From NCBI RefSeq assembly GCF_002197845.1, contig NZ_NIDE01000017.1, positions 604,712 through 668,711 on the forward strand: a stretch of DNA of 64,000 bases, written 5' to 3'. The notes beneath the pieces were generated by a model that saw only the letters and a list, made by a program, of their open reading frames with translations, ran no database searches and was not told the origin of the DNA. Shown here piece after piece: positions 1-64,000 of the stretch (position 1 is the first letter of the stretch; every line of letters begins with the position of its first letter). The translations under genes were made by a program, and so were the position numbers. This stretch comes from Fimbriiglobus ruber. GTDB lineage: Bacteria > Planctomycetota > Planctomycetia > Gemmatales > Gemmataceae.

Positions 1-1
1 G

Positions 2-334
2 GAAACACCGGCCGCACAAACCGCGGCCGTTGCCGAGTTGTACAAGGTCAACGGCCAGCCGGTGGTGATTACGCTGGGCAGTCGAGGGCTGGTGTACGGG
101 ACCGATGTCCGTTGCGAACATCTACCGGCTGTCCCCGCCTTGACGGTCGATACCACGGCCGCCGGGGACATCTTCCACGGAGCGTTCGCCTACGGCGTGT
201 TAACCGGGCTCGGGTGGGACGCGACGTTGAAGCTGGCCGCGACGGCGGCGGCTTTGTCGGTCGAGAAGCCGGGCGGACGGGCGTCGATCCCAACACTCGA
301 TCGGGTTCGGGAGGCGTTGACCCGTGCTGGATGA
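2..334 (+). CDS. PfkB-family carbohydrate kinase, C-terminal part (5' end outside window)
   Basis: The frame is open from the window edge (Glu-Thr-Pro-Ala...) to a TGA at 332-334, so only about the last 110 residues are present. The stretch DTTAAGDIFHGAF matches the second PfkB/ribokinase signature (DTxGAGD, with Ala for the first Gly); its Asp is the usual catalytic base and the small residues form the anion hole. The protein would phosphorylate a sugar or nucleoside in the cytoplasm; the substrate cannot be read from this fragment. The next gene starts 11 bases before this stop, so the two are translationally coupled and belong to one operon. Confidence 0.8.
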   Translation, partial: ETPAAQTAAVAELYKVNGQPVVITLGSRGLVYGTDVRCEHLPAVPALTVDTTAAGDIFHGAFAYGVLTGLGWDATLKLAATAAALSVEKPGGRASIPTLDRVREALTRAG

Positions 335-1274
335 ATCGATTTTCGCCGGCGTACCGCTGGCCGTCGTCGGCAGCGTCTGCCGGGACGTGAAAACAGCCCC
401 CATCGCGCCCGGCCCGCACTTGCTGCGAGACGGCGAAACGCCGGCCGCGTTCCTCGTCGAAACGCTCGGCGGCGGCGGGGCCAACACAGCCGCGATGGCC
501 GCCGGACTCGGCGCCCGGGTTGCGTTCGCCGGGAAGGTCGGGGCTGACGCCCTGGGCGACCGGCTCGTTGGGGCGCTGGAGCGAGCCGGCGTCCGCGTCC
601 TGGCCCGCCGCGACCCGGCCGTCGCGACCGGCAGTTCGATCGCCCTCACGTATTCGGACGGCCAGCGACACTTCATCAGCCACCAGCCGAACAACGCCAC
701 CCTCGATTTCGTGGACGTGGACCCGACCACGTGGGCCAACGGCGGACACCTGCTCCGGGCGGACGTCTGGTTCTCGGAGCCGATGCTGACCGGCGGGAAT
801 GCCCGGCTGTTCGCGTCGGCCCGCTCTGCCGGCATCGCCACGTCGCTCGACATCAACTGGGACCCACAGTGGGGATTCGCGGACGCGGCCGCGATAGCCA
901 CTCGGATGGCGGCGGTCCGCGGCGTCCTCCCGCTGGTCGATCTGGTTCACGGGAACGTCCGCGAGTTAAACCGATTTGCCGGCACGGACGACTTGTCCGA
1001 GACGCTTCGCCGCCTGACGGTGTGGGGTACCGGGGCGGTCGTGGTTCACATGGGCGACGCGGGATCTGGGTATTACTCGGCCGGGGAACTGGTCGTGGCC
1101 CCGTGCGTCCCGGCCGAACGGATGCTGAACACGGCCGGAACGGGCGACCTGCTCAGTCTGTGCATGATGCTCCTACACCACCGCACGGAGAGCCCCGCTG
1201 TCGAGAAGTTGCGACTGGCGAACCGGGTTGTGACGAGCTTTATCGAAGGGCGGCCGCTGCTGCCGACACTGTGA
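324..1274 (+). CDS. PfkB-family carbohydrate kinase
   Basis: A 316-residue protein of normal length for ribokinase-like enzymes. The first PfkB signature is visible near residues 48-75 (GGGGANTAAMAAGLGARVAF, then GKVGADALGD). The second appears late as NTAGTGDLLSLCMM, a DTxGAGD variant in which Asn replaces the first Asp while the catalytic GD is kept. It should transfer phosphate from ATP to a sugar; the substrate is unknown. The GTG start at 324 overlaps the stop of the preceding PfkB gene, so two related kinases are co-translated. They are not close copies of each other where they can be compared. No terminator was recognised after the stop. Confidence 0.85.
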   Translation: MLDESIFAGVPLAVVGSVCRDVKTAPIAPGPHLLRDGETPAAFLVETLGGGGANTAAMAAGLGARVAFAGKVGADALGDRLVGALERAGVRVLARRDPAVATGSSIALTYSDGQRHFISHQPNNATLDFVDVDPTTWANGGHLLRADVWFSEPMLTGGNARLFASARSAGIATSLDINWDPQWGFADAAAIATRMAAVRGVLPLVDLVHGNVRELNRFAGTDDLSETLRRLTVWGTGAVVVHMGDAGSGYYSAGELVVAPCVPAERMLNTAGTGDLLSLCMMLLHHRTESPAVEKLRLANRVVTSFIEGRPLLPTL

Positions 1275-1321
1275 TTATCGGCTGAGAAGAAGGTCGACAG
1301 GTTTACGAAATCGGGGCCATT

Positions 1322-4300
1322 CTATCCGACGAACACCCCACCGTTGAAACCAGGGATCGCGTCGAAATCGAAGGCGGGGGGCGGCGCCGAGAAGTGCGTC
1401 GTGAGGGCCGTTGCGGTGTAAGCGGTCACGAGACTGCCGTCCCCGGTGCCGGCGCCGACGACGACATCCGCCTCGCCGTTGCCGGTCAGATTCTTGACGG
1501 CCACGCGGACGCCGTCACGGTTGTTGGGGTCTCCGGCGAAGAAATCCGCGACCGGGACCAGGGTGTTCGCGAGGAGCGAAGCACCGTCGAATACCGTCAC
1601 CCGGGGGCCGCCACCCGGTCCGGCGCCCACCACAATGTCCGCATGACCGTCGCCGTTCACGTCGCCGACTGCAACATAGGCCCCGTTCTGGACCGATGGC
1701 TCGAACGCGAAGAAGTCGCCGAAGAGCTTTTGCGGGTTTCCGGCGGCCACCGACCGCCCGTCGTAAGCCGCGATCCGCGGCCCGCCGCCGTAGCCGGCCG
1801 AAACGACCAGGTCGCCGTAGCCGGCCCCGGTGATGTCTCCCACGGCCGCCCGGGCGCCGCCGCGGAAGTTCGGGTCGTCGATGCCGAAGAAGTCGGCGAT
1901 CGGGGCGAACGTCTTGCCGTCGAACACCCGGACCCGCGGGCCGCCGCCCTGGTCGGGAGTGATGATGAGGTCCGGGTAGCCGTCGCCGGTCAGGTCGCCG
2001 GTCGCGACGAAGACGCCGCCGGTGAACGAGGCTTCGAACGGGTCGACGGAGAATAGCACCGCGCCAGTCTTGCCGTCGAGAATCTCGACGTGCGACGGCC
2101 CGCCGGGGCCGGTGCCGACGACTACGTCCGTCGTGCCGTCGCCGTTAAAGTCGCCCGTCGCCACGCGGACGCCGCCCGTAAAGCTGGCCCCGAACGGGTC
2201 GGCCGTCATGGCGACCGACTGGTCCGGATTGTACAGCGTGACCATCCCCGCGCCCGTGTCGGACCCCACGGCGAACTGCGCATCGCCTACGAGTAGCGGC
2301 GACGTGGGAGCTGGAGGGGGTGGCGGGGCCGGTGGTGTTACCGGCGGGGGCGGCGAGACCGGAGGTGGGGGAGAAACCGGCGGCGGCGAGACCGGGGGTG
2401 GCGAAACTGGGGGCGGTGTCACCGGCGGCACGACCGGGGGCGTCAGTGTCAGGGTGCCGTTTTGGTAGGCAATGGTGTAATTGGCGGCGGTCGCGCCTGA
2501 GGGGGCGATCGGGTAAACCCCGGGCGCACTGATGTTCGTGGCCGTGGTCGAGAAGGTCAAGCCAGAAACGACGGCCGCCGTGTCCCCATTAACCAGACCG
2601 CCGATCGTGGCGGTGAACGCTGGCAAGGGAGTGCCCGCCGGCGCGGTGGCGTTGTTGGCCGTGATCGTGAGTGGGGCCGGGGTGACGAAGATCGTTTTCC
2701 AAACGGGGGCGGCAGCAGCGTAGTTCGCGCTCCCTGCCTCGTCGGCCGCGACGACGATGTTGCCGACCCCGATGACTGTCAGGGTCGAACCGGTCATCAC
2801 CCCCGGCCCGGCCACAACGGTGAACGCGACCGGGTTGCCGGACCCGCCGCCCGTGGCCGACAGGGCAATCGGGCCGACGCCGTAAGTCAGCGGGGAGGGG
2901 ACGCTGAAGGCGATCGTCTGCGGACCCGGGACGACGTTCAAAATCTGCTGGGCGGGGGCCGCGGGGTAGTAGTTCGCGTTCCCCCCTTGGTCCGCCTCGA
3001 CGACGACGGTCCCGACCCCTGTGATGGTGAGGGTCGAACCCGTGACCGTCGCCGGGCCGGAGTCGACGATATAGGTGACCGGGCTACCTGACGCACCGCC
3101 GGTGGCCGACAGGGCGATCGGCGGACTGCCGTAAGTCACTGAACCGCTGAGGCTGAAGGTAATCGTCTGCGCGGCCGGGGTGATCGTCAGGCTGCGGAAC
3201 TGGTCGAGGGCCGGGGTGAAATCGATGGAACCGTTGTAGCGGGCTTCGACCTGATACGTGTCGGGCGCGGCTCCCGCGGGCAGGGGGTAATTGACCGAGG
3301 CCGTCCCGTTCACGACGGCGACGGTGAGCGGGGTGCCGACGGGCGTCGTCCCGTTGAAAACGGTAAACGTCTCCGTGCCCTCGCTCACAACCCCGGCCAT
3401 GCTCGCGACGGTGGCTTGTAATACGACCGACTGGATCACCGGGTTGTACGCAACGACCGCGCCGGAGGCCGCGGTGGTGGCCGGCGCCGGCGCCAGCGCC
3501 AGCGTGTGGGTGCCGTCGCTCGAAGCCTGGAAATTCGTGGTGCCGTTGTACACGGCCTGGATCGTGTACGTGCCAGCGTGCGTCGCCGCCGGGACGGCAT
3601 AGCTGGCGGTCACGAGCCCGTTCCCGACGTTCACGGTCACGGGCGACCCCACCACCGAACCGTCGGCCGGGTTCAGCACGCTGAACGTCACGGTTCCTTC
3701 GTTGACCAACCCGCCCAGGCTCGAAACCGACGCGCTGAGACTGACCGCCTGAGAGGACATGGCGAACGTCAGGCTCGCGTTCCCCGCGGTGACGACGGTC
3801 GGTGCCGCGGTGACGGTCAGCACCTGCGGGGGGCTGGTCGCGGTCGGGAAGTTCGTGGTGCCGTTGAACACGGTCTGGATCGTGTACGTGCCGGCGGCGG
3901 TGTCGGCCGGCAGTGTGTACGTCGTCGCGGCCGTCCCCAACGCGACGTTGACTGTCACCGGACTGCCGACGGTCGTGCTGCCGCTGAAGACCGAAAACGT
4001 CTCGGTCCCCTCGTTGACCACCCCGGCCGGGCTCGTGACCGTGGCACTCAAGTTGACCGATTGGGCGACCGTGGCGAACGAAGCCGAGGCGGGCGAGCCG
4101 GACGTGCTGTCGGCGGCCTGGGTGATGGTCAGCGTGTGGGTGGCGTCGTTGGAGGTCAAGAAGTTCGGGGTGCCGTTGTAGGTCGCCTGAATCGTGTACG
4201 TGCCGGCCGCGATCCCCGAGGGCAGCTGGTAACTGGCCGGGGCCGCCCCGTTGGAGACGTTGACAGTGGCCGGCGTTCCGACGGCCGTCGTCCCGCTCAG

Positions 4301-5590
4301 AACCGTGTACGTGACCGTCCCCTCGTTCACGACCCCGCCCGTACTCGTGATCGTCGTGTCGAAGGAGATGGACTGGCCCGCGACCGCGAAGGACGTGTCC
4401 GCGTCGTCCGCGTCGGTCGTGGTGGACGTGCCCGTGACCACGGAATACATCACGGACCCGTCCGGCTCATTCTGCCGGGTGAAGTCGTCGTCCGTATTGG
4501 TCGCGGTCACGGACAGGCTCGCGGCCGACGGGTCGATTGTCACCGTGTCGTTGCCGCTCCCGGTGTTCACCTCCACGGCCGTGATGACGCCGGGGTCGAA
4601 CTGGGCGAGTTCGTTGTTGAGGTCGACCTGGACGCCGCCCTCCGGGGTTTCGCTGATGACCACCGTGTCGGCTTCCCCGATACCGGCCTGGTCACCGACG
4701 ATCTTGAGGACGCCGTTGTTGACGTAGAAGTTCTGGGCCTGGCCGGTCGGGACGATGTACGCCTGATCGGTCTGCGACCAGTACGATTGGAGCAGGAAGC
4801 CGTTGATGCGGTATGTGTAATTCTGGGCCTCGGCGTCGCTCACCTGGGTGTCGCCCCCGCCGGTCCACGAGGCCCCGTGCGTGACGACGATGCCGTTCCC
4901 CTGTTCGGGGTCCGTCGTCACCTCGGCGACTTCGTGCGAGAGGGTCGTACTCAGGTTGTCGATCGACCCGCCCGCGGGCGTGCCGACCCAGTCGTAAACG
5001 ACGGTATTCGGGGCGGGGAGCGCCGGGTTGGTGTAGTGCGAGTTGTACCCGATCGCGCCCGCTTCGGCCGACATCGTCCCAGGCGGCGTGAGAACGACGT
5101 AGAGCGCGTTCCCGTAGTTGTTCGGGTTCGCCCCGGCCTGTCCGGCCGCGGGGAGCGGACTGGCAATGGCCGCGTTGATGGCCCCCTGGATGTCCGCGTC
5201 GCCGAACCCGAGCGGCGGCTCGGACGTGTCTTCGTAATAGCCGCTGTATTCGAGGTTTCCGCTATTCGCGTACTGTTCAAGACCCGAGAGGTATTGCGAA
5301 GTCACCATCGTTTTGGTGGCGGCAATGGCGTCGGCTTCCGAGGGCGAAGCCGTGCCCGATTCCCAATACGAGCCCCAAAAAATGAGATAAACGCTGTCGC
5401 CCGAAAGCTTGTAGCCGCCTTTGTCGACCGTGGATTCGGCGCCGAATTGGGGCGCGAAAACGATGGTCGGAGTCGTGCGGTCTTCGAGTGGTTCGGCACG
5501 GAGACGGGCGCGCGTGGACACGACCCTGTGGGGCGACAACAAACCCGGGCGCGGTCGTCGCGACATGAACCAGTTCATAAATGCATGCAC
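1322..5590 (-). CDS. Giant secreted protein: Exordium-like N-domain, Ig-like repeats, MBG domain, FG-GAP C-terminus
   Basis: A 1422-residue protein. A basic N-terminus leads to EPLEDRTTP (residues 33-41), the LEDR motif shared with two other giants in this window. Residues about 45-285 resemble Phi-1/EXORDIUM-type secreted proteins (YLIFWGSYW near 68-76; SHEVAEVTTDP at 218-228, a possible metal site). Residues about 395-805 hold four Ig-like repeats with recurring VNEGT and YNGT motifs. Two 'TYG...GNANY' repeats follow, then an MBG-type domain beginning TITANNATAPAG, a Pro-rich linker (PPPVSPPP), and about 300 residues of FG-GAP repeats with DxNxDG calcium loops ending in GGVFVG. Probably an extracellular adhesin or structural protein; function is inferred. 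Three in-frame ATGs (5590, 5578, 5566) could start it. Confidence 0.8.
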   Translation of the reverse strand: MHAFMNWFMSRRPRPGLLSPHRVVSTRARLRAEPLEDRTTPTIVFAPQFGAESTVDKGGYKLSGDSVYLIFWGSYWESGTASPSEADAIAATKTMVTSQYLSGLEQYANSGNLEYSGYYEDTSEPPLGFGDADIQGAINAAIASPLPAAGQAGANPNNYGNALYVVLTPPGTMSAEAGAIGYNSHYTNPALPAPNTVVYDWVGTPAGGSIDNLSTTLSHEVAEVTTDPEQGNGIVVTHGASWTGGGDTQVSDAEAQNYTYRINGFLLQSYWSQTDQAYIVPTGQAQNFYVNNGVLKIVGDQAGIGEADTVVISETPEGGVQVDLNNELAQFDPGVITAVEVNTGSGNDTVTIDPSAASLSVTATNTDDDFTRQNEPDGSVMYSVVTGTSTTTDADDADTSFAVAGQSISFDTTITSTGGVVNEGTVTYTVLSGTTAVGTPATVNVSNGAAPASYQLPSGIAAGTYTIQATYNGTPNFLTSNDATHTLTITQAADSTSGSPASASFATVAQSVNLSATVTSPAGVVNEGTETFSVFSGSTTVGSPVTVNVALGTAATTYTLPADTAAGTYTIQTVFNGTTNFPTATSPPQVLTVTAAPTVVTAGNASLTFAMSSQAVSLSASVSSLGGLVNEGTVTFSVLNPADGSVVGSPVTVNVGNGLVTASYAVPAATHAGTYTIQAVYNGTTNFQASSDGTHTLALAPAPATTAASGAVVAYNPVIQSVVLQATVASMAGVVSEGTETFTVFNGTTPVGTPLTVAVVNGTASVNYPLPAGAAPDTYQVEARYNGSIDFTPALDQFRSLTITPAAQTITFSLSGSVTYGSPPIALSATGGASGSPVTYIVDSGPATVTGSTLTITGVGTVVVEADQGGNANYYPAAPAQQILNVVPGPQTIAFSVPSPLTYGVGPIALSATGGGSGNPVAFTVVAGPGVMTGSTLTVIGVGNIVVAADEAGSANYAAAAPVWKTIFVTPAPLTITANNATAPAGTPLPAFTATIGGLVNGDTAAVVSGLTFSTTATNISAPGVYPIAPSGATAANYTIAYQNGTLTLTPPVVPPVTPPPVSPPPVSPPPVSPPPPVSPPPPVTPPAPPPPPAPTSPLLVGDAQFAVGSDTGAGMVTLYNPDQSVAMTADPFGASFTGGVRVATGDFNGDGTTDVVVGTGPGGPSHVEILDGKTGAVLFSVDPFEASFTGGVFVATGDLTGDGYPDLIITPDQGGGPRVRVFDGKTFAPIADFFGIDDPNFRGGARAAVGDITGAGYGDLVVSAGYGGGPRIAAYDGRSVAAGNPQKLFGDFFAFEPSVQNGAYVAVGDVNGDGHADIVVGAGPGGGPRVTVFDGASLLANTLVPVADFFAGDPNNRDGVRVAVKNLTGNGEADVVVGAGTGDGSLVTAYTATALTTHFSAPPPAFDFDAIPGFNGGVFVG

Positions 5591-5622
5591 CCTGCTCGTC
5601 CCCCTGGATTGAGACGAGCAGG
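5591..5622 (-). promoter_or_regulatory. Start-adjacent hairpin enclosing the ribosome-binding region of the 1422-residue gene
   Basis: Arms 5591-5600 and 5613-5622 are perfectly complementary (10 bp, CCTGCTCGTC/GACGAGCAGG, 12-base loop). On the minus strand the 3' arm ends in GAGCAGG, the best Shine-Dalgarno-like stretch before the ATG codons at 5590 and 5578, so pairing would hide it. A second stem (arms 5664-5672 and 5683-5691, 9 bp) lies about 75 bases further upstream in an AT-rich stretch. A translational switch is an inference. Confidence 0.4.
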
Positions 5623-5855
5623 AGCCTGAAAAGTTTTGCGACTTAAATCTTTTTTATCCTAAATCGGGGGTTCTCCTGAGAAAACCCCCGAACTTGAGGA
5701 GTGTTACAAATCGCCGGGATGGGCCGACCCGGTGGGCGCATCGGCTTTGGGATGAGCGGTTCGTTTCAGACTTCAACGGGCAGTGTACGACGACCTAAGA
5801 ACTGCTGACAAAATGCTTTCCGAAAAGAGTATCGTTCCGCAGCCGGCATTCGATG
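5623..5855. other. Non-coding stretch upstream of the 1422-residue gene
   Basis: Apart from the second hairpin (5664-5691) and an AT-rich run at 5641-5662 that may belong to the promoter of the minus-strand gene, I see no gene, repeat or terminator here. The stretch is less GC-rich than its surroundings. Confidence 0.5.
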
Positions 5856-5963
5856 TCAGTCATACAGCCGAGTGCGATCAGAAATCCCAGTCCAATAGCG
5901 CGACGGGTCGCGTGCTTTGACACGACTCACTGCTGCAACCGCGATAATCGGCACGAGTAGCAT
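5856..5963 (-). CDS. Possible 35-residue membrane peptide
   Basis: A short frame starting at the ATG at 5963 encodes MLLVPIIAVAAVSRVKARDP followed by a polar tail. It has one hydrophobic segment (residues 1-12) with a positive flank, as in small single-pass membrane peptides. It lies 20 bases after the stop of the larger membrane protein on the same strand, but no convincing ribosome-binding site precedes it. An upstream in-frame extension exists but overlaps the neighbour and uses no good start. This may be chance. Confidence 0.2.
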   Translation of the reverse strand: MLLVPIIAVAAVSRVKARDPSRYWTGISDRTRLYD

Positions 5964-5983
5964 AACCAGATCGAAAATCCAAG

Positions 5984-6385
5984 TTACGCAGCCGATTGTT
6001 CGCGAAGTTTCCGGGCTTTGCGGGCCTGGATGAAGGAGTTGACACACAGCACGACGAAGACGAGGCACAGCACGCTCATCGCGATCCCGGCCACGGCGGA
6101 CGGTTTGGTGACGTCGATCTCGCCGGTTTTGCTGAGCTGGCGTTGCAAAGGCACGAACCCACTGACGATCCCGAGCAAGCCAACCATCGCCGCGAAGTGC
6201 ATTACGTGTTTGCGGAGCTTGTCGGAGAGCGAGAGGAGGCCGCACAGCAACAACACTGCGCCGAAGGCCGCCGGGATCAGAGCTGTTGGGCTGATCTTAC
6301 CATCGCTGCCAGGAGTTCCGTTCAAGTATCCGTAAAGGCCGACAGCGATCAGCAGGACGGAGATGAGAATCGTAGGGATCGCCAT
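5984..6385 (-). CDS. Four-helix membrane protein of unknown function
   Basis: A 133-residue protein. I chose the ATG at 6385 (MAIPTILISVLL...) because GGAG lies 8 bases before it on the minus strand; the longer open frame upstream overlaps the next gene and reads as non-natural Arg-rich sequence. Hydrophobic segments occur near residues 4-20, 31-50, 58-76 and 98-117, with a basic tail (QARKARKLREQ). This suggests an integral membrane protein with the C-terminus in the cytoplasm. No catalytic motif is visible and I do not recognise the family. It follows guaA and a small gene on the same strand with short gaps, so it may be co-transcribed with them. Confidence 0.7.
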   Translation of the reverse strand: MAIPTILISVLLIAVGLYGYLNGTPGSDGKISPTALIPAAFGAVLLLCGLLSLSDKLRKHVMHFAAMVGLLGIVSGFVPLQRQLSKTGEIDVTKPSAVAGIAMSVLCLVFVVLCVNSFIQARKARKLREQSAA

Positions 6386-6423
6386 GTCGTTTCTCCAATG
6401 TCTTCCGGACGGCAGGGGCGACA

Positions 6424-6666
6424 TCATCCGGCGGATAGTGCCGCCAGTACGCGGTCGACCAGTTCTTTCGGGCCCGCGATGTCGACCATCCACGCATCAA
6501 CGAACACGGTTAATTCATCTTTTCCACACCGAAACCGCTGCAAACCGACGCCGAGCGGCGAGTCGTGCCAGGTGTCGTCCGCCACAACCCCCTGTTCGCG
6601 CAGCACGGCTTGAAGCCGTGCGATCGTCTCGTGGTCGTCGGACGAACAGACGTCGGCACGCACCAT
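6424..6666 (-). CDS. Small conserved-looking hypothetical protein (80 residues)
   Basis: The ATG at 6666 lies only 3 bases after the guaA stop codon, implying translational coupling. The product begins MVRADVCSSDDHETIARLQAV and contains a plausible alpha/beta pattern (a helix around residues 12-25, strands around 41-60, a C-terminal helix). It has no signal peptide, membrane segment or metal motif, and I do not recognise a family. A natural amino acid composition and tight packing between genes support it as real. Confidence 0.6.
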   Translation of the reverse strand: MVRADVCSSDDHETIARLQAVLREQGVVADDTWHDSPLGVGLQRFRCGKDELTVFVDAWMVDIAGPKELVDRVLAALSAG

Positions 6667-6669
6667 CGG

Positions 6670-8211
6670 CTACTCCCACTCAATTGTCGCGGGCGGCTTG
6701 CTGCTTATGTCGTAAACGACGCGGTTGATGCCTTTTACGCGGTTGATGATCTCGGTGGCCACCTTGGCGAGTAAATCGTCGGGCAACCGGGACCAGTCGG
6801 CGGTCATAAAGTCGTCTGTCTGCACGGCCCGCAAAGCGATCGCTTTCTCATAAGTCCGTCCGTCACCCATCACGCCCACGGACTGCACCGGTAGGAGTAC
6901 CGCGAACGCCTGCGAAGTCTTTCGATACCACCCGGCGTCTTTCAATTCCTTCAAGAAAATCGTGTCCGCCTTCCGCAGCGTGGAAAGTTTTTCCTCGGTC
7001 ACGTCGCCCAGGCAACGGACGGCGAGACCCGGGCCGGGGAACGGGTGCCGCCAGATCACGTCCTCGGGCAGGCCGAGTTCGAGACCGAGCTTGCGGACTT
7101 CGTCCTTGAACAGGTCGCGGAGTGGTTCGATGAGGTCGAACCCGAGTTCCTTGGGCAACCCGCCGACGTTGTGGTGCAACTTGATCGTGGCCGCCGGCCC
7201 GTCTGCCGACCCGCCGCTCTCGATCACGTCCGGGTAGAGCGTACCCTGGGCGAGGAACTTGGCTCCCGGAATCGACTTCGCCTCATGTTTGAACACGTCG
7301 ATAAAGACGCGGCCGATGATCTTTCGCTTTTCCTGCGGTTCGGTCACGCCCTCGAGTGCGGACAGGAACTGTTCCTTCGCGTCCACGACGTGTAGGTCGG
7401 CCTTGAACCAGTCGCGGAAGGTGTGCCGGACGATCTCGGTCTCGCCCTCCCGCATCAGCCCGTTGTCGACGTAAATGCACGCGACTTGTTGACCAATTGC
7501 CTTCACGAGCAGGGCCGCGCACACGGACGAGTCGACGCCGCCGGACAGCCCGCAGATGACTCGCTTGTCGCCGACTTTTTCGCGGACGCCGGCCACCGTC
7601 TGCTCGACGAACGTCTGCATCTTCCAGAGCCCCTGGCAACCGCAGACGTCGCGGAGGAAGTTCGCCAGGATCTGTTTGCCGTGAGGCGTGTGCGCCACTT
7701 CCGGGTGAAACTGGAGACCGAAAACCGGCCTCTGCTTGTGCTTGACCGCGGCCAGCGGGCAGGTGGCCGTCGCCGCCAGAGGGACGAAATCCCCGGACAG
7801 GCTGCGGACCTGATCGCCGTGGCTCATCCACACCGTCGACTCGACCGGGTAGCCGCGGAACAGCGAGTTGGCATCGCTGACGGAGAGGGTGGCCCGGCCG
7901 TATTCCCGGGCATCCGCGCCGCCGACCGTTCCCCCTAGTGCCTGGCAGACGAGCTGCATCCCGTAGCAAATACCGAGGACGGGGATGTCGAGGTCGAAGA
8001 TGCGCGGGTCGCACTTCGGGGCGTTCGGCTCGTACACGCTCGACGGGCCGCCGGAGAGAATGATCCCCTTCGGGTTCAGCTCGCGGACGCGGTCGGCCGA
8101 GATGTCGTGTCGGACGATCATGCAGAAAACATTCAGCTCGCGTACACGGCGAGCGATGAGTTGCCCGAACTGGGAGCCGAAGTCCAGAATCAGGACGAGT
8201 TCATTGTTCAT
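6670..8211 (-). CDS. guaA: GMP synthase (glutamine-hydrolysing)
   Basis: Converts XMP, ATP and glutamine to GMP in purine synthesis, in the cytoplasm. The 513-residue length is typical. The N-terminal class I glutamine amidotransferase domain shows the nucleophile in GICYGMQ (Cys82) and the His169/Glu171 pair in FHPE. The ATP-pyrophosphatase domain has the P-loop SGGVDSS at 223-229. The C-terminal dimerisation/XMP domain has [11 protein letters not shown] and ends in the characteristic IEWE. It precedes two small genes on the same strand. A hairpin at 8277-8310 separates it from proC upstream. Confidence 0.98.
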
Positions 8212-8276
8212 ATGAAGACCGAAAACCTAGGCCGCGGGTTTACGCGGAATCACGCGAATGAAAGCTAGAAAGCCGT

Positions 8277-8310
8277 TTCGGGAACCGGGCTCGGTCGCCG
8301 GGTTCCCGAA
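8277..8310 (-). terminator. Hairpin between proC and guaA
   Basis: Perfect 10-bp stem: arms 8277-8286 (TTCGGGAACC) and 8301-8310 (GGTTCCCGAA) with a 14-base GC-rich loop. On the minus strand it follows proC and is trailed by ACGGCTTTC, so the T-run is weak. It is a plausible terminator or attenuator separating proC from guaA transcription. Confidence 0.5.
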
Positions 8311-8363
8311 GAGTTATTTTCGTCGCCAGAAGTCCGCTGGGCAGGGAAATCTTCTGTCTGGCG

Positions 8364-9176
8364 TTATTTTCCCAATTCTTGCGCCCGTTTCGTCGCCGCT
8401 TCGACCGCGTCCATGAGAGCTGCCCGAACGCCGCCGCGCTCCAGGGCATGCAGGCCCGCGATGGTCGTGCCGCCGGGGCTCGCGACGGCGTCCTTGAGGG
8501 CGCCGGGGTGCTGGCCGGTTTCGAGCACCATTTTCGCCGAGCCGAGAACCGTCTGGGCGGCCAGCGCCAGTGCCACGTCCCGCGGCAACCCGACCCGAAC
8601 CCCACCGTCGGCGAGCGCTTCGATCATCACGTAAACGAAGGCCGGCCCGCTGCCACTCAGCCCCGTCACGGCGTCAAGCTGATGTTCCGGCAGTGCAAAC
8701 GCCTTGCCCACCGCTCCGAATAAGCGGGCGACGAGGGCCACATCCTCGGGCGTGGCGGCCGGCCCCGCGGCGAACCCGCTCGCGCTCGCGCCCAAGAGGC
8801 ACGGGGTATTCGGCATCACGCGGATGACGCGGGCTTTCGACCCCAATCCCGCACTCAGCGCACCCAGCGTAACCCCCGCGGCAATCGAGACGAACAGGTG
8901 ACGGTCGGTGGCGACCGTAGCCAATTCCGCGAGGACGGCCGCCATCGTCTGCGGCTTGACCGCCAGGATGACGACCTCACATCCGGCGACCACCTCGGCA
9001 TTTCCGGCGACCGCGCGGATGCCGGTCGCGGAGGCGAATTTGTCGCGGGCGGCCGGGTACGGGTCGCTGGCGAGCGACCGGGCGGGGTCGAGCAACCCGG
9101 CCGCGGTCCACCCGTTGGCCAGCGCGGTGGCCATCTGCCCGGCCCCGAGAAACCCGATCGCCAGCGGCGCGGCCAT
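8364..9176 (-). CDS. proC: Pyrroline-5-carboxylate reductase
   Basis: Last step of proline synthesis: NAD(P)H-dependent reduction of pyrroline-5-carboxylate. The N-terminal Rossmann motif IGFLGAGQMATAL binds the nucleotide, AVKPQTM follows, and the C-terminal domain carries the P5CR signature (GLSGSGPAFVYVMIEALADG and ASPGGTTIAGL). I chose the ATG at 9176, giving 270 residues, because AGGTGG lies 8 bases upstream; a GTG at 9188 would fall inside that ribosome-binding site. The gene is divergent from the MFS transporter gene. Confidence 0.96.
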   Translation of the reverse strand: MAAPLAIGFLGAGQMATALANGWTAAGLLDPARSLASDPYPAARDKFASATGIRAVAGNAEVVAGCEVVILAVKPQTMAAVLAELATVATDRHLFVSIAAGVTLGALSAGLGSKARVIRVMPNTPCLLGASASGFAAGPAATPEDVALVARLFGAVGKAFALPEHQLDAVTGLSGSGPAFVYVMIEALADGGVRVGLPRDVALALAAQTVLGSAKMVLETGQHPGALKDAVASPGGTTIAGLHALERGGVRAALMDAVEAATKRAQELGK

Positions 9177-9367
9177 TCTGCGGTCCACCTTTCCGGTTCG
9201 GAAAGAAACGAAAGAATTATCATAGGAACCGCGGAACGGGTGAGGAAATGCTGGCTTCCGAAGTGTTCGGCGGATATACCTTGCGGGAACGCATAACCCG
9301 CCGACCTGCTACCGTTCGATCCCATTCCCCGATCGCCACGACCGGGGTTCGCACCGGACCTGAATCC

Positions 9368-10924
9368 ATGTCAACAACCGATACCCCCGTCGCCGGCACG
9401 TCCCCCCGAACCGGTTGGGCCAGTCTCAGGGACCTGACCGGCTACCAGTGGTTCGTGTTCATCGTCTGCTGCCTGGCGTGGGACATGGACTGCATGGACC
9501 AGCAACTCTTCGTGCTGGCTCGCCGCCCGGCCATGACGGACTTGGTGGCGAAAGTCAAGGCTGACGACGCTCGACTACCGGAGTTCGCGAAGAAGTTGAC
9601 CGACGAGGCCAAGAGTTCCGACAAACCAATCCCGTCGCCCGAGGCGGTCAGAACCGCGATTCAGAACGCCGACATAGGCGCGGCCTCCGGATATGCCACG
9701 TCATTTTTTATGCTCGGCTGGGCCGTCGGTGGTATCGGGTTTGGGATTATGGGCGATCGGGTTGGGCGGGTGAAGACACTCATGCTCACGATCCTGCTTT
9801 ATGCCATCTTTACCGGGCTGAGCGCGCTGTCGACATCGACCCTGGATTTTTACCTGTACCGGTTCCTCACTGGTCTCGGCGTGGGCGGCGTGTTCGCCGC
9901 GGCGGTGACGCTACTCGCCGAAACGATGCCGAACAACGCGCGTCCCTTCGCACTCGGGATGTTTCAAGCCTCGTCGGTCATCGGAAACTGCACCGCCGCG
10001 CTCGTCTCGATGAAGTTCGGTTCGCTCCAAGAAGCGGGGTTCTTCAAAGGTCTCACGCTCTTCGGCGAGCAACTTACCCCGTGGAAGATGATGTTTCTCA
10101 TCGGGATTATTCCCGGCCTCCTCGTCGTCCTGATCCAGGCCCGCCTGAAGGAACCGGAAAAATGGAAACAAATGGTCGCGGCCGGCGGGAAAAAAGGCGG
10201 GTCTTACGGGGAACTCCTCGGCGACAACCAGTGGCGATCGCGCGCGCTGTTCGGGTTGGTACTCGCGCTGGCCGGGGTGGTCGGGCTGTGGGCGATCGCC
10301 TTCTTCTCCCCCGACTTGCAGCAGTACGTGGCCGAGCCTGCTTACAAGACCGAGGCCATTAAACTCGGGCTGGCGACCGAAGAACAGGTCCAGCAGAACC
10401 AGCTACCAGCGGACGCTCAGAAGTACGTGAACGGCCAGAAAGCATACTGGGCTGGGATTACCTCGCTCGTACAGAATATGGGCGCGTTTTTCGGCATCTT
10501 CGCGTTCAGCTGGGTGACGCCGTACATCGGCCGAAAGCCCGCGTTCGCCATTTTCCTCGTCATGGCGGGACTTTCGACGGCGATGGTTTTTCTCTTTTTG
10601 AAGGAATGGTCGGACATCCTCTGGATGGTTCCGATTATGGGCTTCTTCCAGCTCGCGTTGTTCGGCGGCTACGCGATCTACCTCCCGGAACTCTTCCCGA
10701 CGCGGCTCCGGAGTACGGGAACGTCGTTCTGCTACAACGTCGGCCGTCTGGTGTCGGCCCTCGGACCCACACTCCTCAGTCTGCTCACCAGTCAGGTGTA
10801 CAGTCACTTCCCCGCCCCGGAACCGCTGCGGTACGCGGGGGTGACCATGTGTTCGATTTTCTTGCTCGGGCTGATCGTGCTGCCGTTCCTGCCGGAAACC
10901 AAGGGCAAGCCGCTCCCCGAATAG
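9368..10924 (+). CDS. Major facilitator superfamily transporter with two extended extracytoplasmic loops
   Basis: Secondary transporter of 518 residues with about 12 hydrophobic segments. Family marks include GDRVGRVKTLML in the loop after helix 2, RFLTGLGVGG in helix 4 and LFPTRLRSTGTSFCYNVGR in the second half, as in the sugar-porter and aromatic-acid:proton symporter groups. Two hydrophilic insertions are unusual: about 50 residues between helices 1 and 2 (Lys/Asp/Glu-rich) and about 40 residues after helix 7. I chose the ATG at 9368 because residues upstream of it look non-coding; an ATG at 9248 is in frame. The substrate is unknown. Confidence 0.88.
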   Translation: MSTTDTPVAGTSPRTGWASLRDLTGYQWFVFIVCCLAWDMDCMDQQLFVLARRPAMTDLVAKVKADDARLPEFAKKLTDEAKSSDKPIPSPEAVRTAIQNADIGAASGYATSFFMLGWAVGGIGFGIMGDRVGRVKTLMLTILLYAIFTGLSALSTSTLDFYLYRFLTGLGVGGVFAAAVTLLAETMPNNARPFALGMFQASSVIGNCTAALVSMKFGSLQEAGFFKGLTLFGEQLTPWKMMFLIGIIPGLLVVLIQARLKEPEKWKQMVAAGGKKGGSYGELLGDNQWRSRALFGLVLALAGVVGLWAIAFFSPDLQQYVAEPAYKTEAIKLGLATEEQVQQNQLPADAQKYVNGQKAYWAGITSLVQNMGAFFGIFAFSWVTPYIGRKPAFAIFLVMAGLSTAMVFLFLKEWSDILWMVPIMGFFQLALFGGYAIYLPELFPTRLRSTGTSFCYNVGRLVSALGPTLLSLLTSQVYSHFPAPEPLRYAGVTMCSIFLLGLIVLPFLPETKGKPLPE

Positions 10925-10990
10925 AATGTCTCTGTCGGCGGGTCGATCCCGCGCAACCAGCCTGTGCCTGTGCGAGTGAGGAGTTCTTCG

Positions 10991-11251
10991 ATGGCGTTGC
11001 CGACGGTTCCGGAATGGCTCGCAATGCGGGACGGTACGCTCAAGTCGGGCGTCCGCGATCACACCGTTCTCGTGATGTTGACCAACCAGCCGCAATACCG
11101 GCTCGAAGTGCGACCGGCGAACGGGAAGTTCGCTTGCGCCGTATCCCAGACGAATAACGGCAAGCGACTCGACGACACGAGTACGTACCCCACGCCCGAC
11201 GCCGCCCTGACCGGCGGACTCGAACAGCTCAAGAACAAGCTCGGGTGGTAA
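10991..11251 (+). CDS. Small hypothetical protein (86 residues)
   Basis: The ATG at 10991 is preceded by GAGGAG about 8 bases upstream, which fixes the start. The product (MALPTVPEWLAMRDGTLKSG...) has alternating strands near residues 26-48 and a C-terminal helix (AALTGGLEQLKNKLGW). There is no signal peptide or membrane segment and I do not recognise the family. It follows the MFS transporter gene by 66 bases on the same strand and converges with truA. Confidence 0.7.
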   Translation: MALPTVPEWLAMRDGTLKSGVRDHTVLVMLTNQPQYRLEVRPANGKFACAVSQTNNGKRLDDTSTYPTPDAALTGGLEQLKNKLGW

Positions 11252-11266
11252 CGACGTCCGAAATCG

Positions 11267-12037
11267 TTACTCAACGTCCGATCCCGACCGCAAATGGTCG
11301 GGATAGGTGACGCGCATCAGGAATAGCCCTTCCGGCGGCGCGGTCGGCCCGGCAACGTTGCGATCTTCCGCAGCCAACACTTCACCGACCTGGGCTTCCG
11401 GCCAATCCCCCCGACCGACCTTCATCAGCGTGCCCGCGATCGCGCGGACCATGTTGTACAGGAAGCCGTCGGCCTCGACCTCGACCCAGACGTATTCGCC
11501 GAACCGGCACACGCTCAGCCGCGTGATGGTCCGGATGCTGCTCAGCCGGTTCGGCCACTCCGTCTCGAAACTGCGGAAATCGTGCCGGCCGACGAGTGAC
11601 TGCGCCGCCCGGTGCATGGCCCCGGCGTCGAGCGGCTTGCGACAATGGGCGGCAAACCGCCGGAGAAAAGGATCGTGCGGGCGGCTGTCGTAGATCACGT
11701 AGCGGTACGTCTTGCGGATCGCGTCCTTGTTCGCACAAAACGATTGGGGCACTTCATCGCAAACCCGCACACAGACGTCCGGCGGCAGGTTGGCGTTGAT
11801 CGCCTTGACCAACACGTCGCACCGGAGCCGGGTCGCCGAAAAAAAGTTAACGACTTGCCCGACGGCATGAACCCCGGCGTCGGTCCGCCCGCTGGCGTTC
11901 GCCCTGACTTGTTTGTCTTGCGTTACGGACGCGATCGCCTTCTCCAACACCTCCTGCACGGTCCGATACCCGGGCTGGGTCTGCCAGCCCTGAAAGTCGG
12001 TGCCATCGTAGCGGAGGATGAGTCGAAGATTGCGCAT
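11267..12037 (-). CDS. truA: tRNA pseudouridine(38-40) synthase
   Basis: Isomerises uridine to pseudouridine at positions 38-40 of the tRNA anticodon arm. The 256 residues match the family length. The catalytic Asp is in GRTDAGVHAVGQV (Asp53); the start RLILRYDGTDFQGWQ and the later GTLMKVGRGDW are also typical. The ATG at 12037 fits the conserved N-terminus. Its upstream side holds an inverted repeat pair (12079-12228), so its promoter must lie within or next to that element or further upstream. Confidence 0.96.
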   Translation of the reverse strand: MRNLRLILRYDGTDFQGWQTQPGYRTVQEVLEKAIASVTQDKQVRANASGRTDAGVHAVGQVVNFFSATRLRCDVLVKAINANLPPDVCVRVCDEVPQSFCANKDAIRKTYRYVIYDSRPHDPFLRRFAAHCRKPLDAGAMHRAAQSLVGRHDFRSFETEWPNRLSSIRTITRLSVCRFGEYVWVEVEADGFLYNMVRAIAGTLMKVGRGDWPEAQVGEVLAAEDRNVAGPTAPPEGLFLMRVTYPDHLRSGSDVE

Positions 12038-12078
12038 GACAAGGACGAATCAACCACCGAGAAAAGCAAAAAAACTAT

Positions 12079-12228
12079 TTCACCGCAGAGGGCACGTGAG
12101 GGCGCAGAGAAAGACAAGAACGAGCTAAATATTTAAAGAATTAACCGCAAAAGACAGAGAGAACGCAGGGAGAGAAATACACAAGATTTGTGCCTTTCTC
12201 TGCGCCCTCTCGTGCCCTCTGCGGTGAA
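12079..12228. repeat. Paired inverted repeat, family A (CTCTGCG type)
   Basis: Arms 12079-12113 and 12194-12228 are 35-base inverted copies with one mismatch. The outer ends read TTCACCGC inward. Each arm is built of three units of 10 bases (TCTCTGCGCC, CTCTCGTGCC, CTCTGCGGTG). A degenerate third copy in the left-arm orientation sits between them at about 12136-12176. It fills the gap between truA and asd. It resembles a non-autonomous MITE/REPIN-type element or a two-sided protein-binding array; no transposase is nearby. Confidence 0.8.
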
Positions 12229-12233
12229 AAATC

Positions 12234-13253
12234 TTAGCTCTTTACAATCCCGCGCTTCACCAACTCGACGGCACACTGAACGGCGTTCGTCGCGGCCCCC
12301 TTGCGGAGGTTGTCGGCGACGACCCACAGGCTCAGGGCGTTCGGGTTCGAGGGGTCTTGGCGGACGCGGCCGACGTAGGTGTGGTCGGTGCCGGCCGCGT
12401 GGATCGGCTGCGGGAACTGACCCGCGACTTCGTCCATCAGCACGACGCCGGGGGCGCTCGCCAGTGCGGCCTTCGCGTCGGCCGCGGAGACCGGCGACTC
12501 GAACTCGATGTTAACCGACTCGCTGTGGGCGACCCGCACGGGCACGCGCACGCACGTCGGGGAGACGCCGATCGTCTCGTCGCCGAGGATCTTTTTCGTC
12601 TCGTTGATGACCTTGTTCTCTTCCTCGGTGTACCCGTTCGGGTCGAGGGTCCAGTCGAGAGTAATCACGTTGCCCGCGAGCTGGCTGCGATGCGCCGTCG
12701 GCGCGGGAACGGGACCGCCGACCGCGTAAGCGCGGAGCTGGGCGTCGAAATCCACAAGCCCCTTCGCGCCCTTGCCGGACGACGACTGGTAGGTGGACAC
12801 GATGATTCGCTTCACTTTGGCCAGGCGGCGGAGCGGGTTGACGGCGACCGTGAGCGGGATCGCCACGCAGTTCGGGTTGGCGACGATGCCTTTCTTGGCG
12901 TTGTGCAGTTCGTGGGCGTTGACCTCGGGCACCACGAGCGGGCAGTCCGGGTCCATTCGCCAGGCGGACGAGTTGTCCACCACGATCGCCCCGGCCTTCG
13001 CCGCGATCGGTGAGAACTCCTTGCTCACGGACGACGGCGTACTCGACAGGACAATTTTCACGCCCTCGAATGCCCTGGCATTGATCGGCTCGACCGTGTG
13101 CGTTTTCCCCAGGAACTCGACGGTTTTGCCGACGGATTTCTCGGACGCGAGGAACTTGATCGTTTTCGGCCGGAAGCCCTGCTCGACCAAGACCTGCCGG
13201 ATCAGTTCGCCCACCGCGCCGGTCGCGCCCACCACCGCCAAGCTCACGTCCAC
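12234..13253 (-). CDS. asd: Aspartate-semialdehyde dehydrogenase
   Basis: Reduces aspartyl phosphate to aspartate semialdehyde, the branch point to lysine/diaminopimelate, threonine and methionine. The N-terminal NADP motif is VVGATGAVGEL, the catalytic cysteine is in NPNC (Cys129), and the substrate-site stretch VPVRVAHSESV holds the His/Ser pair. I chose the GTG at 13253, giving 339 residues, because AGGTG lies 7 bases upstream; further upstream the frame is open but unlike a protein. The stop is a few bases from the family A inverted repeat. Confidence 0.96.
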   Translation of the reverse strand: MDVSLAVVGATGAVGELIRQVLVEQGFRPKTIKFLASEKSVGKTVEFLGKTHTVEPINARAFEGVKIVLSSTPSSVSKEFSPIAAKAGAIVVDNSSAWRMDPDCPLVVPEVNAHELHNAKKGIVANPNCVAIPLTVAVNPLRRLAKVKRIIVSTYQSSSGKGAKGLVDFDAQLRAYAVGGPVPAPTAHRSQLAGNVITLDWTLDPNGYTEEENKVINETKKILGDETIGVSPTCVRVPVRVAHSESVNIEFESPVSAADAKAALASAPGVVLMDEVAGQFPQPIHAAGTDHTYVGRVRQDPSNPNALSLWVVADNLRKGAATNAVQCAVELVKRGIVKS

Positions 13254-13434
13254 GGGAAAACACCTCGGAGAGATTTCATGAGCCGAATCACGAACACAAC
13301 CAATTGATGTATGGGTTAGGCCCCGTTCATTCAAGGGCAGACGACGAGTAGGAGCCCGTTCGGCACGCCTGTTGCATTCAAGAAGTCTACGATTGGTGGC
13401 TTGGATCAACCCTTATAGCAACGGAGCGATTCTC

Positions 13435-13560
13435 ATGTTGGCTAACAATAAGTTGACTCGCCTCGGAAAAGTGAGCTGGGCACTGGCAGCCGGGCTCATC
13501 GGCTTACCGCTTCCACTTGTTCTGATTGCACTGATCTGGGGCGGTTGCACGAAGTGGTGA
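13435..13560 (+). CDS. 41-residue single-pass membrane peptide
   Basis: A short gene starting at the ATG at 13435, with CGGAGCG about 8 bases upstream. The peptide has a basic N-terminus (MLANNKLTRLGKVSW) and one strongly hydrophobic helix (ALAAGLIGLPLPLVLIALIW), ending GGCTKW, so the N-terminus should face the cytoplasm. A strong Rho-independent terminator follows 11 bases after the stop, which argues that this is a real monocistronic unit. The function is unknown; a small membrane regulator or toxin-like peptide are possibilities I cannot separate. Confidence 0.55.
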   Translation: MLANNKLTRLGKVSWALAAGLIGLPLPLVLIALIWGGCTKW

Positions 13561-13571
13561 GGTACAATTGC

Positions 13572-13625
13572 ACGGGCCGTGCGAGACTGACCCACCTCGG
13601 TCGACCTCGCACGGCCCGTCGTTTT
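13572..13625 (+). terminator. Rho-independent terminator after the 41-residue gene
   Basis: Perfect 14-bp stem: arms 13572-13585 (ACGGGCCGTGCGAG) and 13606-13619 (CTCGCACGGCCCGT) with a 20-base loop, followed by CGTTTTC. It may also serve the convergent TIM-barrel gene that ends at 13651. Confidence 0.8.
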
Positions 13626-13650
13626 CAAAGCAGTTCATTGCGTTGATGCG

Positions 13651-14646
13651 TTACGATAAAGCTTCTTTGACCACCGTTTTCATCTTGTCCAGTCCTGTCT
13701 TTGCCACCTGATGCGGGTCTTGTTTCCAGTACTCTTTGTTGAACAGTTCCAGCGATAAAAACCCGCGGTAACCGATGTCTTTGAGCGTCCGGACCACGTC
13801 CTTGAGCGGGGCGATGCCGTCGCCGGGGAAGACGCGGTCGGCGTCCACGATTTTGGGGCGGTCGATCTTCGGGTAGTCGTTGATGTGGAAGATGCCGATC
13901 GAGTTCGGGCCGAGCAACTTCAAGCCGGTGAACTCGGACCCGCCTTTGTACAGGTGGTACACGTCGGGCAGGACGCACCCGCCCTCTTTGCCACATTCGG
14001 ACGCCACGAGCAGCGTTTCGCCGAGCCGGCTCAAAGTCTTGGAAAATCCCCACACCTCGACGATCGGCGTGATGCCCATCGTCCGACCCAATTCGAGTAG
14101 CGCCCGATACCGATCGGCCGCGGCGATCAGGTCGACGATCGGTTGCGAGAACCTCGGGTCGTCGCGGCGGCTGGCCCCGCCGGTCGCCCCCACGGGCGGA
14201 GCCGCGAGGCGGACGCCGCCGATCTGCTGCACGAGGTCCATATCCCGCTTGGCTTGTTCGAGCCCCTTTTTCCGACGGCTTTCGTCTTCAATGATCCATT
14301 CGGCGAACCCGATCGCGTCCGGCACCTTGAGCCCGGCGTCCTCGATGCGCTTGCGGAGGTCGGCGAGTTTGCCGCCCCCTTTCGTGTATTCTTCGAGTTC
14401 ACTGATCCACGGCTCGATCGCCTGATAGCCGGCTTTCGCGGCGACGTCGATCAACTCGACGATCGGTCGCGATTTGCCCCACTGCCCTTCGGGCAAACGC
14501 ACCGTGCTGGTGTTCAAGCAGTATCCGAACGGTGCTGCGGACGCGGGAGCGGATTGTTCCACGGCTTTCGCCTCGGCAGCGAGCGCGGTCGACCCGATGG
14601 CGACGGCCCCGGCTATCCACGCCCGGCGGGAGATGGGTTCCGACAT
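13651..14646 (-). CDS. Tat-exported sugar phosphate isomerase/epimerase-like TIM-barrel protein
   Basis: A 331-residue protein starting at the ATG at 14646 (GGAGAG 7 bases upstream). The N-terminus SRRAWIAGAVAIGSTALAAEA is a twin-arginine signal peptide with an AxA-like cleavage site, so the folded enzyme is exported. The mature part matches the xylose isomerase-like TIM-barrel family (AP endonuclease 2 superfamily): FGYCLNTSTVR at the first strand, YQAIEPWISEL, and late metal-site strands (IVEVWGFSKTL, DVYHLYKGG, IGIFHINDYPK, GYRGFLSLELFN). It probably acts on a sugar-derived substrate in the periplasm. Such proteins are abundant in planctomycetes. Confidence 0.88.
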   Translation of the reverse strand: MSEPISRRAWIAGAVAIGSTALAAEAKAVEQSAPASAAPFGYCLNTSTVRLPEGQWGKSRPIVELIDVAAKAGYQAIEPWISELEEYTKGGGKLADLRKRIEDAGLKVPDAIGFAEWIIEDESRRKKGLEQAKRDMDLVQQIGGVRLAAPPVGATGGASRRDDPRFSQPIVDLIAAADRYRALLELGRTMGITPIVEVWGFSKTLSRLGETLLVASECGKEGGCVLPDVYHLYKGGSEFTGLKLLGPNSIGIFHINDYPKIDRPKIVDADRVFPGDGIAPLKDVVRTLKDIGYRGFLSLELFNKEYWKQDPHQVAKTGLDKMKTVVKEALS

Positions 14647-14802
14647 GCTGGACTCTCCGCTTTGGAAAAGACCGACGACCGACGGTATGGAAACGTAATC
14701 CCGAGCCAACATTCCGAACGGTGCGAACACGCAGCCGTGTTCTTACTCGGCTGCGGTCCACTCTCGCAATCTTTGGCCCGTTCTTGAACCCGAGGGGAAC
14801 AA

Positions 14803-15723
14803 TTATTTCACCGGCAGATCGGCCGGAAGCTTGGTGACGGGTTCGACTTTCATCAGGTTACGCAACTTCGTGGTCTTGTTCTCGATCGGTCCGCCGGTCG
14901 TCAGGAAGAATCGGTGCGCGTCCGTTAGCGGGCCGGCGTCGATGTTGAGGACGGGGTTCGAGTCGGCCGTGAATCGGGCCTGGTTCAATGGCACCCAGTC
15001 GCCTTTGGTCGTCCGCACCCACCCGTTGCCGAATTCGGCGCGGCGGGTTTGCGTCGCGGAGACTTTGTTACGCTTGAAATCTTCGACGAACGAGTAGTAG
15101 CCGCCGAGTGGCTTCCCGTCCGCGAGCGTCGAGAACGTCACCAACTTCTTCCACTCGTTCTTGTCGCTCAGGTAGAAGTAGCCGGTGTACGCCGTGCGGT
15201 CCTTGCCGTCGGGCTCGGCGGTGACGAGGAAGCGATACGTCTGCCCCGGCTTCCAGTCGAAGTCGAAGAACGATTGCCCGCCGGTTCCTTCCCCGCCGAA
15301 CCGGCCGACGCGGACGGCATCGTCCTTGTAAAGCTGCTTGACGCGCTTTTCCTCGGGAACCTGCTTCGGGTCGTCGCCACGGGTTGGATCCCAGATTGAG
15401 AAAATGGCGAGTTTCTTGCCATTTCCGAGTTGCTGAATGCCGTAGTAACCGTGGTTGAAACCACAGGCGCAGAAGTAGGTCCCGTCGGCCGATGTGTCGA
15501 CGGTCGCCTCGTTGTAGAATGCCGTCCCTTCGGGGCCGGGATACGCCAGGTGGACGGACCGGCAGGCAACGTCCTTCAGCCGTTCGTCAGCCGTGGCGGT
15601 GGTCGAAAACGAGAGCAAGAAGGCGGCGGTGCCCGCGAGCAGAACAGCCCCGAACAATGCACCGACACCCCGCCGGGCAGCCGGACGGCCTACGATTTCG
15701 CCATTTCGGGGCTCAATACTCAT
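14803..15723 (-). CDS. DUF3472 family secreted protein
   Basis: A 306-residue protein with a Sec signal peptide (hydrophobic core GALFGAVLLAGTAAFLLSF, cleavage likely after TATA). The mature part is beta-rich and Trp/Tyr-rich and has the features of DUF3472: GTYFCACGFNHGYYGIQQL, FDWKPGQTYRFLVTAEP, YFYLSDKNEWKKLVTFS and FVEDFKRN. The family is found in secreted planctomycete and Bacteroidetes proteins and is thought to be carbohydrate-related; no activity is established here. AAGGCAAGAC before the ATG at 15723 is an acceptable ribosome-binding site. Confidence 0.82.
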   Translation of the reverse strand: MSIEPRNGEIVGRPAARRGVGALFGAVLLAGTAAFLLSFSTTATADERLKDVACRSVHLAYPGPEGTAFYNEATVDTSADGTYFCACGFNHGYYGIQQLGNGKKLAIFSIWDPTRGDDPKQVPEEKRVKQLYKDDAVRVGRFGGEGTGGQSFFDFDWKPGQTYRFLVTAEPDGKDRTAYTGYFYLSDKNEWKKLVTFSTLADGKPLGGYYSFVEDFKRNKVSATQTRRAEFGNGWVRTTKGDWVPLNQARFTADSNPVLNIDAGPLTDAHRFFLTTGGPIENKTTKLRNLMKVEPVTKLPADLPVK

Positions 15724-15969
15724 GTCTTGCCTTGGTGAAAAAAAGTGGGCTCGACCGATCGGGGGTCAAGCGGCGAGGGCCTGTAGCGTGGGTCACTATT
15801 CAGGATCAAGATACAGGAATTCGACCCAAAGTGACCGCGCATCGGCTCCAACATGCCGATTCTCAGGGTGAATTCATACCCACGGCGGGCGTGACATCGG
15901 TTACACGACGCCCGGTGGGAACGCGGAGAAGTCGTGGTAGCCGAACATCAAGCGCCGGAGAACCGACCA

Positions 15970-16233
15970 ATGACGCCAACCGCCGAGCCTGGCGTCTCTT
16001 CATCACGAAACCCGCTTGCGGAAGTGGTTGTCGTGGCAATAACGGTCCATTTGTTGGCGTGGATGCTTTCCGCCGCCATGCAGGACGGCGGGATCGTGTG
16101 CGGCGGGTATACACGGGTGCTGGTGAGCTATTGGATACTGATCGGAGCGGTCCGACTGGCTGTTTGTGGCCCAGCTCTCAAGCATGTGATCGTGGCATCC
16201 GGGTGGCTACCACTGACTGGATTGGTGATCTGA
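15970..16233 (+). CDS. Small two-helix membrane protein (87 residues)
   Basis: Start at the ATG at 15970, with CGGAG 9 bases upstream. The protein has a polar N-terminus (MTPTAEPGVSSSRNPLAE), a helix VVVVAITVHLLAWMLSA, a short loop GGIVCGGY and a second hydrophobic stretch (VLVSYWILIGAVRLAVCG), ending at LVI. I do not recognise the family. It stands alone on the plus strand between minus-strand genes. Confidence 0.5.
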   Translation: MTPTAEPGVSSSRNPLAEVVVVAITVHLLAWMLSAAMQDGGIVCGGYTRVLVSYWILIGAVRLAVCGPALKHVIVASGWLPLTGLVI

Positions 16234-16344
16234 AAGTTCAACAGGTTCGTCGGTTATTGCCCGCATTTCCAAACAGCACGACGCGAGAAACCCACGCAAC
16301 AATATCGCGAGGAAGCAGACGGAAATGATCGTTTTTCAAGATGC

Positions 16345-16839
16345 TCAGCAATGCGAGCCGCGAAGTTCGATTTCGTGGACCAATCGACGGCTGTTGATGT
16401 CGAGTGCTTCGAGAATGCGAATGACGGGTTCGATCGAGATCTGATTCGCCTTCGCCCACCGGATCACGTCGAGATTTTCCCGGCCGTCTTTGAGGTGACC
16501 GACGATCGCGTCGAGAAGATCTTTTTCTTCCTGAAATGCCCGCAGGAGGAGGCCGAAGTCCCCGCGGTCGAGTTCGATCCAGAAGCATTTGCCCTGAAGA
16601 TGCTCCAGCCAGCGAGCCCGTAGATAACCCCACCAGTGCATCTTCAGCCAGCGGTAGATCGCCAATTCCCCGACGTCGTGCCCGGCTTTTTCGCTTTCCA
16701 ACCACTTGAACCGGGCGAACTCGTCTTCACAATCGACGTAGATACTTCGCCGGTTCGCGTCGCAGGCAAACGCGGCAGCCGATCCAACCGCCCCACAGGA
16801 CGACGGATTCGGCGACAGTGTTTGTGGCGACAAGCTCAT
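16345..16839 (-). CDS. Hypothetical cytosolic protein (164 residues)
   Basis: Start taken at the ATG at 16839 (MSLSPQTLSPNPSSC...); a GTG at 16857 is an alternative. After a low-complexity N-terminus the protein is rich in aromatic and charged residues (IYVDCEDEFARFKWLESEKAG, AIYRWLKMHWWGYLRARWLEH), with a helical C-terminus (IEPVIRILEALDINSRRLVHEIELR). No signal peptide or transmembrane helix. The central part looks like a compact helical domain; I do not recognise a family. It is locally less GC-rich than its neighbours. Confidence 0.6.
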   Translation of the reverse strand: MSLSPQTLSPNPSSCGAVGSAAAFACDANRRSIYVDCEDEFARFKWLESEKAGHDVGELAIYRWLKMHWWGYLRARWLEHLQGKCFWIELDRGDFGLLLRAFQEEKDLLDAIVGHLKDGRENLDVIRWAKANQISIEPVIRILEALDINSRRLVHEIELRGSHC

Positions 16840-17134
16840 TGGCGTAATCCCGATCACCTGGAACAGTGATGAACCGTTCGCTGGGCCGGCAAGTTAAGAG
16901 TGTGTCAACAACCATTTTAGCCAATGTGACACGTGCCGGGCAAGCGTTCCATTCGGCCCCGTACCCAAAAATTCAAAAATGAGCGTCCACCGGTCGCGTT
17001 GGAGGCGCGATCCTGCGCGGCAAGGTAAGATTGCTTTCGTTATAAATAGTGAGGAAATCCCGGCCGGGCGATACTTTTCCCGGACAACGGAATTTCGATC
17101 TCTCCCTTTGACCTTCCATCCAGCTCGCATTTCC

Positions 17135-18115
17135 TTACGGATACACGATCTGGATTTTCCCGCGCTTCCGCAGGTCTTTGGTCAAGTTTTGCCGGAATTC
17201 GTCCGCATAGAACTCGCGGACGGCACCGGCCACACCTTCATACGTCGTCGCCGGGCCCGGCTTGCGCTCAGTGATTTGCACCAAATGAATTCCGTAATCC
17301 GTTTCGGTCGGCTCGCTCACTTCGCCGACTTTGAGGGCGAACGCGGCGCGGGCGATCGGTTCGTCCACGATCGCGTCCCGCCGCGTGATCGACCCGATCG
17401 CCCCGCCGTCCAGGGCAGTGGCGTCCATCGAATATTTCCGGGCCGCGTCCGCGAACGTCTGCTTCCCGGCCAGGATCTCGGCACGGACTTCGGCGAGTTT
17501 TTGTCGAGCCGCGGCCCGCTCTTCAGGGGGCGTGGCCTGGCTGACCCGGAGGACGATCTGGTGCGCCTTGACGGTCACTTTGTCGAAAAAGTCGCGGTTC
17601 GCCTCGTAAAACTTGCGTAATTCGGCTTCCGGTGACTTTTCGGCGACGTATCGGGCGAACTGGATCTGAGCAGTCAAGCTGTCGCGAACGGAGACCTCGG
17701 TCTGGCTGGTCTCGCGGCAATAATCGGCCAGCGATTTCCCCTGGCGGCGCAAACTCTCGGTCAGCGCGCGGACGTGCTTGTCCACTTCGCGGGACTCGAC
17801 TTTCGACCCGTATTGCCTGAGAAACTGCCTGAGTAGCAGGTCGTCGATCAGGTCGTTCAACACTTCGAGCCGCAACATCCGCGCCTGGGTAGCCGACTGG
17901 GGGACGGCGGACGCACCGAGCGGTTTCATGGCCGCGTCCACCTGATCGCGTCGGATCACCTCGCCGTTGACTGTCGCCGCAACGTCCGTCGCCGGCGCTG
18001 GTGGCGACGGCCGGGCCGGCGGTGCAAGTTTCGCGTGGGCGATCGGGAGCGGAGCGATCGCCGCGAGTGAAATTGTCACGGCGGCCCGAAACCAACAGGA
18101 AAGGACGTGCGGCAT
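17135..18115 (-). CDS. Periplasmic parvulin-type peptidyl-prolyl isomerase (SurA/PrsA-like)
   Basis: A 326-residue protein starting at the ATG at 18115 (GGGGAG about 8 bases upstream). A signal peptide (AAVTISLAAIAPLPIAHA) is followed by a Pro/Ala linker, a SurA-like helical N-domain (AATVNGEVIRRDQVDAAMK) and a PpiC rotamase domain in the C-terminal half (VKAHQIVLRVSQ, FADAARKYSMD, GGAIGSITRRD, EPTETDYGIHLVQI). It probably assists folding of exported proteins, fitting a region rich in secreted proteins. It is divergent from queE; the 152-base gap should hold both promoters. Confidence 0.9.
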   Translation of the reverse strand: MPHVLSCWFRAAVTISLAAIAPLPIAHAKLAPPARPSPPAPATDVAATVNGEVIRRDQVDAAMKPLGASAVPQSATQARMLRLEVLNDLIDDLLLRQFLRQYGSKVESREVDKHVRALTESLRRQGKSLADYCRETSQTEVSVRDSLTAQIQFARYVAEKSPEAELRKFYEANRDFFDKVTVKAHQIVLRVSQATPPEERAAARQKLAEVRAEILAGKQTFADAARKYSMDATALDGGAIGSITRRDAIVDEPIARAAFALKVGEVSEPTETDYGIHLVQITERKPGPATTYEGVAGAVREFYADEFRQNLTKDLRKRGKIQIVYP

Positions 18116-18267
18116 CCGTGCGGCTCCCCGGTCGGTGCGATGGACACTCTGTTCGTGATAGTGCCCGGCCCTATACCGCGCGACACCCCGCGGGTGCAAC
18201 CGGACTTCGCTATCATGTCAGTTCGCTATCATGTCAGGGGGCTCCATCCGTACCAAAACGGCTCACA

Positions 18268-18966
18268 ATGATCGCGCTTCCGTCCACGACCCACCGCGTC
18301 GCCCCGCTGCAAAGCGTGCCGCCGGGCAACCTGCTAATTCACGAAATTTACCTCAGCGTTCAGGGCGAATCGACGTTCGCCGGGCTGCCGTGCGTGTTCG
18401 TGCGCACGACCGTCTGTGACCTCCGCTGCGTCTGGTGCGACACGCCGCACGCGTTCACCCGTGGCGAGCAAATGACGCGGGCGGACGTCCTCGCCCGGGC
18501 TCTCGCGTTCGACTGCCCGCTCGTCGAACTCACCGGCGGCGAGCCGCTGCTCCAACCGGCCGTGCTGCCGCTCATGACCGACCTTTGCGACGCGGGCAAA
18601 ACCGTCCTATTAGAAACCAGTGGCGCGCACCCCGTCGGCCCGGTCGACCCGCGGGTTCACATCATCATGGATTTGAAGTGCCCGGACAGCGGCGAATGTG
18701 ACCGTAATCTCTGGGCGAACCTGGACGTGCTGAAGCCGACGGACCAGATCAAGTTCGTCATCGCGTCCCGGCGGGATTGGGACTGGGCCGCCGACACGAT
18801 CCGGGCACACAACCTCGATAAGCGATTCCATGTGTTGGTCGGCACGGTGTTCGGGGACGCGACACCCCGCGATCTGGTGGAGTGGCTACTCGCGTCCGGC
18901 CTGAACATCCGGATGCAACTGCAAATGCACAAATACATTTGGGATCCGGCCGCGCGGGGCGTTTGA
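18268..18966 (+). CDS. queE: 7-carboxy-7-deazaguanine synthase (radical SAM)
   Basis: Radical SAM enzyme that contracts 6-carboxytetrahydropterin to 7-carboxy-7-deazaguanine in queuosine/preQ0 synthesis. The 232 residues show IHEIYLSVQGESTFAGLP, the CxxxCxxC cluster (Cys50, Cys54, Cys57 in CDLRCVWC) and the GGEP motif (ELTGGEPLLQ). The C-terminal LQMHKYIWDP is typical. The ATG at 18268 places the conserved motif at a normal distance. No other queuosine gene is in the window. Confidence 0.95.
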   Translation: MIALPSTTHRVAPLQSVPPGNLLIHEIYLSVQGESTFAGLPCVFVRTTVCDLRCVWCDTPHAFTRGEQMTRADVLARALAFDCPLVELTGGEPLLQPAVLPLMTDLCDAGKTVLLETSGAHPVGPVDPRVHIIMDLKCPDSGECDRNLWANLDVLKPTDQIKFVIASRRDWDWAADTIRAHNLDKRFHVLVGTVFGDATPRDLVEWLLASGLNIRMQLQMHKYIWDPAARGV

Positions 18967-19032
18967 CGGGCCGCGGGGTTAGGTACAATGACATTCTCTT
19001 CGTTGGCAACGGTTTCAGTCGGAGGTTCCGCG

Positions 19033-21105
19033 ATGCCCGTTCGAGTCACCTGTCCCGCGTGCGGGGTCGCCCGGGCTGACGTGCCGGACAGCGCCCGGGG
19101 AACGTCGGTCGCCTGCAAAGCCTGTAGCACCCGCATCCCGGTCCCCGTCGCGACGGCGCAGCGATTGGCCGCGCCAGTGACTGCACCCGCCGAACCGACT
19201 GAGCAATCGTCTCCGTGGGAAACCGAGGCACCCTCCGCAGTTGTTAAGTCACCTCGCAAGGCTCCGCCCAAGAACAAGAAGAAAAAGTCGAAGCTTGCGC
19301 TCATTCTCGGTGCGGTCGCCGGGGTTCTGTTCCTGGGGTGTACCGGCGTCTCGGCCGCGGTTTACTTTGCCGTAATCCAGCCGGCCCTCAGGGCCGCTCG
19401 TGATATTCAGTCGCAACCGCAAAAAGACGCGGTCGTCAACGACGACCCGACGACCGTTGACGGTGCGGTGGCCGCGCTGGCGTCTCCGGACGGAGACTTG
19501 CGGGTGAAGGGGCTCGCGGTTCTCGCGGCCGCCCCGCGGGAGGCCGGGAAGCTAGTCAAAGTGTCAAGCGCGTTGCACGCCTACGCGGACAAGAACTCGG
19601 AGTTCAAAAGCACGTCCGCCGACGCATTTCTGAAAGCCGTCGAGCGGTGGGGCACGGCGACGAACACCCCGGATTTGGAAGCTTTGATCCCCGCGCCGCC
19701 CGACCCCGCGCCGGTGTGGGAGCGGGCCGCCCGCCAGTTGTTTAACATCGAACCGCCCCGGGCCGCCGAGCGCGTGGTCGCCCGGGCACTGGCACCCAAG
19801 GCGGACGAGAGTGCGGCGGGGTTGGTGAAAGAGTTCCGCGTGTACTCTCAACCAGCCATCGTCCACCGGGTGAATGATCCGGACAGCGGGGTGCGCGGCC
19901 GAGCCGAGCGCTTGTTAAAAGAGGTCTTCAAACTCCCCGCCGCGCAATACGAAAACGAACTGCTCCGCCAATCGCTCTCCGACCTCGCAGTCGATTCCGT
20001 TCCAACGGTGACCAGCGCGGCGGACCACCTTGCAGAGGTCGGCCGCGCCCGGGCACAAGATCTGAGCGGTTCTCCGACCGTTTTTCCGGAACTGATCGCC
20101 ACCGCGAAGCGGTTGGGCAAGCCCGTTCCCGCGCCGGTCATCGTGGCCGCAACCGTCTGGTGCCAAAAAACCGACGCGCTAACGCTGGCCGGGTTGCTGA
20201 AACTCGCGGGACCGGACGGCGTGTCGGCCGTCACGGACAAACTGGCTAAACTCAAGAATCCGACCACTTACCCGGTACTGATTGCCGCGCTCGCCGACTC
20301 GGAAGGCGGGTTTGAGTACCTGGCGCTCAAGTCGATTGGTGCGGATGCCGCCAAGGCACTCGAAAAGGGCAAGACCGACCCGAACGAGAAGGTCCGCCGG
20401 CAGTGCCAGAACCTGCTCGCCTTCATCCTGGCGAACGGCGGCACGATGACCCCGCCGTCGACCGCCGTGACGACCACCACCGTGCCGGTCGGACCGCTGG
20501 CCGCAGCGCTCGCGAAGTTGGCCGCGGCCAAAACCGAGGTAGACATCGCAGCCGCCCTGGATGCGATCGCGAAAATCGACCCGACATCGGCCTCCGACGC
20601 CGAACGGGCGTCGACCGTGAAAACGCTCGTACCGCAGGTGAACAAAACGAGTGGCGACGCCCAGACGTCCGCCGCCAACGCGATCACCGTCTGGGCCGAC
20701 AAGAAGAACGCGGACCAACTGGCCAGCGCGATCGCGCAACAGCCGATCTGCGACTGGAATAACGCGCTCAAGAACCTCGGCCAGTGGAAACTCCCCGCGA
20801 CGGTCGCATCGATCATCGCGGCGACCGTCGTGCCGTCCAATTCGGACGCGGCCGTCGCAGCGATCAAGGCCTTTGGACCGATCGCGGAGCCGGAGGTGTT
20901 AAAGCAATTTACATTCGCCCGGGGGACGAACAGCACCAAACTGGTCGCGATGTGTCACATGCTCGAAGCGATCGGTACGGCCAAGTCGCTACCGCAACTG
21001 GAAGCGCTTTATAAGCTCGAGACCACCAGGAAAAAGATGATTCTCGATGTGAAGACCGCCTGCGAAAAGGCGCTCAAAGCGGTCAAAACGCGGGCGAAAA
21101 AGTAA
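19033..21105 (+). CDS. Zinc-ribbon, single-pass membrane protein with helical (HEAT-like) repeats
   Basis: A 690-residue protein; the ATG at 19033 follows GGAGG by 7 bases. Residues about 5-35 form a zinc ribbon (CPACG and CKAC). A Lys-rich stretch (KNKKKKSK) precedes one transmembrane helix (residues about 89-117). The rest is Ala/Leu-rich helical repeats, with HEAT-like units such as LASPDGDLRVKGLAVLAAA and NDPDSGVRGRAERLLKEV, interrupted by a Thr/Pro linker. The zinc ribbon lies in the cytoplasm and the repeats outside, by the positive-inside rule. The architecture suggests a scaffold; function unknown. It converges with a Ser/Thr kinase gene. Confidence 0.75.
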   Translation: MPVRVTCPACGVARADVPDSARGTSVACKACSTRIPVPVATAQRLAAPVTAPAEPTEQSSPWETEAPSAVVKSPRKAPPKNKKKKSKLALILGAVAGVLFLGCTGVSAAVYFAVIQPALRAARDIQSQPQKDAVVNDDPTTVDGAVAALASPDGDLRVKGLAVLAAAPREAGKLVKVSSALHAYADKNSEFKSTSADAFLKAVERWGTATNTPDLEALIPAPPDPAPVWERAARQLFNIEPPRAAERVVARALAPKADESAAGLVKEFRVYSQPAIVHRVNDPDSGVRGRAERLLKEVFKLPAAQYENELLRQSLSDLAVDSVPTVTSAADHLAEVGRARAQDLSGSPTVFPELIATAKRLGKPVPAPVIVAATVWCQKTDALTLAGLLKLAGPDGVSAVTDKLAKLKNPTTYPVLIAALADSEGGFEYLALKSIGADAAKALEKGKTDPNEKVRRQCQNLLAFILANGGTMTPPSTAVTTTTVPVGPLAAALAKLAAAKTEVDIAAALDAIAKIDPTSASDAERASTVKTLVPQVNKTSGDAQTSAANAITVWADKKNADQLASAIAQQPICDWNNALKNLGQWKLPATVASIIAATVVPSNSDAAVAAIKAFGPIAEPEVLKQFTFARGTNSTKLVAMCHMLEAIGTAKSLPQLEALYKLETTRKKMILDVKTACEKALKAVKTRAKK

Positions 21106-21126
21106 CGGCGGACCAGTCAGTTTGGC

Positions 21127-21195
21127 TGTGGCGGCACGTTTCCAACGTGCCGATACCCCACTGACCCCCAGGCACGTTGGAAACGTGCCACCACA
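21127..21195. repeat. Double palindrome GGCACGTT...AACGTGCC (REPIN-like; possible bidirectional terminator)
   Basis: Two palindromes, 21133-21151 (GGCACGTT-TCC-AACGTGCC) and 21171-21189 (GGCACGTT-GGA-AACGTGCC), are also inverted copies of each other; the outer flanks TGTGG and CCACA extend the pairing with one mismatch. The element sits exactly between two convergent stops (21105 and 21204), so it could terminate transcription both ways. Paired palindromes of this kind are typical of REP/REPIN elements. Confidence 0.8.
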
Positions 21196-21203
21196 ACGAT
21201 CGA

Positions 21204-22202
21204 TCACGTCCCCATCACGGTGTCGAACGATTGCCGCAACTCGTCGTAATTCTGCGGCCGCTCTTCTGGACTCTTCGCCAGCATCCACATGCACAAATCG
21301 GAAACGAGCGACGGCAAATTGGGCATCCGCTCGATCGGCGGCACGGGTGGGGTGTTCAGGTGTTGGAATATCATCTGGACGCGGTTTCGACCTTCGAACG
21401 GCACTCGGCCCGTCAACGCCTCGTAGAAGGTCACGCCGAGAGAATAAATGTCCGCGCGGAGGTCAACGACTGACGCGTCTTTCGCTTGTTCGGGGGCAAG
21501 GTAAGAGGCGGTCCCGGCTAGTTCCGGCCCGGTACGCCCCTCCGCGGCCTGAAGAACGGGAGCCTTGGCGAGCCCGAAGTCGATCAACTTCGCCACACCG
21601 TTCGGCCCGACGAGGACGTTGTCCGGCTTGATGTCCCGGTGAACGATGCCGCTCCGCCAGACTGCGCCCAAGCCTTCAACGACCTGCGAAGTCAGGTACA
21701 CCGCCCATTCGGTCGGCAGAGCCCCGCCCGTCCGGATGAGTTCGCCCATCGGCCGGCCTTCGACGAATTCGGTGACGATGTACGGCCACCGTGGGTCGTA
21801 GCCGAAGTCGATGAAGCGGACGACCCGCGGGTGCTTGACCCGCGAGAGGGCGGCCGCCTCGGTCCGCATCTGCTTCATCGCCGCCGGCTTGTCGAACACG
21901 TTCTCCCAGTTCACAATCTTGACCGCGACCGGGCACTGGTTGAACTCGTCCCAACCGCGGAAAACGTAGCAGGACACTCCCATGCCGAGTTTGTCTTGGA
22001 GGACGTACTGTCCGATCCGGTCGCCGATTTCCGGCGCGACTGCGTTGACCGGGACCATGTCCGGGCAGTCCTCCGTCTCATCGGGCGGACGGCGGCCGGA
22101 CGGAAATCTCAGGGCCTCGGTGTCCCCGACCCTGCTCCGGATCGTGTCTCCGACGCCGTTGCCGGTGTTCGAAGATTGGCCGCGTTCGGGAAGGATGTTC
22201 AT
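21204..22202 (-). CDS. Soluble Hanks-type serine/threonine protein kinase
   Basis: A 332-residue kinase. The catalytic domain spans about residues 60-330: Gly loop LGMGVSCYVF, Lys95 in VAVKIV, HRDIKPDN at 188-195, DFGLA at 208-212, APEQ at 236-239 and DIYSLGVTFYEALTGRVPF. The 60-residue N-terminus is low-complexity and polar. There is no transmembrane helix or C-terminal sensor domain, unlike most planctomycete receptor-type kinases, so it should act in the cytoplasm. It converges with the zinc-ribbon/helical-repeat membrane gene, a possible partner by position only. Confidence 0.93.
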   Translation of the reverse strand: MNILPERGQSSNTGNGVGDTIRSRVGDTEALRFPSGRRPPDETEDCPDMVPVNAVAPEIGDRIGQYVLQDKLGMGVSCYVFRGWDEFNQCPVAVKIVNWENVFDKPAAMKQMRTEAAALSRVKHPRVVRFIDFGYDPRWPYIVTEFVEGRPMGELIRTGGALPTEWAVYLTSQVVEGLGAVWRSGIVHRDIKPDNVLVGPNGVAKLIDFGLAKAPVLQAAEGRTGPELAGTASYLAPEQAKDASVVDLRADIYSLGVTFYEALTGRVPFEGRNRVQMIFQHLNTPPVPPIERMPNLPSLVSDLCMWMLAKSPEERPQNYDELRQSFDTVMGT

Positions 22203-22500
22203 ACTCGAGGGCCGGGTGCGCGGGCGAGTGGTGTTCGGGGTTAGCGGCCCATTCTTCGTTTGCTAACCCGAAAACACACTCAGGCGGGCAGGGAACCAAG
22301 ACCGACGCCGAAGTCGTACCGACACTGACAGTGCGGCGACTCCTTCGGTCAGCCGGAGCCTCACCGGGTTTCATGCCCGGCGCGACACCAGTTCCGATTC
22401 TTGGTCGCCGTGCTAGCGATCGCATCTTTCAGGTCGGTTGCGACATCCGTCCTATTCGTCACAACCGAAACCGTCGCGGCTGATGCGACTAAGCGAAACT

Positions 22501-24024
22501 CTAGCACACGGTATATATTGCCGAGAGTTTTTCCCGAAGGTAACGGGTAAACGGGTTAGGCGAGAGAGGAGAGTGCGTCGCGCGCCGGCACAATTCCCCC
22601 GCACGGAATCGCCGGCCCTGCTGGTGGACGTTGCGGCGGAGCCAGTCCTTCAAAGGCGAGAAATCCCCGGCCCGGAAGGACTCCTCCAGAGCCGTTTCGC
22701 CGAGTTCGCGCCGCGCCGCGTCCATGAACTGGGCGGCGTAGAGGTTGCCCAGCGTGTAGGTTGGGAAATATCCGATCCCGCCAAAACTCCAGTGGATGTC
22801 CTGTAGGCAGCCCTCCGCGTCCGTCCGCGGCGTCATGCCCAGCAGTTTCGTAAACCGCTCGTTCCAGGCACCCGGTAGGTCCGCGGGTACGAGGTTCCCT
22901 GCCACGAGGTCCAGTTCCAGCTCAAACCGAAGAATGATGTGCAGGTTGTAGGTCGCCTCGTCGGATTCGACGCGAATGTACGACGGCTTCACCTCGTTGA
23001 TGGCAAAGTAAAACTCGTCCGGCGTCACTCCGTCGAACGTACCCGGAAATGCCTGATTGAGACGGGGAAAGAAATGCTGCCAGAACGGCCGCCCCCGCCC
23101 GACCTGATTTTCCCAAAGGCGTGACTGCGATTCGTGGATGCCGAGCGAGCAATACGCCCCGACAGGAGTACCGAAGTGGTCGGCCGGGAGCCCCTGCTCG
23201 TACATCCCGTGCCCGGTCTCGTGGAGGACGCCGAAGAACGCCTCGTTGAAAAATCGAGGGTTGTATCGCGTGGTGAGGCGGCAGTCGCCCGGGCCGAAGG
23301 CGGAACAGAACGGGTGGGCGGTGGTGTCGAGTCGGCCCGCGCCGAAGTCGAAGCCGATGGCCGCCGCCGCGGACTCGGCGAACCACCGCTGCCGGTCGAC
23401 CGAGAGTTCGCGGTCGAGTACCCCCGCCCGCGGCTTCTTGCCCGAATCGGCGGCCGCGCGGATGAGCGGCACGAGGTCCCGCGACAGGTCCGTGAACACC
23501 TGACGAATTTCTTCCGCCGTCGCGCCCGGCTCGTACTCGTCGAGCAAGGCGTCGTAGGGGTGGCCCTTGTAGCCGACGGCCTGGGCTTCTTCGCGCTTGA
23601 ACGCGAGAACCTGCTCCAGGTGCGGGCGGAACTCCGGGAAGTTGTTCTTGGCGCGGGCCGAAACCCACGCCTGCTGGGCGAGCGTCGTGACCCGCGCCAG
23701 TTCCTCGACCAGCCGCTTCGGGATCTTGGTGGCGCGGTCGTAGGCGTGGCGGAGTTCGCGGGCGTTCGCCGCCGGGACCGATTCCGGATCGGCGACGAGC
23801 GGCGAGGTTTCGACCACGGCGAGCAGTTCGCCGATCCGCGGGTCGGTCGCCTTTTCGTGCCCGATGGCGGCCAGGAGGGCGAGTTGGTCGCCGCGGAGGG
23901 CGGCCCCGGCCTTCGGCATGTACGTCTGCTGGTCCCACCCGAGGACGGCCGAGCAGGATTGCACGAGGGCTACGTCTTTGGCGCGGGTGACGAGTTCGGC
24001 GTAAGCGTCATCGGCGGTCGGCAT
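22501..24024 (-). CDS. M32 family carboxypeptidase (Taq-type)
   Basis: Zinc metallocarboxypeptidase that removes C-terminal residues from peptides in the cytoplasm. The 507 residues match the family length. The zinc motif HETGH (268-272) lies in FFGVLHETGHGMYEQGLP; other M32 marks are VLGWDQQTYMP near the N-terminus, DRELSVDRQRWF, HPFCSAFGPGDCRLTTRY and GIHESQSRLWEN. I chose the ATG at 24024, preceded by CCAGGG; a GTG at 24045 is also in frame. No signal peptide. Confidence 0.95.
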   Translation of the reverse strand: MPTADDAYAELVTRAKDVALVQSCSAVLGWDQQTYMPKAGAALRGDQLALLAAIGHEKATDPRIGELLAVVETSPLVADPESVPAANARELRHAYDRATKIPKRLVEELARVTTLAQQAWVSARAKNNFPEFRPHLEQVLAFKREEAQAVGYKGHPYDALLDEYEPGATAEEIRQVFTDLSRDLVPLIRAAADSGKKPRAGVLDRELSVDRQRWFAESAAAAIGFDFGAGRLDTTAHPFCSAFGPGDCRLTTRYNPRFFNEAFFGVLHETGHGMYEQGLPADHFGTPVGAYCSLGIHESQSRLWENQVGRGRPFWQHFFPRLNQAFPGTFDGVTPDEFYFAINEVKPSYIRVESDEATYNLHIILRFELELDLVAGNLVPADLPGAWNERFTKLLGMTPRTDAEGCLQDIHWSFGGIGYFPTYTLGNLYAAQFMDAARRELGETALEESFRAGDFSPLKDWLRRNVHQQGRRFRAGELCRRATHSPLSPNPFTRYLREKLSAIYTVC

Positions 24025-24054
24025 GCGATACCCTGGAAGAGTCACGATATGGTT

Positions 24055-24077
24055 CGGCGGCCACGGACCGGCCGCCG
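24055..24077 (-). terminator. Hairpin downstream of the 375-residue FG-GAP gene
   Basis: Arms 24055-24062 (CGGCGGCC) and 24070-24077 (GGCCGCCG) form a perfect 8-bp GC stem with a 7-base loop, in the short gap between the stop of the FG-GAP gene and the M32 gene on the same strand. No T-run follows, so termination is only plausible. Confidence 0.4.
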
Positions 24078-24093
24078 GATCGAAGACACGTCG

Positions 24094-25221
24094 TTACCCG
24101 ACAAACACGCCGCCGTTGAACCCGGGGAACGCATTGAAGCTGAATATCGGACTCGGGTTGGTGGATATGGCCAGGGACGAACTCGTATACCCCGTGACGG
24201 TCGAACCATCGCCGGTTCCTGATCCGACGACGATTCCCGCCTGGCCGCCGATGCCCAGATTCTTCACGCTCACGCGAATCCCGCCCGTGTTGTTCGTGTT
24301 ACCGGCGAAGAAGTTAGCCAGCTGGGCGGACGGGATATCGTCCAGGCTGGTGTACGTCCCGCCGTCCGTAATCAGTGTTTGGCCGTTCTCGACGCGGACC
24401 CGCGGCGCGCCGCCCGGACCGGCTCCGAACACGATGTCCGAATTGCCGTCCCCGTTCAAGTCCCCGGCCGCCAGATAGACGCCGTTTCTCAACGTCGTCT
24501 CGAACGCGAAGAAGTCCGGGACGACTTCGGACGGCGCCGCAAGCCCCTGGGCCACGTCGTTCCCGTCGTAAATCGCCACCCGCGGTCCGCCGCCGAAGCC
24601 GGCCGCCACCACGACCATCGGCTCGTTGTTAATGTTCGCGACGGCCGCCCGGGCGCCACCCCGGAATGAAGGGTCGTTGATTCCGAAAAACCGATCGATT
24701 TGAGTGACCTGCCCGCGGGCGAGCGACGCCCCGTCGTAGACCGCGACGACCGGCCCGCCGGTCTGATCCGGGGTGACAACCAGATCCGGAATGCCGTCAC
24801 CGTTTACGTCCCCGGTCGTAACGTATAACCCGCCGGTGAACGTCGTTTCAAACGGCTGGAACGAGTCCAGAACAGCCCCAGTCGTTCCGTCCAGTACGAC
24901 AACCTGATTCGTGACCCCCGGCCCGGTCGCGGCGACGACGTCCGCGACGCCGGTGTTGCCGAAGTCCGCGGCCGCGGTCCGGATACCGCCGGTCACGTTT
25001 GAGCTGAAGGGGACGGTGAAAGTTGTTCGTAACGTCCCGAGGGTGGAGTTATAAACTTGCACGGTCGACCCGCCGCCGGCGTCCTCGCCGACGGCAAACT
25101 GCGAGGCGCCGATGAGTGTGGGGATTTGACTCGCCGCCGGCGTGAGCCGGTCTTCCAACCGCTCGATAAGATCCGATCCGATCACCCGCAATCGCGTCCT
25201 GTGCATGAACTGAGATGACAT
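24094..25221 (-). CDS. Secreted FG-GAP repeat protein with N-terminal LEDR motif
   Basis: A 375-residue protein starting at the ATG at 25221 (MSSQFMHRTRLRVIGSDLIE). The motif LIERLEDRLTPA near residues 18-29 matches the LEDR motif of the two giants in this window. After a short Ser/Pro stretch the whole protein is FG-GAP/VCBS-type repeats with calcium-type loops (DVNGDGIPDLVV, DLNGDGNSDIVF) and recurring TGGLYVTTGD/NGVYLAAGD elements, ending FPGFNGGVFVG. It is essentially the C-terminal module of the giants without their N-terminal domains. Probably an extracellular beta-propeller; ligand unknown. Confidence 0.85.
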   Translation of the reverse strand: MSSQFMHRTRLRVIGSDLIERLEDRLTPAASQIPTLIGASQFAVGEDAGGGSTVQVYNSTLGTLRTTFTVPFSSNVTGGIRTAAADFGNTGVADVVAATGPGVTNQVVVLDGTTGAVLDSFQPFETTFTGGLYVTTGDVNGDGIPDLVVTPDQTGGPVVAVYDGASLARGQVTQIDRFFGINDPSFRGGARAAVANINNEPMVVVAAGFGGGPRVAIYDGNDVAQGLAAPSEVVPDFFAFETTLRNGVYLAAGDLNGDGNSDIVFGAGPGGAPRVRVENGQTLITDGGTYTSLDDIPSAQLANFFAGNTNNTGGIRVSVKNLGIGGQAGIVVGSGTGDGSTVTGYTSSSLAISTNPSPIFSFNAFPGFNGGVFVG

Positions 25222-25568
25222 GTCGTTCTCGCGTCGGGTAGGAGATTTCCGTGCGTTCGTAAACGTAGACAGAATAGCAACTACGGCGCCCCGGTGGCGC
25301 ATTAAATCGACTTGCCGGCCGGGTGTCGCGCCGGATAGTCGTCACGTTTGGTGTGGGCGAAGGCGGCTGTGAGGTCGTCACTGGGTAACGTCCACACCTG
25401 TACGCACGGCGGGCACCGTACTCGTTTACCCGCATTGTGTAAAGATACGCCCCTGAAGTGGGAGCGTGCGGGAACGCGCGAGTCAGATCAGAGGCGTGCG
25501 GGGACGCGCGAGTTAGATCAGAATCAGCGGGCTTACACCCGCCGCTCGCCTGACGAATTTGAGCCGCT
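25222..25568. other. Intergenic region with a two-copy 30-bp tandem repeat
   Basis: No gene is supported here. It contains two imperfect 30-base direct repeats (25464-25493 and 25494-25523; core GCGTGCGGG-ACGCGCGAGT-AGATCAGA) followed by a small stem GCGGG...CCCGC at 25527-25542. The part next to 25221 should hold the promoter of the FG-GAP gene. Confidence 0.6.
25464..25523. repeat. Two tandem 30-bp repeats
   Basis: Copies 25464-25493 and 25494-25523 are directly adjacent and differ at three positions. Each contains CGTGCGGG followed by ACGCGCGAG. They lie downstream of the small antitoxin-like gene on the minus strand. They are too few for a CRISPR and have no spacer. Confidence 0.7.
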
Positions 25569-25742
25569 TCAATCCGGTTTCACTGGCGGAAGGTTAAACT
25601 CTTTCGCAATCTCCGCCATAGCCTCTTCAAGTGGCCGGCCGCGACCGGCCTTCATATCCTCGATCGACTCGCGTAGGACTGCGAGTTCCTTCTCCCGGTC
25701 ATAAGGAACGAGGGGATGCGGATATTCAAACGTCGTCTGCAT
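25569..25742 (-). CDS. Small antitoxin-like protein (57 residues)
   Basis: Start at the ATG at 25742 (GGGAG 6 bases upstream). The product MQTTFEYPHPLVPYDREKEL continues with a charged helix, SIEDMKAGRGRPLEEAMAEI. The 'xxDxxAGRxxPLEEA' pattern is like that of small Phd/RelB-type antitoxins and orphan stability proteins. It follows lpd by 28 bases on the same strand. No toxin-sized partner is adjacent, so if it is an antitoxin it is an orphan; the assignment rests on pattern resemblance only. Confidence 0.5.
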   Translation of the reverse strand: MQTTFEYPHPLVPYDREKELAVLRESIEDMKAGRGRPLEEAMAEIAKEFNLPPVKPD

Positions 25743-25770
25743 ACCCGCTCCCTGCGCCAGATTACACGGC

Positions 25771-27192
25771 TCAGAAGTTGATCGGCGTTCCCGCATAGGC
25801 CATCCGGGCGGCCTCGCCGACGGCTTCGCTGAGCGTCGGGTGGGAGTGCGCGCAGCGGGCGATGTCCTCGGCGCTGCCGTGGTACTCCATCACCGCCACG
25901 CACTCGGCGATCAACTCGGACGCCCGCGGGCCGAGGATGTGAACGCCCAGGAGCCGGTCCGTCTTGGCGTCGGTGAGTACCTTCACAAAGCCGTCGGTCT
26001 CGTCCATCGCCCGGGCGCGGCCGCTGGCGATGAACGGGAACTTGCCAACCTTGTACTGCCGACCGCTCTCCTTGATCTGTTCTTCCATTAAGCCGACGCT
26101 GGCCACTTCGGGCCAGATGTAGATCACGCTTGGGATCTTGTCGTAGCTGACGTGCGGCTTCATCCCGACCAGTTGCTCGGCGAAGACGACACCCTCTTCG
26201 CTCGCCTTGTGCGCGAGCATCGGGCCGTCGATGAGGTCGCCGATGGCCGAGATTCCGGGCACGTTCGTGTGGAAGTGGTCGTCCGTCTTGATTTTGCCGG
26301 TCTTCTTGTCGTAAACGACGCCGGCTTCGTCCAGGCCCAGGCCGGCCGTGAACGGCCGGCGGCCGACGGCGACGAGCACCTTGTCTCCCTCAAACGTCAG
26401 CTCCTTCCCGTCCTTGCCCTGGGCGGTGACGGTCACGGTCTTGCCGTCCTTGCCGTACTTGGCCCCGGTGACTTTCGTTTCCAGGTGGAACTCGAAGCCC
26501 TGCTTGGTCAGTAGCTTTTGCACGTTGGCCGCGATTTCGCCGTCGCAGATGGGCAGGATGCGGGGCAGGAACTCCACCACCGTGACCTTCGCCCCGAGCC
26601 GCTTCCAGACAGACCCCATCTCCAACCCGATGTACCCGCCGCCGACGACGATCAGGTGCTTCGGGACTTCGCTGAAATTCAACGCCTCGGTCGAGCTGAC
26701 GATGCCCTTGCCGTCGAACTTGAGGAACGGCAGTTCCACGCTCTCGCTGCCGGTGGCGAGCAAGATCTGGTCGGTTTCGAGCAGCGTGGTGTCGCCGTTC
26801 TCGGCCACGACCTCGACCTGCCCTTTCCCTTTCAGCCACCCGGCCCCGTAATACGGCGTGACCTTGTATTTCTTGAACAGCCCGGCGACGCCGCCGACCA
26901 GCGCCTTGACCACGTCGTCCTTACGCTTGAGCATCGTGCCCAGGTCGAGGCCGACGCCCGTGACCTTGATCCCGTGCCGCGCCAGCTTGTGCGAGGTGAC
27001 GTCGTACATTTCGCTGGAATCGAGCAGCGCCTTGCTCGGGATGCAGCCGACATTCAGACACGTACCACCCAGCGCTTTCCCGGCCCGCTTCTCGATACAG
27101 GCGACCTTCTTACCGAGTTGGGCCGCGCGAATCGCGGCCGTGTACCCGCCCGGCCCGGCGCCGATGACAACGAGATCGAAACGATCGGCCAT
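25771..27192 (-). CDS. lpd: Dihydrolipoyl dehydrogenase (E3)
   Basis: FAD/NAD flavoprotein that reoxidises the lipoyl arm of the 2-oxoglutarate (and possibly pyruvate or glycine) complex. 473 residues. Dinucleotide motif VVIGAGPGGYTAAIRAA; redox disulphide GGTCLNVGCIPS (Cys45, Cys50); second nucleotide motif VVGGGYIGLEMGSVW; C-terminal HSHPTLSEAVGEAA holds the active-site His. I chose the ATG at 27192 with GGAG 7 bases upstream. It is third in the sucA-sucB-lpd order; a family B inverted repeat fills the gap to sucB. Confidence 0.97.
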   Translation of the reverse strand: MADRFDLVVIGAGPGGYTAAIRAAQLGKKVACIEKRAGKALGGTCLNVGCIPSKALLDSSEMYDVTSHKLARHGIKVTGVGLDLGTMLKRKDDVVKALVGGVAGLFKKYKVTPYYGAGWLKGKGQVEVVAENGDTTLLETDQILLATGSESVELPFLKFDGKGIVSSTEALNFSEVPKHLIVVGGGYIGLEMGSVWKRLGAKVTVVEFLPRILPICDGEIAANVQKLLTKQGFEFHLETKVTGAKYGKDGKTVTVTAQGKDGKELTFEGDKVLVAVGRRPFTAGLGLDEAGVVYDKKTGKIKTDDHFHTNVPGISAIGDLIDGPMLAHKASEEGVVFAEQLVGMKPHVSYDKIPSVIYIWPEVASVGLMEEQIKESGRQYKVGKFPFIASGRARAMDETDGFVKVLTDAKTDRLLGVHILGPRASELIAECVAVMEYHGSAEDIARCAHSHPTLSEAVGEAARMAYAGTPINF

Positions 27193-27208
27193 GACAACTC
27201 CAAAGAGA

Positions 27209-27404
27209 ATTGCCACAAAAAGGCACAAAAAGCCACAAAAATGAAAACAGAAGACTGCATGACCTGGCGAGTTGGTCATTTCTGGAGACAGGCAAAACGA
27301 CGTTCGCCCGCCACCAGTTCATGTCTACCAATCACGCAGTCCGAATATCGAACTGATTTCTCGATTCTTAATTTTTGTGGTTTTTTGTGCCTTTTTGTGG
27401 CAAT
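27209..27404. repeat. Paired inverted repeat, family B (TTTTTGTGG type)
   Basis: Arms 27209-27242 and 27371-27404 are 34-base inverted copies with one mismatch. Outer ends read ATTGCCACAAAA inward. The right arm is three 10-base units (ATTTTTGTGG, TTTTTTGTGC, CTTTTTGTGG). The 128-base interior shows no coding signal. The element lies between sucB and lpd, within the operon, and the left arm abuts the lpd ribosome-binding site. Confidence 0.85.
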
Positions 27405-27416
27405 GGTTTATCGCGT

Positions 27417-28628
27417 TTAGATTTCCAACAGCATCCGTTCGGGGTTTTCCACGCACTCCTTGACCCGCACGAGGAACTGCACGGCCTCGCGGCCGTCGAT
27501 CAGGCGATGGTCGTAGCTCAAGGCGAGGTACATCATCGGGCGGATGACGATCTGGTCGTTGACCACGACCGCTCGCTTCTGGATCGTGTGCATGCCCAGG
27601 ATGGCCGTCTGCGGGGGGTTCAGGATCGGGGTGCTGAGCAGCGACCCGAACACGCCGCCGTTCGTGATCGTGAACGTCCCGCCGGTCATGTCCGGGACGC
27701 CGATCTTGCCGTCGCGGGCCCGCTTCGCGAGGTCGCCGATGGCCTTCTCGATCGCCGCGAAGTTGAGTTGGTCGGCCCCCCGCAGGATCGGCACGACCAG
27801 CCCCTTCTCGGTGCTGACCGCGACGCCGATGTCGTAAAAGTGCTGGGTCACGATGTCGCCGCCATCGATCCGGGCGTTCGCCGAGGGGAACGCCTTCAGC
27901 GCCTCGACTGCCGCCCGCACGAAGACGGACATGAAGCCGAGTTTGACACCATGCTTCTTCTCAAACTTCTCGTTGTACTTCGCGCGGAGATCCTGGATCG
28001 CCGTCATGTCGGCTTCGTTGAACGTCGTCAACGTGGCCGTCGTGTTTTGGGATTCGAGCAACCGCTCGGCGATCCGCTTGCGGATCATCGACATCGGCTG
28101 CCGCGTCTCCCGACTACCGGGGGCGGTGGGCTTGGCTGCCGGGGGCGGGGAAGTGGGCGGCGCGGCGGCGGGGCCATTGGCCTTCGGCGCGGGCGACTGG
28201 TAGCCGACCGCGTCTTCCTTGGTGACGACGCCCTTCGGTCCGGTGCCGGTCACCTGGCCGGCGTCGACGCCCCGCTCGGCCAGCACCCGCTGGGCGGCGG
28301 GCGACACGGCGCCTTCACTTGCGGGCTGCGGAGCGGCGGCCGTCGGCTTGGGGGTAGCCTGGGCGGGCGCGGCCGACGCGGCGGGCGTGCCGGCGGAGTC
28401 GATCTCGCCGACGACGGCCCCGATCGGCACCGTGTCGCCTTCAGGCACCTTGATCTTGAGAACGCCGGCCACTTGCGCGGTCACGGTCTGCGCGGCCTTG
28501 TCGGACTCTAGCTCGAAGAGCGGTTCGTCGACTTTGACGGCCGATCCGTCCGGCTTATACCACTTGGCAATCCGCCCCTCGGTCACGGACTCCCCGGGCG
28601 ACGGCACCTTGATTAACTCGACGGCCAT
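27417..28628 (-). CDS. sucB: 2-oxoglutarate dehydrogenase E2 (dihydrolipoyl succinyltransferase)
   Basis: Core of the 2-oxoglutarate dehydrogenase complex; transfers succinyl from lipoyl to CoA. 403 residues. Lipoyl domain at residues 1-75 with lipoylated Lys44 in [11 protein letters not shown]; an Ala/Pro-rich linker; a peripheral-subunit-binding domain ([20 protein letters not shown]); a second linker; then the catalytic domain with [16 protein letters not shown] (His374, Asp378) and the usual ending ERMLLEI. It lies 92 bases downstream of sucA with a strong hairpin between them. Confidence 0.96.
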
Positions 28629-28690
28629 GTTGAATTCCCTGCGATCACGGGCGGGAGGTTGTCACTGTTTTAGAGACCCTGCGGAAAAGC

Positions 28691-28718
28691 GAACCGGGGG
28701 GCCGTTGCCCCCCGGTTC
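28691..28718 (-). terminator. Intercistronic hairpin directly after the sucA stop
   Basis: Perfect 12-bp stem: arms 28691-28702 (GAACCGGGGGGC) and 28707-28718 (GCCCCCCGGTTC) with a 4-base loop, 2 bases after the sucA stop codon. On the minus strand it is followed by GCTTTTCC. It looks like a Rho-independent terminator, but sucB follows at once, so partial termination or protection of the sucA mRNA 3' end is more likely. Confidence 0.7.
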
Positions 28719-28720
28719 GG

Positions 28721-31498
28721 TCACGCTTTCTTCTGGGCGGCAGCCACGAAGTAGGGCGCGGGTTTCGAGAGGGCGGCAGTCACGAGTTCTTCCTGCTCGT
28801 GCTTGTGGACGTGGTGGGAGCCAGCGGCCGGGCTCGCGCTCGGGTCGCGGCCGACGAACTGTACGTTGACACCGGCCGCCCGCAAGCGGGGTTCCACGAA
28901 GAACCACCCGCCCATGTTGTGCGACTCTTCCTGCGCCCACACCCACTCGGTCGCCCGGCGGTATCGCCCGAGGACCGCCTTGAGCTGCTCTTCCGGCCAC
29001 GGGTAGAACTGTTCCAGGCGGACGAGCGCCACGTCGTTCCGTTTGAGTTCGGTCCGCTTCGCCAGCAGGTCGTAATACACCTTGCCACTGCACAGCACCA
29101 CACGGCGGACGCCGTCGGCCGGGACCGTGTCGTCCAGCACCTCGTTGAACCGCCCCTCGGTGAACTCGCTCACCGGGGACACCGCCAGCGGGTGCCGCAA
29201 CAGGCTCTTGGGCGTGACCACGATGAGGGGCTTGCGGAACGTCCGCTTCACCTGCCGGCGGAGGGCGTGGAACAGCTGGGCCGGGGTGGTGAAGTTGCAG
29301 ACCTGCATGTTGTCTTCGGCGCAGGACTGAAGGAACCGTTCGAGCCGGGCGGACGAGTGCTCCGGCCCCTGACCCTCGTACCCGTGCGGCAGCAGCATGA
29401 CCAGCCCGCTCGCCCGGTTCCACTTCGACTCGCCGGACGTGATGAACTGATCGATGACCACCTGGGCGCCGTTCGCGAAGTCGCCGAACTGGGCTTCCCA
29501 CATCACGAGGGCGTTCGGGTCGTCCAGCGAGTAGCCGTACTCGAACCCGAGGACCGCCGCCTCACTGAGCGAGCTGTCAAAGACGTCGAACGGGGCCTGG
29601 CCCGGGTCGAGCCGGTCGAGCGGGCAGTAACCTTTGCCGTCCTCGCTGTCGAAGTAGTACGAGTGCCGGTGGCTAAACGTACCGCGGCGGGAGTCCTGAC
29701 CGCTGAGCCGGACGAGGTGGCCGTCCAGAACGAGCGACCCGAACGCCAACACCTCGCCGGTCCCCCAATCGAGCGGCTTCCGCTCGCGGATGTCGTCCCG
29801 CCGCTTCTCGGCCAGTTTCTTGACCGTCGGGTGCCAGTGGAACCCTTCCGGGACGACCGTGAGTTGGTCGGCGATCCGGTCGGCGACGGCGGCCGAGATG
29901 TGCGTGTCGACCGGGGTGTGAGTGTATTCCTTGGTCAGGCCGCCCCAGGAGCCGGTGAACCCGGCCATCTTCTTCGGCTTCGGCGGGCCGCTTTTGACGC
30001 CCTTGAGGGCGTCGTCGAGTTGCCTGCGGAACTCGGCGTCGATCGCGTCCGCCTCTTCCGGCTTGATCGCCCCGTCGGCGATGAGCTTCTGGGTGTACAC
30101 CACCGGAACGGGGCTCTTGGCCTTGATCTGCCGGTACATGACCGGGTTGGTGAACGAGGGCTCGTCCCCTTCGTTGTGCCCGTATTTCCGGTAACAGACC
30201 ATGTCGATGACGACGTCCGACTTGAACTGCTGGCGGAACTCCAGCGCCAGTTGGGCGACGTACACGGCGGCTTCCGGGTCGTCCCCGTTGACGTGGAAGA
30301 TCGGGGCCTGGATGAACTTCGCCAGGTCGGTGCAGTACTGGGTCGACCGGGAGTCCCGTGGCGGCGTGGTGAAACCGATCTGGTTGTTGATGACAATGTG
30401 GAGGGTGCCGCCGGTGCGGTAGCCGGTCAGGTTCGCGAGGTTCAGCGTTTCGGCCACGACCCCCTGGCCCGCGAACGCGGCGTCGCCGTGGATGAGCAGC
30501 GGGACGCCGCGGGTCCGCTCGACGTCGCCGTGAATCCGCTGCTTGGCCCGGACCCGGCCCTCGACGACCGGGTTAATGATTTCCAGGTGGCTCGGGTTCG
30601 GGCTGATCGACAGGTGGACCGACCCGCCGTCCGTCGTGCGGACGTCTTCCGAGAAGCCCATGTGGTACTTCACGTCGCCGTCGCCGTCCTTGGTCGTCTC
30701 GGGCAGGTAGAGGTCTTCGAACTCGTTGAAGATTTGCGCGAACGGCTTGTGCAGGGTGTTCACCAGGACGTTCAGCCGGCCCCGGTGGGCCATGCCGATC
30801 ACGATTTCCTGAACCCCGGAACTCGGCCCCTTTTCCACGATCGCGTCGAGCATCGGGAGCAGCGTTTCAGCGCCTTCGAGCGAGAACCGCTTCTGGCCGA
30901 CGAACTTCGTGTGCAGGTAGTTCTCGAAGTAGGCGGCCCAGTGGAGGGTCATCAGGATGCGGAGCTTTTGCCGCAGGTCGGGGGTCGGCCGGTTCCGGGT
31001 CGGCTCCATCTTCCGCGCGAGCCACTTCCGCTTGTCTAAGTCGTCGATGTGGACGTACTCGACGCCGATGTTCCGGCAGTACGTCTCCCTCAGGGCGTCG
31101 AACAAGTCGCCGAGGCGGACCGGGCCGTTGATGCCGAAGTACATGGAGCCGTCGACGGTCTTATCCAGGTCGGCGTCGGAGAGGCCGAAGTTTTCGAGGC
31201 GGAGGTGCGGGTGCGGGGCGGGTGGGTCGGGCTGGAGGGGGTCGATGTGAGCCTGGAGGTGGCCGGCCTGCCGGTACCACATGACCAACCGGGTGACGCC
31301 GGTCTGAAGTCGGAGGTCGCCGGTGACGGACGGCTCGCCGGACGCGAACTTCTGAGCGATCCCGTTCCCGGCGAACTCGACTCCGGCGAAGAACGCCTGC
31401 CAGGACGGCTCGACCGAGTCCGGGCTGCGTTGCCATTTCTCGTAGGCGTCTTCGATCAGGTCGCGGTTGTACGAGTCGGCGATTGAAGGCGCGGCCAT
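28721..31498 (-). CDS. sucA: 2-oxoglutarate dehydrogenase E1
   Basis: Thiamin diphosphate-dependent decarboxylase of the TCA cycle, 925 residues, normal for the family. N-terminus SYNRDLIEDAYEKWQRSPDSV is the E2-binding segment. MAHRGRLNVLVN, the thiamin-diphosphate motif GDAAFAGQGVVAETLNLANL...INNQIGF, CYRKYGHNEGDEPSFTNP and the C-terminal LLPHGYEGQGPEHSSARLERFL are diagnostic. I chose the ATG at 31498, with GGAG upstream; a TTG two codons earlier is possible. First gene of the operon; its promoter lies in the 135-base gap to a divergent gene. Confidence 0.97.
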   Translation of the reverse strand: MAAPSIADSYNRDLIEDAYEKWQRSPDSVEPSWQAFFAGVEFAGNGIAQKFASGEPSVTGDLRLQTGVTRLVMWYRQAGHLQAHIDPLQPDPPAPHPHLRLENFGLSDADLDKTVDGSMYFGINGPVRLGDLFDALRETYCRNIGVEYVHIDDLDKRKWLARKMEPTRNRPTPDLRQKLRILMTLHWAAYFENYLHTKFVGQKRFSLEGAETLLPMLDAIVEKGPSSGVQEIVIGMAHRGRLNVLVNTLHKPFAQIFNEFEDLYLPETTKDGDGDVKYHMGFSEDVRTTDGGSVHLSISPNPSHLEIINPVVEGRVRAKQRIHGDVERTRGVPLLIHGDAAFAGQGVVAETLNLANLTGYRTGGTLHIVINNQIGFTTPPRDSRSTQYCTDLAKFIQAPIFHVNGDDPEAAVYVAQLALEFRQQFKSDVVIDMVCYRKYGHNEGDEPSFTNPVMYRQIKAKSPVPVVYTQKLIADGAIKPEEADAIDAEFRRQLDDALKGVKSGPPKPKKMAGFTGSWGGLTKEYTHTPVDTHISAAVADRIADQLTVVPEGFHWHPTVKKLAEKRRDDIRERKPLDWGTGEVLAFGSLVLDGHLVRLSGQDSRRGTFSHRHSYYFDSEDGKGYCPLDRLDPGQAPFDVFDSSLSEAAVLGFEYGYSLDDPNALVMWEAQFGDFANGAQVVIDQFITSGESKWNRASGLVMLLPHGYEGQGPEHSSARLERFLQSCAEDNMQVCNFTTPAQLFHALRRQVKRTFRKPLIVVTPKSLLRHPLAVSPVSEFTEGRFNEVLDDTVPADGVRRVVLCSGKVYYDLLAKRTELKRNDVALVRLEQFYPWPEEQLKAVLGRYRRATEWVWAQEESHNMGGWFFVEPRLRAAGVNVQFVGRDPSASPAAGSHHVHKHEQEELVTAALSKPAPYFVAAAQKKA

Positions 31499-31633
31499 CG
31501 GCAACGGCTCCGTGGGTCGGCCCCGTGACGATAACGCCGGGGCTATGTGTCTTTATTGTATGCATAGCCCTGGCCGGCTCAGGGGCAAGCGATCCCGCTG
31601 GCCCGCGCGGCAGGTTCCCGTACCGTATTACGC

Positions 31634-32971
31634 ATGCAACCCATCGTTCTCGTCAACGCCGTCGGCCTCACCCCCCGCCTTTTGCCCCACGCACCGCGGC
31701 TTTCTGCGCTCGCCCAGACCGGCTGGTCGGTCCCGCTGGGCGAGGCCACGCCGGCGGTGACGTGTACCGCCCAGGCGTCGATCCTGACCGGGGAACCCGT
31801 GAACCGACACGGGGTTGTGGCGAACGGCTGGTTCTTCCGGGACACGGCCGAGGTCCGCTTCTGGCAGCAGTCGAACCGGCTAATCCAGGCGGAGCCCCTG
31901 TACGCGACGGCCAAGGCCCGTGCTTCCGAGCGCGGCCGGGCGTTCAAGTCCGCAAAATTGTTCTGGTGGTTCAACCAGGGGGCGGCCGTCGACGTCAGCG
32001 TGACGCCGAAGCCGTGGTACGGGGTGGATGGCAACAAAGTCTTCGGCATCACCGGCACGCCGGTCGGCCGGTCGGAAGAAATCGAGGCGAAGCTCGGCCG
32101 GTTCCCGTTCCACACCTTTTGGGGGCCGATGTCCGGCTTGCCGTGTACGCAGTGGATCGCCAGGTGTGCGGCCGAGGTACTTGCTCACGACAAGTCCGAC
32201 CTGACCCTCGTTTACCTGCCGCACCTCGATTACGAACCGCAGCGACGAGGCCCCTCCGGCTGCGACATGCCGAAACTCGTGAAGGAACTCGACGACGCCT
32301 GCGCCCCGCTTCTTGAAGCGGCTAAAGCAGCTGGGGCACAGGTCTGGGTGGTGAGCGAGTACGGCCACTGCGATGTGACCCGCCCGGTCTACCCGAACCG
32401 CGTCCTGCGTGACGCCGGCTTGTTGGCCGTCCGCGACGGCCCGTTCGGCGAGCAACTCGATGTCTACGGCAGCCGGGCGTTCGCGGTCTGCGACCACCAA
32501 CTCGCGCACGTCTACGTCCAGTCGCCCGCCGACGTGCCGCGGGTGCGAGACGTACTCGGCGCGGTGTCTGGAGTCGGCAAAGTGCTGGCCGGCGAGGAGC
32601 GGGCGACCTACCAGCTCGACCACCCGAGGTCCGGCGAAATCGTGGCGTTGTCGACACCGGATGCGTGGTTCGCGTACCCGTTCTGGCAGGACGACCGGCT
32701 CGCCCCGGACTACGCACGGGCGGTCGCGATTCACCACAAGCCCGGGTTCGACCCGTGCGAGTTGTTCTTCGACCCGAAGTTCAGTTTCCCCAAGCTCCAC
32801 GCCGCCCGGCGGCTGGTTCAAAAGAAGCTCGGCTTCCGCATGACGCTCGACGTGGTCCCGCTCGACGCCAGCATCGTCCGCGGCAGCCACGGACTCCCGG
32901 CCGCGAACCCGCTCGACGGAGCCCTCCTCATCGGTCACGGAACGAAGCCCAATGCGGCGACGGTGCCATGA
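31634..32971 (+). CDS. Type I phosphodiesterase/nucleotide pyrophosphatase-like protein
   Basis: A 445-residue protein of the alkaline phosphatase superfamily. The start PIVLVNAVGLTPRLLPHAP is the first strand with metal-site positions; the nucleophile Thr is in TPAVTCTAQASILTG; further metal-ligand candidates occur in YLPHLDYEPQRRG (Asp, His) and VVSEYGHCDV. It would hydrolyse a phosphodiester, nucleotide or sugar-phosphate bond. There is no signal peptide, so it is probably cytosolic. Similar proteins occur in ebo-type gene clusters, but no other ebo gene is in this window. It is divergent from sucA. Confidence 0.8.
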   Translation: MQPIVLVNAVGLTPRLLPHAPRLSALAQTGWSVPLGEATPAVTCTAQASILTGEPVNRHGVVANGWFFRDTAEVRFWQQSNRLIQAEPLYATAKARASERGRAFKSAKLFWWFNQGAAVDVSVTPKPWYGVDGNKVFGITGTPVGRSEEIEAKLGRFPFHTFWGPMSGLPCTQWIARCAAEVLAHDKSDLTLVYLPHLDYEPQRRGPSGCDMPKLVKELDDACAPLLEAAKAAGAQVWVVSEYGHCDVTRPVYPNRVLRDAGLLAVRDGPFGEQLDVYGSRAFAVCDHQLAHVYVQSPADVPRVRDVLGAVSGVGKVLAGEERATYQLDHPRSGEIVALSTPDAWFAYPFWQDDRLAPDYARAVAIHHKPGFDPCELFFDPKFSFPKLHAARRLVQKKLGFRMTLDVVPLDASIVRGSHGLPAANPLDGALLIGHGTKPNAATVP

Positions 32972-33303
32972 CCGGCGTGCGCGATTTGGTGTTGGGGGCG
33001 CTGGGGCTGGCGTGAAGTGATGTTGAGAAATGTTGATTTGGGGATGCCAAATTGAGGTTAGAACGACTCTTCTGTATACGTATCCTCGCCCATGCTCTTT
33101 GCCGAAACGCAATGGAAGGCGCAAAAAGCGCAAAAACCCCACCTGCCACTTTCGTCCTGTTCACGCTCGGCACCGATCTTCGCAGTGGGGTTGATCGGAT
33201 GACCGAGACTCCGATATTCGCTTCCCGCCCGCGGGGCGAGCGGGTATACTCGGGCAAGCACTCCCACCGACCGCCGACACACCGTTTGCAGAGAGTCCCG
33301 CCG
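32972..33303. other. Intergenic region with a solitary repeat arm
   Basis: No gene is supported. A single arm with a 9-base internal repeat (GGCGCAAAAAGCGCAAAAA) at 33116-33137 resembles the family B inverted repeat arm, but has no partner nearby. The region should hold the promoter of the gene that begins at 33304. Confidence 0.5.
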
Positions 33304-33574
33304 ATGCGCTTCTCCCGTCTCGCGCCGGTCGCGATCATGGCGTTCGTTATCGCGGTCGGGAGTACGCGCGGGGCGGACGGGACGACGGGCCGCACTGGTC
33401 GCTCAAGCCCGTCGTTCGTCCCGCGGTTCCCGCGGCGCCGACAGCCCGAACGCCGATCGATGCGTTTTTGCTCGTGAGAGTAAAAGAGAAAGGGCTCACG
33501 TTCGCGCCCGAGGCGGACCGCCGCACGCTCATCCGCCGGCTCACCTTCGACCTCACCGGCTTACCCCCTCCCCG

Positions 33575-34702
33575 GAAGACGTCGACGCATTCGTAAAGGA
33601 CTCGCGCCCGGACGCATACGAGAAACTGGTCGACCGTTTGCTGGCGTCGCCGCGGTACGGCGAACGGTGGGCGCGGCACTGGCTCGACGGCGTGCGGTTC
33701 GCCGAGAGTCACGGGTTTGAGATGAACCAGGCCCGGCCGAACGCCTGGCGGTACCGCGACTGGGTCATCCAAGCCCTCAACGACGATGAGCCTTATGACC
33801 AGTTCGTCCGCAAACAACTCGCCGGCGATTCGCTCGGGGCGGACGAAGCGACCGGGTTCCTCGTCGCCGGGGCGTGGGACCAGGTCAAGAGCCCGGACCC
33901 CGTCCTGACCGCCCAGCAGAGAGCGGACGAGCTGCACGACATCGTGAGTGTGACCGGCTCCGCGTTCCTCGGCCTCACCGTCGGCTGTGCCCGCTGCCAC
34001 GACCACAAATTCGACCCCGTTTCGGTCCGCGATTATCACGCCATCAAAGCCGTGTTCGCCGGTGTCCAACACGGAGATCGTCCCATTGCGACCGGCGTGA
34101 CCGCGGTGGCGAAGAAGACGGCCGACGGGCTCCGCCGCGACGTTTTCCGCCGTCGACGTCCGCCTCGCCGCACTGGAACCAGCCGCCGACCCCGCGTCCA
34201 CGATCGCCCGGCGGGCCGGGTGGTTGCCACGCGAAACGTCGAGCGGTTCGCCCCGGTAACAGCGAAGGTCGTCCGGTTTACCGTGACGGCATCGAACGAA
34301 TACGAGCCGTGTATCGATGAACTCGAAATCTACTCGACGGGTCCGAACGCCCGGAATGTGGCCCGGGATGCCGGGGTAAAACTCCGGTCGTCTGGCAACT
34401 ACCCCGGCAACCCGTTGCACAAACTCGAACACCTGACCGACGGCCGCTACGGTAACAGCCGGAGCTGGATCTCCAACCAACCCGGCAAAGGGTGGGTCGA
34501 GATCGAATTCCCGGCCGCGGTGGAAATCGACCGCATGGTCTGGGGCCGGGATCGAGAAGGAAAGTACGCCGATCGGGTGCCAACCCGGTACAGAATTGAA
34601 GCCGCCATGCCCGCCGTTCTCCCGATGTGGAAACTGGTCGCGTCGTCCGAGGACCGCGCCCGTCCCGGGCAACCGCCGGCCGTCGACCCGGCCTCGGGGA
34701 AT
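33575..34702 (+). CDS. DUF1549 plus discoidin-like segment of the disrupted gene
   Basis: This is the longest continuous part of the disrupted gene (open to 34978, but sensible only to about 34700). It carries the DUF1549 hallmark [22 protein letters not shown], then a [11 protein letters not shown] motif ([20 protein letters not shown]), which resembles a haem- or metal-binding site. From about 34220 it has an F5/8-type C (discoidin) domain: [37 protein letters not shown] and [10 protein letters not shown]-like [17 protein letters not shown]. Residues after that are frame-shifted noise. Confidence 0.6.
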
Positions 34703-35769
34703 ACCAGGCTTTGCAGAAGAGGCGGCAGACGCTCGGGCGGCAAATCGCCGAACTGGAGCGGCCGACGATGGCTTACGCCGGGCAATTCACCAGCCCGGAC
34801 CCGGTGCGACGGCTCCACCGCGGCGACCCGACGCAGCCGCGCGAGGCGGTCGCGCCGGGCGGACCCGAGGAAGTCGGCATCCCACTTCAACTGTCCGACT
34901 CGACCCCCGAAGCGAAACGCCGGCTCGCGCTCGCCGACTGGCTCGTCGACCCGCGGAACCCGCTGCCCGCCCGGGTGATGGTCAACCGCCTCTGGCACCA
35001 CCACTTCGGAACCGGCATCGTCGACACGCCGAGCGACTTCGGCCGCAACGGCTCCACCCCGACGCACCCGGAACTCCTCGACTGGCTCGCGAGCGAACTG
35101 GTGACTCCCACAGTCGGTAAGGCGAAGCCCTGGTCACTGAAACACATTCACCGGCTGATCGTGACCAGCACGGCGTACCGGCAAGAGGGCCGCGCGACGG
35201 ACGCCGGGATGAAAGTCGACGCGAGTTCGCGGCTGTTGTGGCGGTACCCGCCGCGCCGCCTGGAAGCCGAGGCGATCCGCGACGCGATCCTCGCCACCAG
35301 TGGAAAGCTCGACCTGACGATGGGCGGGCCGGGGTTCGACCTCTTCGAGTCGAACACCAATTACGTCAAGCTGTACACGCCCAAAGCGTCGTTCGGACCG
35401 GAAACATTCCGCCGCATGGTCTACTGGAGCAAGCCGCGGATGCACGTGGACGACACGTTCGGAACGTTCGACTGCCCGGACGGCGGCCAGATCGCCCCGA
35501 AGCGGACCGCATCCACGACCCCGCTCCAGGCGCTGAGCCTCCTGAACAGCCCGTTCACCATCCAGCAGGCCGGGTTCTTCGCTGCCCGGGTGGAAACGGA
35601 AGCCGGCAACGACCCGGCCGCCCGGGTCCGTGCCGCGTTCCGGCGCACCCTCCAACGCGACCCGTCCCGCGACGAAGCCGCGGCGGCCGCCCGCCTGGTC
35701 GAAAAGTACGGCCTCCCGGCCCTCTGCCGGGCGCTGTTCAACGCCAACGAATTCGTCTTCGTGGACTGA
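34691..35769 (+). CDS. DUF1553 segment of the disrupted gene
   Basis: The C-terminal portion, in a frame shifted from the preceding segment. It is sensible from [20 protein letters not shown] through the DUF1553 domain: RLALADWLVDPRNPLPARVMVNRLW, GIVDTPSDFGRNGSTPTHPELLDWLA, HRLIVTSTAYRQ, RRLEAEAIRDAIL and TPLQALSLLNS. It ends in the usual ALFNANEFVFVD, where NANEF is the conserved family ending. If no other frame errors are real, this end would be functional. It is followed by a family C inverted repeat and the DUF1501 gene. Confidence 0.65.
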
Positions 35770-35773
35770 ATTT

Positions 35774-35870
35774 TTCGCCGCAGATGCACGCAGATCAGAA
35801 AGAGATCGAAAAATCGATCTTGCTTGAATCTTTTTCTGATCCGCGTTTATCTGCGTGCATCTGTGGCGAA
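35774..35870. repeat. Paired inverted repeat, family C (ATCTGCG type), arms differing by one unit
   Basis: Left arm 35774-35811 and right arm 35824-35870 are inverted copies. The right arm contains one extra 10-base unit (CGCGTTTATC) directly before the next unit TGCGTGCATC. Outer ends read TTCGCCGCAGA and TTCGCCACAGA inward. Only about 12 bases separate the arms, so a long hairpin can form. It fills the gap between the DUF1549/DUF1553 gene and the DUF1501 gene. Confidence 0.85.
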
Positions 35871-35887
35871 ATACTCTTGGGTTTCTC

Positions 35888-37366
35888 ATGCACCCGCTTT
35901 CTCCCACCGGTCGGCAATTACTCGACCGCCGCCACTTCCTAGCCCACGCCGGCACCGGGTTGTCCGGTATCGCGCTCGCGGCGCTGCTCGCCGACCAACG
36001 TGCGGCCGGGGCCGAGAAGGCCGAGACGTGGGCGCCGGCCATCCGTCCGGACGCGCCGCTCGCCCCGCGCCCGCCGCACTTCCCGGCGAAGGCCAAGCGC
36101 GTCCTGCTCATCTTCTGCTCCGGCGCCGTCAGCCACGTCGACTCGTTCGAGTACAAACCCGAGCTAGTGAAATGGTCCGGCCAACCGCTGCCCGGCGGCG
36201 ACAAACTCGTGACCTTCCAGGGGGCGAACGGCAACCTCGTCGCGCCGCTCTGGAAGTTCAAGCCGCGGGGCGAGTCGGGCAAAATGGTCTCCGATCTGTT
36301 CCCGCAGCTGGCCGAACTCGCGGACGAGATGTGCTTCGTCCACTCGATGACGGCCAAGAGCAACACGCACGGCCCGGCCGAGAGCCAGATGAGTACCGGG
36401 TTCACCCTGGACGGCTTCCCCAGCGCCGGGGCGTGGGTGACGTATGCGCTGGGCAGCGAGAACGCGGACCTGCCGGCGTTCGTCGCCATCCCGGACCCCC
36501 GCGGCGTCCCCCAAATCGGCCCGGCGAACTGGAACAGCGCCTTCCTGCCCGCCGCCTTCCAGGGTACGCCACTCACCGCCGACAAGCCCATCGCCCACCT
36601 GAACCGCCCCGCGGGCGTCGGGCCGGACGCGGACCGGGCGACGCGGGATCTGGTGAAGTTCCTGAACGACAAGCACCTGGAACACCACCCCGGCGACACC
36701 GACCTGGCCGCCCGCGTCGCCGGGTACGAGATGGCCGCCCGGATGCAGCTCAAGGCCCCCGAAGTCGCCGACTTGTCGCGGGAGACAGCCGAAACGCACG
36801 CGCTGTACGGGACCGGCGACCCGAACAAGACCAAGGCCGGGTTCGCCCGCAACTGCCTGCTCGCACGCCGGTTGCTGGCCCGGGGCGTGCGGTTCGTTCA
36901 ACTGTTCAACGGAAGCTACGCGATGGGTGAGGGCGTCGGCAACTGGGACGGGCACAAGGCGCTGAAAACGCAATACGACGTCCACGCCCCGATCTTCGAT
37001 CAGCCGTGCGCCGCGCTGCTCAAAGACCTGAAGCGGACCGGGCTGCTGGCCGACACGCTCGTCGTTTGGGTGACAGAGTTCGGCCGCATGCCGACGTTCC
37101 AAAAGGGGGCGAGCGGGCGGGACCACAACCCGAGCGGGTTCACGGTCTGGCTCGCGGGGGCCGGCGTCAAGCGGGCGTTCAGCCACGGGGCGACCGACGA
37201 GTTCGGGTACAAAGCCGTCCGCGACGTGGCGACCATCTACGACCTCCACGCCACCATCTTGCACCTGTGCGGCCTGGACCACGAGAAGTTGACGTTTTAC
37301 CACAACGGCATCCACCGCCGCCTGACCGACGTCCACGGCCGCGTACTCGAAAAGATCCTCATCTGA
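35888..37366 (+). CDS. Tat-exported DUF1501 protein
   Basis: A 492-residue protein; the ATG at 35888 puts a twin-arginine signal ([23 protein letters not shown]) at the N-terminus. DUF1501 features follow: [102 protein letters not shown] and the ending [25 protein letters not shown]. The family is related to alkaline phosphatases/sulfatases and usually sits next to a DUF1549/DUF1553 gene, as here; the pair is thought to act in the periplasm but the reaction is unknown. Confidence 0.93.
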
Positions 37367-37766
37367 CTCGGGACCGCCGCCCCCGGCGGTCGACCTGACG
37401 ACCCCACCGATCCATACATTAAACAAACGCGATGTCACCCGCCCGCCCGCCGAAATCGTTAACCCGGCTGCGTCCACCGGCGGCCGTAACAAACGACGGG
37501 GTCCAGTGTTTTTACGTTGTTCCGTCGGGCGGCGAGAATCCGTGGTCGGGTTGCGCCAATCGGATGGATTGGGGTTGCGCCCCGCGGCCGGGTTTCGGTG
37601 TGTACGCGGCTTCTCGCCTCACCTAAAGCCGCCCATGATTTAAGCTGAATTTGGACGGGTCACGGGATTTGGACAAATTGGGTCGACCGGACTGCTCTCA
37701 TATTTTGACATCATCGGGCCGCCGCCCCGGCCAGGGATATATGCCGGGCGGCGGAGGGGAAATAGC
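37367..37766. other. Intergenic region, about 400 bases
   Basis: A short GC hairpin (arms 37373-37379 and 37384-37390) follows the DUF1501 stop and may terminate its transcript. The remainder has no convincing gene; its lower-GC stretch at 37630-37720 is a plausible promoter region for the giant gene at 37767, which has GGAGGGG before its ATG. Confidence 0.5.
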
Positions 37767-40700
37767 ATGTCGAATGCCAATCGCCGGTCATCGCGTGGCG
37801 GTCCGGAAACCATTTCGGCCCCGGCGCCGGCCGGGGGCACGGCGAAGCGGGGGCGGTATCGCCCCGTTCCCCTCCGGCTCGAATTTCTCGAAGACCGCTC
37901 GACCCCGTCGATCGTCGGGTCCGGCATCCCGACGTGGTTGGACGCCGGTCCGGCCCCGACCACGAACGGCCAGGTTTCCATCCCAAACACGACGAACAAC
38001 AACCCGGTCGACGGTGCGTCCAGCTCGATCGTCGCGGTCCCGGGCAACCCGAACGTCATGTTCGCGGCCGGGGTCAACGGCGGCGTCTGGCGGACGATGA
38101 ACGCGACCGCGGCCAACCCGACGTGGACTCCCCTTACCGACATCCTCCCGTCGCTGTCCGTCTCGTCACTGGCCATTAATGTGGTCAACGCGAATCAGAT
38201 CCAGCTCCTCGCTGGCGTCGGCAACACGTCGTCGCTCGCGCTCGAAGGCGGCGACCTCATCGGCGCGATCTATACGGACAACGCGCTCGCGGCGGTGCCC
38301 ACGTTCCGCGTCTTGACGAACAGCATTGCGGGCGTGGACGTCCGGGCGGTCGCCCTCGAACCCGGGTACATGCTCGTCCTCGGCGACACCGGACTCTACC
38401 GGAGTATCGACGACGGGGTCACGTTCACCCAGTTGAGTGGGACCGGCACCCTTCCCGCGATCTCGACCGCGGCCATCACCGCGGTCTCGGACGGACCGCC
38501 CCCGGTCGACATGGTCGTCGACCCGTTCACCCCGACCCGCGTTTACGTCGCGAGCCCCTCGGGTCTTTTCCGGACCGATAACATCGCGGCCGCGACCCCG
38601 ACCTGGATCCCACTCACGGACCCGATTTCGGGGATCAGTGCCACCTCCGGCAATATCAAGCTGGCCATCAACAGCACGGCCGCCGGGTCGGTCCTTTACG
38701 TCGGCGTGACGAACCAGAACCCGAACCTGTCGCCCACCCCCTTTTACCAGCTGACGAACCTGTCTTACACCACGGACATGGGCGCGACCTGGACCGCGAT
38801 GGACCTGCCCGCCGAGGAGACCGACGCCGTCTCCATCACGGGCGCGTCCAACGCCGGGCCGATCCAGATCACGACGTCAGTTCAGGTCGGCGGCATCATC
38901 AACAACGGCGACCAGGTCGTCATCAGCGGGGTTGGTGGGAACACCGCCGCGAATGGCGTCTGGACGGTCACCATTACTAGCGCGAATACGTTCACCCTGA
39001 ACGGATCGACCGGTAATGGCACTTACACGTCCGGCGGGTCCGTTCGTTTGATCTACGGCGTCCAGCCCAGCGGCCAGGGGGAGATCCACTTCGCCCTCGC
39101 CGCCGACCCCGTCAACCCGAACATCGTGTACATCAGCGGGGACACCCAGAACATCCTGGCCTCCTTCCCCAACCTCCAGGGGTCGACCAACTTCTCGGGG
39201 AACGTCCTCATCGGGAACCGGACGCTGCCCCAGAAGGCCGCGAACCAGGCCCTGTCCCCCCAGTGGACTCCGGTCGTTGACAACGGCGCGAACGGCACCA
39301 CGCCGCACGCGGATTCGCGACACCTGTCGTTCGACGACTCGGGCAACCTCCTCGAAGCGGACGACGGCGGCGTGTACGTCCTGGACAACCCGTCGAACAC
39401 CGCGGGCGGTGCGCCCCGCATGTGGTTCTCGCTCCTCGGGAACATGGGCATCGGGGAACTCACGAGCGTCAGTTACGACTCGGCCAACAACGTGGTGTTC
39501 GCCGGCACCCAGGACACCGGGAGCGGGACCCAGCAAGACGGGACCGGGCTCCAGGGCAACACGACCTGGGACCAGATCGAAGAGGGCGACGGCGGGACGA
39601 CCGCGTTCGCCAGCGGGATCACCCCGGGCGTCGTCTACCGGTATACCATCGGGAACGGGTACTCGCTCGAGCGGAACGCGTACAGCACCAGCGGGGTGTC
39701 TCTCGGCCAAACCGACGTCCAGCTCGCCTCGGCGCCGGGCGCGGGATACCTGTCCGGCCTCAGCGCCAACGACCAGGGATTCACGGACACCGCGTTCGAC
39801 ACCAAGTACGTGATCAACAGCGTCAACCCCAACCTGTTCATGCTCGGCGGGTTCGACGTGTACCAGTCGCCGACCCCCGACGTCGGGCTGCCGGGGGACG
39901 TCATCACCACGGTCACCCCGACCGGGATGCAGGGGTTCGTGTCCGCCGTCGCGTACGGCGGGTTCGTCGGCACGACGGGCTTCGCGAACGTCGCGTACGT
40001 CGGGACCGACCAGAACGAGTTCTACTTCCGCGGCCCGGCCGCGAACGCGGTGTGGACCAAGAGTACGCTCCCGGCGACCGCGACCGGCCAGGTCGACAGC
40101 ATCGCGGTCGACCCGAGCAACTACAAGAACGTGTACGTCCTCGACAACAACCACGTCTACCAGTCGACCGACGGCGGGGTCACGTTTACCGACATCACCG
40201 GGACCCTGGTCGGGACCACCTTCGACGCGAACGGGAATTTGACGAACGGGCTGACGACCATGCTCACGTCGCTGACCGTCTGGGACCCGGCCGGCAACAC
40301 GTTCGGCCCCGTCCTCCTCGCCGCCGGCCGCGGGGGCGTGTTCCGGTACGCCCCCGGCCTCAACACGTCTGCCGCCGCGAGCGCGTGGTCGAACTACGGC
40401 GTCGGCCTCCCGAACACCCTGTACACGTCCGTCGTGATGAACGGGAACCACCTCACGGCCGGCTCCCTCGGCCGCGGCGCGTGGGTCGTCCCGGACGTCT
40501 CGACCACGATCACCGTGGCCCCGGTCGTCCAGGTCACCGGGGGGACCGGGCCGACGGTCATGTCGATCACCGGGGATCTCAGCAACCCGGACTACGTCGA
40601 CATCAACGACGGCCAGGGGAACACGCTGACGATCAAGGAATCGTCAGTCCAGGGGATCAACTTCACCGGGCTCAGTGGGGACGACACGTTCGAGGTCCTC

Positions 40701-42896
40701 GCCAACGGGCAGACCGGCGGGGACCTCGAGTTCGTCCGGGTGCCGATCTCGGTCACCGCCGCGGGGGGCGCCGGCGACACCCTCCTCATCGAGAACGCGG
40801 GCCGGACGACGGCCGCCCAGGTCACGATCACCTCCCACGTCATCGGCGCCGGGGCGGCCGACACCCTCTTTACCAACCCGGCCGGGGAGGTCATTTACAA
40901 CGGGTTCGGCAAGGGGACCGTGAGCCTCGACCTGGGGGCGACCGCCCCGGAGGGGAACTCGGTCTTCATCCAGTCGACGTCCGCCGCCCAGACCAACGTC
41001 GACCTGGGCACCGGGTTCGACACGGTCAAAATGGGGTCGTCCGCCGGCCTCAACGACTTCGGGAACCTCGCCGGGATCGCCGGGAACGTGACCGTCGACG
41101 GCCGGGGGGCCCCGACCAACACCCTGCTGGCGAGCAACTACGGCGCGACCTCCGGCGACGCGAACGTCGTCTTCGGCCCGGGCACGATCACCGGGTTCGC
41201 CGGGCCGGCGGGCGGGAGTACGATCTCGTACACCGGGATCGGCACCCTGACGGCGGACGGGAGTAACAGCCCGACGCTGGCCCAGATGTTCACTGTCCAA
41301 AACCCGACCGCTACCCTGGTGCTGTCGACCGACAACGGGCCGAGTACCGTCAACATCCAGGCGACCACCCTCCCGGTGACCGCGACCGGCGGGACCGGGG
41401 CCGACGCGTTCCACGTGTCGTCGCTCGCCGGCACGTCGGACGACGGCGACCTGAGTCAGATCAACGGGGCGGTGTCCATCGACGGGGGGGCCGGGAACAA
41501 CTCGCTGGTCATCAGCAACTACGGGTCGACCACGCCGGCCACGTACAACATCGTCCCCGGGTCGCTCGTCGGGATCGCCCCGGCCCCGATCAACTTCGCG
41601 TCGACCGGCGGGAAGTTCTTCACCGGGGCCGGCAACGGGCTGCTCATCCGCGGGTCGCACGTCGGCGGGGACACGTTCAACGTCAACGCGACCCTGGCCG
41701 GGAGCGAGACCGAGGTCCAGGGGAACGGCGGGAACGACGTGTTCAACATCGCCGGCGACCAACTCGCGGGAACCGTCTGGCTCAACGGCGGGACCGGGTC
41801 GAACAACCAGTTCACCCTCAACACCGGGTCGTCCGGCGTGACGGCGACCGCCCTCCACCTGACCGGGGGCGGGACCGGAAGCACCGCCGTCTTCAACGGC
41901 ATCGACCTCTCCGAATCGAACGCCGCGAACCCCACGAACAACGTCACGATCTCGGTCACGAGCCCGACGGCCGGCACGGCGGCCGGGTTGGGCACGACGG
42001 TCAACTTCGACACGTTCGCGAAGACGACGTACGCCGGCGCGTTCGGCCGGAACCTCCTGACCGTCGTGGACGCGACCGGGGTGGCCCACGGGACGCCGAC
42101 CGACCCGGCCGACGGCATCGTGTTCGAGCCGCTCACCGCGACCTCGGGCGAGGTCCGGATCGCGGACGGCACGGTCGGCCCGCTGATCGACTTCACCGGT
42201 GTCAACGGGACCGACCAGACCGGCTTCGTCATCAACGGCGACCCGACCGGGCAGACCCAGGACTCGCTCGCCATCGTCGGGGCGAGCGACCCGGGCCTCG
42301 GGGCGACCGGGGCACTGGCCGGGGTCACCGCCACCAACGGGTCGGACACGATCACCGTGTCCGCCACCGACGTGACCATCCAGAACTCCGTCCTCGGGTA
42401 CCTGCGGTCGGTCGGGCTCGGGACGGTCAACGGGGCGTCCCCGTTCTCCGCGGTCCTGGTTTACGCCGGCGAGGCCGCCAAGGGGAACGTGGTCACGATC
42501 ACCCCGTCCGCCCTGACGAACCTGTTCGTCGACGGCGGGGTCGCCGGGGACCACTCGGGCGGGAACCAACTCGTCATCAACACGACCCAGCAGGGGACCC
42601 AGAGTCACAGCACGGACCCGACCGTCGGCCCGCCCCAGACCCGGGTCACGTTCCCGGACGGGTCGTCCTTCGGGTTCGTCCACTTCGTCAGCGTGTCCAG
42701 TTCTGGCGGCACGTCGGCCGTCGAGGGGCTCAACATCTTCGCGGTCGGGGCGGACGCGGGCGGGGCCCCCGCGTCCAGGTGTACGACGCGTTCACCCACG
42801 CCCTCCTGTTCGACCAACTCGTCTTCGACCCGAGCTTCACCGGCGGGGTCCGGGTGGCGACCGGCGACGTCAACGGGGACGGCATCCCGGACCTGA
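37767..42896 (+). CDS. Giant secreted LEDR protein: beta-propeller and beta-repeat region (frame-shifted before its FG-GAP end)
   Basis: A 1709-residue frame starting at the ATG at 37767 (GGAGGGG 7 bases upstream). LEFLEDRSTPS (near residues 34-44) is the LEDR motif. Residues about 50-920 contain BNR/sortilin-like propeller repeats (FAAGVNGGVWRTMN, LGDTGLYRSIDDGVTFTQL, HVYQSTDGGVTFTDI). Residues about 930-1650 are Gly/Asn/Thr-rich beta repeats (TGGTGADAFHVSSLAG, NGGNDVFNIAGDQLAG). The last 45 residues after GADAGGAPA are out-of-frame: a C5 run at 42766-42770 appears to lack one C, and the true continuation, FG-GAP repeats, is in the next frame to 43711. Likely one 1981-residue extracellular protein. 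Confidence 0.8.
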   Translation: MSNANRRSSRGGPETISAPAPAGGTAKRGRYRPVPLRLEFLEDRSTPSIVGSGIPTWLDAGPAPTTNGQVSIPNTTNNNPVDGASSSIVAVPGNPNVMFAAGVNGGVWRTMNATAANPTWTPLTDILPSLSVSSLAINVVNANQIQLLAGVGNTSSLALEGGDLIGAIYTDNALAAVPTFRVLTNSIAGVDVRAVALEPGYMLVLGDTGLYRSIDDGVTFTQLSGTGTLPAISTAAITAVSDGPPPVDMVVDPFTPTRVYVASPSGLFRTDNIAAATPTWIPLTDPISGISATSGNIKLAINSTAAGSVLYVGVTNQNPNLSPTPFYQLTNLSYTTDMGATWTAMDLPAEETDAVSITGASNAGPIQITTSVQVGGIINNGDQVVISGVGGNTAANGVWTVTITSANTFTLNGSTGNGTYTSGGSVRLIYGVQPSGQGEIHFALAADPVNPNIVYISGDTQNILASFPNLQGSTNFSGNVLIGNRTLPQKAANQALSPQWTPVVDNGANGTTPHADSRHLSFDDSGNLLEADDGGVYVLDNPSNTAGGAPRMWFSLLGNMGIGELTSVSYDSANNVVFAGTQDTGSGTQQDGTGLQGNTTWDQIEEGDGGTTAFASGITPGVVYRYTIGNGYSLERNAYSTSGVSLGQTDVQLASAPGAGYLSGLSANDQGFTDTAFDTKYVINSVNPNLFMLGGFDVYQSPTPDVGLPGDVITTVTPTGMQGFVSAVAYGGFVGTTGFANVAYVGTDQNEFYFRGPAANAVWTKSTLPATATGQVDSIAVDPSNYKNVYVLDNNHVYQSTDGGVTFTDITGTLVGTTFDANGNLTNGLTTMLTSLTVWDPAGNTFGPVLLAAGRGGVFRYAPGLNTSAAASAWSNYGVGLPNTLYTSVVMNGNHLTAGSLGRGAWVVPDVSTTITVAPVVQVTGGTGPTVMSITGDLSNPDYVDINDGQGNTLTIKESSVQGINFTGLSGDDTFEVLANGQTGGDLEFVRVPISVTAAGGAGDTLLIENAGRTTAAQVTITSHVIGAGAADTLFTNPAGEVIYNGFGKGTVSLDLGATAPEGNSVFIQSTSAAQTNVDLGTGFDTVKMGSSAGLNDFGNLAGIAGNVTVDGRGAPTNTLLASNYGATSGDANVVFGPGTITGFAGPAGGSTISYTGIGTLTADGSNSPTLAQMFTVQNPTATLVLSTDNGPSTVNIQATTLPVTATGGTGADAFHVSSLAGTSDDGDLSQINGAVSIDGGAGNNSLVISNYGSTTPATYNIVPGSLVGIAPAPINFASTGGKFFTGAGNGLLIRGSHVGGDTFNVNATLAGSETEVQGNGGNDVFNIAGDQLAGTVWLNGGTGSNNQFTLNTGSSGVTATALHLTGGGTGSTAVFNGIDLSESNAANPTNNVTISVTSPTAGTAAGLGTTVNFDTFAKTTYAGAFGRNLLTVVDATGVAHGTPTDPADGIVFEPLTATSGEVRIADGTVGPLIDFTGVNGTDQTGFVINGDPTGQTQDSLAIVGASDPGLGATGALAGVTATNGSDTITVSATDVTIQNSVLGYLRSVGLGTVNGASPFSAVLVYAGEAAKGNVVTITPSALTNLFVDGGVAGDHSGGNQLVINTTQQGTQSHSTDPTVGPPQTRVTFPDGSSFGFVHFVSVSSSGGTSAVEGLNIFAVGADAGGAPASRCTTRSPTPSCSTNSSSTRASPAGSGWRPATSTGTASRT

Positions 42897-43711
42897 TCGT
42901 CGCGGCCGGCCCCGGCGGCGGGCCGGAAGTCAAGGTGTACGACGGCGCGACGTGGCAGCTGATCGACAGCTTCTTCGCCTACGAGCCGTCGTTCACCGGC
43001 GGGGTGTACGTGGCGGTCGCCGACCTCGCGGGCTCCGGGGTCAGCCAGATCATCACCGGGACGGGCAACGGCGGCGGCCCGCTCGTCGACGTCTACGACG
43101 CGACCGGCCGACTGCGGTCCGGGTTCTTCGCGTACGAGTCGACGTTCCGCGGCGGGGTGACCGTCGCGGCCGGCGACGTGCAGGGGTCCGGGGCCCTCGA
43201 CATCGTCACCGGGGCCGGCCCCGGCGGGGCGCCCCGCGTCCGCGCGTTCAACTCCCAGACGCTGGCCGTGGTCGCCGATTATATGGCCTTCGATCCGACC
43301 CTGCGGACCGGGGTGTACGTGGCGGCCGGCGACCTGACCGGGGCCGGCTACGCGAGCATCATTGCCGGCCCGGGCTCGTACAGTGTGCCGACGTTCAACA
43401 TCCGCGACAGCGCGACCGGGGTTCTGACGTCGGTGACCGTGAGCGACATCGGCATCATCAACGGCACCGCCCCGTCCGACCTCGCCGACTCGGACGCGTT
43501 GAGCGGCCAGAGCGGGGTGTCCGAATTCGACGGCGGGTTGCGGGTCTCGGTCGTGGACGCCAACCCGCAGGGCACGATGAAAAACATCCTCGTCGCCCGC
43601 GGGCCGGGGTTCATCTCGCGGATTCACGAATACTCCCTCGACCCGAGCCCGACCGAGGTGAGCAACCTCGTCGTCCTCGACGGGTATACCGGCGGGGTGT
43701 ACGTCGGCTGA
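42779..43711 (+). CDS. FG-GAP C-terminal portion of the giant LEDR protein (other frame)
   Basis: About 310 residues of FG-GAP repeats beginning VQVYDAFTHALLFDQ if read from the frameshift point at about 42767. Calcium-type loops (DVNGDGIPDLIV) alternate with GGGPEVKVYDG and FTGGVYVAVADLAGSG elements, ending LDGYTGGVYVG, almost the same ending as the two other LEDR proteins. No ribosome-binding site precedes an internal start, so I take this as the 3' end of the upstream gene rather than a separate gene. A strong terminator follows. Confidence 0.75.
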   Translation: MYDAFTHALLFDQLVFDPSFTGGVRVATGDVNGDGIPDLIVAAGPGGGPEVKVYDGATWQLIDSFFAYEPSFTGGVYVAVADLAGSGVSQIITGTGNGGGPLVDVYDATGRLRSGFFAYESTFRGGVTVAAGDVQGSGALDIVTGAGPGGAPRVRAFNSQTLAVVADYMAFDPTLRTGVYVAAGDLTGAGYASIIAGPGSYSVPTFNIRDSATGVLTSVTVSDIGIINGTAPSDLADSDALSGQSGVSEFDGGLRVSVVDANPQGTMKNILVARGPGFISRIHEYSLDPSPTEVSNLVVLDGYTGGVYVG

Positions 43712-43735
43712 CCGGCGCCCTAGCGTGAACGGTAC

Positions 43736-43769
43736 GGGCCGCGGGATATCCCGCGGCCCGCGGTTTTTT
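43736..43769 (+). terminator. Strong Rho-independent terminator after the giant gene
   Basis: A perfect 24-base palindrome (43736-43759; half-site GGGCCGCGGGAT) is followed by GCGG and six T residues (43764-43769). It ends the transcript of the giant gene 25 bases after its stop. Confidence 0.9.
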
Positions 43770-43792
43770 ACGAGGCCCCGGCGATCCGCTTT

Positions 43793-45286
43793 ATGACGTC
43801 TCACGATTCGCACCCCTCGTCCGTACCCCCGCCCGAATTAGTCCGATTCACCGCGGCGACGTTCGCCCGCCCCGGCGGCGGGGCCGCGCTCGCCGACCTG
43901 ACCTGGGCCGCCCGCGGCGGGCAGACGTGGGCCGTGGTCGGTCCGGTGGGGGCCGGGAAGACGACGTTCGCGGACGCCGTCGCCGGCACCCTCGTCCTCC
44001 GCGCGGGGGAGGCGGAATGGCCGCTCGTCGCCCGCGCCCGCGCCGCCGGGCGGGACGCCTACTTCCCGCGGGACGTGGTGCGGACGGTGTCGTTCAAGGA
44101 GCAGTCGCGGCTGTTCTCGTACGGCCAGCACTACTACCAGGAGCGGTTCAACTTCACCGACCCGCTCGACGACATCACCCTGGCCGCCTTCCTCGGCGCG
44201 GGCGCGACGTCCGGACCGGAAGCGGTGGCCGCGGTCGCGACGCGACTCGGCGTCGGCAGCCTGTTGGAATCATCGTTCATTACCCTTTCCAACGGCCAGG
44301 TCCGCCGCGCGCGGATCGCGCGGGCGCTGCTGGCGGCGCCGGAACTCCTCGTCCTCGACGAACCGTTCATGGGCCTCGACGCCGCCGGCCGCGAGGACGT
44401 GTCGCGGTTGCTCGGCGAACTGGTCGCGGGCGGCACTCGCGTCCTTCTGATCACGCGACCGGGCGCCATCCCGGGGTGGGTCACTCACGTCCTCGAACTC
44501 GACGGGATGCGGGTGCGCTGGCAGGGTCCGGTCGAAGCGTATGCTCGCCAGGAGAAAAAGGCTGAGACGGAAAACGTACCTGTACCGGTGTCGGGTGCGG
44601 CGGCCGATTCGCCACCCGTCCTCGAACTCCGCGACGTGACGGTTCGCTACGGCAGCCGGGCGGTGTTGCACGGCGTGTCGTGGACGGTGCGGGCTGGCGA
44701 GCGGTGGGCGCTGCTGGGACCGAACGGGTCGGGCAAGTCGACGCTCCTCTCGCTGGCCTGCGGCGACCACCCACAGGCGTACGGCAACGACGTCCGCGTG
44801 TTCGGCCGCCGGCGCGGGACGGGTGAGAGCATCTGGGACGTGAAGCGGCGGATCGGCCTGGTTTCCCCGGAACTGCACCTGTACTTCAACGAACCGCTCT
44901 CGGCGGCCCGCGCGGCGGCGACCGGCTTCCACGACGTGATGGCCGCCCGGCCGACGACGCCGGACCAGGGCGCCACGGTCCGCCGACTGTTCGCGGAGTT
45001 CGGGCTAACAGAAGTGGCGGACCGCCCGTTCGCGCGGCTCTCCACCGGCCAGCAGCGCCTCGTTCTCTTGGTCCGCGCATTGGTGAAGGAGCCGGAACTT
45101 CTGATACTCGACGAGCCGTTTCAGGGGCTCGACCGTCCGGCGATCGACCACGCCAAAGAGTGGCTCGACCGCCACTTGCGCGCGGACCAGACGCTGATCT
45201 TCGTGAGCCACCACGCGGACGAAATCCCGGCGTCGGTGAACCGGCTGCTGAGGCTGAGCGAGGGGCACGTGGCCGAGATGCGGTAA
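43793..45286 (+). CDS. Double ABC ATPase (ModF-like)
   Basis: A 497-residue protein with two ABC ATPase domains in tandem and no membrane segment. Domain 1: Walker A GPVGAGKTT, signature ITLSNGQVRRARIARALL (LSNGQ), Walker B LLVLDEPFMGLD. Domain 2 (from about residue 280): Walker A GPNGSGKSTLLSL, signature RLSTGQQRLVLLVRALV (LSTGQ), Walker B LLILDEPFQGLD. The layout matches ModF-type proteins linked to molybdate uptake, but no permease or binding-protein gene is adjacent, so the partner is unknown. Confidence 0.85.
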   Translation: MTSHDSHPSSVPPPELVRFTAATFARPGGGAALADLTWAARGGQTWAVVGPVGAGKTTFADAVAGTLVLRAGEAEWPLVARARAAGRDAYFPRDVVRTVSFKEQSRLFSYGQHYYQERFNFTDPLDDITLAAFLGAGATSGPEAVAAVATRLGVGSLLESSFITLSNGQVRRARIARALLAAPELLVLDEPFMGLDAAGREDVSRLLGELVAGGTRVLLITRPGAIPGWVTHVLELDGMRVRWQGPVEAYARQEKKAETENVPVPVSGAAADSPPVLELRDVTVRYGSRAVLHGVSWTVRAGERWALLGPNGSGKSTLLSLACGDHPQAYGNDVRVFGRRRGTGESIWDVKRRIGLVSPELHLYFNEPLSAARAAATGFHDVMAARPTTPDQGATVRRLFAEFGLTEVADRPFARLSTGQQRLVLLVRALVKEPELLILDEPFQGLDRPAIDHAKEWLDRHLRADQTLIFVSHHADEIPASVNRLLRLSEGHVAEMR

Positions 45287-45407
45287 CGAAATCGCCGCCG
45301 TTTATCCCCCGCTTACGTCTCCGCCCCTTTCTGGGGTTCGACGGGAGTGGTAGAATTCCCCATATCACCCGCACGCGGCGGGAGGGAACTTCGGGGCGGG
45401 GCGAACG

Positions 45408-45899
45408 ATGAAGTGCCAGCGGTGCCCGAAACAGGCGACGTTACACATCACCGAAGTCCTCACCGGGGACCAGTTCGAGGAACTGCACCTGTGCGAGGAC
45501 TGTGCGAAAAAGTACCTCTACGAACCGACCCAGGTGGCGAAAAAGCCCGGGAAAGCCGGTGCCGGTGGGGTAGTGGCGACCGAGCCGGAAGCGGGCGACG
45601 AGCCGGGGGGCAAGCAATGCGAGGTCTGCGGGATCAAGTTCGTCGAGTTCCGGAACACCGGGCGACTCGGCTGCCCGCACGACTACGACGCGTTCCGCGA
45701 GGAACTGCTCCCGCTCCTCGAAAGCATCCACGGCGACACGAAACACCAGGGAAAAATCCCGCAACGGGCGCCGCGGGCTAACGCCGCACACGGCGAATTG
45801 TCGAAACTCCGGAAGAAACTCCAGCAGGCGGTGCAGGACGAAGCCTACGAGGAAGCGGCCAAGGTCCGCGACCGCATCCGCGAGTTGGAAGGGGATTGA
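45408..45899 (+). CDS. mcsA: McsA-like zinc and UVR-domain protein (first copy)
   Basis: A 163-residue protein. Zinc-binding pairs at Cys3/Cys6 and Cys29/Cys32, and a third pair (CEVC) near residue 71, alternate with conserved FVEFRNTGRLGCPHDYDAFR. The C-terminus is a UVR (UvrB/UvrC) helical hairpin, LRKKLQQAVQDEAYEEAAKVRDRIRELE. McsA activates and partners the McsB arginine kinase in Firmicutes; mcsB lies 0.6 kb downstream on the same strand. It is followed by a second mcsA-like gene. Confidence 0.88.
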   Translation: MKCQRCPKQATLHITEVLTGDQFEELHLCEDCAKKYLYEPTQVAKKPGKAGAGGVVATEPEAGDEPGGKQCEVCGIKFVEFRNTGRLGCPHDYDAFREELLPLLESIHGDTKHQGKIPQRAPRANAAHGELSKLRKKLQQAVQDEAYEEAAKVRDRIRELEGD

Positions 45900-45981
45900 C
45901 GGCGCACGGAATGCGTCGGCTGCCCGCGTGGGACCGGCGGGCGTGGGAACGGGTCGGATTCCAGGACGGCGGAGGCAGGTC

Positions 45982-46458
45982 ATGAAGTGTCAGTATTGCG
46001 ACCAGCCGGCCACCGTTCACCTGACCGACATCGTGAACAAGAAGAAGCGGGAAGTCCACCTCTGCGAGGCGTGCGCGCGGGAACACCAACTCATTCCGGA
46101 GGGGCCGTCCCCGCAACTAAACCTGCAAGCCCTCGTCCACTTGATCATGGGCCAGCCGGCCGCCGCCGACCCGGCCGGATTGACCTGCCCGACCTGCGGG
46201 CTACAGTATGCAGCGTTCCGTGCGGACGGGCGGCTCGGCTGTCCGGCCGACTATGACGCGTTCCGGCCGGCCCTGGAACCGTTACTCGACCGCATCCACC
46301 GGGCGACCCGGCACCAGGGCAAAACCCCCCGGGCGGAGCCCCGGCGGGTCGAACTCGCCGCCCTCCGCGATCAACTGCGGGAGGCGGTCGTTGCCGAAAA
46401 CTACGAAGAGGCCGCCACCCTCCGGGACCGGATTCGGCAAAAGGAAAGCGACGGATGA
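45982..46458 (+). CDS. McsA-like zinc and UVR-domain protein (second copy)
   Basis: A 158-residue paralogue of the preceding gene, with the same layout: Cys3/Cys6, Cys28/Cys31, a central CPTC pair, YAAFRADGRLGCPADYDAFR, and a C-terminal UVR hairpin (LRDQLREAVVAENYEEAATLRDRI). GGAGG precedes the ATG at 45982. The stop overlaps the mcsB start (ATGA), so this copy, not the first, is translationally coupled to mcsB. The spacer between the zinc pairs is different from that of copy one, so they may bind different partners. Confidence 0.85.
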   Translation: MKCQYCDQPATVHLTDIVNKKKREVHLCEACAREHQLIPEGPSPQLNLQALVHLIMGQPAAADPAGLTCPTCGLQYAAFRADGRLGCPADYDAFRPALEPLLDRIHRATRHQGKTPRAEPRRVELAALRDQLREAVVAENYEEAATLRDRIRQKESDG

Positions 46459-47525
46459 ACCTCGATAGCCTGCTCCCCAACCTGGGCGAATGGCTGCGCG
46501 GGACCGGCCCGGACGCGGACGTGGTCGTGTCCACCCGCATCCGCCTGGCGCGCAACCTCGCCCACTTCCCGTTCACCAGCCGGGCCGCCCCCGCCCAGAA
46601 GGCCGAGACCGAGGCCAAGGTGCGGGACGCCATCACCAAGGCCGACCTGACCCACGGGCTGGAGTACGTCGGCGTCGCCTCCCTGCCCCCGCTCGACCGC
46701 CAGTTCCTCGTCGAACGGCAACTCATCAGCCGCGAACTGGCCAACGTGCTGGAAGGCCCCCGCGGGGTCGCGTTCGACCTGCGCGAGACGGTCAGCATCA
46801 TGGTCAACGAGGAGGACCACCTCCGGCTCCAGGTCATGCGGAGCGGGCTCGCTCTGGACGAGGCGTGGGCCGAGATCGACAAGGTCGACGACGCCATCGA
46901 AGCCCGCGTCGCCTACGCTTTTCACGAGCAGTTCGGGTACATGACCGCGTGCCCCACGAACGTGGGCACCGGAATGCGGGCCAGCGTCATGCTGCACCTG
47001 CCCGCGCTGGGGATCACCCGCCAGATCGAGAAAGTGTTCAAGGCGCTCCAGAAGATCAACCTGGTGGTCCGCGGACTGTACGGCGAAGGGAGCCGGGCGT
47101 CCGGCGACCTGTACCAGATCTCGAACCAGGTCACCCTCGGGCGGTCCGAGACGCGTGTTTTGACCGAGATTCGCGAAGTGATCGGGATGATCCTGCAATA
47201 CGAACGACAGGCCCGGCAGGTACTCATCCGCGAGCGGAAGCAGGCCGAGCAGGATCGCGTCGCCCGGGCGATCGGGACGCTCGGCAGCGCGACGATGATT
47301 ACGTCCGAGGAGACGATGGAACTCCTCTCGGCCGTCCGCCTCGGGATCAACCTGAACCTGCTCGACGACTTGCCGCCGACGACGGTCAACCAGCTTTTCA
47401 TCCACACCCAGGCGGCGCACCTGCAGAAGCTGATGGGGGCACCGCTCGACGGCGAGGAGCGGAACGCGGCCCGGGCGAAGTACCTGCGTAACAAGCTCCG
47501 CGAACTGGGGACCAACCCGCGGTGA
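46455..47525 (+). CDS. mcsB: Protein-arginine kinase
   Basis: Phosphorylates arginine residues in proteins, marking them for Clp degradation in Firmicutes. 356 residues of the ATP:guanido phosphotransferase family: VVVSTRIRLARNLAHFPF near the N-terminus, VNEEDHLRLQVM (residues 117-128), the catalytic-loop Cys166 in TACPTNVGTGMRASVMLHLP, and the C-terminal LNLLDDLPPTTVNQLFIHTQ segment. The start overlaps the mcsA copy 2 stop. No clpC or ctsR is in the window. Confidence 0.95.
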   Translation: MNLDSLLPNLGEWLRGTGPDADVVVSTRIRLARNLAHFPFTSRAAPAQKAETEAKVRDAITKADLTHGLEYVGVASLPPLDRQFLVERQLISRELANVLEGPRGVAFDLRETVSIMVNEEDHLRLQVMRSGLALDEAWAEIDKVDDAIEARVAYAFHEQFGYMTACPTNVGTGMRASVMLHLPALGITRQIEKVFKALQKINLVVRGLYGEGSRASGDLYQISNQVTLGRSETRVLTEIREVIGMILQYERQARQVLIRERKQAEQDRVARAIGTLGSATMITSEETMELLSAVRLGINLNLLDDLPPTTVNQLFIHTQAAHLQKLMGAPLDGEERNAARAKYLRNKLRELGTNPR

Positions 47526-47965
47526 CGACCACTTCCACCCTTCCCCCGGCACGGCCGCCGACCGCCCCTGGTCGTCCCGTTTCGTTCCGTATCCGCTCGT
47601 TCGCCACGGCCCTCTTCGCGATCCTACTCGCCCTTTGGACGTGGAAGCTGCTCGAACCGAACCCGGTCCCGGAGCCGGTGTTGGGCGAATTGCGGTCCGT
47701 CTACGATTCGCTCCCGTTCCTACTCGCGAAAACGCTGCACATGACCGGCTACGCGGTCCTCGCCGCGTTGTGCGTCGTGTGGGTGCCGACCCGGGCCGGG
47801 AAGTGGTGGGCGATGGGGTTACTCGTCGCCCACGGCGCCACGACCGAATTCCTACAGTATTACCTCGACTGGGGCAGAACCGGCAGAGTGACCGACGTAC
47901 TCATCGATACGACCGGCATCACGATCGGGGCGTTGGCCGCGTGGCGGTTCTGGCGGCGGGGGTGA
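47522..47965 (+). CDS. VanZ-like membrane protein
   Basis: A 147-residue protein starting at the GTG at 47522, overlapping the mcsB stop. Hydrophobic segments: residues about 28-43 (ATALFAILLALWTW), 69-88, 95-112 and 128-142. The stretch HGATTEFLQYYLDWGRTGRVTDVLIDTTG is the conserved VanZ-like core (E-x-x-Q...R-x-x-x-x-D-x-x-x-N/D-x-x-G). VanZ-like proteins are small membrane proteins of mostly unknown role; the link to mcsB is only genomic. Confidence 0.85.
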   Translation: MTTTSTLPPARPPTAPGRPVSFRIRSFATALFAILLALWTWKLLEPNPVPEPVLGELRSVYDSLPFLLAKTLHMTGYAVLAALCVVWVPTRAGKWWAMGLLVAHGATTEFLQYYLDWGRTGRVTDVLIDTTGITIGALAAWRFWRRG

Positions 47966-48501
47966 GTTGCGTTTCGCGCACTCTGGGTACATGCGGTTCG
48001 GGTGGGCGAGATGAGGGCATGGGTGATCGTTCCCAGAGTGCGCGAAGCGTGACTCTGGGCTCTGTTGTAGAACGCCTTCGGCATAAGCAGCGAGAGCTAA
48101 TAGTGTCACGTTGAGCAAGAAATATTGACCAATCCGAGCCAATGACCAGCGATCAGTAAGGCCGATGGGGAGCCAAGAATCGAGCAAACGGCCCATGCCA
48201 ATCATTCCGTAATGACCGTGCTTTTCGTCGACAAAGCCCCAGATCGGTGCCACAGTCACGATGTATGGCCCCCCGCGTGAAGGCGGCGCGGCCCTCTTGC
48301 GGCGCGCTAACGCATATTAACCTTCCCCCTTGACCGGATATTTTTTTTGGGGTACTGTCCCCCCAACCTACTGAGGTTGACACCAAGGTTATAAGGCGAG
48401 CTGTACCCTTCTCCTCAGCTCGCCTGCCACGGATGGCCTCCGATGCCCGCTTCGCCGCTAGCCCATGGACGGGATGTTGCACACTTCCCGCTGATTTCCC
48501 C
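47966..48501. other. Intergenic region with an inverted repeat pair and a possible gene remnant
   Basis: Holds the 80-base inverted repeat (47970-48049). On the minus strand, 48050-48259 reads as protein-like sequence (GMGRLLDSWLPIGLTDRW, YFLLNVTLLALAAYAEG) without a good start or ending, possibly a remnant. Near the plus-strand gene, TTGACC (48330-48335), a 17-base spacer and TACTGT (48353-48358) make a sigma-70-like promoter candidate for ispE. Confidence 0.45.
47970..48049. repeat. Inverted repeat pair with 18-base arms
   Basis: Arms 47970-47987 (CGTTTCGCGCACTCTGGG) and 48032-48049 (CCCAGAGTGCGCGAAGCG) are inverted copies with one mismatch; a second partial copy of CTCTGGG follows at 48052-48059. 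It lacks the 10-base internal period of the other three pairs. It sits right after the VanZ-like gene stop. Confidence 0.7.
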
Positions 48502-49458
48502 ATGTTGAGCCAGATGGCTAGCGAAGCCCCGTTCGCCGGGGGCGCCGACGGTCCGTTCGCGGGTTTGCCCGCGGGGGCCGACGCGCGGGTCGTTTGGGCA
48601 CCGGCCAAGGTCAACCTGCATTTAGAAATCCTCGGGAAGCGCGCGGACGGGTACCACGCCGTCGAGACCCTGATCCTCGCCATCGACCTGTTCGACACGC
48701 TGGAAGTGCGCGACGACCCGTCCGGTCGGTTGACGCTCGCGTGCGACCCGCCCGGCCTGCCGACCGGCCCGGCCAACCTGGTCTACAGGGCGGCGGACGC
48801 CCTCCGCCGGGCGACCGGGACGACCCGCGGGGCCGCCATGCGGCTGGTGAAACGCATCCCGCACGAAGCGGGCCTGGGTGGCGGGTCGAGCGACGCGGCC
48901 GCCGCGCTCGCAGCCCTGAACCGCTTGTGGGGCTTGAACCTGACGCGCGCCGGGTTGCTCGCCGCGGCCGCCGAAATTGGGTCGGACGTCGGGGTATTCC
49001 TCTCGCCCCCGGCTGGTTGGTGTACCGGACGTGGCGAAGTCGTGGAGCCGGAAACCGTCGGCGCACCGCTGCATTTAGTCGTCGTGAAGCCGCCGGTCGG
49101 GCTGAGTACGGCCGAAGTTTATAAACGGGTGACGGTCCCCGCCCGCCCGGTCAACGGTGACGCGGTTCGGGCCGCGCTGCGGGCGGGCGACGCCCAAGCC
49201 GCCGCGCGGGGACTACACAACCGCCTCCAGGAGCCGGCGTTCGCCGCGGCTCCGGTGGTCGAATCCACTTACCACCGGCTGGCCGCGTGCGGGCCGCTGG
49301 GGTGTTTGCTGTCCGGGAGTGGGTCGAGTCTGTTTGCCGTGTGCCGGGACGGGGCGGACGCCGTCCGGGTGGCAACCGAGTTTCGCGTTGGGGCCCCGCC
49401 GAATGAACTGTCGAGTCAGGTTTTCGTGGTCCGGAGTTACTGGCCGATGCCGCGTTGA
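48502..49458 (+). CDS. ispE: 4-diphosphocytidyl-2-C-methyl-D-erythritol kinase
   Basis: Phosphorylates CDP-ME in the methylerythritol-phosphate route to isoprenoids. GHMP kinase family: APAKVNLHLEILGKRADGYH near the N-terminus, the ATP-binding IPHEAGLGGGSSDAAAALAAL and the C-terminal GPLGCLLSGSGSSLFAVC. The start is uncertain: ATG codons at 48433, 48502 and 48514 are all in frame and none has a strong ribosome-binding site; 48502 gives 318 residues. It is followed closely by a spoVG homologue, a neighbourhood also known in Firmicutes. Confidence 0.93.
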   Translation: MLSQMASEAPFAGGADGPFAGLPAGADARVVWAPAKVNLHLEILGKRADGYHAVETLILAIDLFDTLEVRDDPSGRLTLACDPPGLPTGPANLVYRAADALRRATGTTRGAAMRLVKRIPHEAGLGGGSSDAAAALAALNRLWGLNLTRAGLLAAAAEIGSDVGVFLSPPAGWCTGRGEVVEPETVGAPLHLVVVKPPVGLSTAEVYKRVTVPARPVNGDAVRAALRAGDAQAAARGLHNRLQEPAFAAAPVVESTYHRLAACGPLGCLLSGSGSSLFAVCRDGADAVRVATEFRVGAPPNELSSQVFVVRSYWPMPR

Positions 49459-49484
49459 GGAACCCTTATTCAAGGAGTGCGCCG

Positions 49485-50081
49485 GTGGTCATCACGGAAG
49501 TCCGCATCAAGCTGTGTGAAGAGAACAACGAGCGGCTGCTCGCGTTCTGCTCGGTGACGTTCAACAACGAGTTCGTGGTCCGCGACCTGAAAATCATTGA
49601 GGGCACCAAGGGGACGTTCGTCGCCATGCCCAGCCGCAAGCTGACCGACCGGTGTACGCATTGCGTTGGCAAGAATCACCTGCGGGCCCGGTTCTGCAAC
49701 AGTTGCGGGCACCGGCTGGACGAAAACCGCGCGCTCCGTGCGGCCGACGGCCGGGCTAAGTTGCACGCCGACATCGCCCACCCGATCCACTCGTCCGCCC
49801 GGGAAAAGCTGCAGGCGGCCGTCGTCCGCGCGTACCAGGAAGAGAAGGAGCGGGCGAAGACGCCGGGGTACGTCTGCCGGTACGACGACTACGACAGCGA
49901 CTACGAGGAAGCCGACGCCGCGATCACCTACGGCGGGGTCGTGGCCGAGATGGGCGGCAAGGTGTTGAAGGCGCACGGCCCGCACCAACCCGCCCAGCGG
50001 GGCACGCACATGGGCCAACCGGCGGACGCCCCGGCGGTCAAGGCGCGGACCGGCGACGAGTTCGGCGCCGGCATCTTGTAA
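49485..50081 (+). CDS. spoVG: SpoVG-family protein fused to a zinc ribbon
   Basis: A 198-residue protein; the GTG at 49485 has AGGAG 7 bases upstream. The N-terminal half matches SpoVG (MVITEVRIKLCEENNERLLA, VTFNNEFVVRDLKIIEGTKG, FVAMPSRKL), a small nucleic acid-binding regulator. Residues 57-74 form a four-Cys zinc ribbon (CTHC...CNSC) inserted where SpoVG proteins usually have a short loop, and a charged helix (HPIHSSAREKLQAAVVRAYQ) and an acidic tail with YDDYDSDYEEAD follow. SpoVG itself is about 90-100 residues, so this is twice as long. The role is likely nucleic-acid-linked regulation; target unknown. Confidence 0.85.
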   Translation: MVITEVRIKLCEENNERLLAFCSVTFNNEFVVRDLKIIEGTKGTFVAMPSRKLTDRCTHCVGKNHLRARFCNSCGHRLDENRALRAADGRAKLHADIAHPIHSSAREKLQAAVVRAYQEEKERAKTPGYVCRYDDYDSDYEEADAAITYGGVVAEMGGKVLKAHGPHQPAQRGTHMGQPADAPAVKARTGDEFGAGIL

Positions 50082-50128
50082 GTTGACGGATCGCGAACTT
50101 GCTTCATCCCGGAAAATGGAGTTCCCGA

Positions 50129-50752
50129 ATGCGCAGGTGGTTTTTGCCGGGCGCCGCGGGTTACGTGGCGGCCGGCATTTTTTGGGCCGTAGTGGTGCCG
50201 GTTACCTCGGCCGAAGAGCCGGTGAAAGCGGCGGGCGGGCCGGTAAAAGCCCAGGTCGGCCCCGCCGTGGTCCCCGCCAGTGGGACGCGGATGGAGACGC
50301 CAGGTCGCGAGGCCGACAAGCCACTATTGTCGGTCGAGGCGGTCAAACGGCACGTCGCCGGGGCGATGGAGAAGCTACGAGCCGACGACATCGAGGAAAT
50401 GTTCGCGGTTTTGAAGCGGCACGCCCTGAATCAGCCTCCGGTGCAAGATTTCGCGACGGCCGAAGGCCTGTACCGGAAGCTTCGCGCGAAGGGCTATGAA
50501 GTGACCGGCGAGGCGGTCGGTGAGGTCGAGTGCGTTCGCGAGGAAGCCGTCGGGACGTCCTTTTTCAAGCTGACGTACATCGAGAAGTTCGAGCGGCAGG
50601 TGATCGTGATCCGGCTGACCTACTACCGGCCCGCCAAGAGTTGGCGGCTTTACGACATGACGTGGGAATTATCCCCGCCGAACCAAACGGTCAATGGCCT
50701 CTTTACCCCCACGCTGCCGGCACAGCCGACACAGCGGCCGGCCCAGCAATAA
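50129..50752 (+). CDS. Exported hypothetical protein (207 residues)
   Basis: Start at the ATG at 50129 (TGGAG 7 bases upstream). A signal peptide (MRRWFLPGAAGYVAAGIFWA, cleavage near VTSA) precedes a Gly/Val/Pro linker. The main domain runs from about residue 70: a helix VEAVKRHVAGAMEKLRADDI, then EGLYRKLRAKGYEVTGEAVG and a strand-rich part (FFKLTYIEKFERQVIVIRLTYY, KSWRLYDMTWEL). It resembles a small alpha/beta domain of unknown function. The Pro/Gln-rich tail is low-complexity. No family recognised. Confidence 0.65.
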   Translation: MRRWFLPGAAGYVAAGIFWAVVVPVTSAEEPVKAAGGPVKAQVGPAVVPASGTRMETPGREADKPLLSVEAVKRHVAGAMEKLRADDIEEMFAVLKRHALNQPPVQDFATAEGLYRKLRAKGYEVTGEAVGEVECVREEAVGTSFFKLTYIEKFERQVIVIRLTYYRPAKSWRLYDMTWELSPPNQTVNGLFTPTLPAQPTQRPAQQ

Positions 50753-50767
50753 GACCAAGGTGCGATC

Positions 50768-50802
50768 AAAAAGACAGGCCGGGCGGCAACGCCCGGTTGT
50801 CC
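50768..50802. terminator. Bidirectional terminator between convergent genes
   Basis: A stem with arms 50773-50785 and about 50790-50801 (core CCGGGCG/CGCCCGG) is preceded by AAAAA on the plus strand, which gives a T5 run for minus-strand transcripts. It lies between the plus-strand gene ending at 50752 and the minus-strand gene ending at 50851. Confidence 0.75.
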
Positions 50803-50850
50803 GCCTTTCGTGGCCTTCTTGAAGATCATCACCTTACAAGCCGGCTCGCA

Positions 50851-53800
50851 TCAGTCCTCACGCCCCCCTTGTACTGCTCCCGTCACTGCCCGCTCGGCTG
50901 CTCGCAGCGCCCGCCGGGCGGTCTGCGCCTGCTCGGCCACGCTCTCGGTCGTGATCAGGTCGTGCGAGGCGTTCGGGTCGAGTTCCACCATGAGCGATTG
51001 AGTGTACTCCTTGTCGCCCACGGTCAGCACCACTCGGTACGCCCCGGGCTGGACCTGCGACCCGGTCAGGATACGGCCGCCGGTTGGCGGGCGCTGGGTG
51101 CCGGGGCCGCGGAGGTCCCACGAGAGGCGGTGTAGGCCCGCCGCCGTGCCGGGCTTGTCGAACGTCTTCATCACCCGGCCGACCGCGTCCGTCACCTTCA
51201 GCGTCAATTTGTCCGCCTTCTGGGTGAGCAGGTAGTCGACCGTGGCTCCGGGGGCCGGATTCTGGCCGACGTAGCGGTGGTCGTTCGAGCTGTACGGCGA
51301 GTCGGCACCCACCCCGATCTTCCACCGGACTGCCGGCGCGGGGTTGAATAGAGTGACCTTTTCCTTGAACACCTCGGGCTTCATCTGCCGGACGCTGGCG
51401 ATGTCCAGCACCCAGACGCTCCGGCCGTGCGTGCCCGCGACCAGATCGTTCGCCACGGTCGGCTGGGCGAACTCGTGGACGGCCACCGTCGGCAATCCGG
51501 CCCCAAGCCGCGTCCAGGTTGTTCCCCTGTTCGCGGACACCCAGGCGCCGAACTCGGTGCCCAGATACAGGATGTTCGTGTTCACGATGTCCTCGCGGAC
51601 CACCCGCGTCGAGCCGAAAACGGGCAGGTTTGAAGTGATCGCCTTCCAGGTCGCGCCGAAGTCGTCGGTCACGAACACGTAGGGCCTGTCGTCGTCCGAC
51701 CGGTGGCCGTCGAAGACGGCGTAACACCGGCCGTCCTTGTCGCGGGACGGCTCCAGGCAGGCGACCCACCGCGGGCCGGGCAGGCCGGCGGGCGTCAGGT
51801 TCGCGCTCACGTTGGTCCAGGTCGTCCCGGCGTCCTTGCTCACCCACACGTACCCGTCGTCCGAGCCGGCCCACAGTACGTCCGGCGTCCGTGGCGACTC
51901 GGCGACCTGGACAAGGCTGCCCTTCTTCGTCCGCGTCAGGTCCGCGGAGATCGGCTTGAGGTTGTCGCCGCGGCTGACCGAGCGGAAGACGAACTGGGCG
52001 CCGCAGTAGAAGATGCTCGGGTTGTGGTGCGAGAGGATGAACGGCGTGTTCCAGTTGAACCGGAGCGGCTCGTCGCCCTGTTTGCGCGGCGGCCGGATGG
52101 CGCCGAACTCGCCGGTCCGCAGGTTCCGGCGACCGATCGCTCCGTTCTGGCTCTCGGCGTACACCAGATCGGGGTCGGTGGGGTCGACGCGGCAGACAAA
52201 GCCGTCGCCACCGTTGAGGAACATCCAGTCCTCGTTGACCGGGCCGTACCGCCGCAGCGCGTGACTCGGGCCGCCCCAACTGCCGTTGTCCTGCAGGCCG
52301 CCGTAAACCCGGTACGGCCGGCGGGTGTCGGTAGCGACGTGATAGTATTGGCCCAGGGCGAGCGTGTTGAGGTGTTCCCAGGTGGCCCCGCGATCGTAGC
52401 TGGTGTAAAAACCGCCGTCGCAGCCGACAATGAACCGGCGCGGGTTCGTCGGGTCGATCCACATCGCGTGGGCGTCCGGGTGGACGCCGCGGGCCGTCGG
52501 GACGGAGGCGAACGTCTTCCCGCCGTCGTTGCTCCGCCACAGCACCGGCTCGAAGCCCAGGACGTAAATCACGTTGTCGTCGGTCGGGTCGACGCGGACG
52601 ACGCTGAAATACATCGGCCGCGGGTTCAGGCTGTTGACCCGCGTCCAGGTGTCGCCGTTGTCCTTGCTCACGTAGACGCCGCCGGTCTGGTAGCCGTCTT
52701 TGCCCTGGCGATTCTGGACGTTCGCCTGCTGGCCGCCGAGGGTCGCGCCGTAAGGCTTCGTGGATGGGGCTTCACGGTTGCCCCTCCCACCCCGGCCCGG
52801 CGGTGCGGCCGCCGGGTTCCGGGCGAGGGCGACGTCGAAGGTCTTTTCCTCTTTCTTGTCGCCTACCCCGCGGGACACGGTGACTTTCACCACGTCGCCA
52901 GCTTTCTTCCCGGTCAGGACGGTCGCGAGGTCTTTCGGGTTAACGACCTTCTTCCCGTCCAGCGAGACGATCTCGTCCGCGGGCCGGATGCCGGCCTTGG
53001 CGGCCGGGCCGTCGTCGGCGACTCCTGCCACGACCAACTTGTCACCGGGTTCAAAACGAATGCCGACCACGGGCGGCGACGACGGTGGCGGTGCGGGTTC
53101 GGCTCGCGTACCCAGCGTCACCTCGGCCGCGACCTCTTTGCCGTCCCGCGTGACCGTCAGCTTGATCTTGTCGCCGGGCTTCTTACCCAGAAAGTAGTCG
53201 ACGAACTTCTCGTAAGTCTCGACTTTGGTTCCGTCCGCCGTCGTCACGATGTCATCGACCTTCAGCCCGGCCTTGGCCGCGGGGCCGTCGCCTGTGACCT
53301 GAGTGATCTTCGCCCCGCCGCCCGGGGCGTCCGCGCCGACGACACCCATGTAGACCTTGGACAATTCGCCGGTGCCGACTTTCTCGGTGTCAATGATGGC
53401 GACGACGAGCCCCTTCGTCTTGCGCGAATAGTCGAGCCCAATCCGCCCGAGTTTGATCGTGGGCAGGCCGGTGGCGAGCTTTTCGTCCGTCAGTTTCTTC
53501 CAGGTCTTCCCGCCGTCCTTGGATTTGAACAGCCCGCCGCCCGCGCCGTGCGTGACGATGGGGCCGTACATGTCCGGGACCGGCGTGTCGCCGAAGAAGC
53601 CGTCGAACTCGTCCCGCTTCCGCTCCCACATGGCGACGATCAGGGTCTCCGGGTCGGCCGGGTCCATGCGGGCGTCGATCACGCCGGTCTTGTCGTCTAC
53701 GAACAGCACCTTGACCCACGTCTTCCCGCCGTCCTCGGTCTTGTACAACCCGCGGTCGGGGCTCGGGCCGTAGAGCCGGCCGAGCGCGCCGACGTAAACC

Positions 53801-54465
53801 GTGTCCGGCTTCTTGGGGTGGATCAAGATCTTGCCGATCTGGAACGTCTTGCCGAGCCCAATGTTCTTCCACGTCTTGCCGCCGTCCACCGACTTGTACA
53901 CCCCGTCGCCGTATGACACGGAGTTCCGCGGGTTGGCCTCCCCCGAACCGACCCAGACGACGTTCGGGTCGGACAGCGCGACGGCCACGTCGCCGATGGA
54001 AACGGTCCCTTCCTTGTCGAACTGGTGCTCGAACGTGGTGCCGTTGTTTACCGTCTTGAGCAATCCACCGGACGCGGTGGCGACGAAGTACGTACTCGGG
54101 TCGGACTCGACGGCGGCGATTGCGGAGATGCGGCCACCCATGTTCGCCGGGCCGATGCACCGCCACGCGAATTGTTTCGAGACGTCGTCGGGGATCGTCC
54201 CCTCGGGGGTAGTCGGGGCGGCTGGAGCCGCCTTCAACTCGGCCAGTCTCTTCTGTATGTCCGCAATTTGTTTTTCCAGATCCTCGATCTGCTTTTGCTT
54301 GTCGGCGGCTGGTGGTGCGTCCGCCGCCGGGATCGGCGCGGGGACCGCGACGAGGGTCAGAATCAGCGCGGCGAGCATCGGAACAGTGAACCGGTGCGGC
54401 AAACGAATCACGGTGCAATCCCGGGTGGCAGGGGGTAACGAAAATGCGACGTGGGAGGGTGTCAT
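50851..54465 (-). CDS. Exported BNR/VPS10-like beta-propeller with two inserted PDZ domains
   Basis: A 1204-residue protein. Signal peptide about residues 19-48 (VPMLAALILTLVAVPAPIPA), then a coiled coil at 55-79 (KQIEDLEKQIADIQKRLAEL). Propeller repeats with Asp-box motifs follow (YKSVDGGKTWKN, YKTEDGGKTWVK, FKSKDGGKTWKK) to about residue 350, resuming after 590 (YVSKDNGDTWTRV, YTSYDRGATWEHL). Two PDZ domains interrupt the propeller: residues about 372-452 (TGDGPAAKAGLKVDDIVTTA) and 466-549 (ADDGPAAKAGIRPADEIVSL). The tail has an FlgD-like Ig segment (GATVDYLLTQKADKLTLKVT). Likely a periplasmic protein-interaction or glycan-binding protein. A GTG at 54411 directly before the signal peptide is an alternative start. 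Confidence 0.85.
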   Translation of the reverse strand: MTPSHVAFSLPPATRDCTVIRLPHRFTVPMLAALILTLVAVPAPIPAADAPPAADKQKQIEDLEKQIADIQKRLAELKAAPAAPTTPEGTIPDDVSKQFAWRCIGPANMGGRISAIAAVESDPSTYFVATASGGLLKTVNNGTTFEHQFDKEGTVSIGDVAVALSDPNVVWVGSGEANPRNSVSYGDGVYKSVDGGKTWKNIGLGKTFQIGKILIHPKKPDTVYVGALGRLYGPSPDRGLYKTEDGGKTWVKVLFVDDKTGVIDARMDPADPETLIVAMWERKRDEFDGFFGDTPVPDMYGPIVTHGAGGGLFKSKDGGKTWKKLTDEKLATGLPTIKLGRIGLDYSRKTKGLVVAIIDTEKVGTGELSKVYMGVVGADAPGGGAKITQVTGDGPAAKAGLKVDDIVTTADGTKVETYEKFVDYFLGKKPGDKIKLTVTRDGKEVAAEVTLGTRAEPAPPPSSPPVVGIRFEPGDKLVVAGVADDGPAAKAGIRPADEIVSLDGKKVVNPKDLATVLTGKKAGDVVKVTVSRGVGDKKEEKTFDVALARNPAAAPPGRGGRGNREAPSTKPYGATLGGQQANVQNRQGKDGYQTGGVYVSKDNGDTWTRVNSLNPRPMYFSVVRVDPTDDNVIYVLGFEPVLWRSNDGGKTFASVPTARGVHPDAHAMWIDPTNPRRFIVGCDGGFYTSYDRGATWEHLNTLALGQYYHVATDTRRPYRVYGGLQDNGSWGGPSHALRRYGPVNEDWMFLNGGDGFVCRVDPTDPDLVYAESQNGAIGRRNLRTGEFGAIRPPRKQGDEPLRFNWNTPFILSHHNPSIFYCGAQFVFRSVSRGDNLKPISADLTRTKKGSLVQVAESPRTPDVLWAGSDDGYVWVSKDAGTTWTNVSANLTPAGLPGPRWVACLEPSRDKDGRCYAVFDGHRSDDDRPYVFVTDDFGATWKAITSNLPVFGSTRVVREDIVNTNILYLGTEFGAWVSANRGTTWTRLGAGLPTVAVHEFAQPTVANDLVAGTHGRSVWVLDIASVRQMKPEVFKEKVTLFNPAPAVRWKIGVGADSPYSSNDHRYVGQNPAPGATVDYLLTQKADKLTLKVTDAVGRVMKTFDKPGTAAGLHRLSWDLRGPGTQRPPTGGRILTGSQVQPGAYRVVLTVGDKEYTQSLMVELDPNASHDLITTESVAEQAQTARRALRAAERAVTGAVQGGRED

Positions 54466-54627
54466 GTCAGGATGGGCGAAAACACAAAATTGCCCAGAGC
54501 CCCGATTTTAAAGCGCGCGGACCGAACGAACCAAGTGAAACGAGATGAGAAGTGGGAGATGTATGCCGGATGTGCAGGTTGTGCGGGTTGGAGGATGCGA
54601 CGGGATGTCACAAAACTCTATCTTCGA

Positions 54628-54660
54628 TTTGCCAGCCGAGGTCGTCGTTCGGCTGGCAAA
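54628..54660 (-). terminator. Hairpin downstream of the FkbM methyltransferase gene
   Basis: Perfect 12-bp stem: arms 54628-54639 (TTTGCCAGCCGA) and 54649-54660 (TCGGCTGGCAAA) with a 9-base loop. It follows the FkbM stop on the minus strand and precedes the propeller gene. The flanking bases are A/T but no long T-run follows. Confidence 0.65.
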
Positions 54661-54686
54661 AGCATCCGTCATGTTTTCCCACGGCG

Positions 54687-55448
54687 TTAGGCCGCTTGCC
54701 GGTGGCAAACGGTCAGTTCCCCGGCCTCTCGGATTTGGAACGGCCGTCCGCTCAGTGCTCGAAAAAAGACATTCCGACACTCGTCGTCGTGCAACTCGAT
54801 GACCAGGACATCGACCCGATCGATCCAGCTTTCGTAATTTCGGGCGAAGATTTCCGTCTCCGCTTTCTCGACATCGATTTTCAGGATCGAGATGCGATCG
54901 GCCCCAGATTCGGCCAGCAGTGTGCCGATGTCGGTCGCGGTGAATTCCGGCTGTTCACCGGGGCGACACTCACGGACCATCCGCGCCCAATCCCGGCCAT
55001 CGCGGTACGACTCCTCGTTCATTTTCAAACCAGCCGGGTGAGACCAGACCCCGGACCGGACCATTTTGACTCGGTCGGCGAAGGGGGCCAGGTTCCGTTC
55101 CAGAACCGCGTAGTTGGCGAGGTCGGGTTCGACCGCGATCACCCGACAGCCCGGAAAGCGGTTCAGGAAGTAAACCGATGCGAACCCGACGTTGGCCCCG
55201 CAATCGATGACCAGCCCGGGGGACGGGATGTCGCCGACGCAGCCGTACGTTTCGTTCCGTAAGATCGCACTGAAAACAATGGGGTCACTCGAATGGGGGC
55301 GGACGTAGAGCGGTCTGGCGAGGCCGGCCGCGCGAACCGGATAAAGCCCGTCGGCCGGTTTACCGACCAGGAACCGCCGGCCGAGCAACCGGCCCGCGTT
55401 AGCCGGACCAACCCGGCGGACCAATTTGTATAATCCGCTTGCACTCAT
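54687..55448 (-). CDS. FkbM-family methyltransferase
   Basis: A SAM-dependent O-methyltransferase of the FkbM family, 253 residues. SAM-binding motif VIDCGANVGFASVYFL and GCRVIAVEPDLANYAVLERNL; the downstream FkbM signature ISILKIDVEKAETEIF. Substrates of the family are usually sugars of exopolysaccharide, glycolipid or lipopolysaccharide, so an envelope glycan role is plausible but not shown. No sugar-modifying neighbours are present. Confidence 0.92.
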   Translation of the reverse strand: MSASGLYKLVRRVGPANAGRLLGRRFLVGKPADGLYPVRAAGLARPLYVRPHSSDPIVFSAILRNETYGCVGDIPSPGLVIDCGANVGFASVYFLNRFPGCRVIAVEPDLANYAVLERNLAPFADRVKMVRSGVWSHPAGLKMNEESYRDGRDWARMVRECRPGEQPEFTATDIGTLLAESGADRISILKIDVEKAETEIFARNYESWIDRVDVLVIELHDDECRNVFFRALSGRPFQIREAGELTVCHRQAA

Positions 55449-55541
55449 GGTTCTAATCCTTGAACAAGACCGTCTGAGAACGATTCAAAGAGCTGCCGTG
55501 CCGATTTAAGTGCCGTCGGCGGGATCCTACTTCGTGTTGCA

Positions 55542-56363
55542 TCAGTTCCAGCGTGCCACCTGGTGGCTGGCTTCTTTCAGGAACTCTTCGACGACCTGAG
55601 TATCGTCGGCCGCCGGGACCGCGTCAAGGTACGCGCGGAGATGGTCGATCGCGCGGCCGTGCTGGCCGGCGTGGACGAGGGTGACACCCAGGTCTCGCCG
55701 CTGGGTCGGGTCGCCGGGTGCCAGTTGCACGAGGCGGGCGGTGACGCGGGCGGCCCGGGCGTAATCCGGCGCGCGGAGGTACGTCCCCTTGAGGTTGTTG
55801 AGCATCCGGTGGACGACGGCGCCGGGCGGGGTCGCGGCGAGGGCGGCGTCTGTCGCCGAAAAGGGCCGCCCGGTCACCGCTTCGACCAGGGCCGAACATG
55901 CCTCCCGGTCGAGAAGCTGTCCGCCGTTGAACGGGTCGAACAGGACTTCGTCCCCGCCGTCCACGGCCTTGGCGACGAAGTGCCCCGGGAGGCCCACGCC
56001 GACGATAGTCAGCCCGCAGCGTTCGCCGACCGTCATGGCCAGCAAGGAGAGAGTGATCGGGATGCCGAGCTTGCGGTCGAGGACGTCGTTGAGGTAGCTG
56101 TTCCGGGCGTCGTAATAATCTTCCGCGTTTCCGACAAACCCTTCTTCTTCAAACAGGTAATGGCAGAGTTCCGTCACCCGCACGGCGAGCGGCCCGGCGG
56201 TCGGAATAGGGATGGCGTCGGCGAAGGCGTCGAGCCGGGCCAGGTATGTTGGGATGTCGAGATCGGGGTATTCGTCTTGCGCCAGGTGAAGTGCGACTTC
56301 GGCCAGGTCGACCGGGGCGTCCGGGTCGGCTGCGAGCCGCGCGAGGGTAGCGTCGAGGTCCAT
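55542..56363 (-). CDS. SirB1/transglutaminase-like protein with C-terminal TPR-like helices
   Basis: A 273-residue protein. After a helical start (LDIPTYLARLDAFADAI) comes the SirB1 transglutaminase-like core: FVGNAEDYYDARNSYLNDVLDRK, LGIPITLSLLAMTVGERCGLTIVGVGLPGHFVAK and EVLFDPFNGGQLLDREAC. From about residue 190 two or three TPR-like helices follow (HRMLNNLKGTYLRAPDYARA, LVHAGQHGRAIDHLRAYLD). Whether it is an active enzyme is not clear: the expected Cys before the conserved His is not in a typical position. No signal peptide. Confidence 0.8.
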   Translation of the reverse strand: MDLDATLARLAADPDAPVDLAEVALHLAQDEYPDLDIPTYLARLDAFADAIPIPTAGPLAVRVTELCHYLFEEEGFVGNAEDYYDARNSYLNDVLDRKLGIPITLSLLAMTVGERCGLTIVGVGLPGHFVAKAVDGGDEVLFDPFNGGQLLDREACSALVEAVTGRPFSATDAALAATPPGAVVHRMLNNLKGTYLRAPDYARAARVTARLVQLAPGDPTQRRDLGVTLVHAGQHGRAIDHLRAYLDAVPAADDTQVVEEFLKEASHQVARWN

Positions 56364-56422
56364 CCGTGCAGTCTACCCGTCTGGCGCGGTCGCGGGAAGC
56401 AATCCGGGGTCCGGGAAACGAA

Positions 56423-56456
56423 CCGGCCCGCGGACACACCTGCGTCCGCGGGCCGG
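56423..56456 (-). terminator. Terminator after the Gfo/Idh/MocA gene
   Basis: Perfect 13-bp GC stem: arms 56423-56435 (CCGGCCCGCGGAC) and 56444-56456 with an 8-base loop. It lies 24 bases after the oxidoreductase stop on the minus strand and is followed by TTCGTTTCC. Confidence 0.75.
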
Positions 56457-56479
56457 CGGTATTCGCGAACGGTTCGCGG

Positions 56480-57898
56480 TTACGCTTTACCTTCGAGCAG
56501 ATCCCAACCCTTACGGTACTCGGTCTTGATGTACTGGGCGGCTTCGGGGCAGCCCTTGGCGGTCAGGGTCTCGCCGTCGAAGCCGAACTCTTTGCCGGTC
56601 CGGATGGCGACGTTCCCGAGCAGGAACGCGGCGGTCAGGAAGCTGGCGTAGTCGAAGTTCGAGAGGGCCTTCTTCGGGTCGTTGGCCTTGATCGCCTCGA
56701 TCCACTCTTTCTTCTGGCCGTGGTCGCCGCCGTTGTTGATCGGCAGGTGTTCCGGCTTGCCCTTTTGCAGCTTGGCGAACTCCTCGGCCGGGCCGAAGAA
56801 GACTTCGGCGCCGTAGTCGTCCGGGGAGTAAATGATCCCCTTCTCACCGACCAAGATCGAGCCGCTGTCGACCAGCTTGGTCTTCCGCTTCGAGTTGGTG
56901 TCGAGGGCGATTGCCTTTTCGATCAGCTCGGACGGCGGGACCAGCTTCTTGCCGTCCTTCTGGCCTTCGTACCAGTTCAGCGTAACCGGCGGCAGGTCGC
57001 CACGGGCCGGGAACTTGAGGGTCACGTGAGCGGACCCCGGGCAGGTTTCTGCGTTCACGCCGGTGGCCTCGGCCGAGACGTGTTCCGGGTGGCCCAGTTT
57101 GAGGCCCATGAACGCCATGTTCGCGGTGTGGCAGGCCATGTCGCCGATCGCGCCGGTGCCGAAGTCCCACCAGCCGCGCCAGGCGAACGAGTGGTACCCG
57201 GGGGCGTACGGCCGTTCGGGGGCCGGCCCGATAAACGCGTCCCAGTTGACGTTCTTCGGGGTCTCGAACGTGCCGGACGGCCGCTTCGTCACCTTCGGGG
57301 CCTGCGGCCAGATCGGCCGGTTCGTCCAGACGTGGACTTCCTTGATCGGCCCGATCGTGCCGGCCTGGATCAGCTCGACGGCCCGCCGCAACCCGTTCGC
57401 GGCCGTCCCCTGGTTGCCCATCTGGGTGCAGACCTTGTGTTCCTTCGCGAGCTTGCGGAGGAGGTGGGCTTCAAAGACCGAGTGGGCCAGCGGCTTCTGG
57501 ACGTACACGTGCTTGCCGGCCCGAATGCAGATCGCGGCCGCCAGGGCGTGCGTGTGGTCCGGGGTGCTGATGGTCAGCGCGTCGACGTTCTTGAACACCG
57601 GGGCGTCGAACAGCTTGCGGTAGTCGTCGAACGTCTCGGCCTTCGGGAACTTCTCGGCCGCGCCGCCGAGGTGCCCCTTGCTGGAATCGATGTCGCAGAG
57701 GGCGACGACTTCGGCGAGGCTCCCGGCCTGTTCGATGTCGCTGCGGCCCTTACCGCCGACGCCGATGCCGCCGATGCGGAGCTTGTCGTTCGCCCCGTAC
57801 ACTTTGGAAACGGAGAACGACGGGCCGGTGAACAGGTACCCGAGACCGGCCGCGGTGCCGGCCTGGAGGAAACGCCGGCGGTGCAGACGCACGGACAT
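56480..57898 (-). CDS. Tat-exported Gfo/Idh/MocA-family oxidoreductase
   Basis: A 472-residue protein with a strong ribosome-binding site (AAGGAG) before the ATG at 57898. The N-terminus (RLHRRRFLQAGTAAGLGYLF) is a twin-arginine signal, so the cofactor-loaded enzyme is exported. Rossmann motif LRIGGIGVGGKGRSDIEQAG, EALTIS-type nucleotide contact TISTPDHTHALAAAICIRAG and the EKPLA-like HVYVQKPLAHSVFEAHLL with the catalytic Lys. Acts on a sugar or cyclitol with NAD(P); substrate unknown. Planctomycetes carry many such exported paralogues. Confidence 0.92.
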   Translation of the reverse strand: MSVRLHRRRFLQAGTAAGLGYLFTGPSFSVSKVYGANDKLRIGGIGVGGKGRSDIEQAGSLAEVVALCDIDSSKGHLGGAAEKFPKAETFDDYRKLFDAPVFKNVDALTISTPDHTHALAAAICIRAGKHVYVQKPLAHSVFEAHLLRKLAKEHKVCTQMGNQGTAANGLRRAVELIQAGTIGPIKEVHVWTNRPIWPQAPKVTKRPSGTFETPKNVNWDAFIGPAPERPYAPGYHSFAWRGWWDFGTGAIGDMACHTANMAFMGLKLGHPEHVSAEATGVNAETCPGSAHVTLKFPARGDLPPVTLNWYEGQKDGKKLVPPSELIEKAIALDTNSKRKTKLVDSGSILVGEKGIIYSPDDYGAEVFFGPAEEFAKLQKGKPEHLPINNGGDHGQKKEWIEAIKANDPKKALSNFDYASFLTAAFLLGNVAIRTGKEFGFDGETLTAKGCPEAAQYIKTEYRKGWDLLEGKA

Positions 57899-58148
57899 GG
57901 AGAGGACTCCTTGGTTATGGTGTTACGAGCGACTAGTGCGGTGTGGAGCGAGGTAGGTGAGAGTTAGTGTAGGCACGGGAAACCGTAGGTGCAACAGTCC
58001 AGTGCGCGGAGAATTTCGGGACGCCGGTCCCCAGACGGACCTGGCCGACGAACAATTTTTCAGTCGCCCGGGTTGTCGCCAGACTGTATAAGCAGTTGGT
58101 GTTAAATGCGGTGTAGTCAGATCTCTTCCTGTCTAAACCGGGGCCAAG

Positions 58149-61070
58149 ATGTCGACCGATCGTCCGAAGTCGCCAGCGAAACGATCGCCTCGCCGACTGG
58201 TTAACGTGATCGCGGCCGTACTTTTGGTCGGGGTCATTGGAATAGCCGCCGTCATGGTCGCCGAACATCTCGGTTATTTCGGCCAGAAAACATCGGGGGA
58301 AGAGGTTCCGGTCAGCCAACCTGTTCCGCCTCCCTCGCCGGACCCCGCCCCCGTGAAAATGAGTGGGTCACTCGCCCGGACCCCGGACGGTCTCGCGGAC
58401 GTCGTTTACCTGCCTTACGAGGTCGCCGGCCCTTTCGACCGCTTCGACGACTTCGGCCGGGAGTTAGACCGACAGGCTCTTTGGCTGGCCGCCCGCGAAG
58501 AATTCGGGTTGCGCCCGAAAGACGCCTCCCTCGGCGACCCCGCTCCCGCCGGCCTGCCCTCGGACCGATTCATTCGAGTTCGGACCGGGAATAACAGCGC
58601 GATTGGATTGACCCGGATTTTTTCGATCGGGTCGACGGGATACGGCAGCATGGTCTGGGTGGGAAAGCACGGCGACGTCAGATTCTATCGCGCCCAACCG
58701 GCCCGCGCGATCGAAGACGCCGAAGCCGTCTCCCGGGGGCGGTTCAAGGATTGCTTGGCGGCCGCCCGCTTCGTGCCCAAGGAGAACGCCCGCTCGGACG
58801 CCCCGGTCTCCCCGGAGGTCGAACGATTGCTCGGGGAGATGCGGGAAACGTCCCAGTTCGCTGCCGTCCGCATGCTACACGACGAGGTCCGTACGAAGGG
58901 TGAATCGCCGGCTCTGCTCGGCGGGCTCGCCCGCGGGTATGCGACGCTCGGCCTGCTGACCGAATTCCACTGGACCCCGGCCCCCTACGCGTTCAAGGCG
59001 CGCGGCTTGCTCTACGCCCAACGGGTACTTGCCCGCAACCCGACGTCGCCAACCGCCCTCCGGACCCGGGCGTATGTCGCCGCCTTGACCGGCCTTCACC
59101 AACTCGCTCTGGCCGACCTGGAAAGGGCCGGTCCGGGTCCGGCGCCGGCCTGGGTCGAGGCGGTCGACGCGTTCGTCCACTTCGACCTCGGACGTTTGGC
59201 TAAAGCGGGGGATACGCCGCTCGTTGGTCTGCTCACATACCTCGCGCGGGAGGAACCCGAAGCGGAGGCGGCCATGATTGGCGCCGCGGCCCGATTCCTC
59301 AAAACCGAGCCCGAGTGTTACCGCGTCCACGACGCGCTGGCCCGTCTGATGGGTGTCGCCAACGGGCACCAGGCTACCACGGTGGGGCTAGAAGCTTTCA
59401 CAGCCGGCCTGCCCCGTCGAATCCGCGAGCAGCCAGGGTTACCGGGCGCCGTGGCCGACCTCGTGACCCGCGACCGATTGGATTCGGAAAGCGAAGCCGA
59501 CCTGTACGACGCGCTGCGGGCGGCCGGCAAACCGACGCTCGATCGCGGGGAGCCGTCGTGGACCGCTCTGGGTTCTATTCTTCGGGACGTCCGGTTCTCG
59601 CAGGCTTGGTACCGGCTGTACTTCATGGCCGTGCAGTGGGGCGTCCCGACGGCGGACGCCGCCCGGGAATTTGCTACCACCCTGGCCGGCCATCCATTGT
59701 TACCCGTCATTGAGAGTTTTGTGGTCGACCGCCAGCGCGACCCGGCCGCGGTCCGGGCGAAGTTGACCGCCGTCGCGGAACGAGACTTCGACATTCGGGC
59801 CGGGTGGTACTCGAACTGGTGTGACCTGGCCGACCCGACGGGGAAACTGCGCGGCGAGGCCCGGGCCCAAAATAGTCACGGATATCAAGACGTGGCCCGG
59901 TGGTTGTACAGCGTGGGCGACCAGGACAACTACCGGGCGAAATACGGAGCGGGTGTTCGCAGGGTCAGTCCGCACGCGCCGCTGGGGGCCGCGTTGCTCG
60001 CCTCCGCCCGGCCGGACCCGGGCGACCCGGGCGCGACGGAAGTGGCCGACGCCGCGGCATTGGCCGAGATCGAAAAGACGTACCCGGAGTCACCGACGGT
60101 CCAACGGCGACTGGCCCAACGGTACTCGACCGACGGCCGGTTCGACGACGCCGAGCGGTGTTTCCGGCGGTGGGTCGAGTTGTCGCCGGACGGCCGGGCC
60201 TACCGCGAGATGGCCGCGGTTTATCTCAAGCAGGGTAAAGAGGAACTTTGGAAGAAGGCGTTGGAGGATTCGCTGAAACAGGAAGACCACGGTCTGGACC
60301 ACGCCCAGTCCCGCGTCGACCTGGCCCGCTTTTACATGAACAAGAAGGATTTCGAGCGAGCCGAACCGTATGCCCTGGCGGCGGCCGAGAGCTATGCGGA
60401 ATGGGCCTTGCTGTGCGCCGCCCAGTGCAAGGAAGGGTTGGGCAAGTGGGACGAGGCGAACGAGATCTACCGCGCCAGTTCCCAGCGGTATGAAGGGAGT
60501 GTGTTCCCGTGGTACTTCGGTTGCCGGCAGTCCGGGCGGATGCAACGGTCTGTGGCCGAGGAGGCCGTCGCGACGTACCTGGCATCATTCGAGGGGAAGA
60601 TCTCGCCTAACTGGGCCTGGTCCGCCGGCCGGTTCTATTTATTGACCGGCCGGCCGAAACTCGCCCGCGAGCAGTTCGCCGCCGAATACGTCCTTCATCC
60701 AACGCCCGCGTGCGGGCTGTTCGTGGCGCTGCTGGCCGACGCGGCCAAGGACATCGCCGAGCGGGACCGCATGTTCAACGAAATCGCGAAGATGAAAGAC
60801 GACCACCTCAAGAAGTTGGCTGTCGTACTCCAACGCTGGGCGGCATCCAAGGAGGCGCCGGACGCGGCGGCGGTCGAAGCGGCGCTCGCGGGCTACACCC
60901 CGGGCGAGCGGTCGGATGCCAGCACCTTTGTCGGCTGGTGGCTGGACAACCGTGGGGCCGCGGACCGGGCGGTCGAGGTGTGGGAAAAGGGCGTGGCCCT
61001 CAAGACCGGCACCCTGTGGCTCAACACGCACGCCAAAGGGTTCCTCGAAGACCACGGGGTCAAACGTTAA
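58149..61070 (+). CDS. Membrane-anchored helical-repeat (TPR-like) protein, tandem copy 1
   Basis: A 973-residue protein. One N-terminal transmembrane helix (residues about 17-40, LVNVIAAVLLVGVIGIAAVM) after a basic segment, then a Pro-rich linker and a conserved domain (PDGLADVVYLPYEVAGPFDR; ELDRQALWLAAREEFGLRPK; RGRFKDCLAAARFVPKENAR). From residue about 240 the protein is helical repeats; clear TPR-like units occur about 630-790 (PTVQRRLAQRYSTDGRFDDA, GKEELWKKALEDSLKQED). A soluble helical body outside the membrane is inferred. A close paralogue starts 158 bases downstream. It is divergent from the oxidoreductase gene. Confidence 0.8.
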   Translation: MSTDRPKSPAKRSPRRLVNVIAAVLLVGVIGIAAVMVAEHLGYFGQKTSGEEVPVSQPVPPPSPDPAPVKMSGSLARTPDGLADVVYLPYEVAGPFDRFDDFGRELDRQALWLAAREEFGLRPKDASLGDPAPAGLPSDRFIRVRTGNNSAIGLTRIFSIGSTGYGSMVWVGKHGDVRFYRAQPARAIEDAEAVSRGRFKDCLAAARFVPKENARSDAPVSPEVERLLGEMRETSQFAAVRMLHDEVRTKGESPALLGGLARGYATLGLLTEFHWTPAPYAFKARGLLYAQRVLARNPTSPTALRTRAYVAALTGLHQLALADLERAGPGPAPAWVEAVDAFVHFDLGRLAKAGDTPLVGLLTYLAREEPEAEAAMIGAAARFLKTEPECYRVHDALARLMGVANGHQATTVGLEAFTAGLPRRIREQPGLPGAVADLVTRDRLDSESEADLYDALRAAGKPTLDRGEPSWTALGSILRDVRFSQAWYRLYFMAVQWGVPTADAAREFATTLAGHPLLPVIESFVVDRQRDPAAVRAKLTAVAERDFDIRAGWYSNWCDLADPTGKLRGEARAQNSHGYQDVARWLYSVGDQDNYRAKYGAGVRRVSPHAPLGAALLASARPDPGDPGATEVADAAALAEIEKTYPESPTVQRRLAQRYSTDGRFDDAERCFRRWVELSPDGRAYREMAAVYLKQGKEELWKKALEDSLKQEDHGLDHAQSRVDLARFYMNKKDFERAEPYALAAAESYAEWALLCAAQCKEGLGKWDEANEIYRASSQRYEGSVFPWYFGCRQSGRMQRSVAEEAVATYLASFEGKISPNWAWSAGRFYLLTGRPKLAREQFAAEYVLHPTPACGLFVALLADAAKDIAERDRMFNEIAKMKDDHLKKLAVVLQRWAASKEAPDAAAVEAALAGYTPGERSDASTFVGWWLDNRGAADRAVEVWEKGVALKTGTLWLNTHAKGFLEDHGVKR

Positions 61071-61227
61071 CGATATGCCTTCGTACCAGTCGGCTCGATT
61101 TATAGGATGGGCGGACGGGGCGTCGGTCGCTCCTTTTACTCGCTCCGGCGACAACCGGACTGTATAAAATAAACGGATTTCGCCTTGCGCGGCGAATGCA
61201 TTCTTTCCTGTGTGAGTGGTGTTCGCA

Positions 61228-64000
61228 ATGTCCGTCCGTCGTCATGATTCACACGCCAATCGGCCTTCCCTGTGGGCGATCAGCTGGATCACCGTCCTGC
61301 TGGTGGCCGCCTGCTTCGGCCGGTCTTCCACCCCGTTCGCGTACGCCGACGAAAACGGGCCGAAGCCGGTGTTGCAGCCCAAGGGGGACGCCGAACAAGC
61401 ACCGGTGGGGTCCAACCCCGTAAAGCTGGACGGGGCACTGGCCCCGGCGCCGGACGGGCTCGCGGATGTTGTTTATTTACCCCGCGAAGAAGCGCCTCCC
61501 TTCGGAACCTACGACGACTTTGTGCGGGAGGTGGACCGACAAACCGTGTGGCTGACCGCCCGGGAAGAGTTCGGGTTGCGACCCAAAGACGAAGCCCTTG
61601 GCGACCCGGTTCCCGCCGGCCTGCCGGCCGACCGACAAATCGGCATCCGGGTGGGCCAGCCGACCCGGCTCGGACCGGACTTGACCTTTTCGGTCGGCTC
61701 GACAGGAAACGAGAAGGTGATCTGGGACCGACCGTTCCGCGATGTCACGTTCGACAAGGTGGACCCGGCCAAGACGATCGAACAGGCGGAAACGATCTCC
61801 CGCGGGCGGATCAAAGAATGTCTGGCGGCCGCCCGCTTCCTGCCCAAGGCGAACGCGCGGTCGGCCGCGCCGGTTCCGCCCGAAGTCGAAAAACTACTTG
61901 GGGAAATGCGGGAGACGGCCCAGTTCGCAGCCGTCCGTCTGTTGCACGACGAGGTCCGCGCAAAAGGAGAATCGCCGGCCTTACTCGGGGCGCTGTCCCG
62001 GGCTTACGCGACACTCGGGCTCTTAACCGAGTTTCAATGGTCCCCCGCGCCCTACGTGTTCAAAGCCCGAAGCCTGCTCTACGCCCAGCGGTTGTTAGCG
62101 CGCGACCCGAAGTCGCCGACCGCCCTTCAGTACCGGGCCTACGCCGCGGCCCTGGCCGGTCTTCACAGCCTCGCACTGGCCGATCTGGCGAAAGCCGGCC
62201 CGACCACGGGGCAGCCGGCCTGGGTCGAGACGATCGATGCGTTCGTCCACTTCGACCTCGGCCGCCTGGCCAAGGTCCAGACCGCGGCAGACGCGCCACT
62301 CGTCCGCCTGCTGACCTACATAGCGAAAGAGGAGCCGGAGACCGAAGCCGCGATGGCCATCGCCGGGCGCGAGTTCTTCAAGACCGAGCCCGAATGTTAC
62401 CGCGTCCATGAAGCGCTGGGTCGGCTCACGGGAGTGAGTACCGGGCACCAGGTTCTCGCCGCGAGCCACGAAGCGTTCGCGGCCGGGTTCACCCAACGAA
62501 TCCGGGAACAACCCGGCCTGCCCAAGGCCGTGGCCGACCTCGTGACCGGCGACCGCATGACGCCGGAAGCGGAGGCCGACGTGTACGACGCGCTGCGGGC
62601 GGCCGGCAAACCGTCCCTCGACCGCGGGGAGCCGTCGTGGACCGCCCTCGGGTCTCTTCTCCGCGACGTCCGGCTCTCCCTCGCCTGGCAACGGTTGTAC
62701 TTCATGGCCGACCGGCTGGCCGTCCCGACGGCGGACGCCGCCCGTCAGTACGCCGTCATTCTGGCCGGGCACCCCTTCATGCCGGTGATCGAGAGCTTCA
62801 CCGTCGACCGCCACCGCGACCCGGCCGGTTTCAAGTCGAAACTCGAGACCGTCCCGTACCAGAACATCGACACCCGGTCCGGGTGGTTCTCGGTCTGGTG
62901 CAATTCGGCCGACCCGACCCACCGTATGTCCGAGATGTCCCGGAGGCAAAACGGCTGGGCGTACCAGGATCTGGCCCGGTGGTTGTACGCCTCGGGCGAC
63001 CAGGACAATTTTCGGTCCCGGCGGGCCCCGCAGCTCGGCCGGATCAGCCCGCACTCGCCGATCGCGTCCGGGATGCTGGCGTCGTTCGTAGCGACGGGCA
63101 CTGAGCCCGCGGCCGACGCCGCCAAACTGGCGGAGATCGAAAAGAAATTCCCCGACTCGGCGATGGTCCAACGGCGGCTAGCCCAACGCCACCAGGCCGA
63201 CGGCCGCGTCGAAGACGCGGAACGGTGTTACCGGCGGTGGGTCAAACTCTCCCCGGACGGTCGGGCGTACCGGGAGTTGGCCGCGGTTTACGCCAAGTTG
63301 GGGCGAGAGGATCAGTGGAAGAAAGCGTTGGAAGACTCGTTGAAGGAAGAAGATTTCGGCCTGGACCACGCCCAGACGCGGGTCCAGTTGGCCCGCTTTT
63401 ACATGGCCAAGAAAGATTTCAAGCAGGCGGAACCCTACGCCCTGGAGGCGGCCGAGAGCTACGCCCAGTGGGCTCTGTTGTGCGCGGCCGAGTGCGAGGT
63501 GGGGCTGGAAAAATGGGACGAGGCGAACGCGCTCTACCGGGCGAACGCCGGGCGGTACACCGGTGGGGCGCTGACGTGGTACTTTACCTGCCGGCAGACC
63601 GGGCGGATGCAGCGGACCGCGGCCGAGGAAGCGGTCACGGAATACCTGGCTACGTTCGAGGGGCGAATCCCTCCGAATGTTGCGTGGCAAGCCGGCCGCT
63701 TCTACCTGCTGTCCGGAAAGACGAAGCTGGCCCGCGAGCAGTTCGCGGTGGAGTTCGCCCGCCGCCCGTCGTCGCTCGCGGGACTTTTTGCGGCCCTGAC
63801 GGCCGACGCAACCAAGGATGTTAAAGAGCGAGACCGGATACTCGACGAAATGGCAAAACTGAACGACGATTACATCAAAAAGCTGGCGGCCACGATCCAG
63901 AAGTGGACGGCCGCCAAGGAAGTTCCGGACGCGAAAGCGATCGACGCCTTGCTGGCGGGGCGGCACCCGGGTGAGCAGTCCGACGTCGGGATGCTGATCG
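61228..64000 (+). CDS. Exported helical-repeat (TPR-like) protein, tandem copy 2 (3' end outside window)
   Basis: The frame from the ATG at 61228 stays open to the window end, so at least 924 residues are present. It parallels copy 1 throughout: APDGLADVVYLPREEAPPF, REVDRQTVWLTAREEFGLRP, RGRIKECLAAARFLPKANAR, PTALQYRAYAAALAGLHSLA and the TPR-like part (MVQRRLAQRHQADGRVEDAE). The N-terminus differs: instead of a membrane anchor it has a signal peptide with a lipobox-like VAAC (near residue 28) or a cleavage site after AYA, so it may be a lipoprotein or a soluble exported protein. Tandem duplication with diverged localisation is inferred. Confidence 0.8.
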   Translation, partial: MSVRRHDSHANRPSLWAISWITVLLVAACFGRSSTPFAYADENGPKPVLQPKGDAEQAPVGSNPVKLDGALAPAPDGLADVVYLPREEAPPFGTYDDFVREVDRQTVWLTAREEFGLRPKDEALGDPVPAGLPADRQIGIRVGQPTRLGPDLTFSVGSTGNEKVIWDRPFRDVTFDKVDPAKTIEQAETISRGRIKECLAAARFLPKANARSAAPVPPEVEKLLGEMRETAQFAAVRLLHDEVRAKGESPALLGALSRAYATLGLLTEFQWSPAPYVFKARSLLYAQRLLARDPKSPTALQYRAYAAALAGLHSLALADLAKAGPTTGQPAWVETIDAFVHFDLGRLAKVQTAADAPLVRLLTYIAKEEPETEAAMAIAGREFFKTEPECYRVHEALGRLTGVSTGHQVLAASHEAFAAGFTQRIREQPGLPKAVADLVTGDRMTPEAEADVYDALRAAGKPSLDRGEPSWTALGSLLRDVRLSLAWQRLYFMADRLAVPTADAARQYAVILAGHPFMPVIESFTVDRHRDPAGFKSKLETVPYQNIDTRSGWFSVWCNSADPTHRMSEMSRRQNGWAYQDLARWLYASGDQDNFRSRRAPQLGRISPHSPIASGMLASFVATGTEPAADAAKLAEIEKKFPDSAMVQRRLAQRHQADGRVEDAERCYRRWVKLSPDGRAYRELAAVYAKLGREDQWKKALEDSLKEEDFGLDHAQTRVQLARFYMAKKDFKQAEPYALEAAESYAQWALLCAAECEVGLEKWDEANALYRANAGRYTGGALTWYFTCRQTGRMQRTAAEEAVTEYLATFEGRIPPNVAWQAGRFYLLSGKTKLAREQFAVEFARRPSSLAGLFAALTADATKDVKERDRILDEMAKLNDDYIKKLAATIQKWTAAKEVPDAKAIDALLAGRHPGEQSDVGMLI

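What the first reader, a model, noticed from the sequence alone, without database searches (positions are those of the whole stretch)
45408..47525. Two mcsA-like genes before mcsB
Two paralogous zinc/UVR proteins precede one arginine kinase; only the second is translationally coupled to mcsB. A duplicated McsA suggests two activators or adaptor specificities for protein-arginine phosphorylation outside Firmicutes.
Basis: partly seen in the sequence, partly recalled or inferred. Interest (0 to 1): 0.55.

Follow-up and report, generated by a model that had tools for sequence, protein, structure and literature searches.

The report
Ancient tandem pair of McsA genes
One group of planctomycete bacteria carries two different versions of the activator gene for its protein-tagging arginine kinase, side by side in front of the kinase gene, and has kept both since an old duplication, so the kinase probably works with two distinct helpers rather than one.

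Summary
Two McsA-type genes (45408-45899, 45982-46458) precede mcsB (46455-47525); only the second overlaps mcsB, by 4 bp. They share about 45% identity, and both match solved McsA by sequence and predicted fold. McsB keeps its catalytic motifs. The genome also has a ClpC with both phosphoarginine-pocket motifs and a YwlE-like phosphatase.

The pair is not a recent neutral duplicate. In 148 class genomes, two or more copies occur in 74 of 77 genomes of four families (Gemmatales, Isosphaeraceae-like, one other); all 71 genomes of other families have exactly one. The downstream copies form one clade. Separate duplications are rejected (AU p 0.003, 0.021); timing relative to the single-copy families is unsettled (p 0.14). 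Both copies are under purifying selection and diverge asymmetrically: the upstream copy is stricter in the kinase-binding zinc finger, the downstream one in the linker. Four of 47 downstream copies lost zinc finger 1; no upstream copy did.

Best reading: an ancient, non-redundant two-activator McsA1/McsA2/McsB system. Whether the activators co-assemble or alternate is untested. Arginine kinase "outside Firmicutes" is not new: McsB is in 373 of 392 planctomycete genomes. New variant of a known kind.

The parts
45408..45899 (+). mcsA1 (upstream copy, 'u'): zinc finger 1 (CxxC...CxxC), low-confidence linker, zinc finger 2 (CxxC...GCPHDY), HxGKxP loop, UVR coiled coil
   Evidence: AlphaFold model and PDB fold match
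45982..46458 (+). mcsA2 (downstream copy, 'd'): same domains, with a predicted linker helix (QLNLQALVHLIMG) and zinc finger 2 as CxxC...GCPADY
   Evidence: model and PDB fold match
46455..47525 (+). mcsB, protein-arginine kinase; ATG overlaps the mcsA2 stop by 4 bp
   Evidence: NEEDH, CPTNVGTG, GEGS motifs conserved
47522..47965 (+). VanZ-family membrane protein ORF, GTG start overlapping the mcsB stop; probable last gene of the run
   Evidence: a VanZ-like ORF found in 15 of 46 two-copy loci and 0 of 49 single-copy planctomycete loci (three of the 49 were fetched twice)

Best explanation
The two genes are the products of one old tandem duplication of mcsA, and both still work on the single McsB encoded behind them. 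SHOWN by sequence: the pair is fixed and syntenic in Gemmatales, an Isosphaeraceae-like family and one further family; both copies are under purifying selection; both keep the zinc-finger-2/loop and UVR modules; the downstream copy sits in the slot that overlaps mcsB. INFERRED: each copy docks on McsB through zinc finger 2, as McsA does in S. aureus; the UVR coiled coils let McsA1 and McsA2 co-assemble, so the holoenzyme is McsA1/McsA2/McsB. In it McsA1 (stricter zinc finger 2, zinc finger 1 never lost) is the main activator and sensor head. McsA2 (cotranslated with McsB, looser zinc finger 2, zinc finger 1 dispensable) is a McsB-tethered second regulatory subunit. Phosphoarginine-tagged proteins then go to ClpC.
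For: Distribution: in the class (148 genomes, McsA profile), two or more copies in f1 32 of 33, f102 4 of 4, f6 35 of 37, f103 3 of 3; the other 71 genomes all have exactly one. In the family sample 50 of the 51 genomes with a match have two, each pair on one contig; 10 of 61 have no match. Of 24 genomes of f6/f102/f103 all have two, with mcsB directly behind in 23 (one contig ends there). One clade of downstream copies (98/91). Independent duplications rejected: f6 p 0.0032, Gemmatales p 0.021. Purifying selection: dN/dS below 1 for both copies in the 9 of 10 pairs with a usable dS; downstream dN higher in 8 of 10 pairs. Downstream copy overlaps mcsB in 39 of 47 loci (29 by exactly 4 bp), against 3 of 46 single-copy planctomycete loci. 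Zinc finger 2 and loop better conserved in the upstream copy in 660 of 697 genome pairs; linker better conserved in the downstream copy in 592 of 694 (pairs not independent). Zinc finger 1 missing from the downstream copy in 4 of 47 loci and never from the upstream one. Both models match McsA of 8wtb/8wtc first. The McsB loop and cysteine that McsA contacts in S. aureus (passages of PMC12467219) are mostly conserved. Partners present: ClpC with GTEH in both N-terminal repeats and a phosphatase with CTGNTCRS.
Against: Nothing shows that the copies bind each other or McsB. The models have low global confidence (pTM 0.33 and 0.32), and no complex could be modelled. A strictly needed heteromer would be expected wherever McsB works, yet the sister families manage with one McsA. 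Loss of zinc finger 1 in some downstream copies, and their faster change, also fit relaxed constraint. Neither protein reaches the NCBIfam McsA cut-off.
Confidence: 0.5

Rival explanations
1. Alternative activators: McsA1 and McsA2 compete for the same site on McsB and form separate holoenzymes with different substrates or stress signals, read through their different zinc finger 1 and linker.
For: Both keep the McsB-facing module (invariant C..C, GC, HxGK). Linker and zinc finger 1 differ most between the copies of one genome (identity 0.12 and 0.38, against 0.54 in zinc finger 2). One McsA zinc finger per McsB in the S. aureus 4:4 complex (passages of PMC12467219).
Against: The gene order with mcsA2-mcsB overlap favours joint synthesis. 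In 4 of 47 loci the downstream copy has no zinc finger 1, so in those genomes it cannot be a zinc-finger-1 adaptor.
Confidence: 0.3
2. McsA2 has left McsB and acts on another UVR-type partner such as ClpC, while McsA1 alone serves McsB.
For: Zinc finger 2 and loop are less conserved in the downstream copies; position 106 is Arg in 89% of them while the commonest residue is Asn in upstream (47%) and single copies (91%).
Against: The mcsA2-mcsB overlap in 39 of 47 loci and the retention of zinc finger 2 in copies that lost zinc finger 1.
Confidence: 0.12
3. Dosage or neutral redundancy: two interchangeable copies.
For: Same domain plan and location.
Against: The copies are only about 45% identical, differ by region, are both kept in 74 of 77 genomes of the two-copy families (the exceptions are one fragmented genome with one match and two with none), and are under purifying selection.
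Confidence: 0.06

Closest known systems
mcsA-mcsB(-clpC) operon of Bacillota (B. subtilis, S. aureus)
   Same: Same proteins, gene order mcsA then mcsB, often overlapping or abutting (16 of 24 non-planctomycete loci); McsA with zinc finger 1, zinc finger 2 and UVR; McsB motifs.
   Different: One mcsA there, two diverged mcsA here. clpC is not next to it in the window, and no CtsR was found (whose control also missed B. subtilis, so weak). The fourth zinc finger 2 cysteine is Asp here.
Single-copy mcsA-mcsB of Pirellulales and Planctomycetales
   Same: Same Asp in zinc finger 2; the McsA is closest to the upstream copy here (99/95 clade).
   Different: No second copy; mcsA and mcsB rarely overlap (3 of 46 planctomycete loci).
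Chlamydia mcsAB
   Same: McsAB outside Bacillota, unlinked to clpC (passages of PMC10128030).
   Different: A single mcsAB operon is described there; copy number was not tested here.

Membership tests
McsA (protein-arginine kinase activator) | N-terminal zinc finger 1, CxxC...CxxC | tested here: met
   C3, C6, C29, C32 in McsA1; C3, C6, C28, C31 in McsA2
McsA (protein-arginine kinase activator) | Zinc finger 2 with four Cys ligands (Cys87, 90, 105, 108 in S. aureus; passages of PMC12467219) | tested here: not met
   Three Cys plus Asp at the fourth place in both copies; the same in nearly all upstream, downstream and single Planctomycetia copies examined (D 1.00, 0.97, 1.00). A lineage-wide variant; zinc binding untested
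McsA (protein-arginine kinase activator) | C-terminal UVR motif | tested here: met
   PF02151 above cut-off in both (42.2 and 26.3 bits, cut-off 21.5)
McsA (protein-arginine kinase activator) | Curated NCBIfam model NF053706 at its cut-off (210 bits) | tested here: not met
   123.1 and 112.7 bits; the best hit of both. So these are filed as McsA homologues, not certified equivalogs
McsA (protein-arginine kinase activator) | Fold of solved McsA | tested here: met
   8wtb/8wtc McsA are the top three matches of both models, best E 7.8e-6 and 5.8e-5; TM-scores are low (0.24-0.33 by query length)
McsA (protein-arginine kinase activator) | Binds and activates McsB | not testable with these tools
   Synteny and gene overlap only
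McsB (protein-arginine kinase) | Curated equivalog and catalytic motifs | tested here: met
   NF002194 434.3 bits over cut-off 385 (NF053707 379.7, under its 500); NEEDH and CPTNVGTG invariant or nearly so
McsB (protein-arginine kinase) | Phosphoarginine receptor site Arg337/Asp338/Arg341 (B. subtilis; passages of PMC8370763) | tested here: inconclusive
   Both Arg kept; Asp338 is Asn here (N337) and in 44 of 46 two-copy and 40 of 50 single-copy planctomycete loci, against Asp in 19 of 20 Bacillota loci

The most novel reading that the evidence does not exclude
In these planctomycetes the protein-arginine kinase is an obligate three-gene holoenzyme. The McsA function is split between a full-length sensor-activator (McsA1) and a McsB-tethered subunit (McsA2) that can shrink to zinc finger 2 plus UVR. 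This heteromeric module takes over the control that B. subtilis McsB exerts through phosphoarginine-driven self-assembly, whose receptor Asp is mostly Asn across the planctomycete loci examined.
Probability: 0.25. Interest if true: 0.6.

Novelty: new variant of a known kind. Interest (0 to 1): 0.42.

Why it matters
McsA/McsB/ClpC is a bacterial counterpart of degradation tagging. What McsA adds besides activating the kinase is not settled. A natural split of McsA into two diverged, retained subunits, one of which survives without zinc finger 1, separates the parts of McsA by evolution and says which part can be lost. It gives a direct way to test whether zinc finger 1 and the linker serve substrate choice and whether zinc finger 2 is the activator.

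Tried and rejected
Recent neutral duplicate: rejected. Gemmataceae-only duplication, my first reading from the 80 named loci: rejected when one search showed pairs in f102, f6 and f103. Independent duplications in Isosphaeraceae-like f6 and in Gemmatales: rejected by AU tests. Dating the duplication against the single-copy families: left open. The McsA trees put single copies with the upstream clade and the McsB tree nests single-copy families among two-copy ones, which suggests duplication at or near the base of the class and one loss of the downstream copy; but a tree with both copies together is not rejected (p 0.142; the group was named after seeing the tree), and shared-site counts are too few (2 against 0 and 1). 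Other two-copy hits in the phylum sample (G085, G119, G164, G191, G324) were looked at: partial or split matches, except G164 and G191 (f24), with two full-length copies on different contigs. Promoter and terminator scan: one weak promoter-like site inside mcsA2, nothing useful. Literature: searches for McsA+McsB+Planctomycet, arginine kinase+Planctomycetes+McsB, McsA+paralog+McsB+duplication, McsA+Gemmata and phosphoarginine+Planctomycet+ClpC returned 0, 1, 0, 1 and 0 papers; by title neither of the two found is on this subject, and neither was read. The primary McsA-McsB structure papers did not appear in my searches of the held library and were not read; what I say of them comes from passages of PMC12467219.

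Rows dropped: the tree left out 23 loci that I had listed as non-planctomycete (among them L064 and L074, which are not Bacillota by title), 8 loci I judged near-copies, and L114-L116, which are second fetches of L036, L034 and L080; searches used 60 of its 127 rows; searches left out the 5 downstream copies with missing or aberrant zinc finger 1. The single-copy counts still hold those three double fetches. In one search the mcsA1-mcsA2 gaps of L087 and L109 are artefacts of an unresolved start. Three of 80 loci gave no McsA (contig ends; L040, L047, L057).

Full report
Observation. The window lies in a 12.36-Mb genome in 20 contigs. The nearest named relatives of its McsB are Fimbriiglobus and other Gemmataceae genomes and Limnoglobus roseus, about 79-83% identical; that the genome is a Fimbriiglobus is my inference. 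Two ORFs of 163 and 158 aa at 45408-45899 and 45982-46458 precede a 356-aa McsB at 46455-47525. The second overlaps mcsB by four bases; the first is 82 bases upstream of the second. Both are McsA-type proteins by Pfam, NCBIfam, PDB sequence and predicted fold, though neither reaches the NCBIfam McsA cut-off. They share about 45% identity.

How general is it? Among 80 named McsB loci from one scan of GTDB genomes, 22 have two McsA genes in front of mcsB, 55 have one and 3 none, these last cut by contig ends. In the window's family, 51 of 61 genomes match; 50 have exactly two, each pair on one contig, and one fragmented genome has one. In the class, with a McsA profile at E 1e-8, 148 genomes gave: f1 (own family) 31 with two, one with three (the third a 42-residue partial match), one with none; f102 (same order) 4 of 4 with two; f6 35 with two, one with one, one with none; f103 3 of 3 with two; the remaining 71 genomes, of families f2-f5 and f104-f111, all exactly one (counted by hand). 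In 24 genomes of f102, f6 and f103 both copies are tandem, with McsB directly behind in 23; in the other the contig ends inside it. Across the phylum 368 of 392 genomes have a McsA match and 373 of 392 a McsB match; a second McsA match occurs in 7 genomes, of which G000 and G377 are of the families above and only G164 and G191 of the rest have two full-length genes, on different contigs.

Age. The downstream copies form one clade (98/91) and the upstream copies fall with the single-copy genes (99/95) in a tree of 127 rows; a first tree of 101 rows, without f102, f6 and f103, agrees that upstream copies are one clade and places singles beside them. Forcing both copies of f6 together is rejected (p 0.0032), as is forcing both copies of Gemmatales together (p 0.021). 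So one duplication preceded the split of these lineages. Whether it also preceded the split from the single-copy families is open: the free tree and the McsB tree say yes, the AU test does not reject no (p 0.142).

Selection and division of labour. Between ten pairs of related genomes, dN/dS is below one for both copies in the nine with a usable dS; dN is higher downstream in 8 of 10. Within 38 genomes that have both full copies, zinc finger 2 plus loop is more conserved upstream in 660 of 697 informative pairs and the linker more conserved downstream in 592 of 694 (these pairs are not independent). The downstream zinc finger 1 looks more like that of the outgroups (0.486 against 0.446 for the upstream one), and the upstream one more like that of single copies (0.544 against 0.430). 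In four of 47 loci (L091, L105, L108, L109) the downstream copy lacks zinc finger 1 but keeps zinc finger 2 and UVR; no upstream copy lacks it. AlphaFold gives the downstream copy a linker helix (48-56) that the upstream copy lacks. The downstream gene overlaps mcsB in 39 of 47 loci, against 3 of 46 single-copy planctomycete loci; 16 of 24 other loci overlap or touch. It thus occupies the slot that mcsA has in Bacillota.

Mechanism. In S. [quoted passage not shown] The matching McsB stretch is well conserved here, the Cys invariant. Both copies keep the invariant residues of zinc finger 2 and the HxGK loop. The simplest reading is that both act on the same McsB; I favour co-assembly through the UVR coiled coils (inferred) over alternation. 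The rest of the pathway is present: a ClpC with GTEH in both N-terminal repeats (that these hold the phosphoarginine-pocket residues E32 and E106 is recalled) and a low-molecular-weight phosphatase with CTGNTCRS (that this Thr marks arginine phosphatases is recalled). CtsR was not found, but the control search also missed B. subtilis.

Relation to the known. These are McsA homologues with one tested departure: the fourth cysteine of zinc finger 2 is Asp in both copies and in nearly all Planctomycetia copies examined; the curated cut-off is also not met. The pair is therefore a new variant of the known McsA/McsB system, not a new system. I found no paper on a duplicated McsA or on planctomycete McsA in five searches of the open library; subscription papers are mostly not in it.

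Noticed in passing
L050:4742-6001; L047:78-1286; G625 C45:67522-68643: A second McsB-like kinase between mcsA and mcsB in Mariniblastus-like Pirellulaceae: kinase domain kept, C-terminal part replaced by a UVR motif (PF02151 22.5 bits), i.e. a kinase-UVR fusion. One of 119 genomes of family f3 had two matches of this kind.
   Followed up: partly
45408-45899 and 45982-46458, zinc finger 2: The fourth zinc-ligand position of McsA zinc finger 2, Cys in Bacillota, is Asp in nearly all Planctomycetia copies examined: a possible Cys3-Asp metal site or a lost metal.
   Followed up: partly
46455-47525, residue 337 of McsB: The phosphoarginine-receptor Asp338 of B. subtilis McsB is Asn in 44 of 46 two-copy and 40 of 50 single-copy planctomycete loci, against Asp in 19 of 20 Bacillota. 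Position 194 (the pArg tether) is mostly Lys, but is not conserved in Bacillota either.
   Followed up: partly
L108, L109, L091, L105: Downstream McsA copies without zinc finger 1, down to about 100 aa of zinc finger 2 plus UVR.
   Followed up: yes
G048, G069, G181, G299, G389 and others of f2 genus g3: mcsA and mcsB lie far apart, megabases on the same contig in the five named (compare).
   Followed up: no
G164, G191 (f24): Two full-length McsA genes on different contigs, a possible independent second copy.
   Followed up: no
47522-47965: VanZ-like ORF overlapping the mcsB stop; a homologue near mcsB in 15 of 46 two-copy loci, 0 of 49 single-copy planctomycete loci.
   Followed up: partly
37767-43711: The long ORF ends in unrelated residues near 42800 while a repeat-rich VNGDGIPDLIVAAGPGGG sequence goes on in another frame (42779-43711): an apparent frameshift in a large surface-type protein.
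   Followed up: no
L008: A contig titled Bacteroidales bacterium carries a McsB 82% identical to the window's and a typical McsA pair: probably a mis-binned Gemmataceae contig.
   Followed up: no
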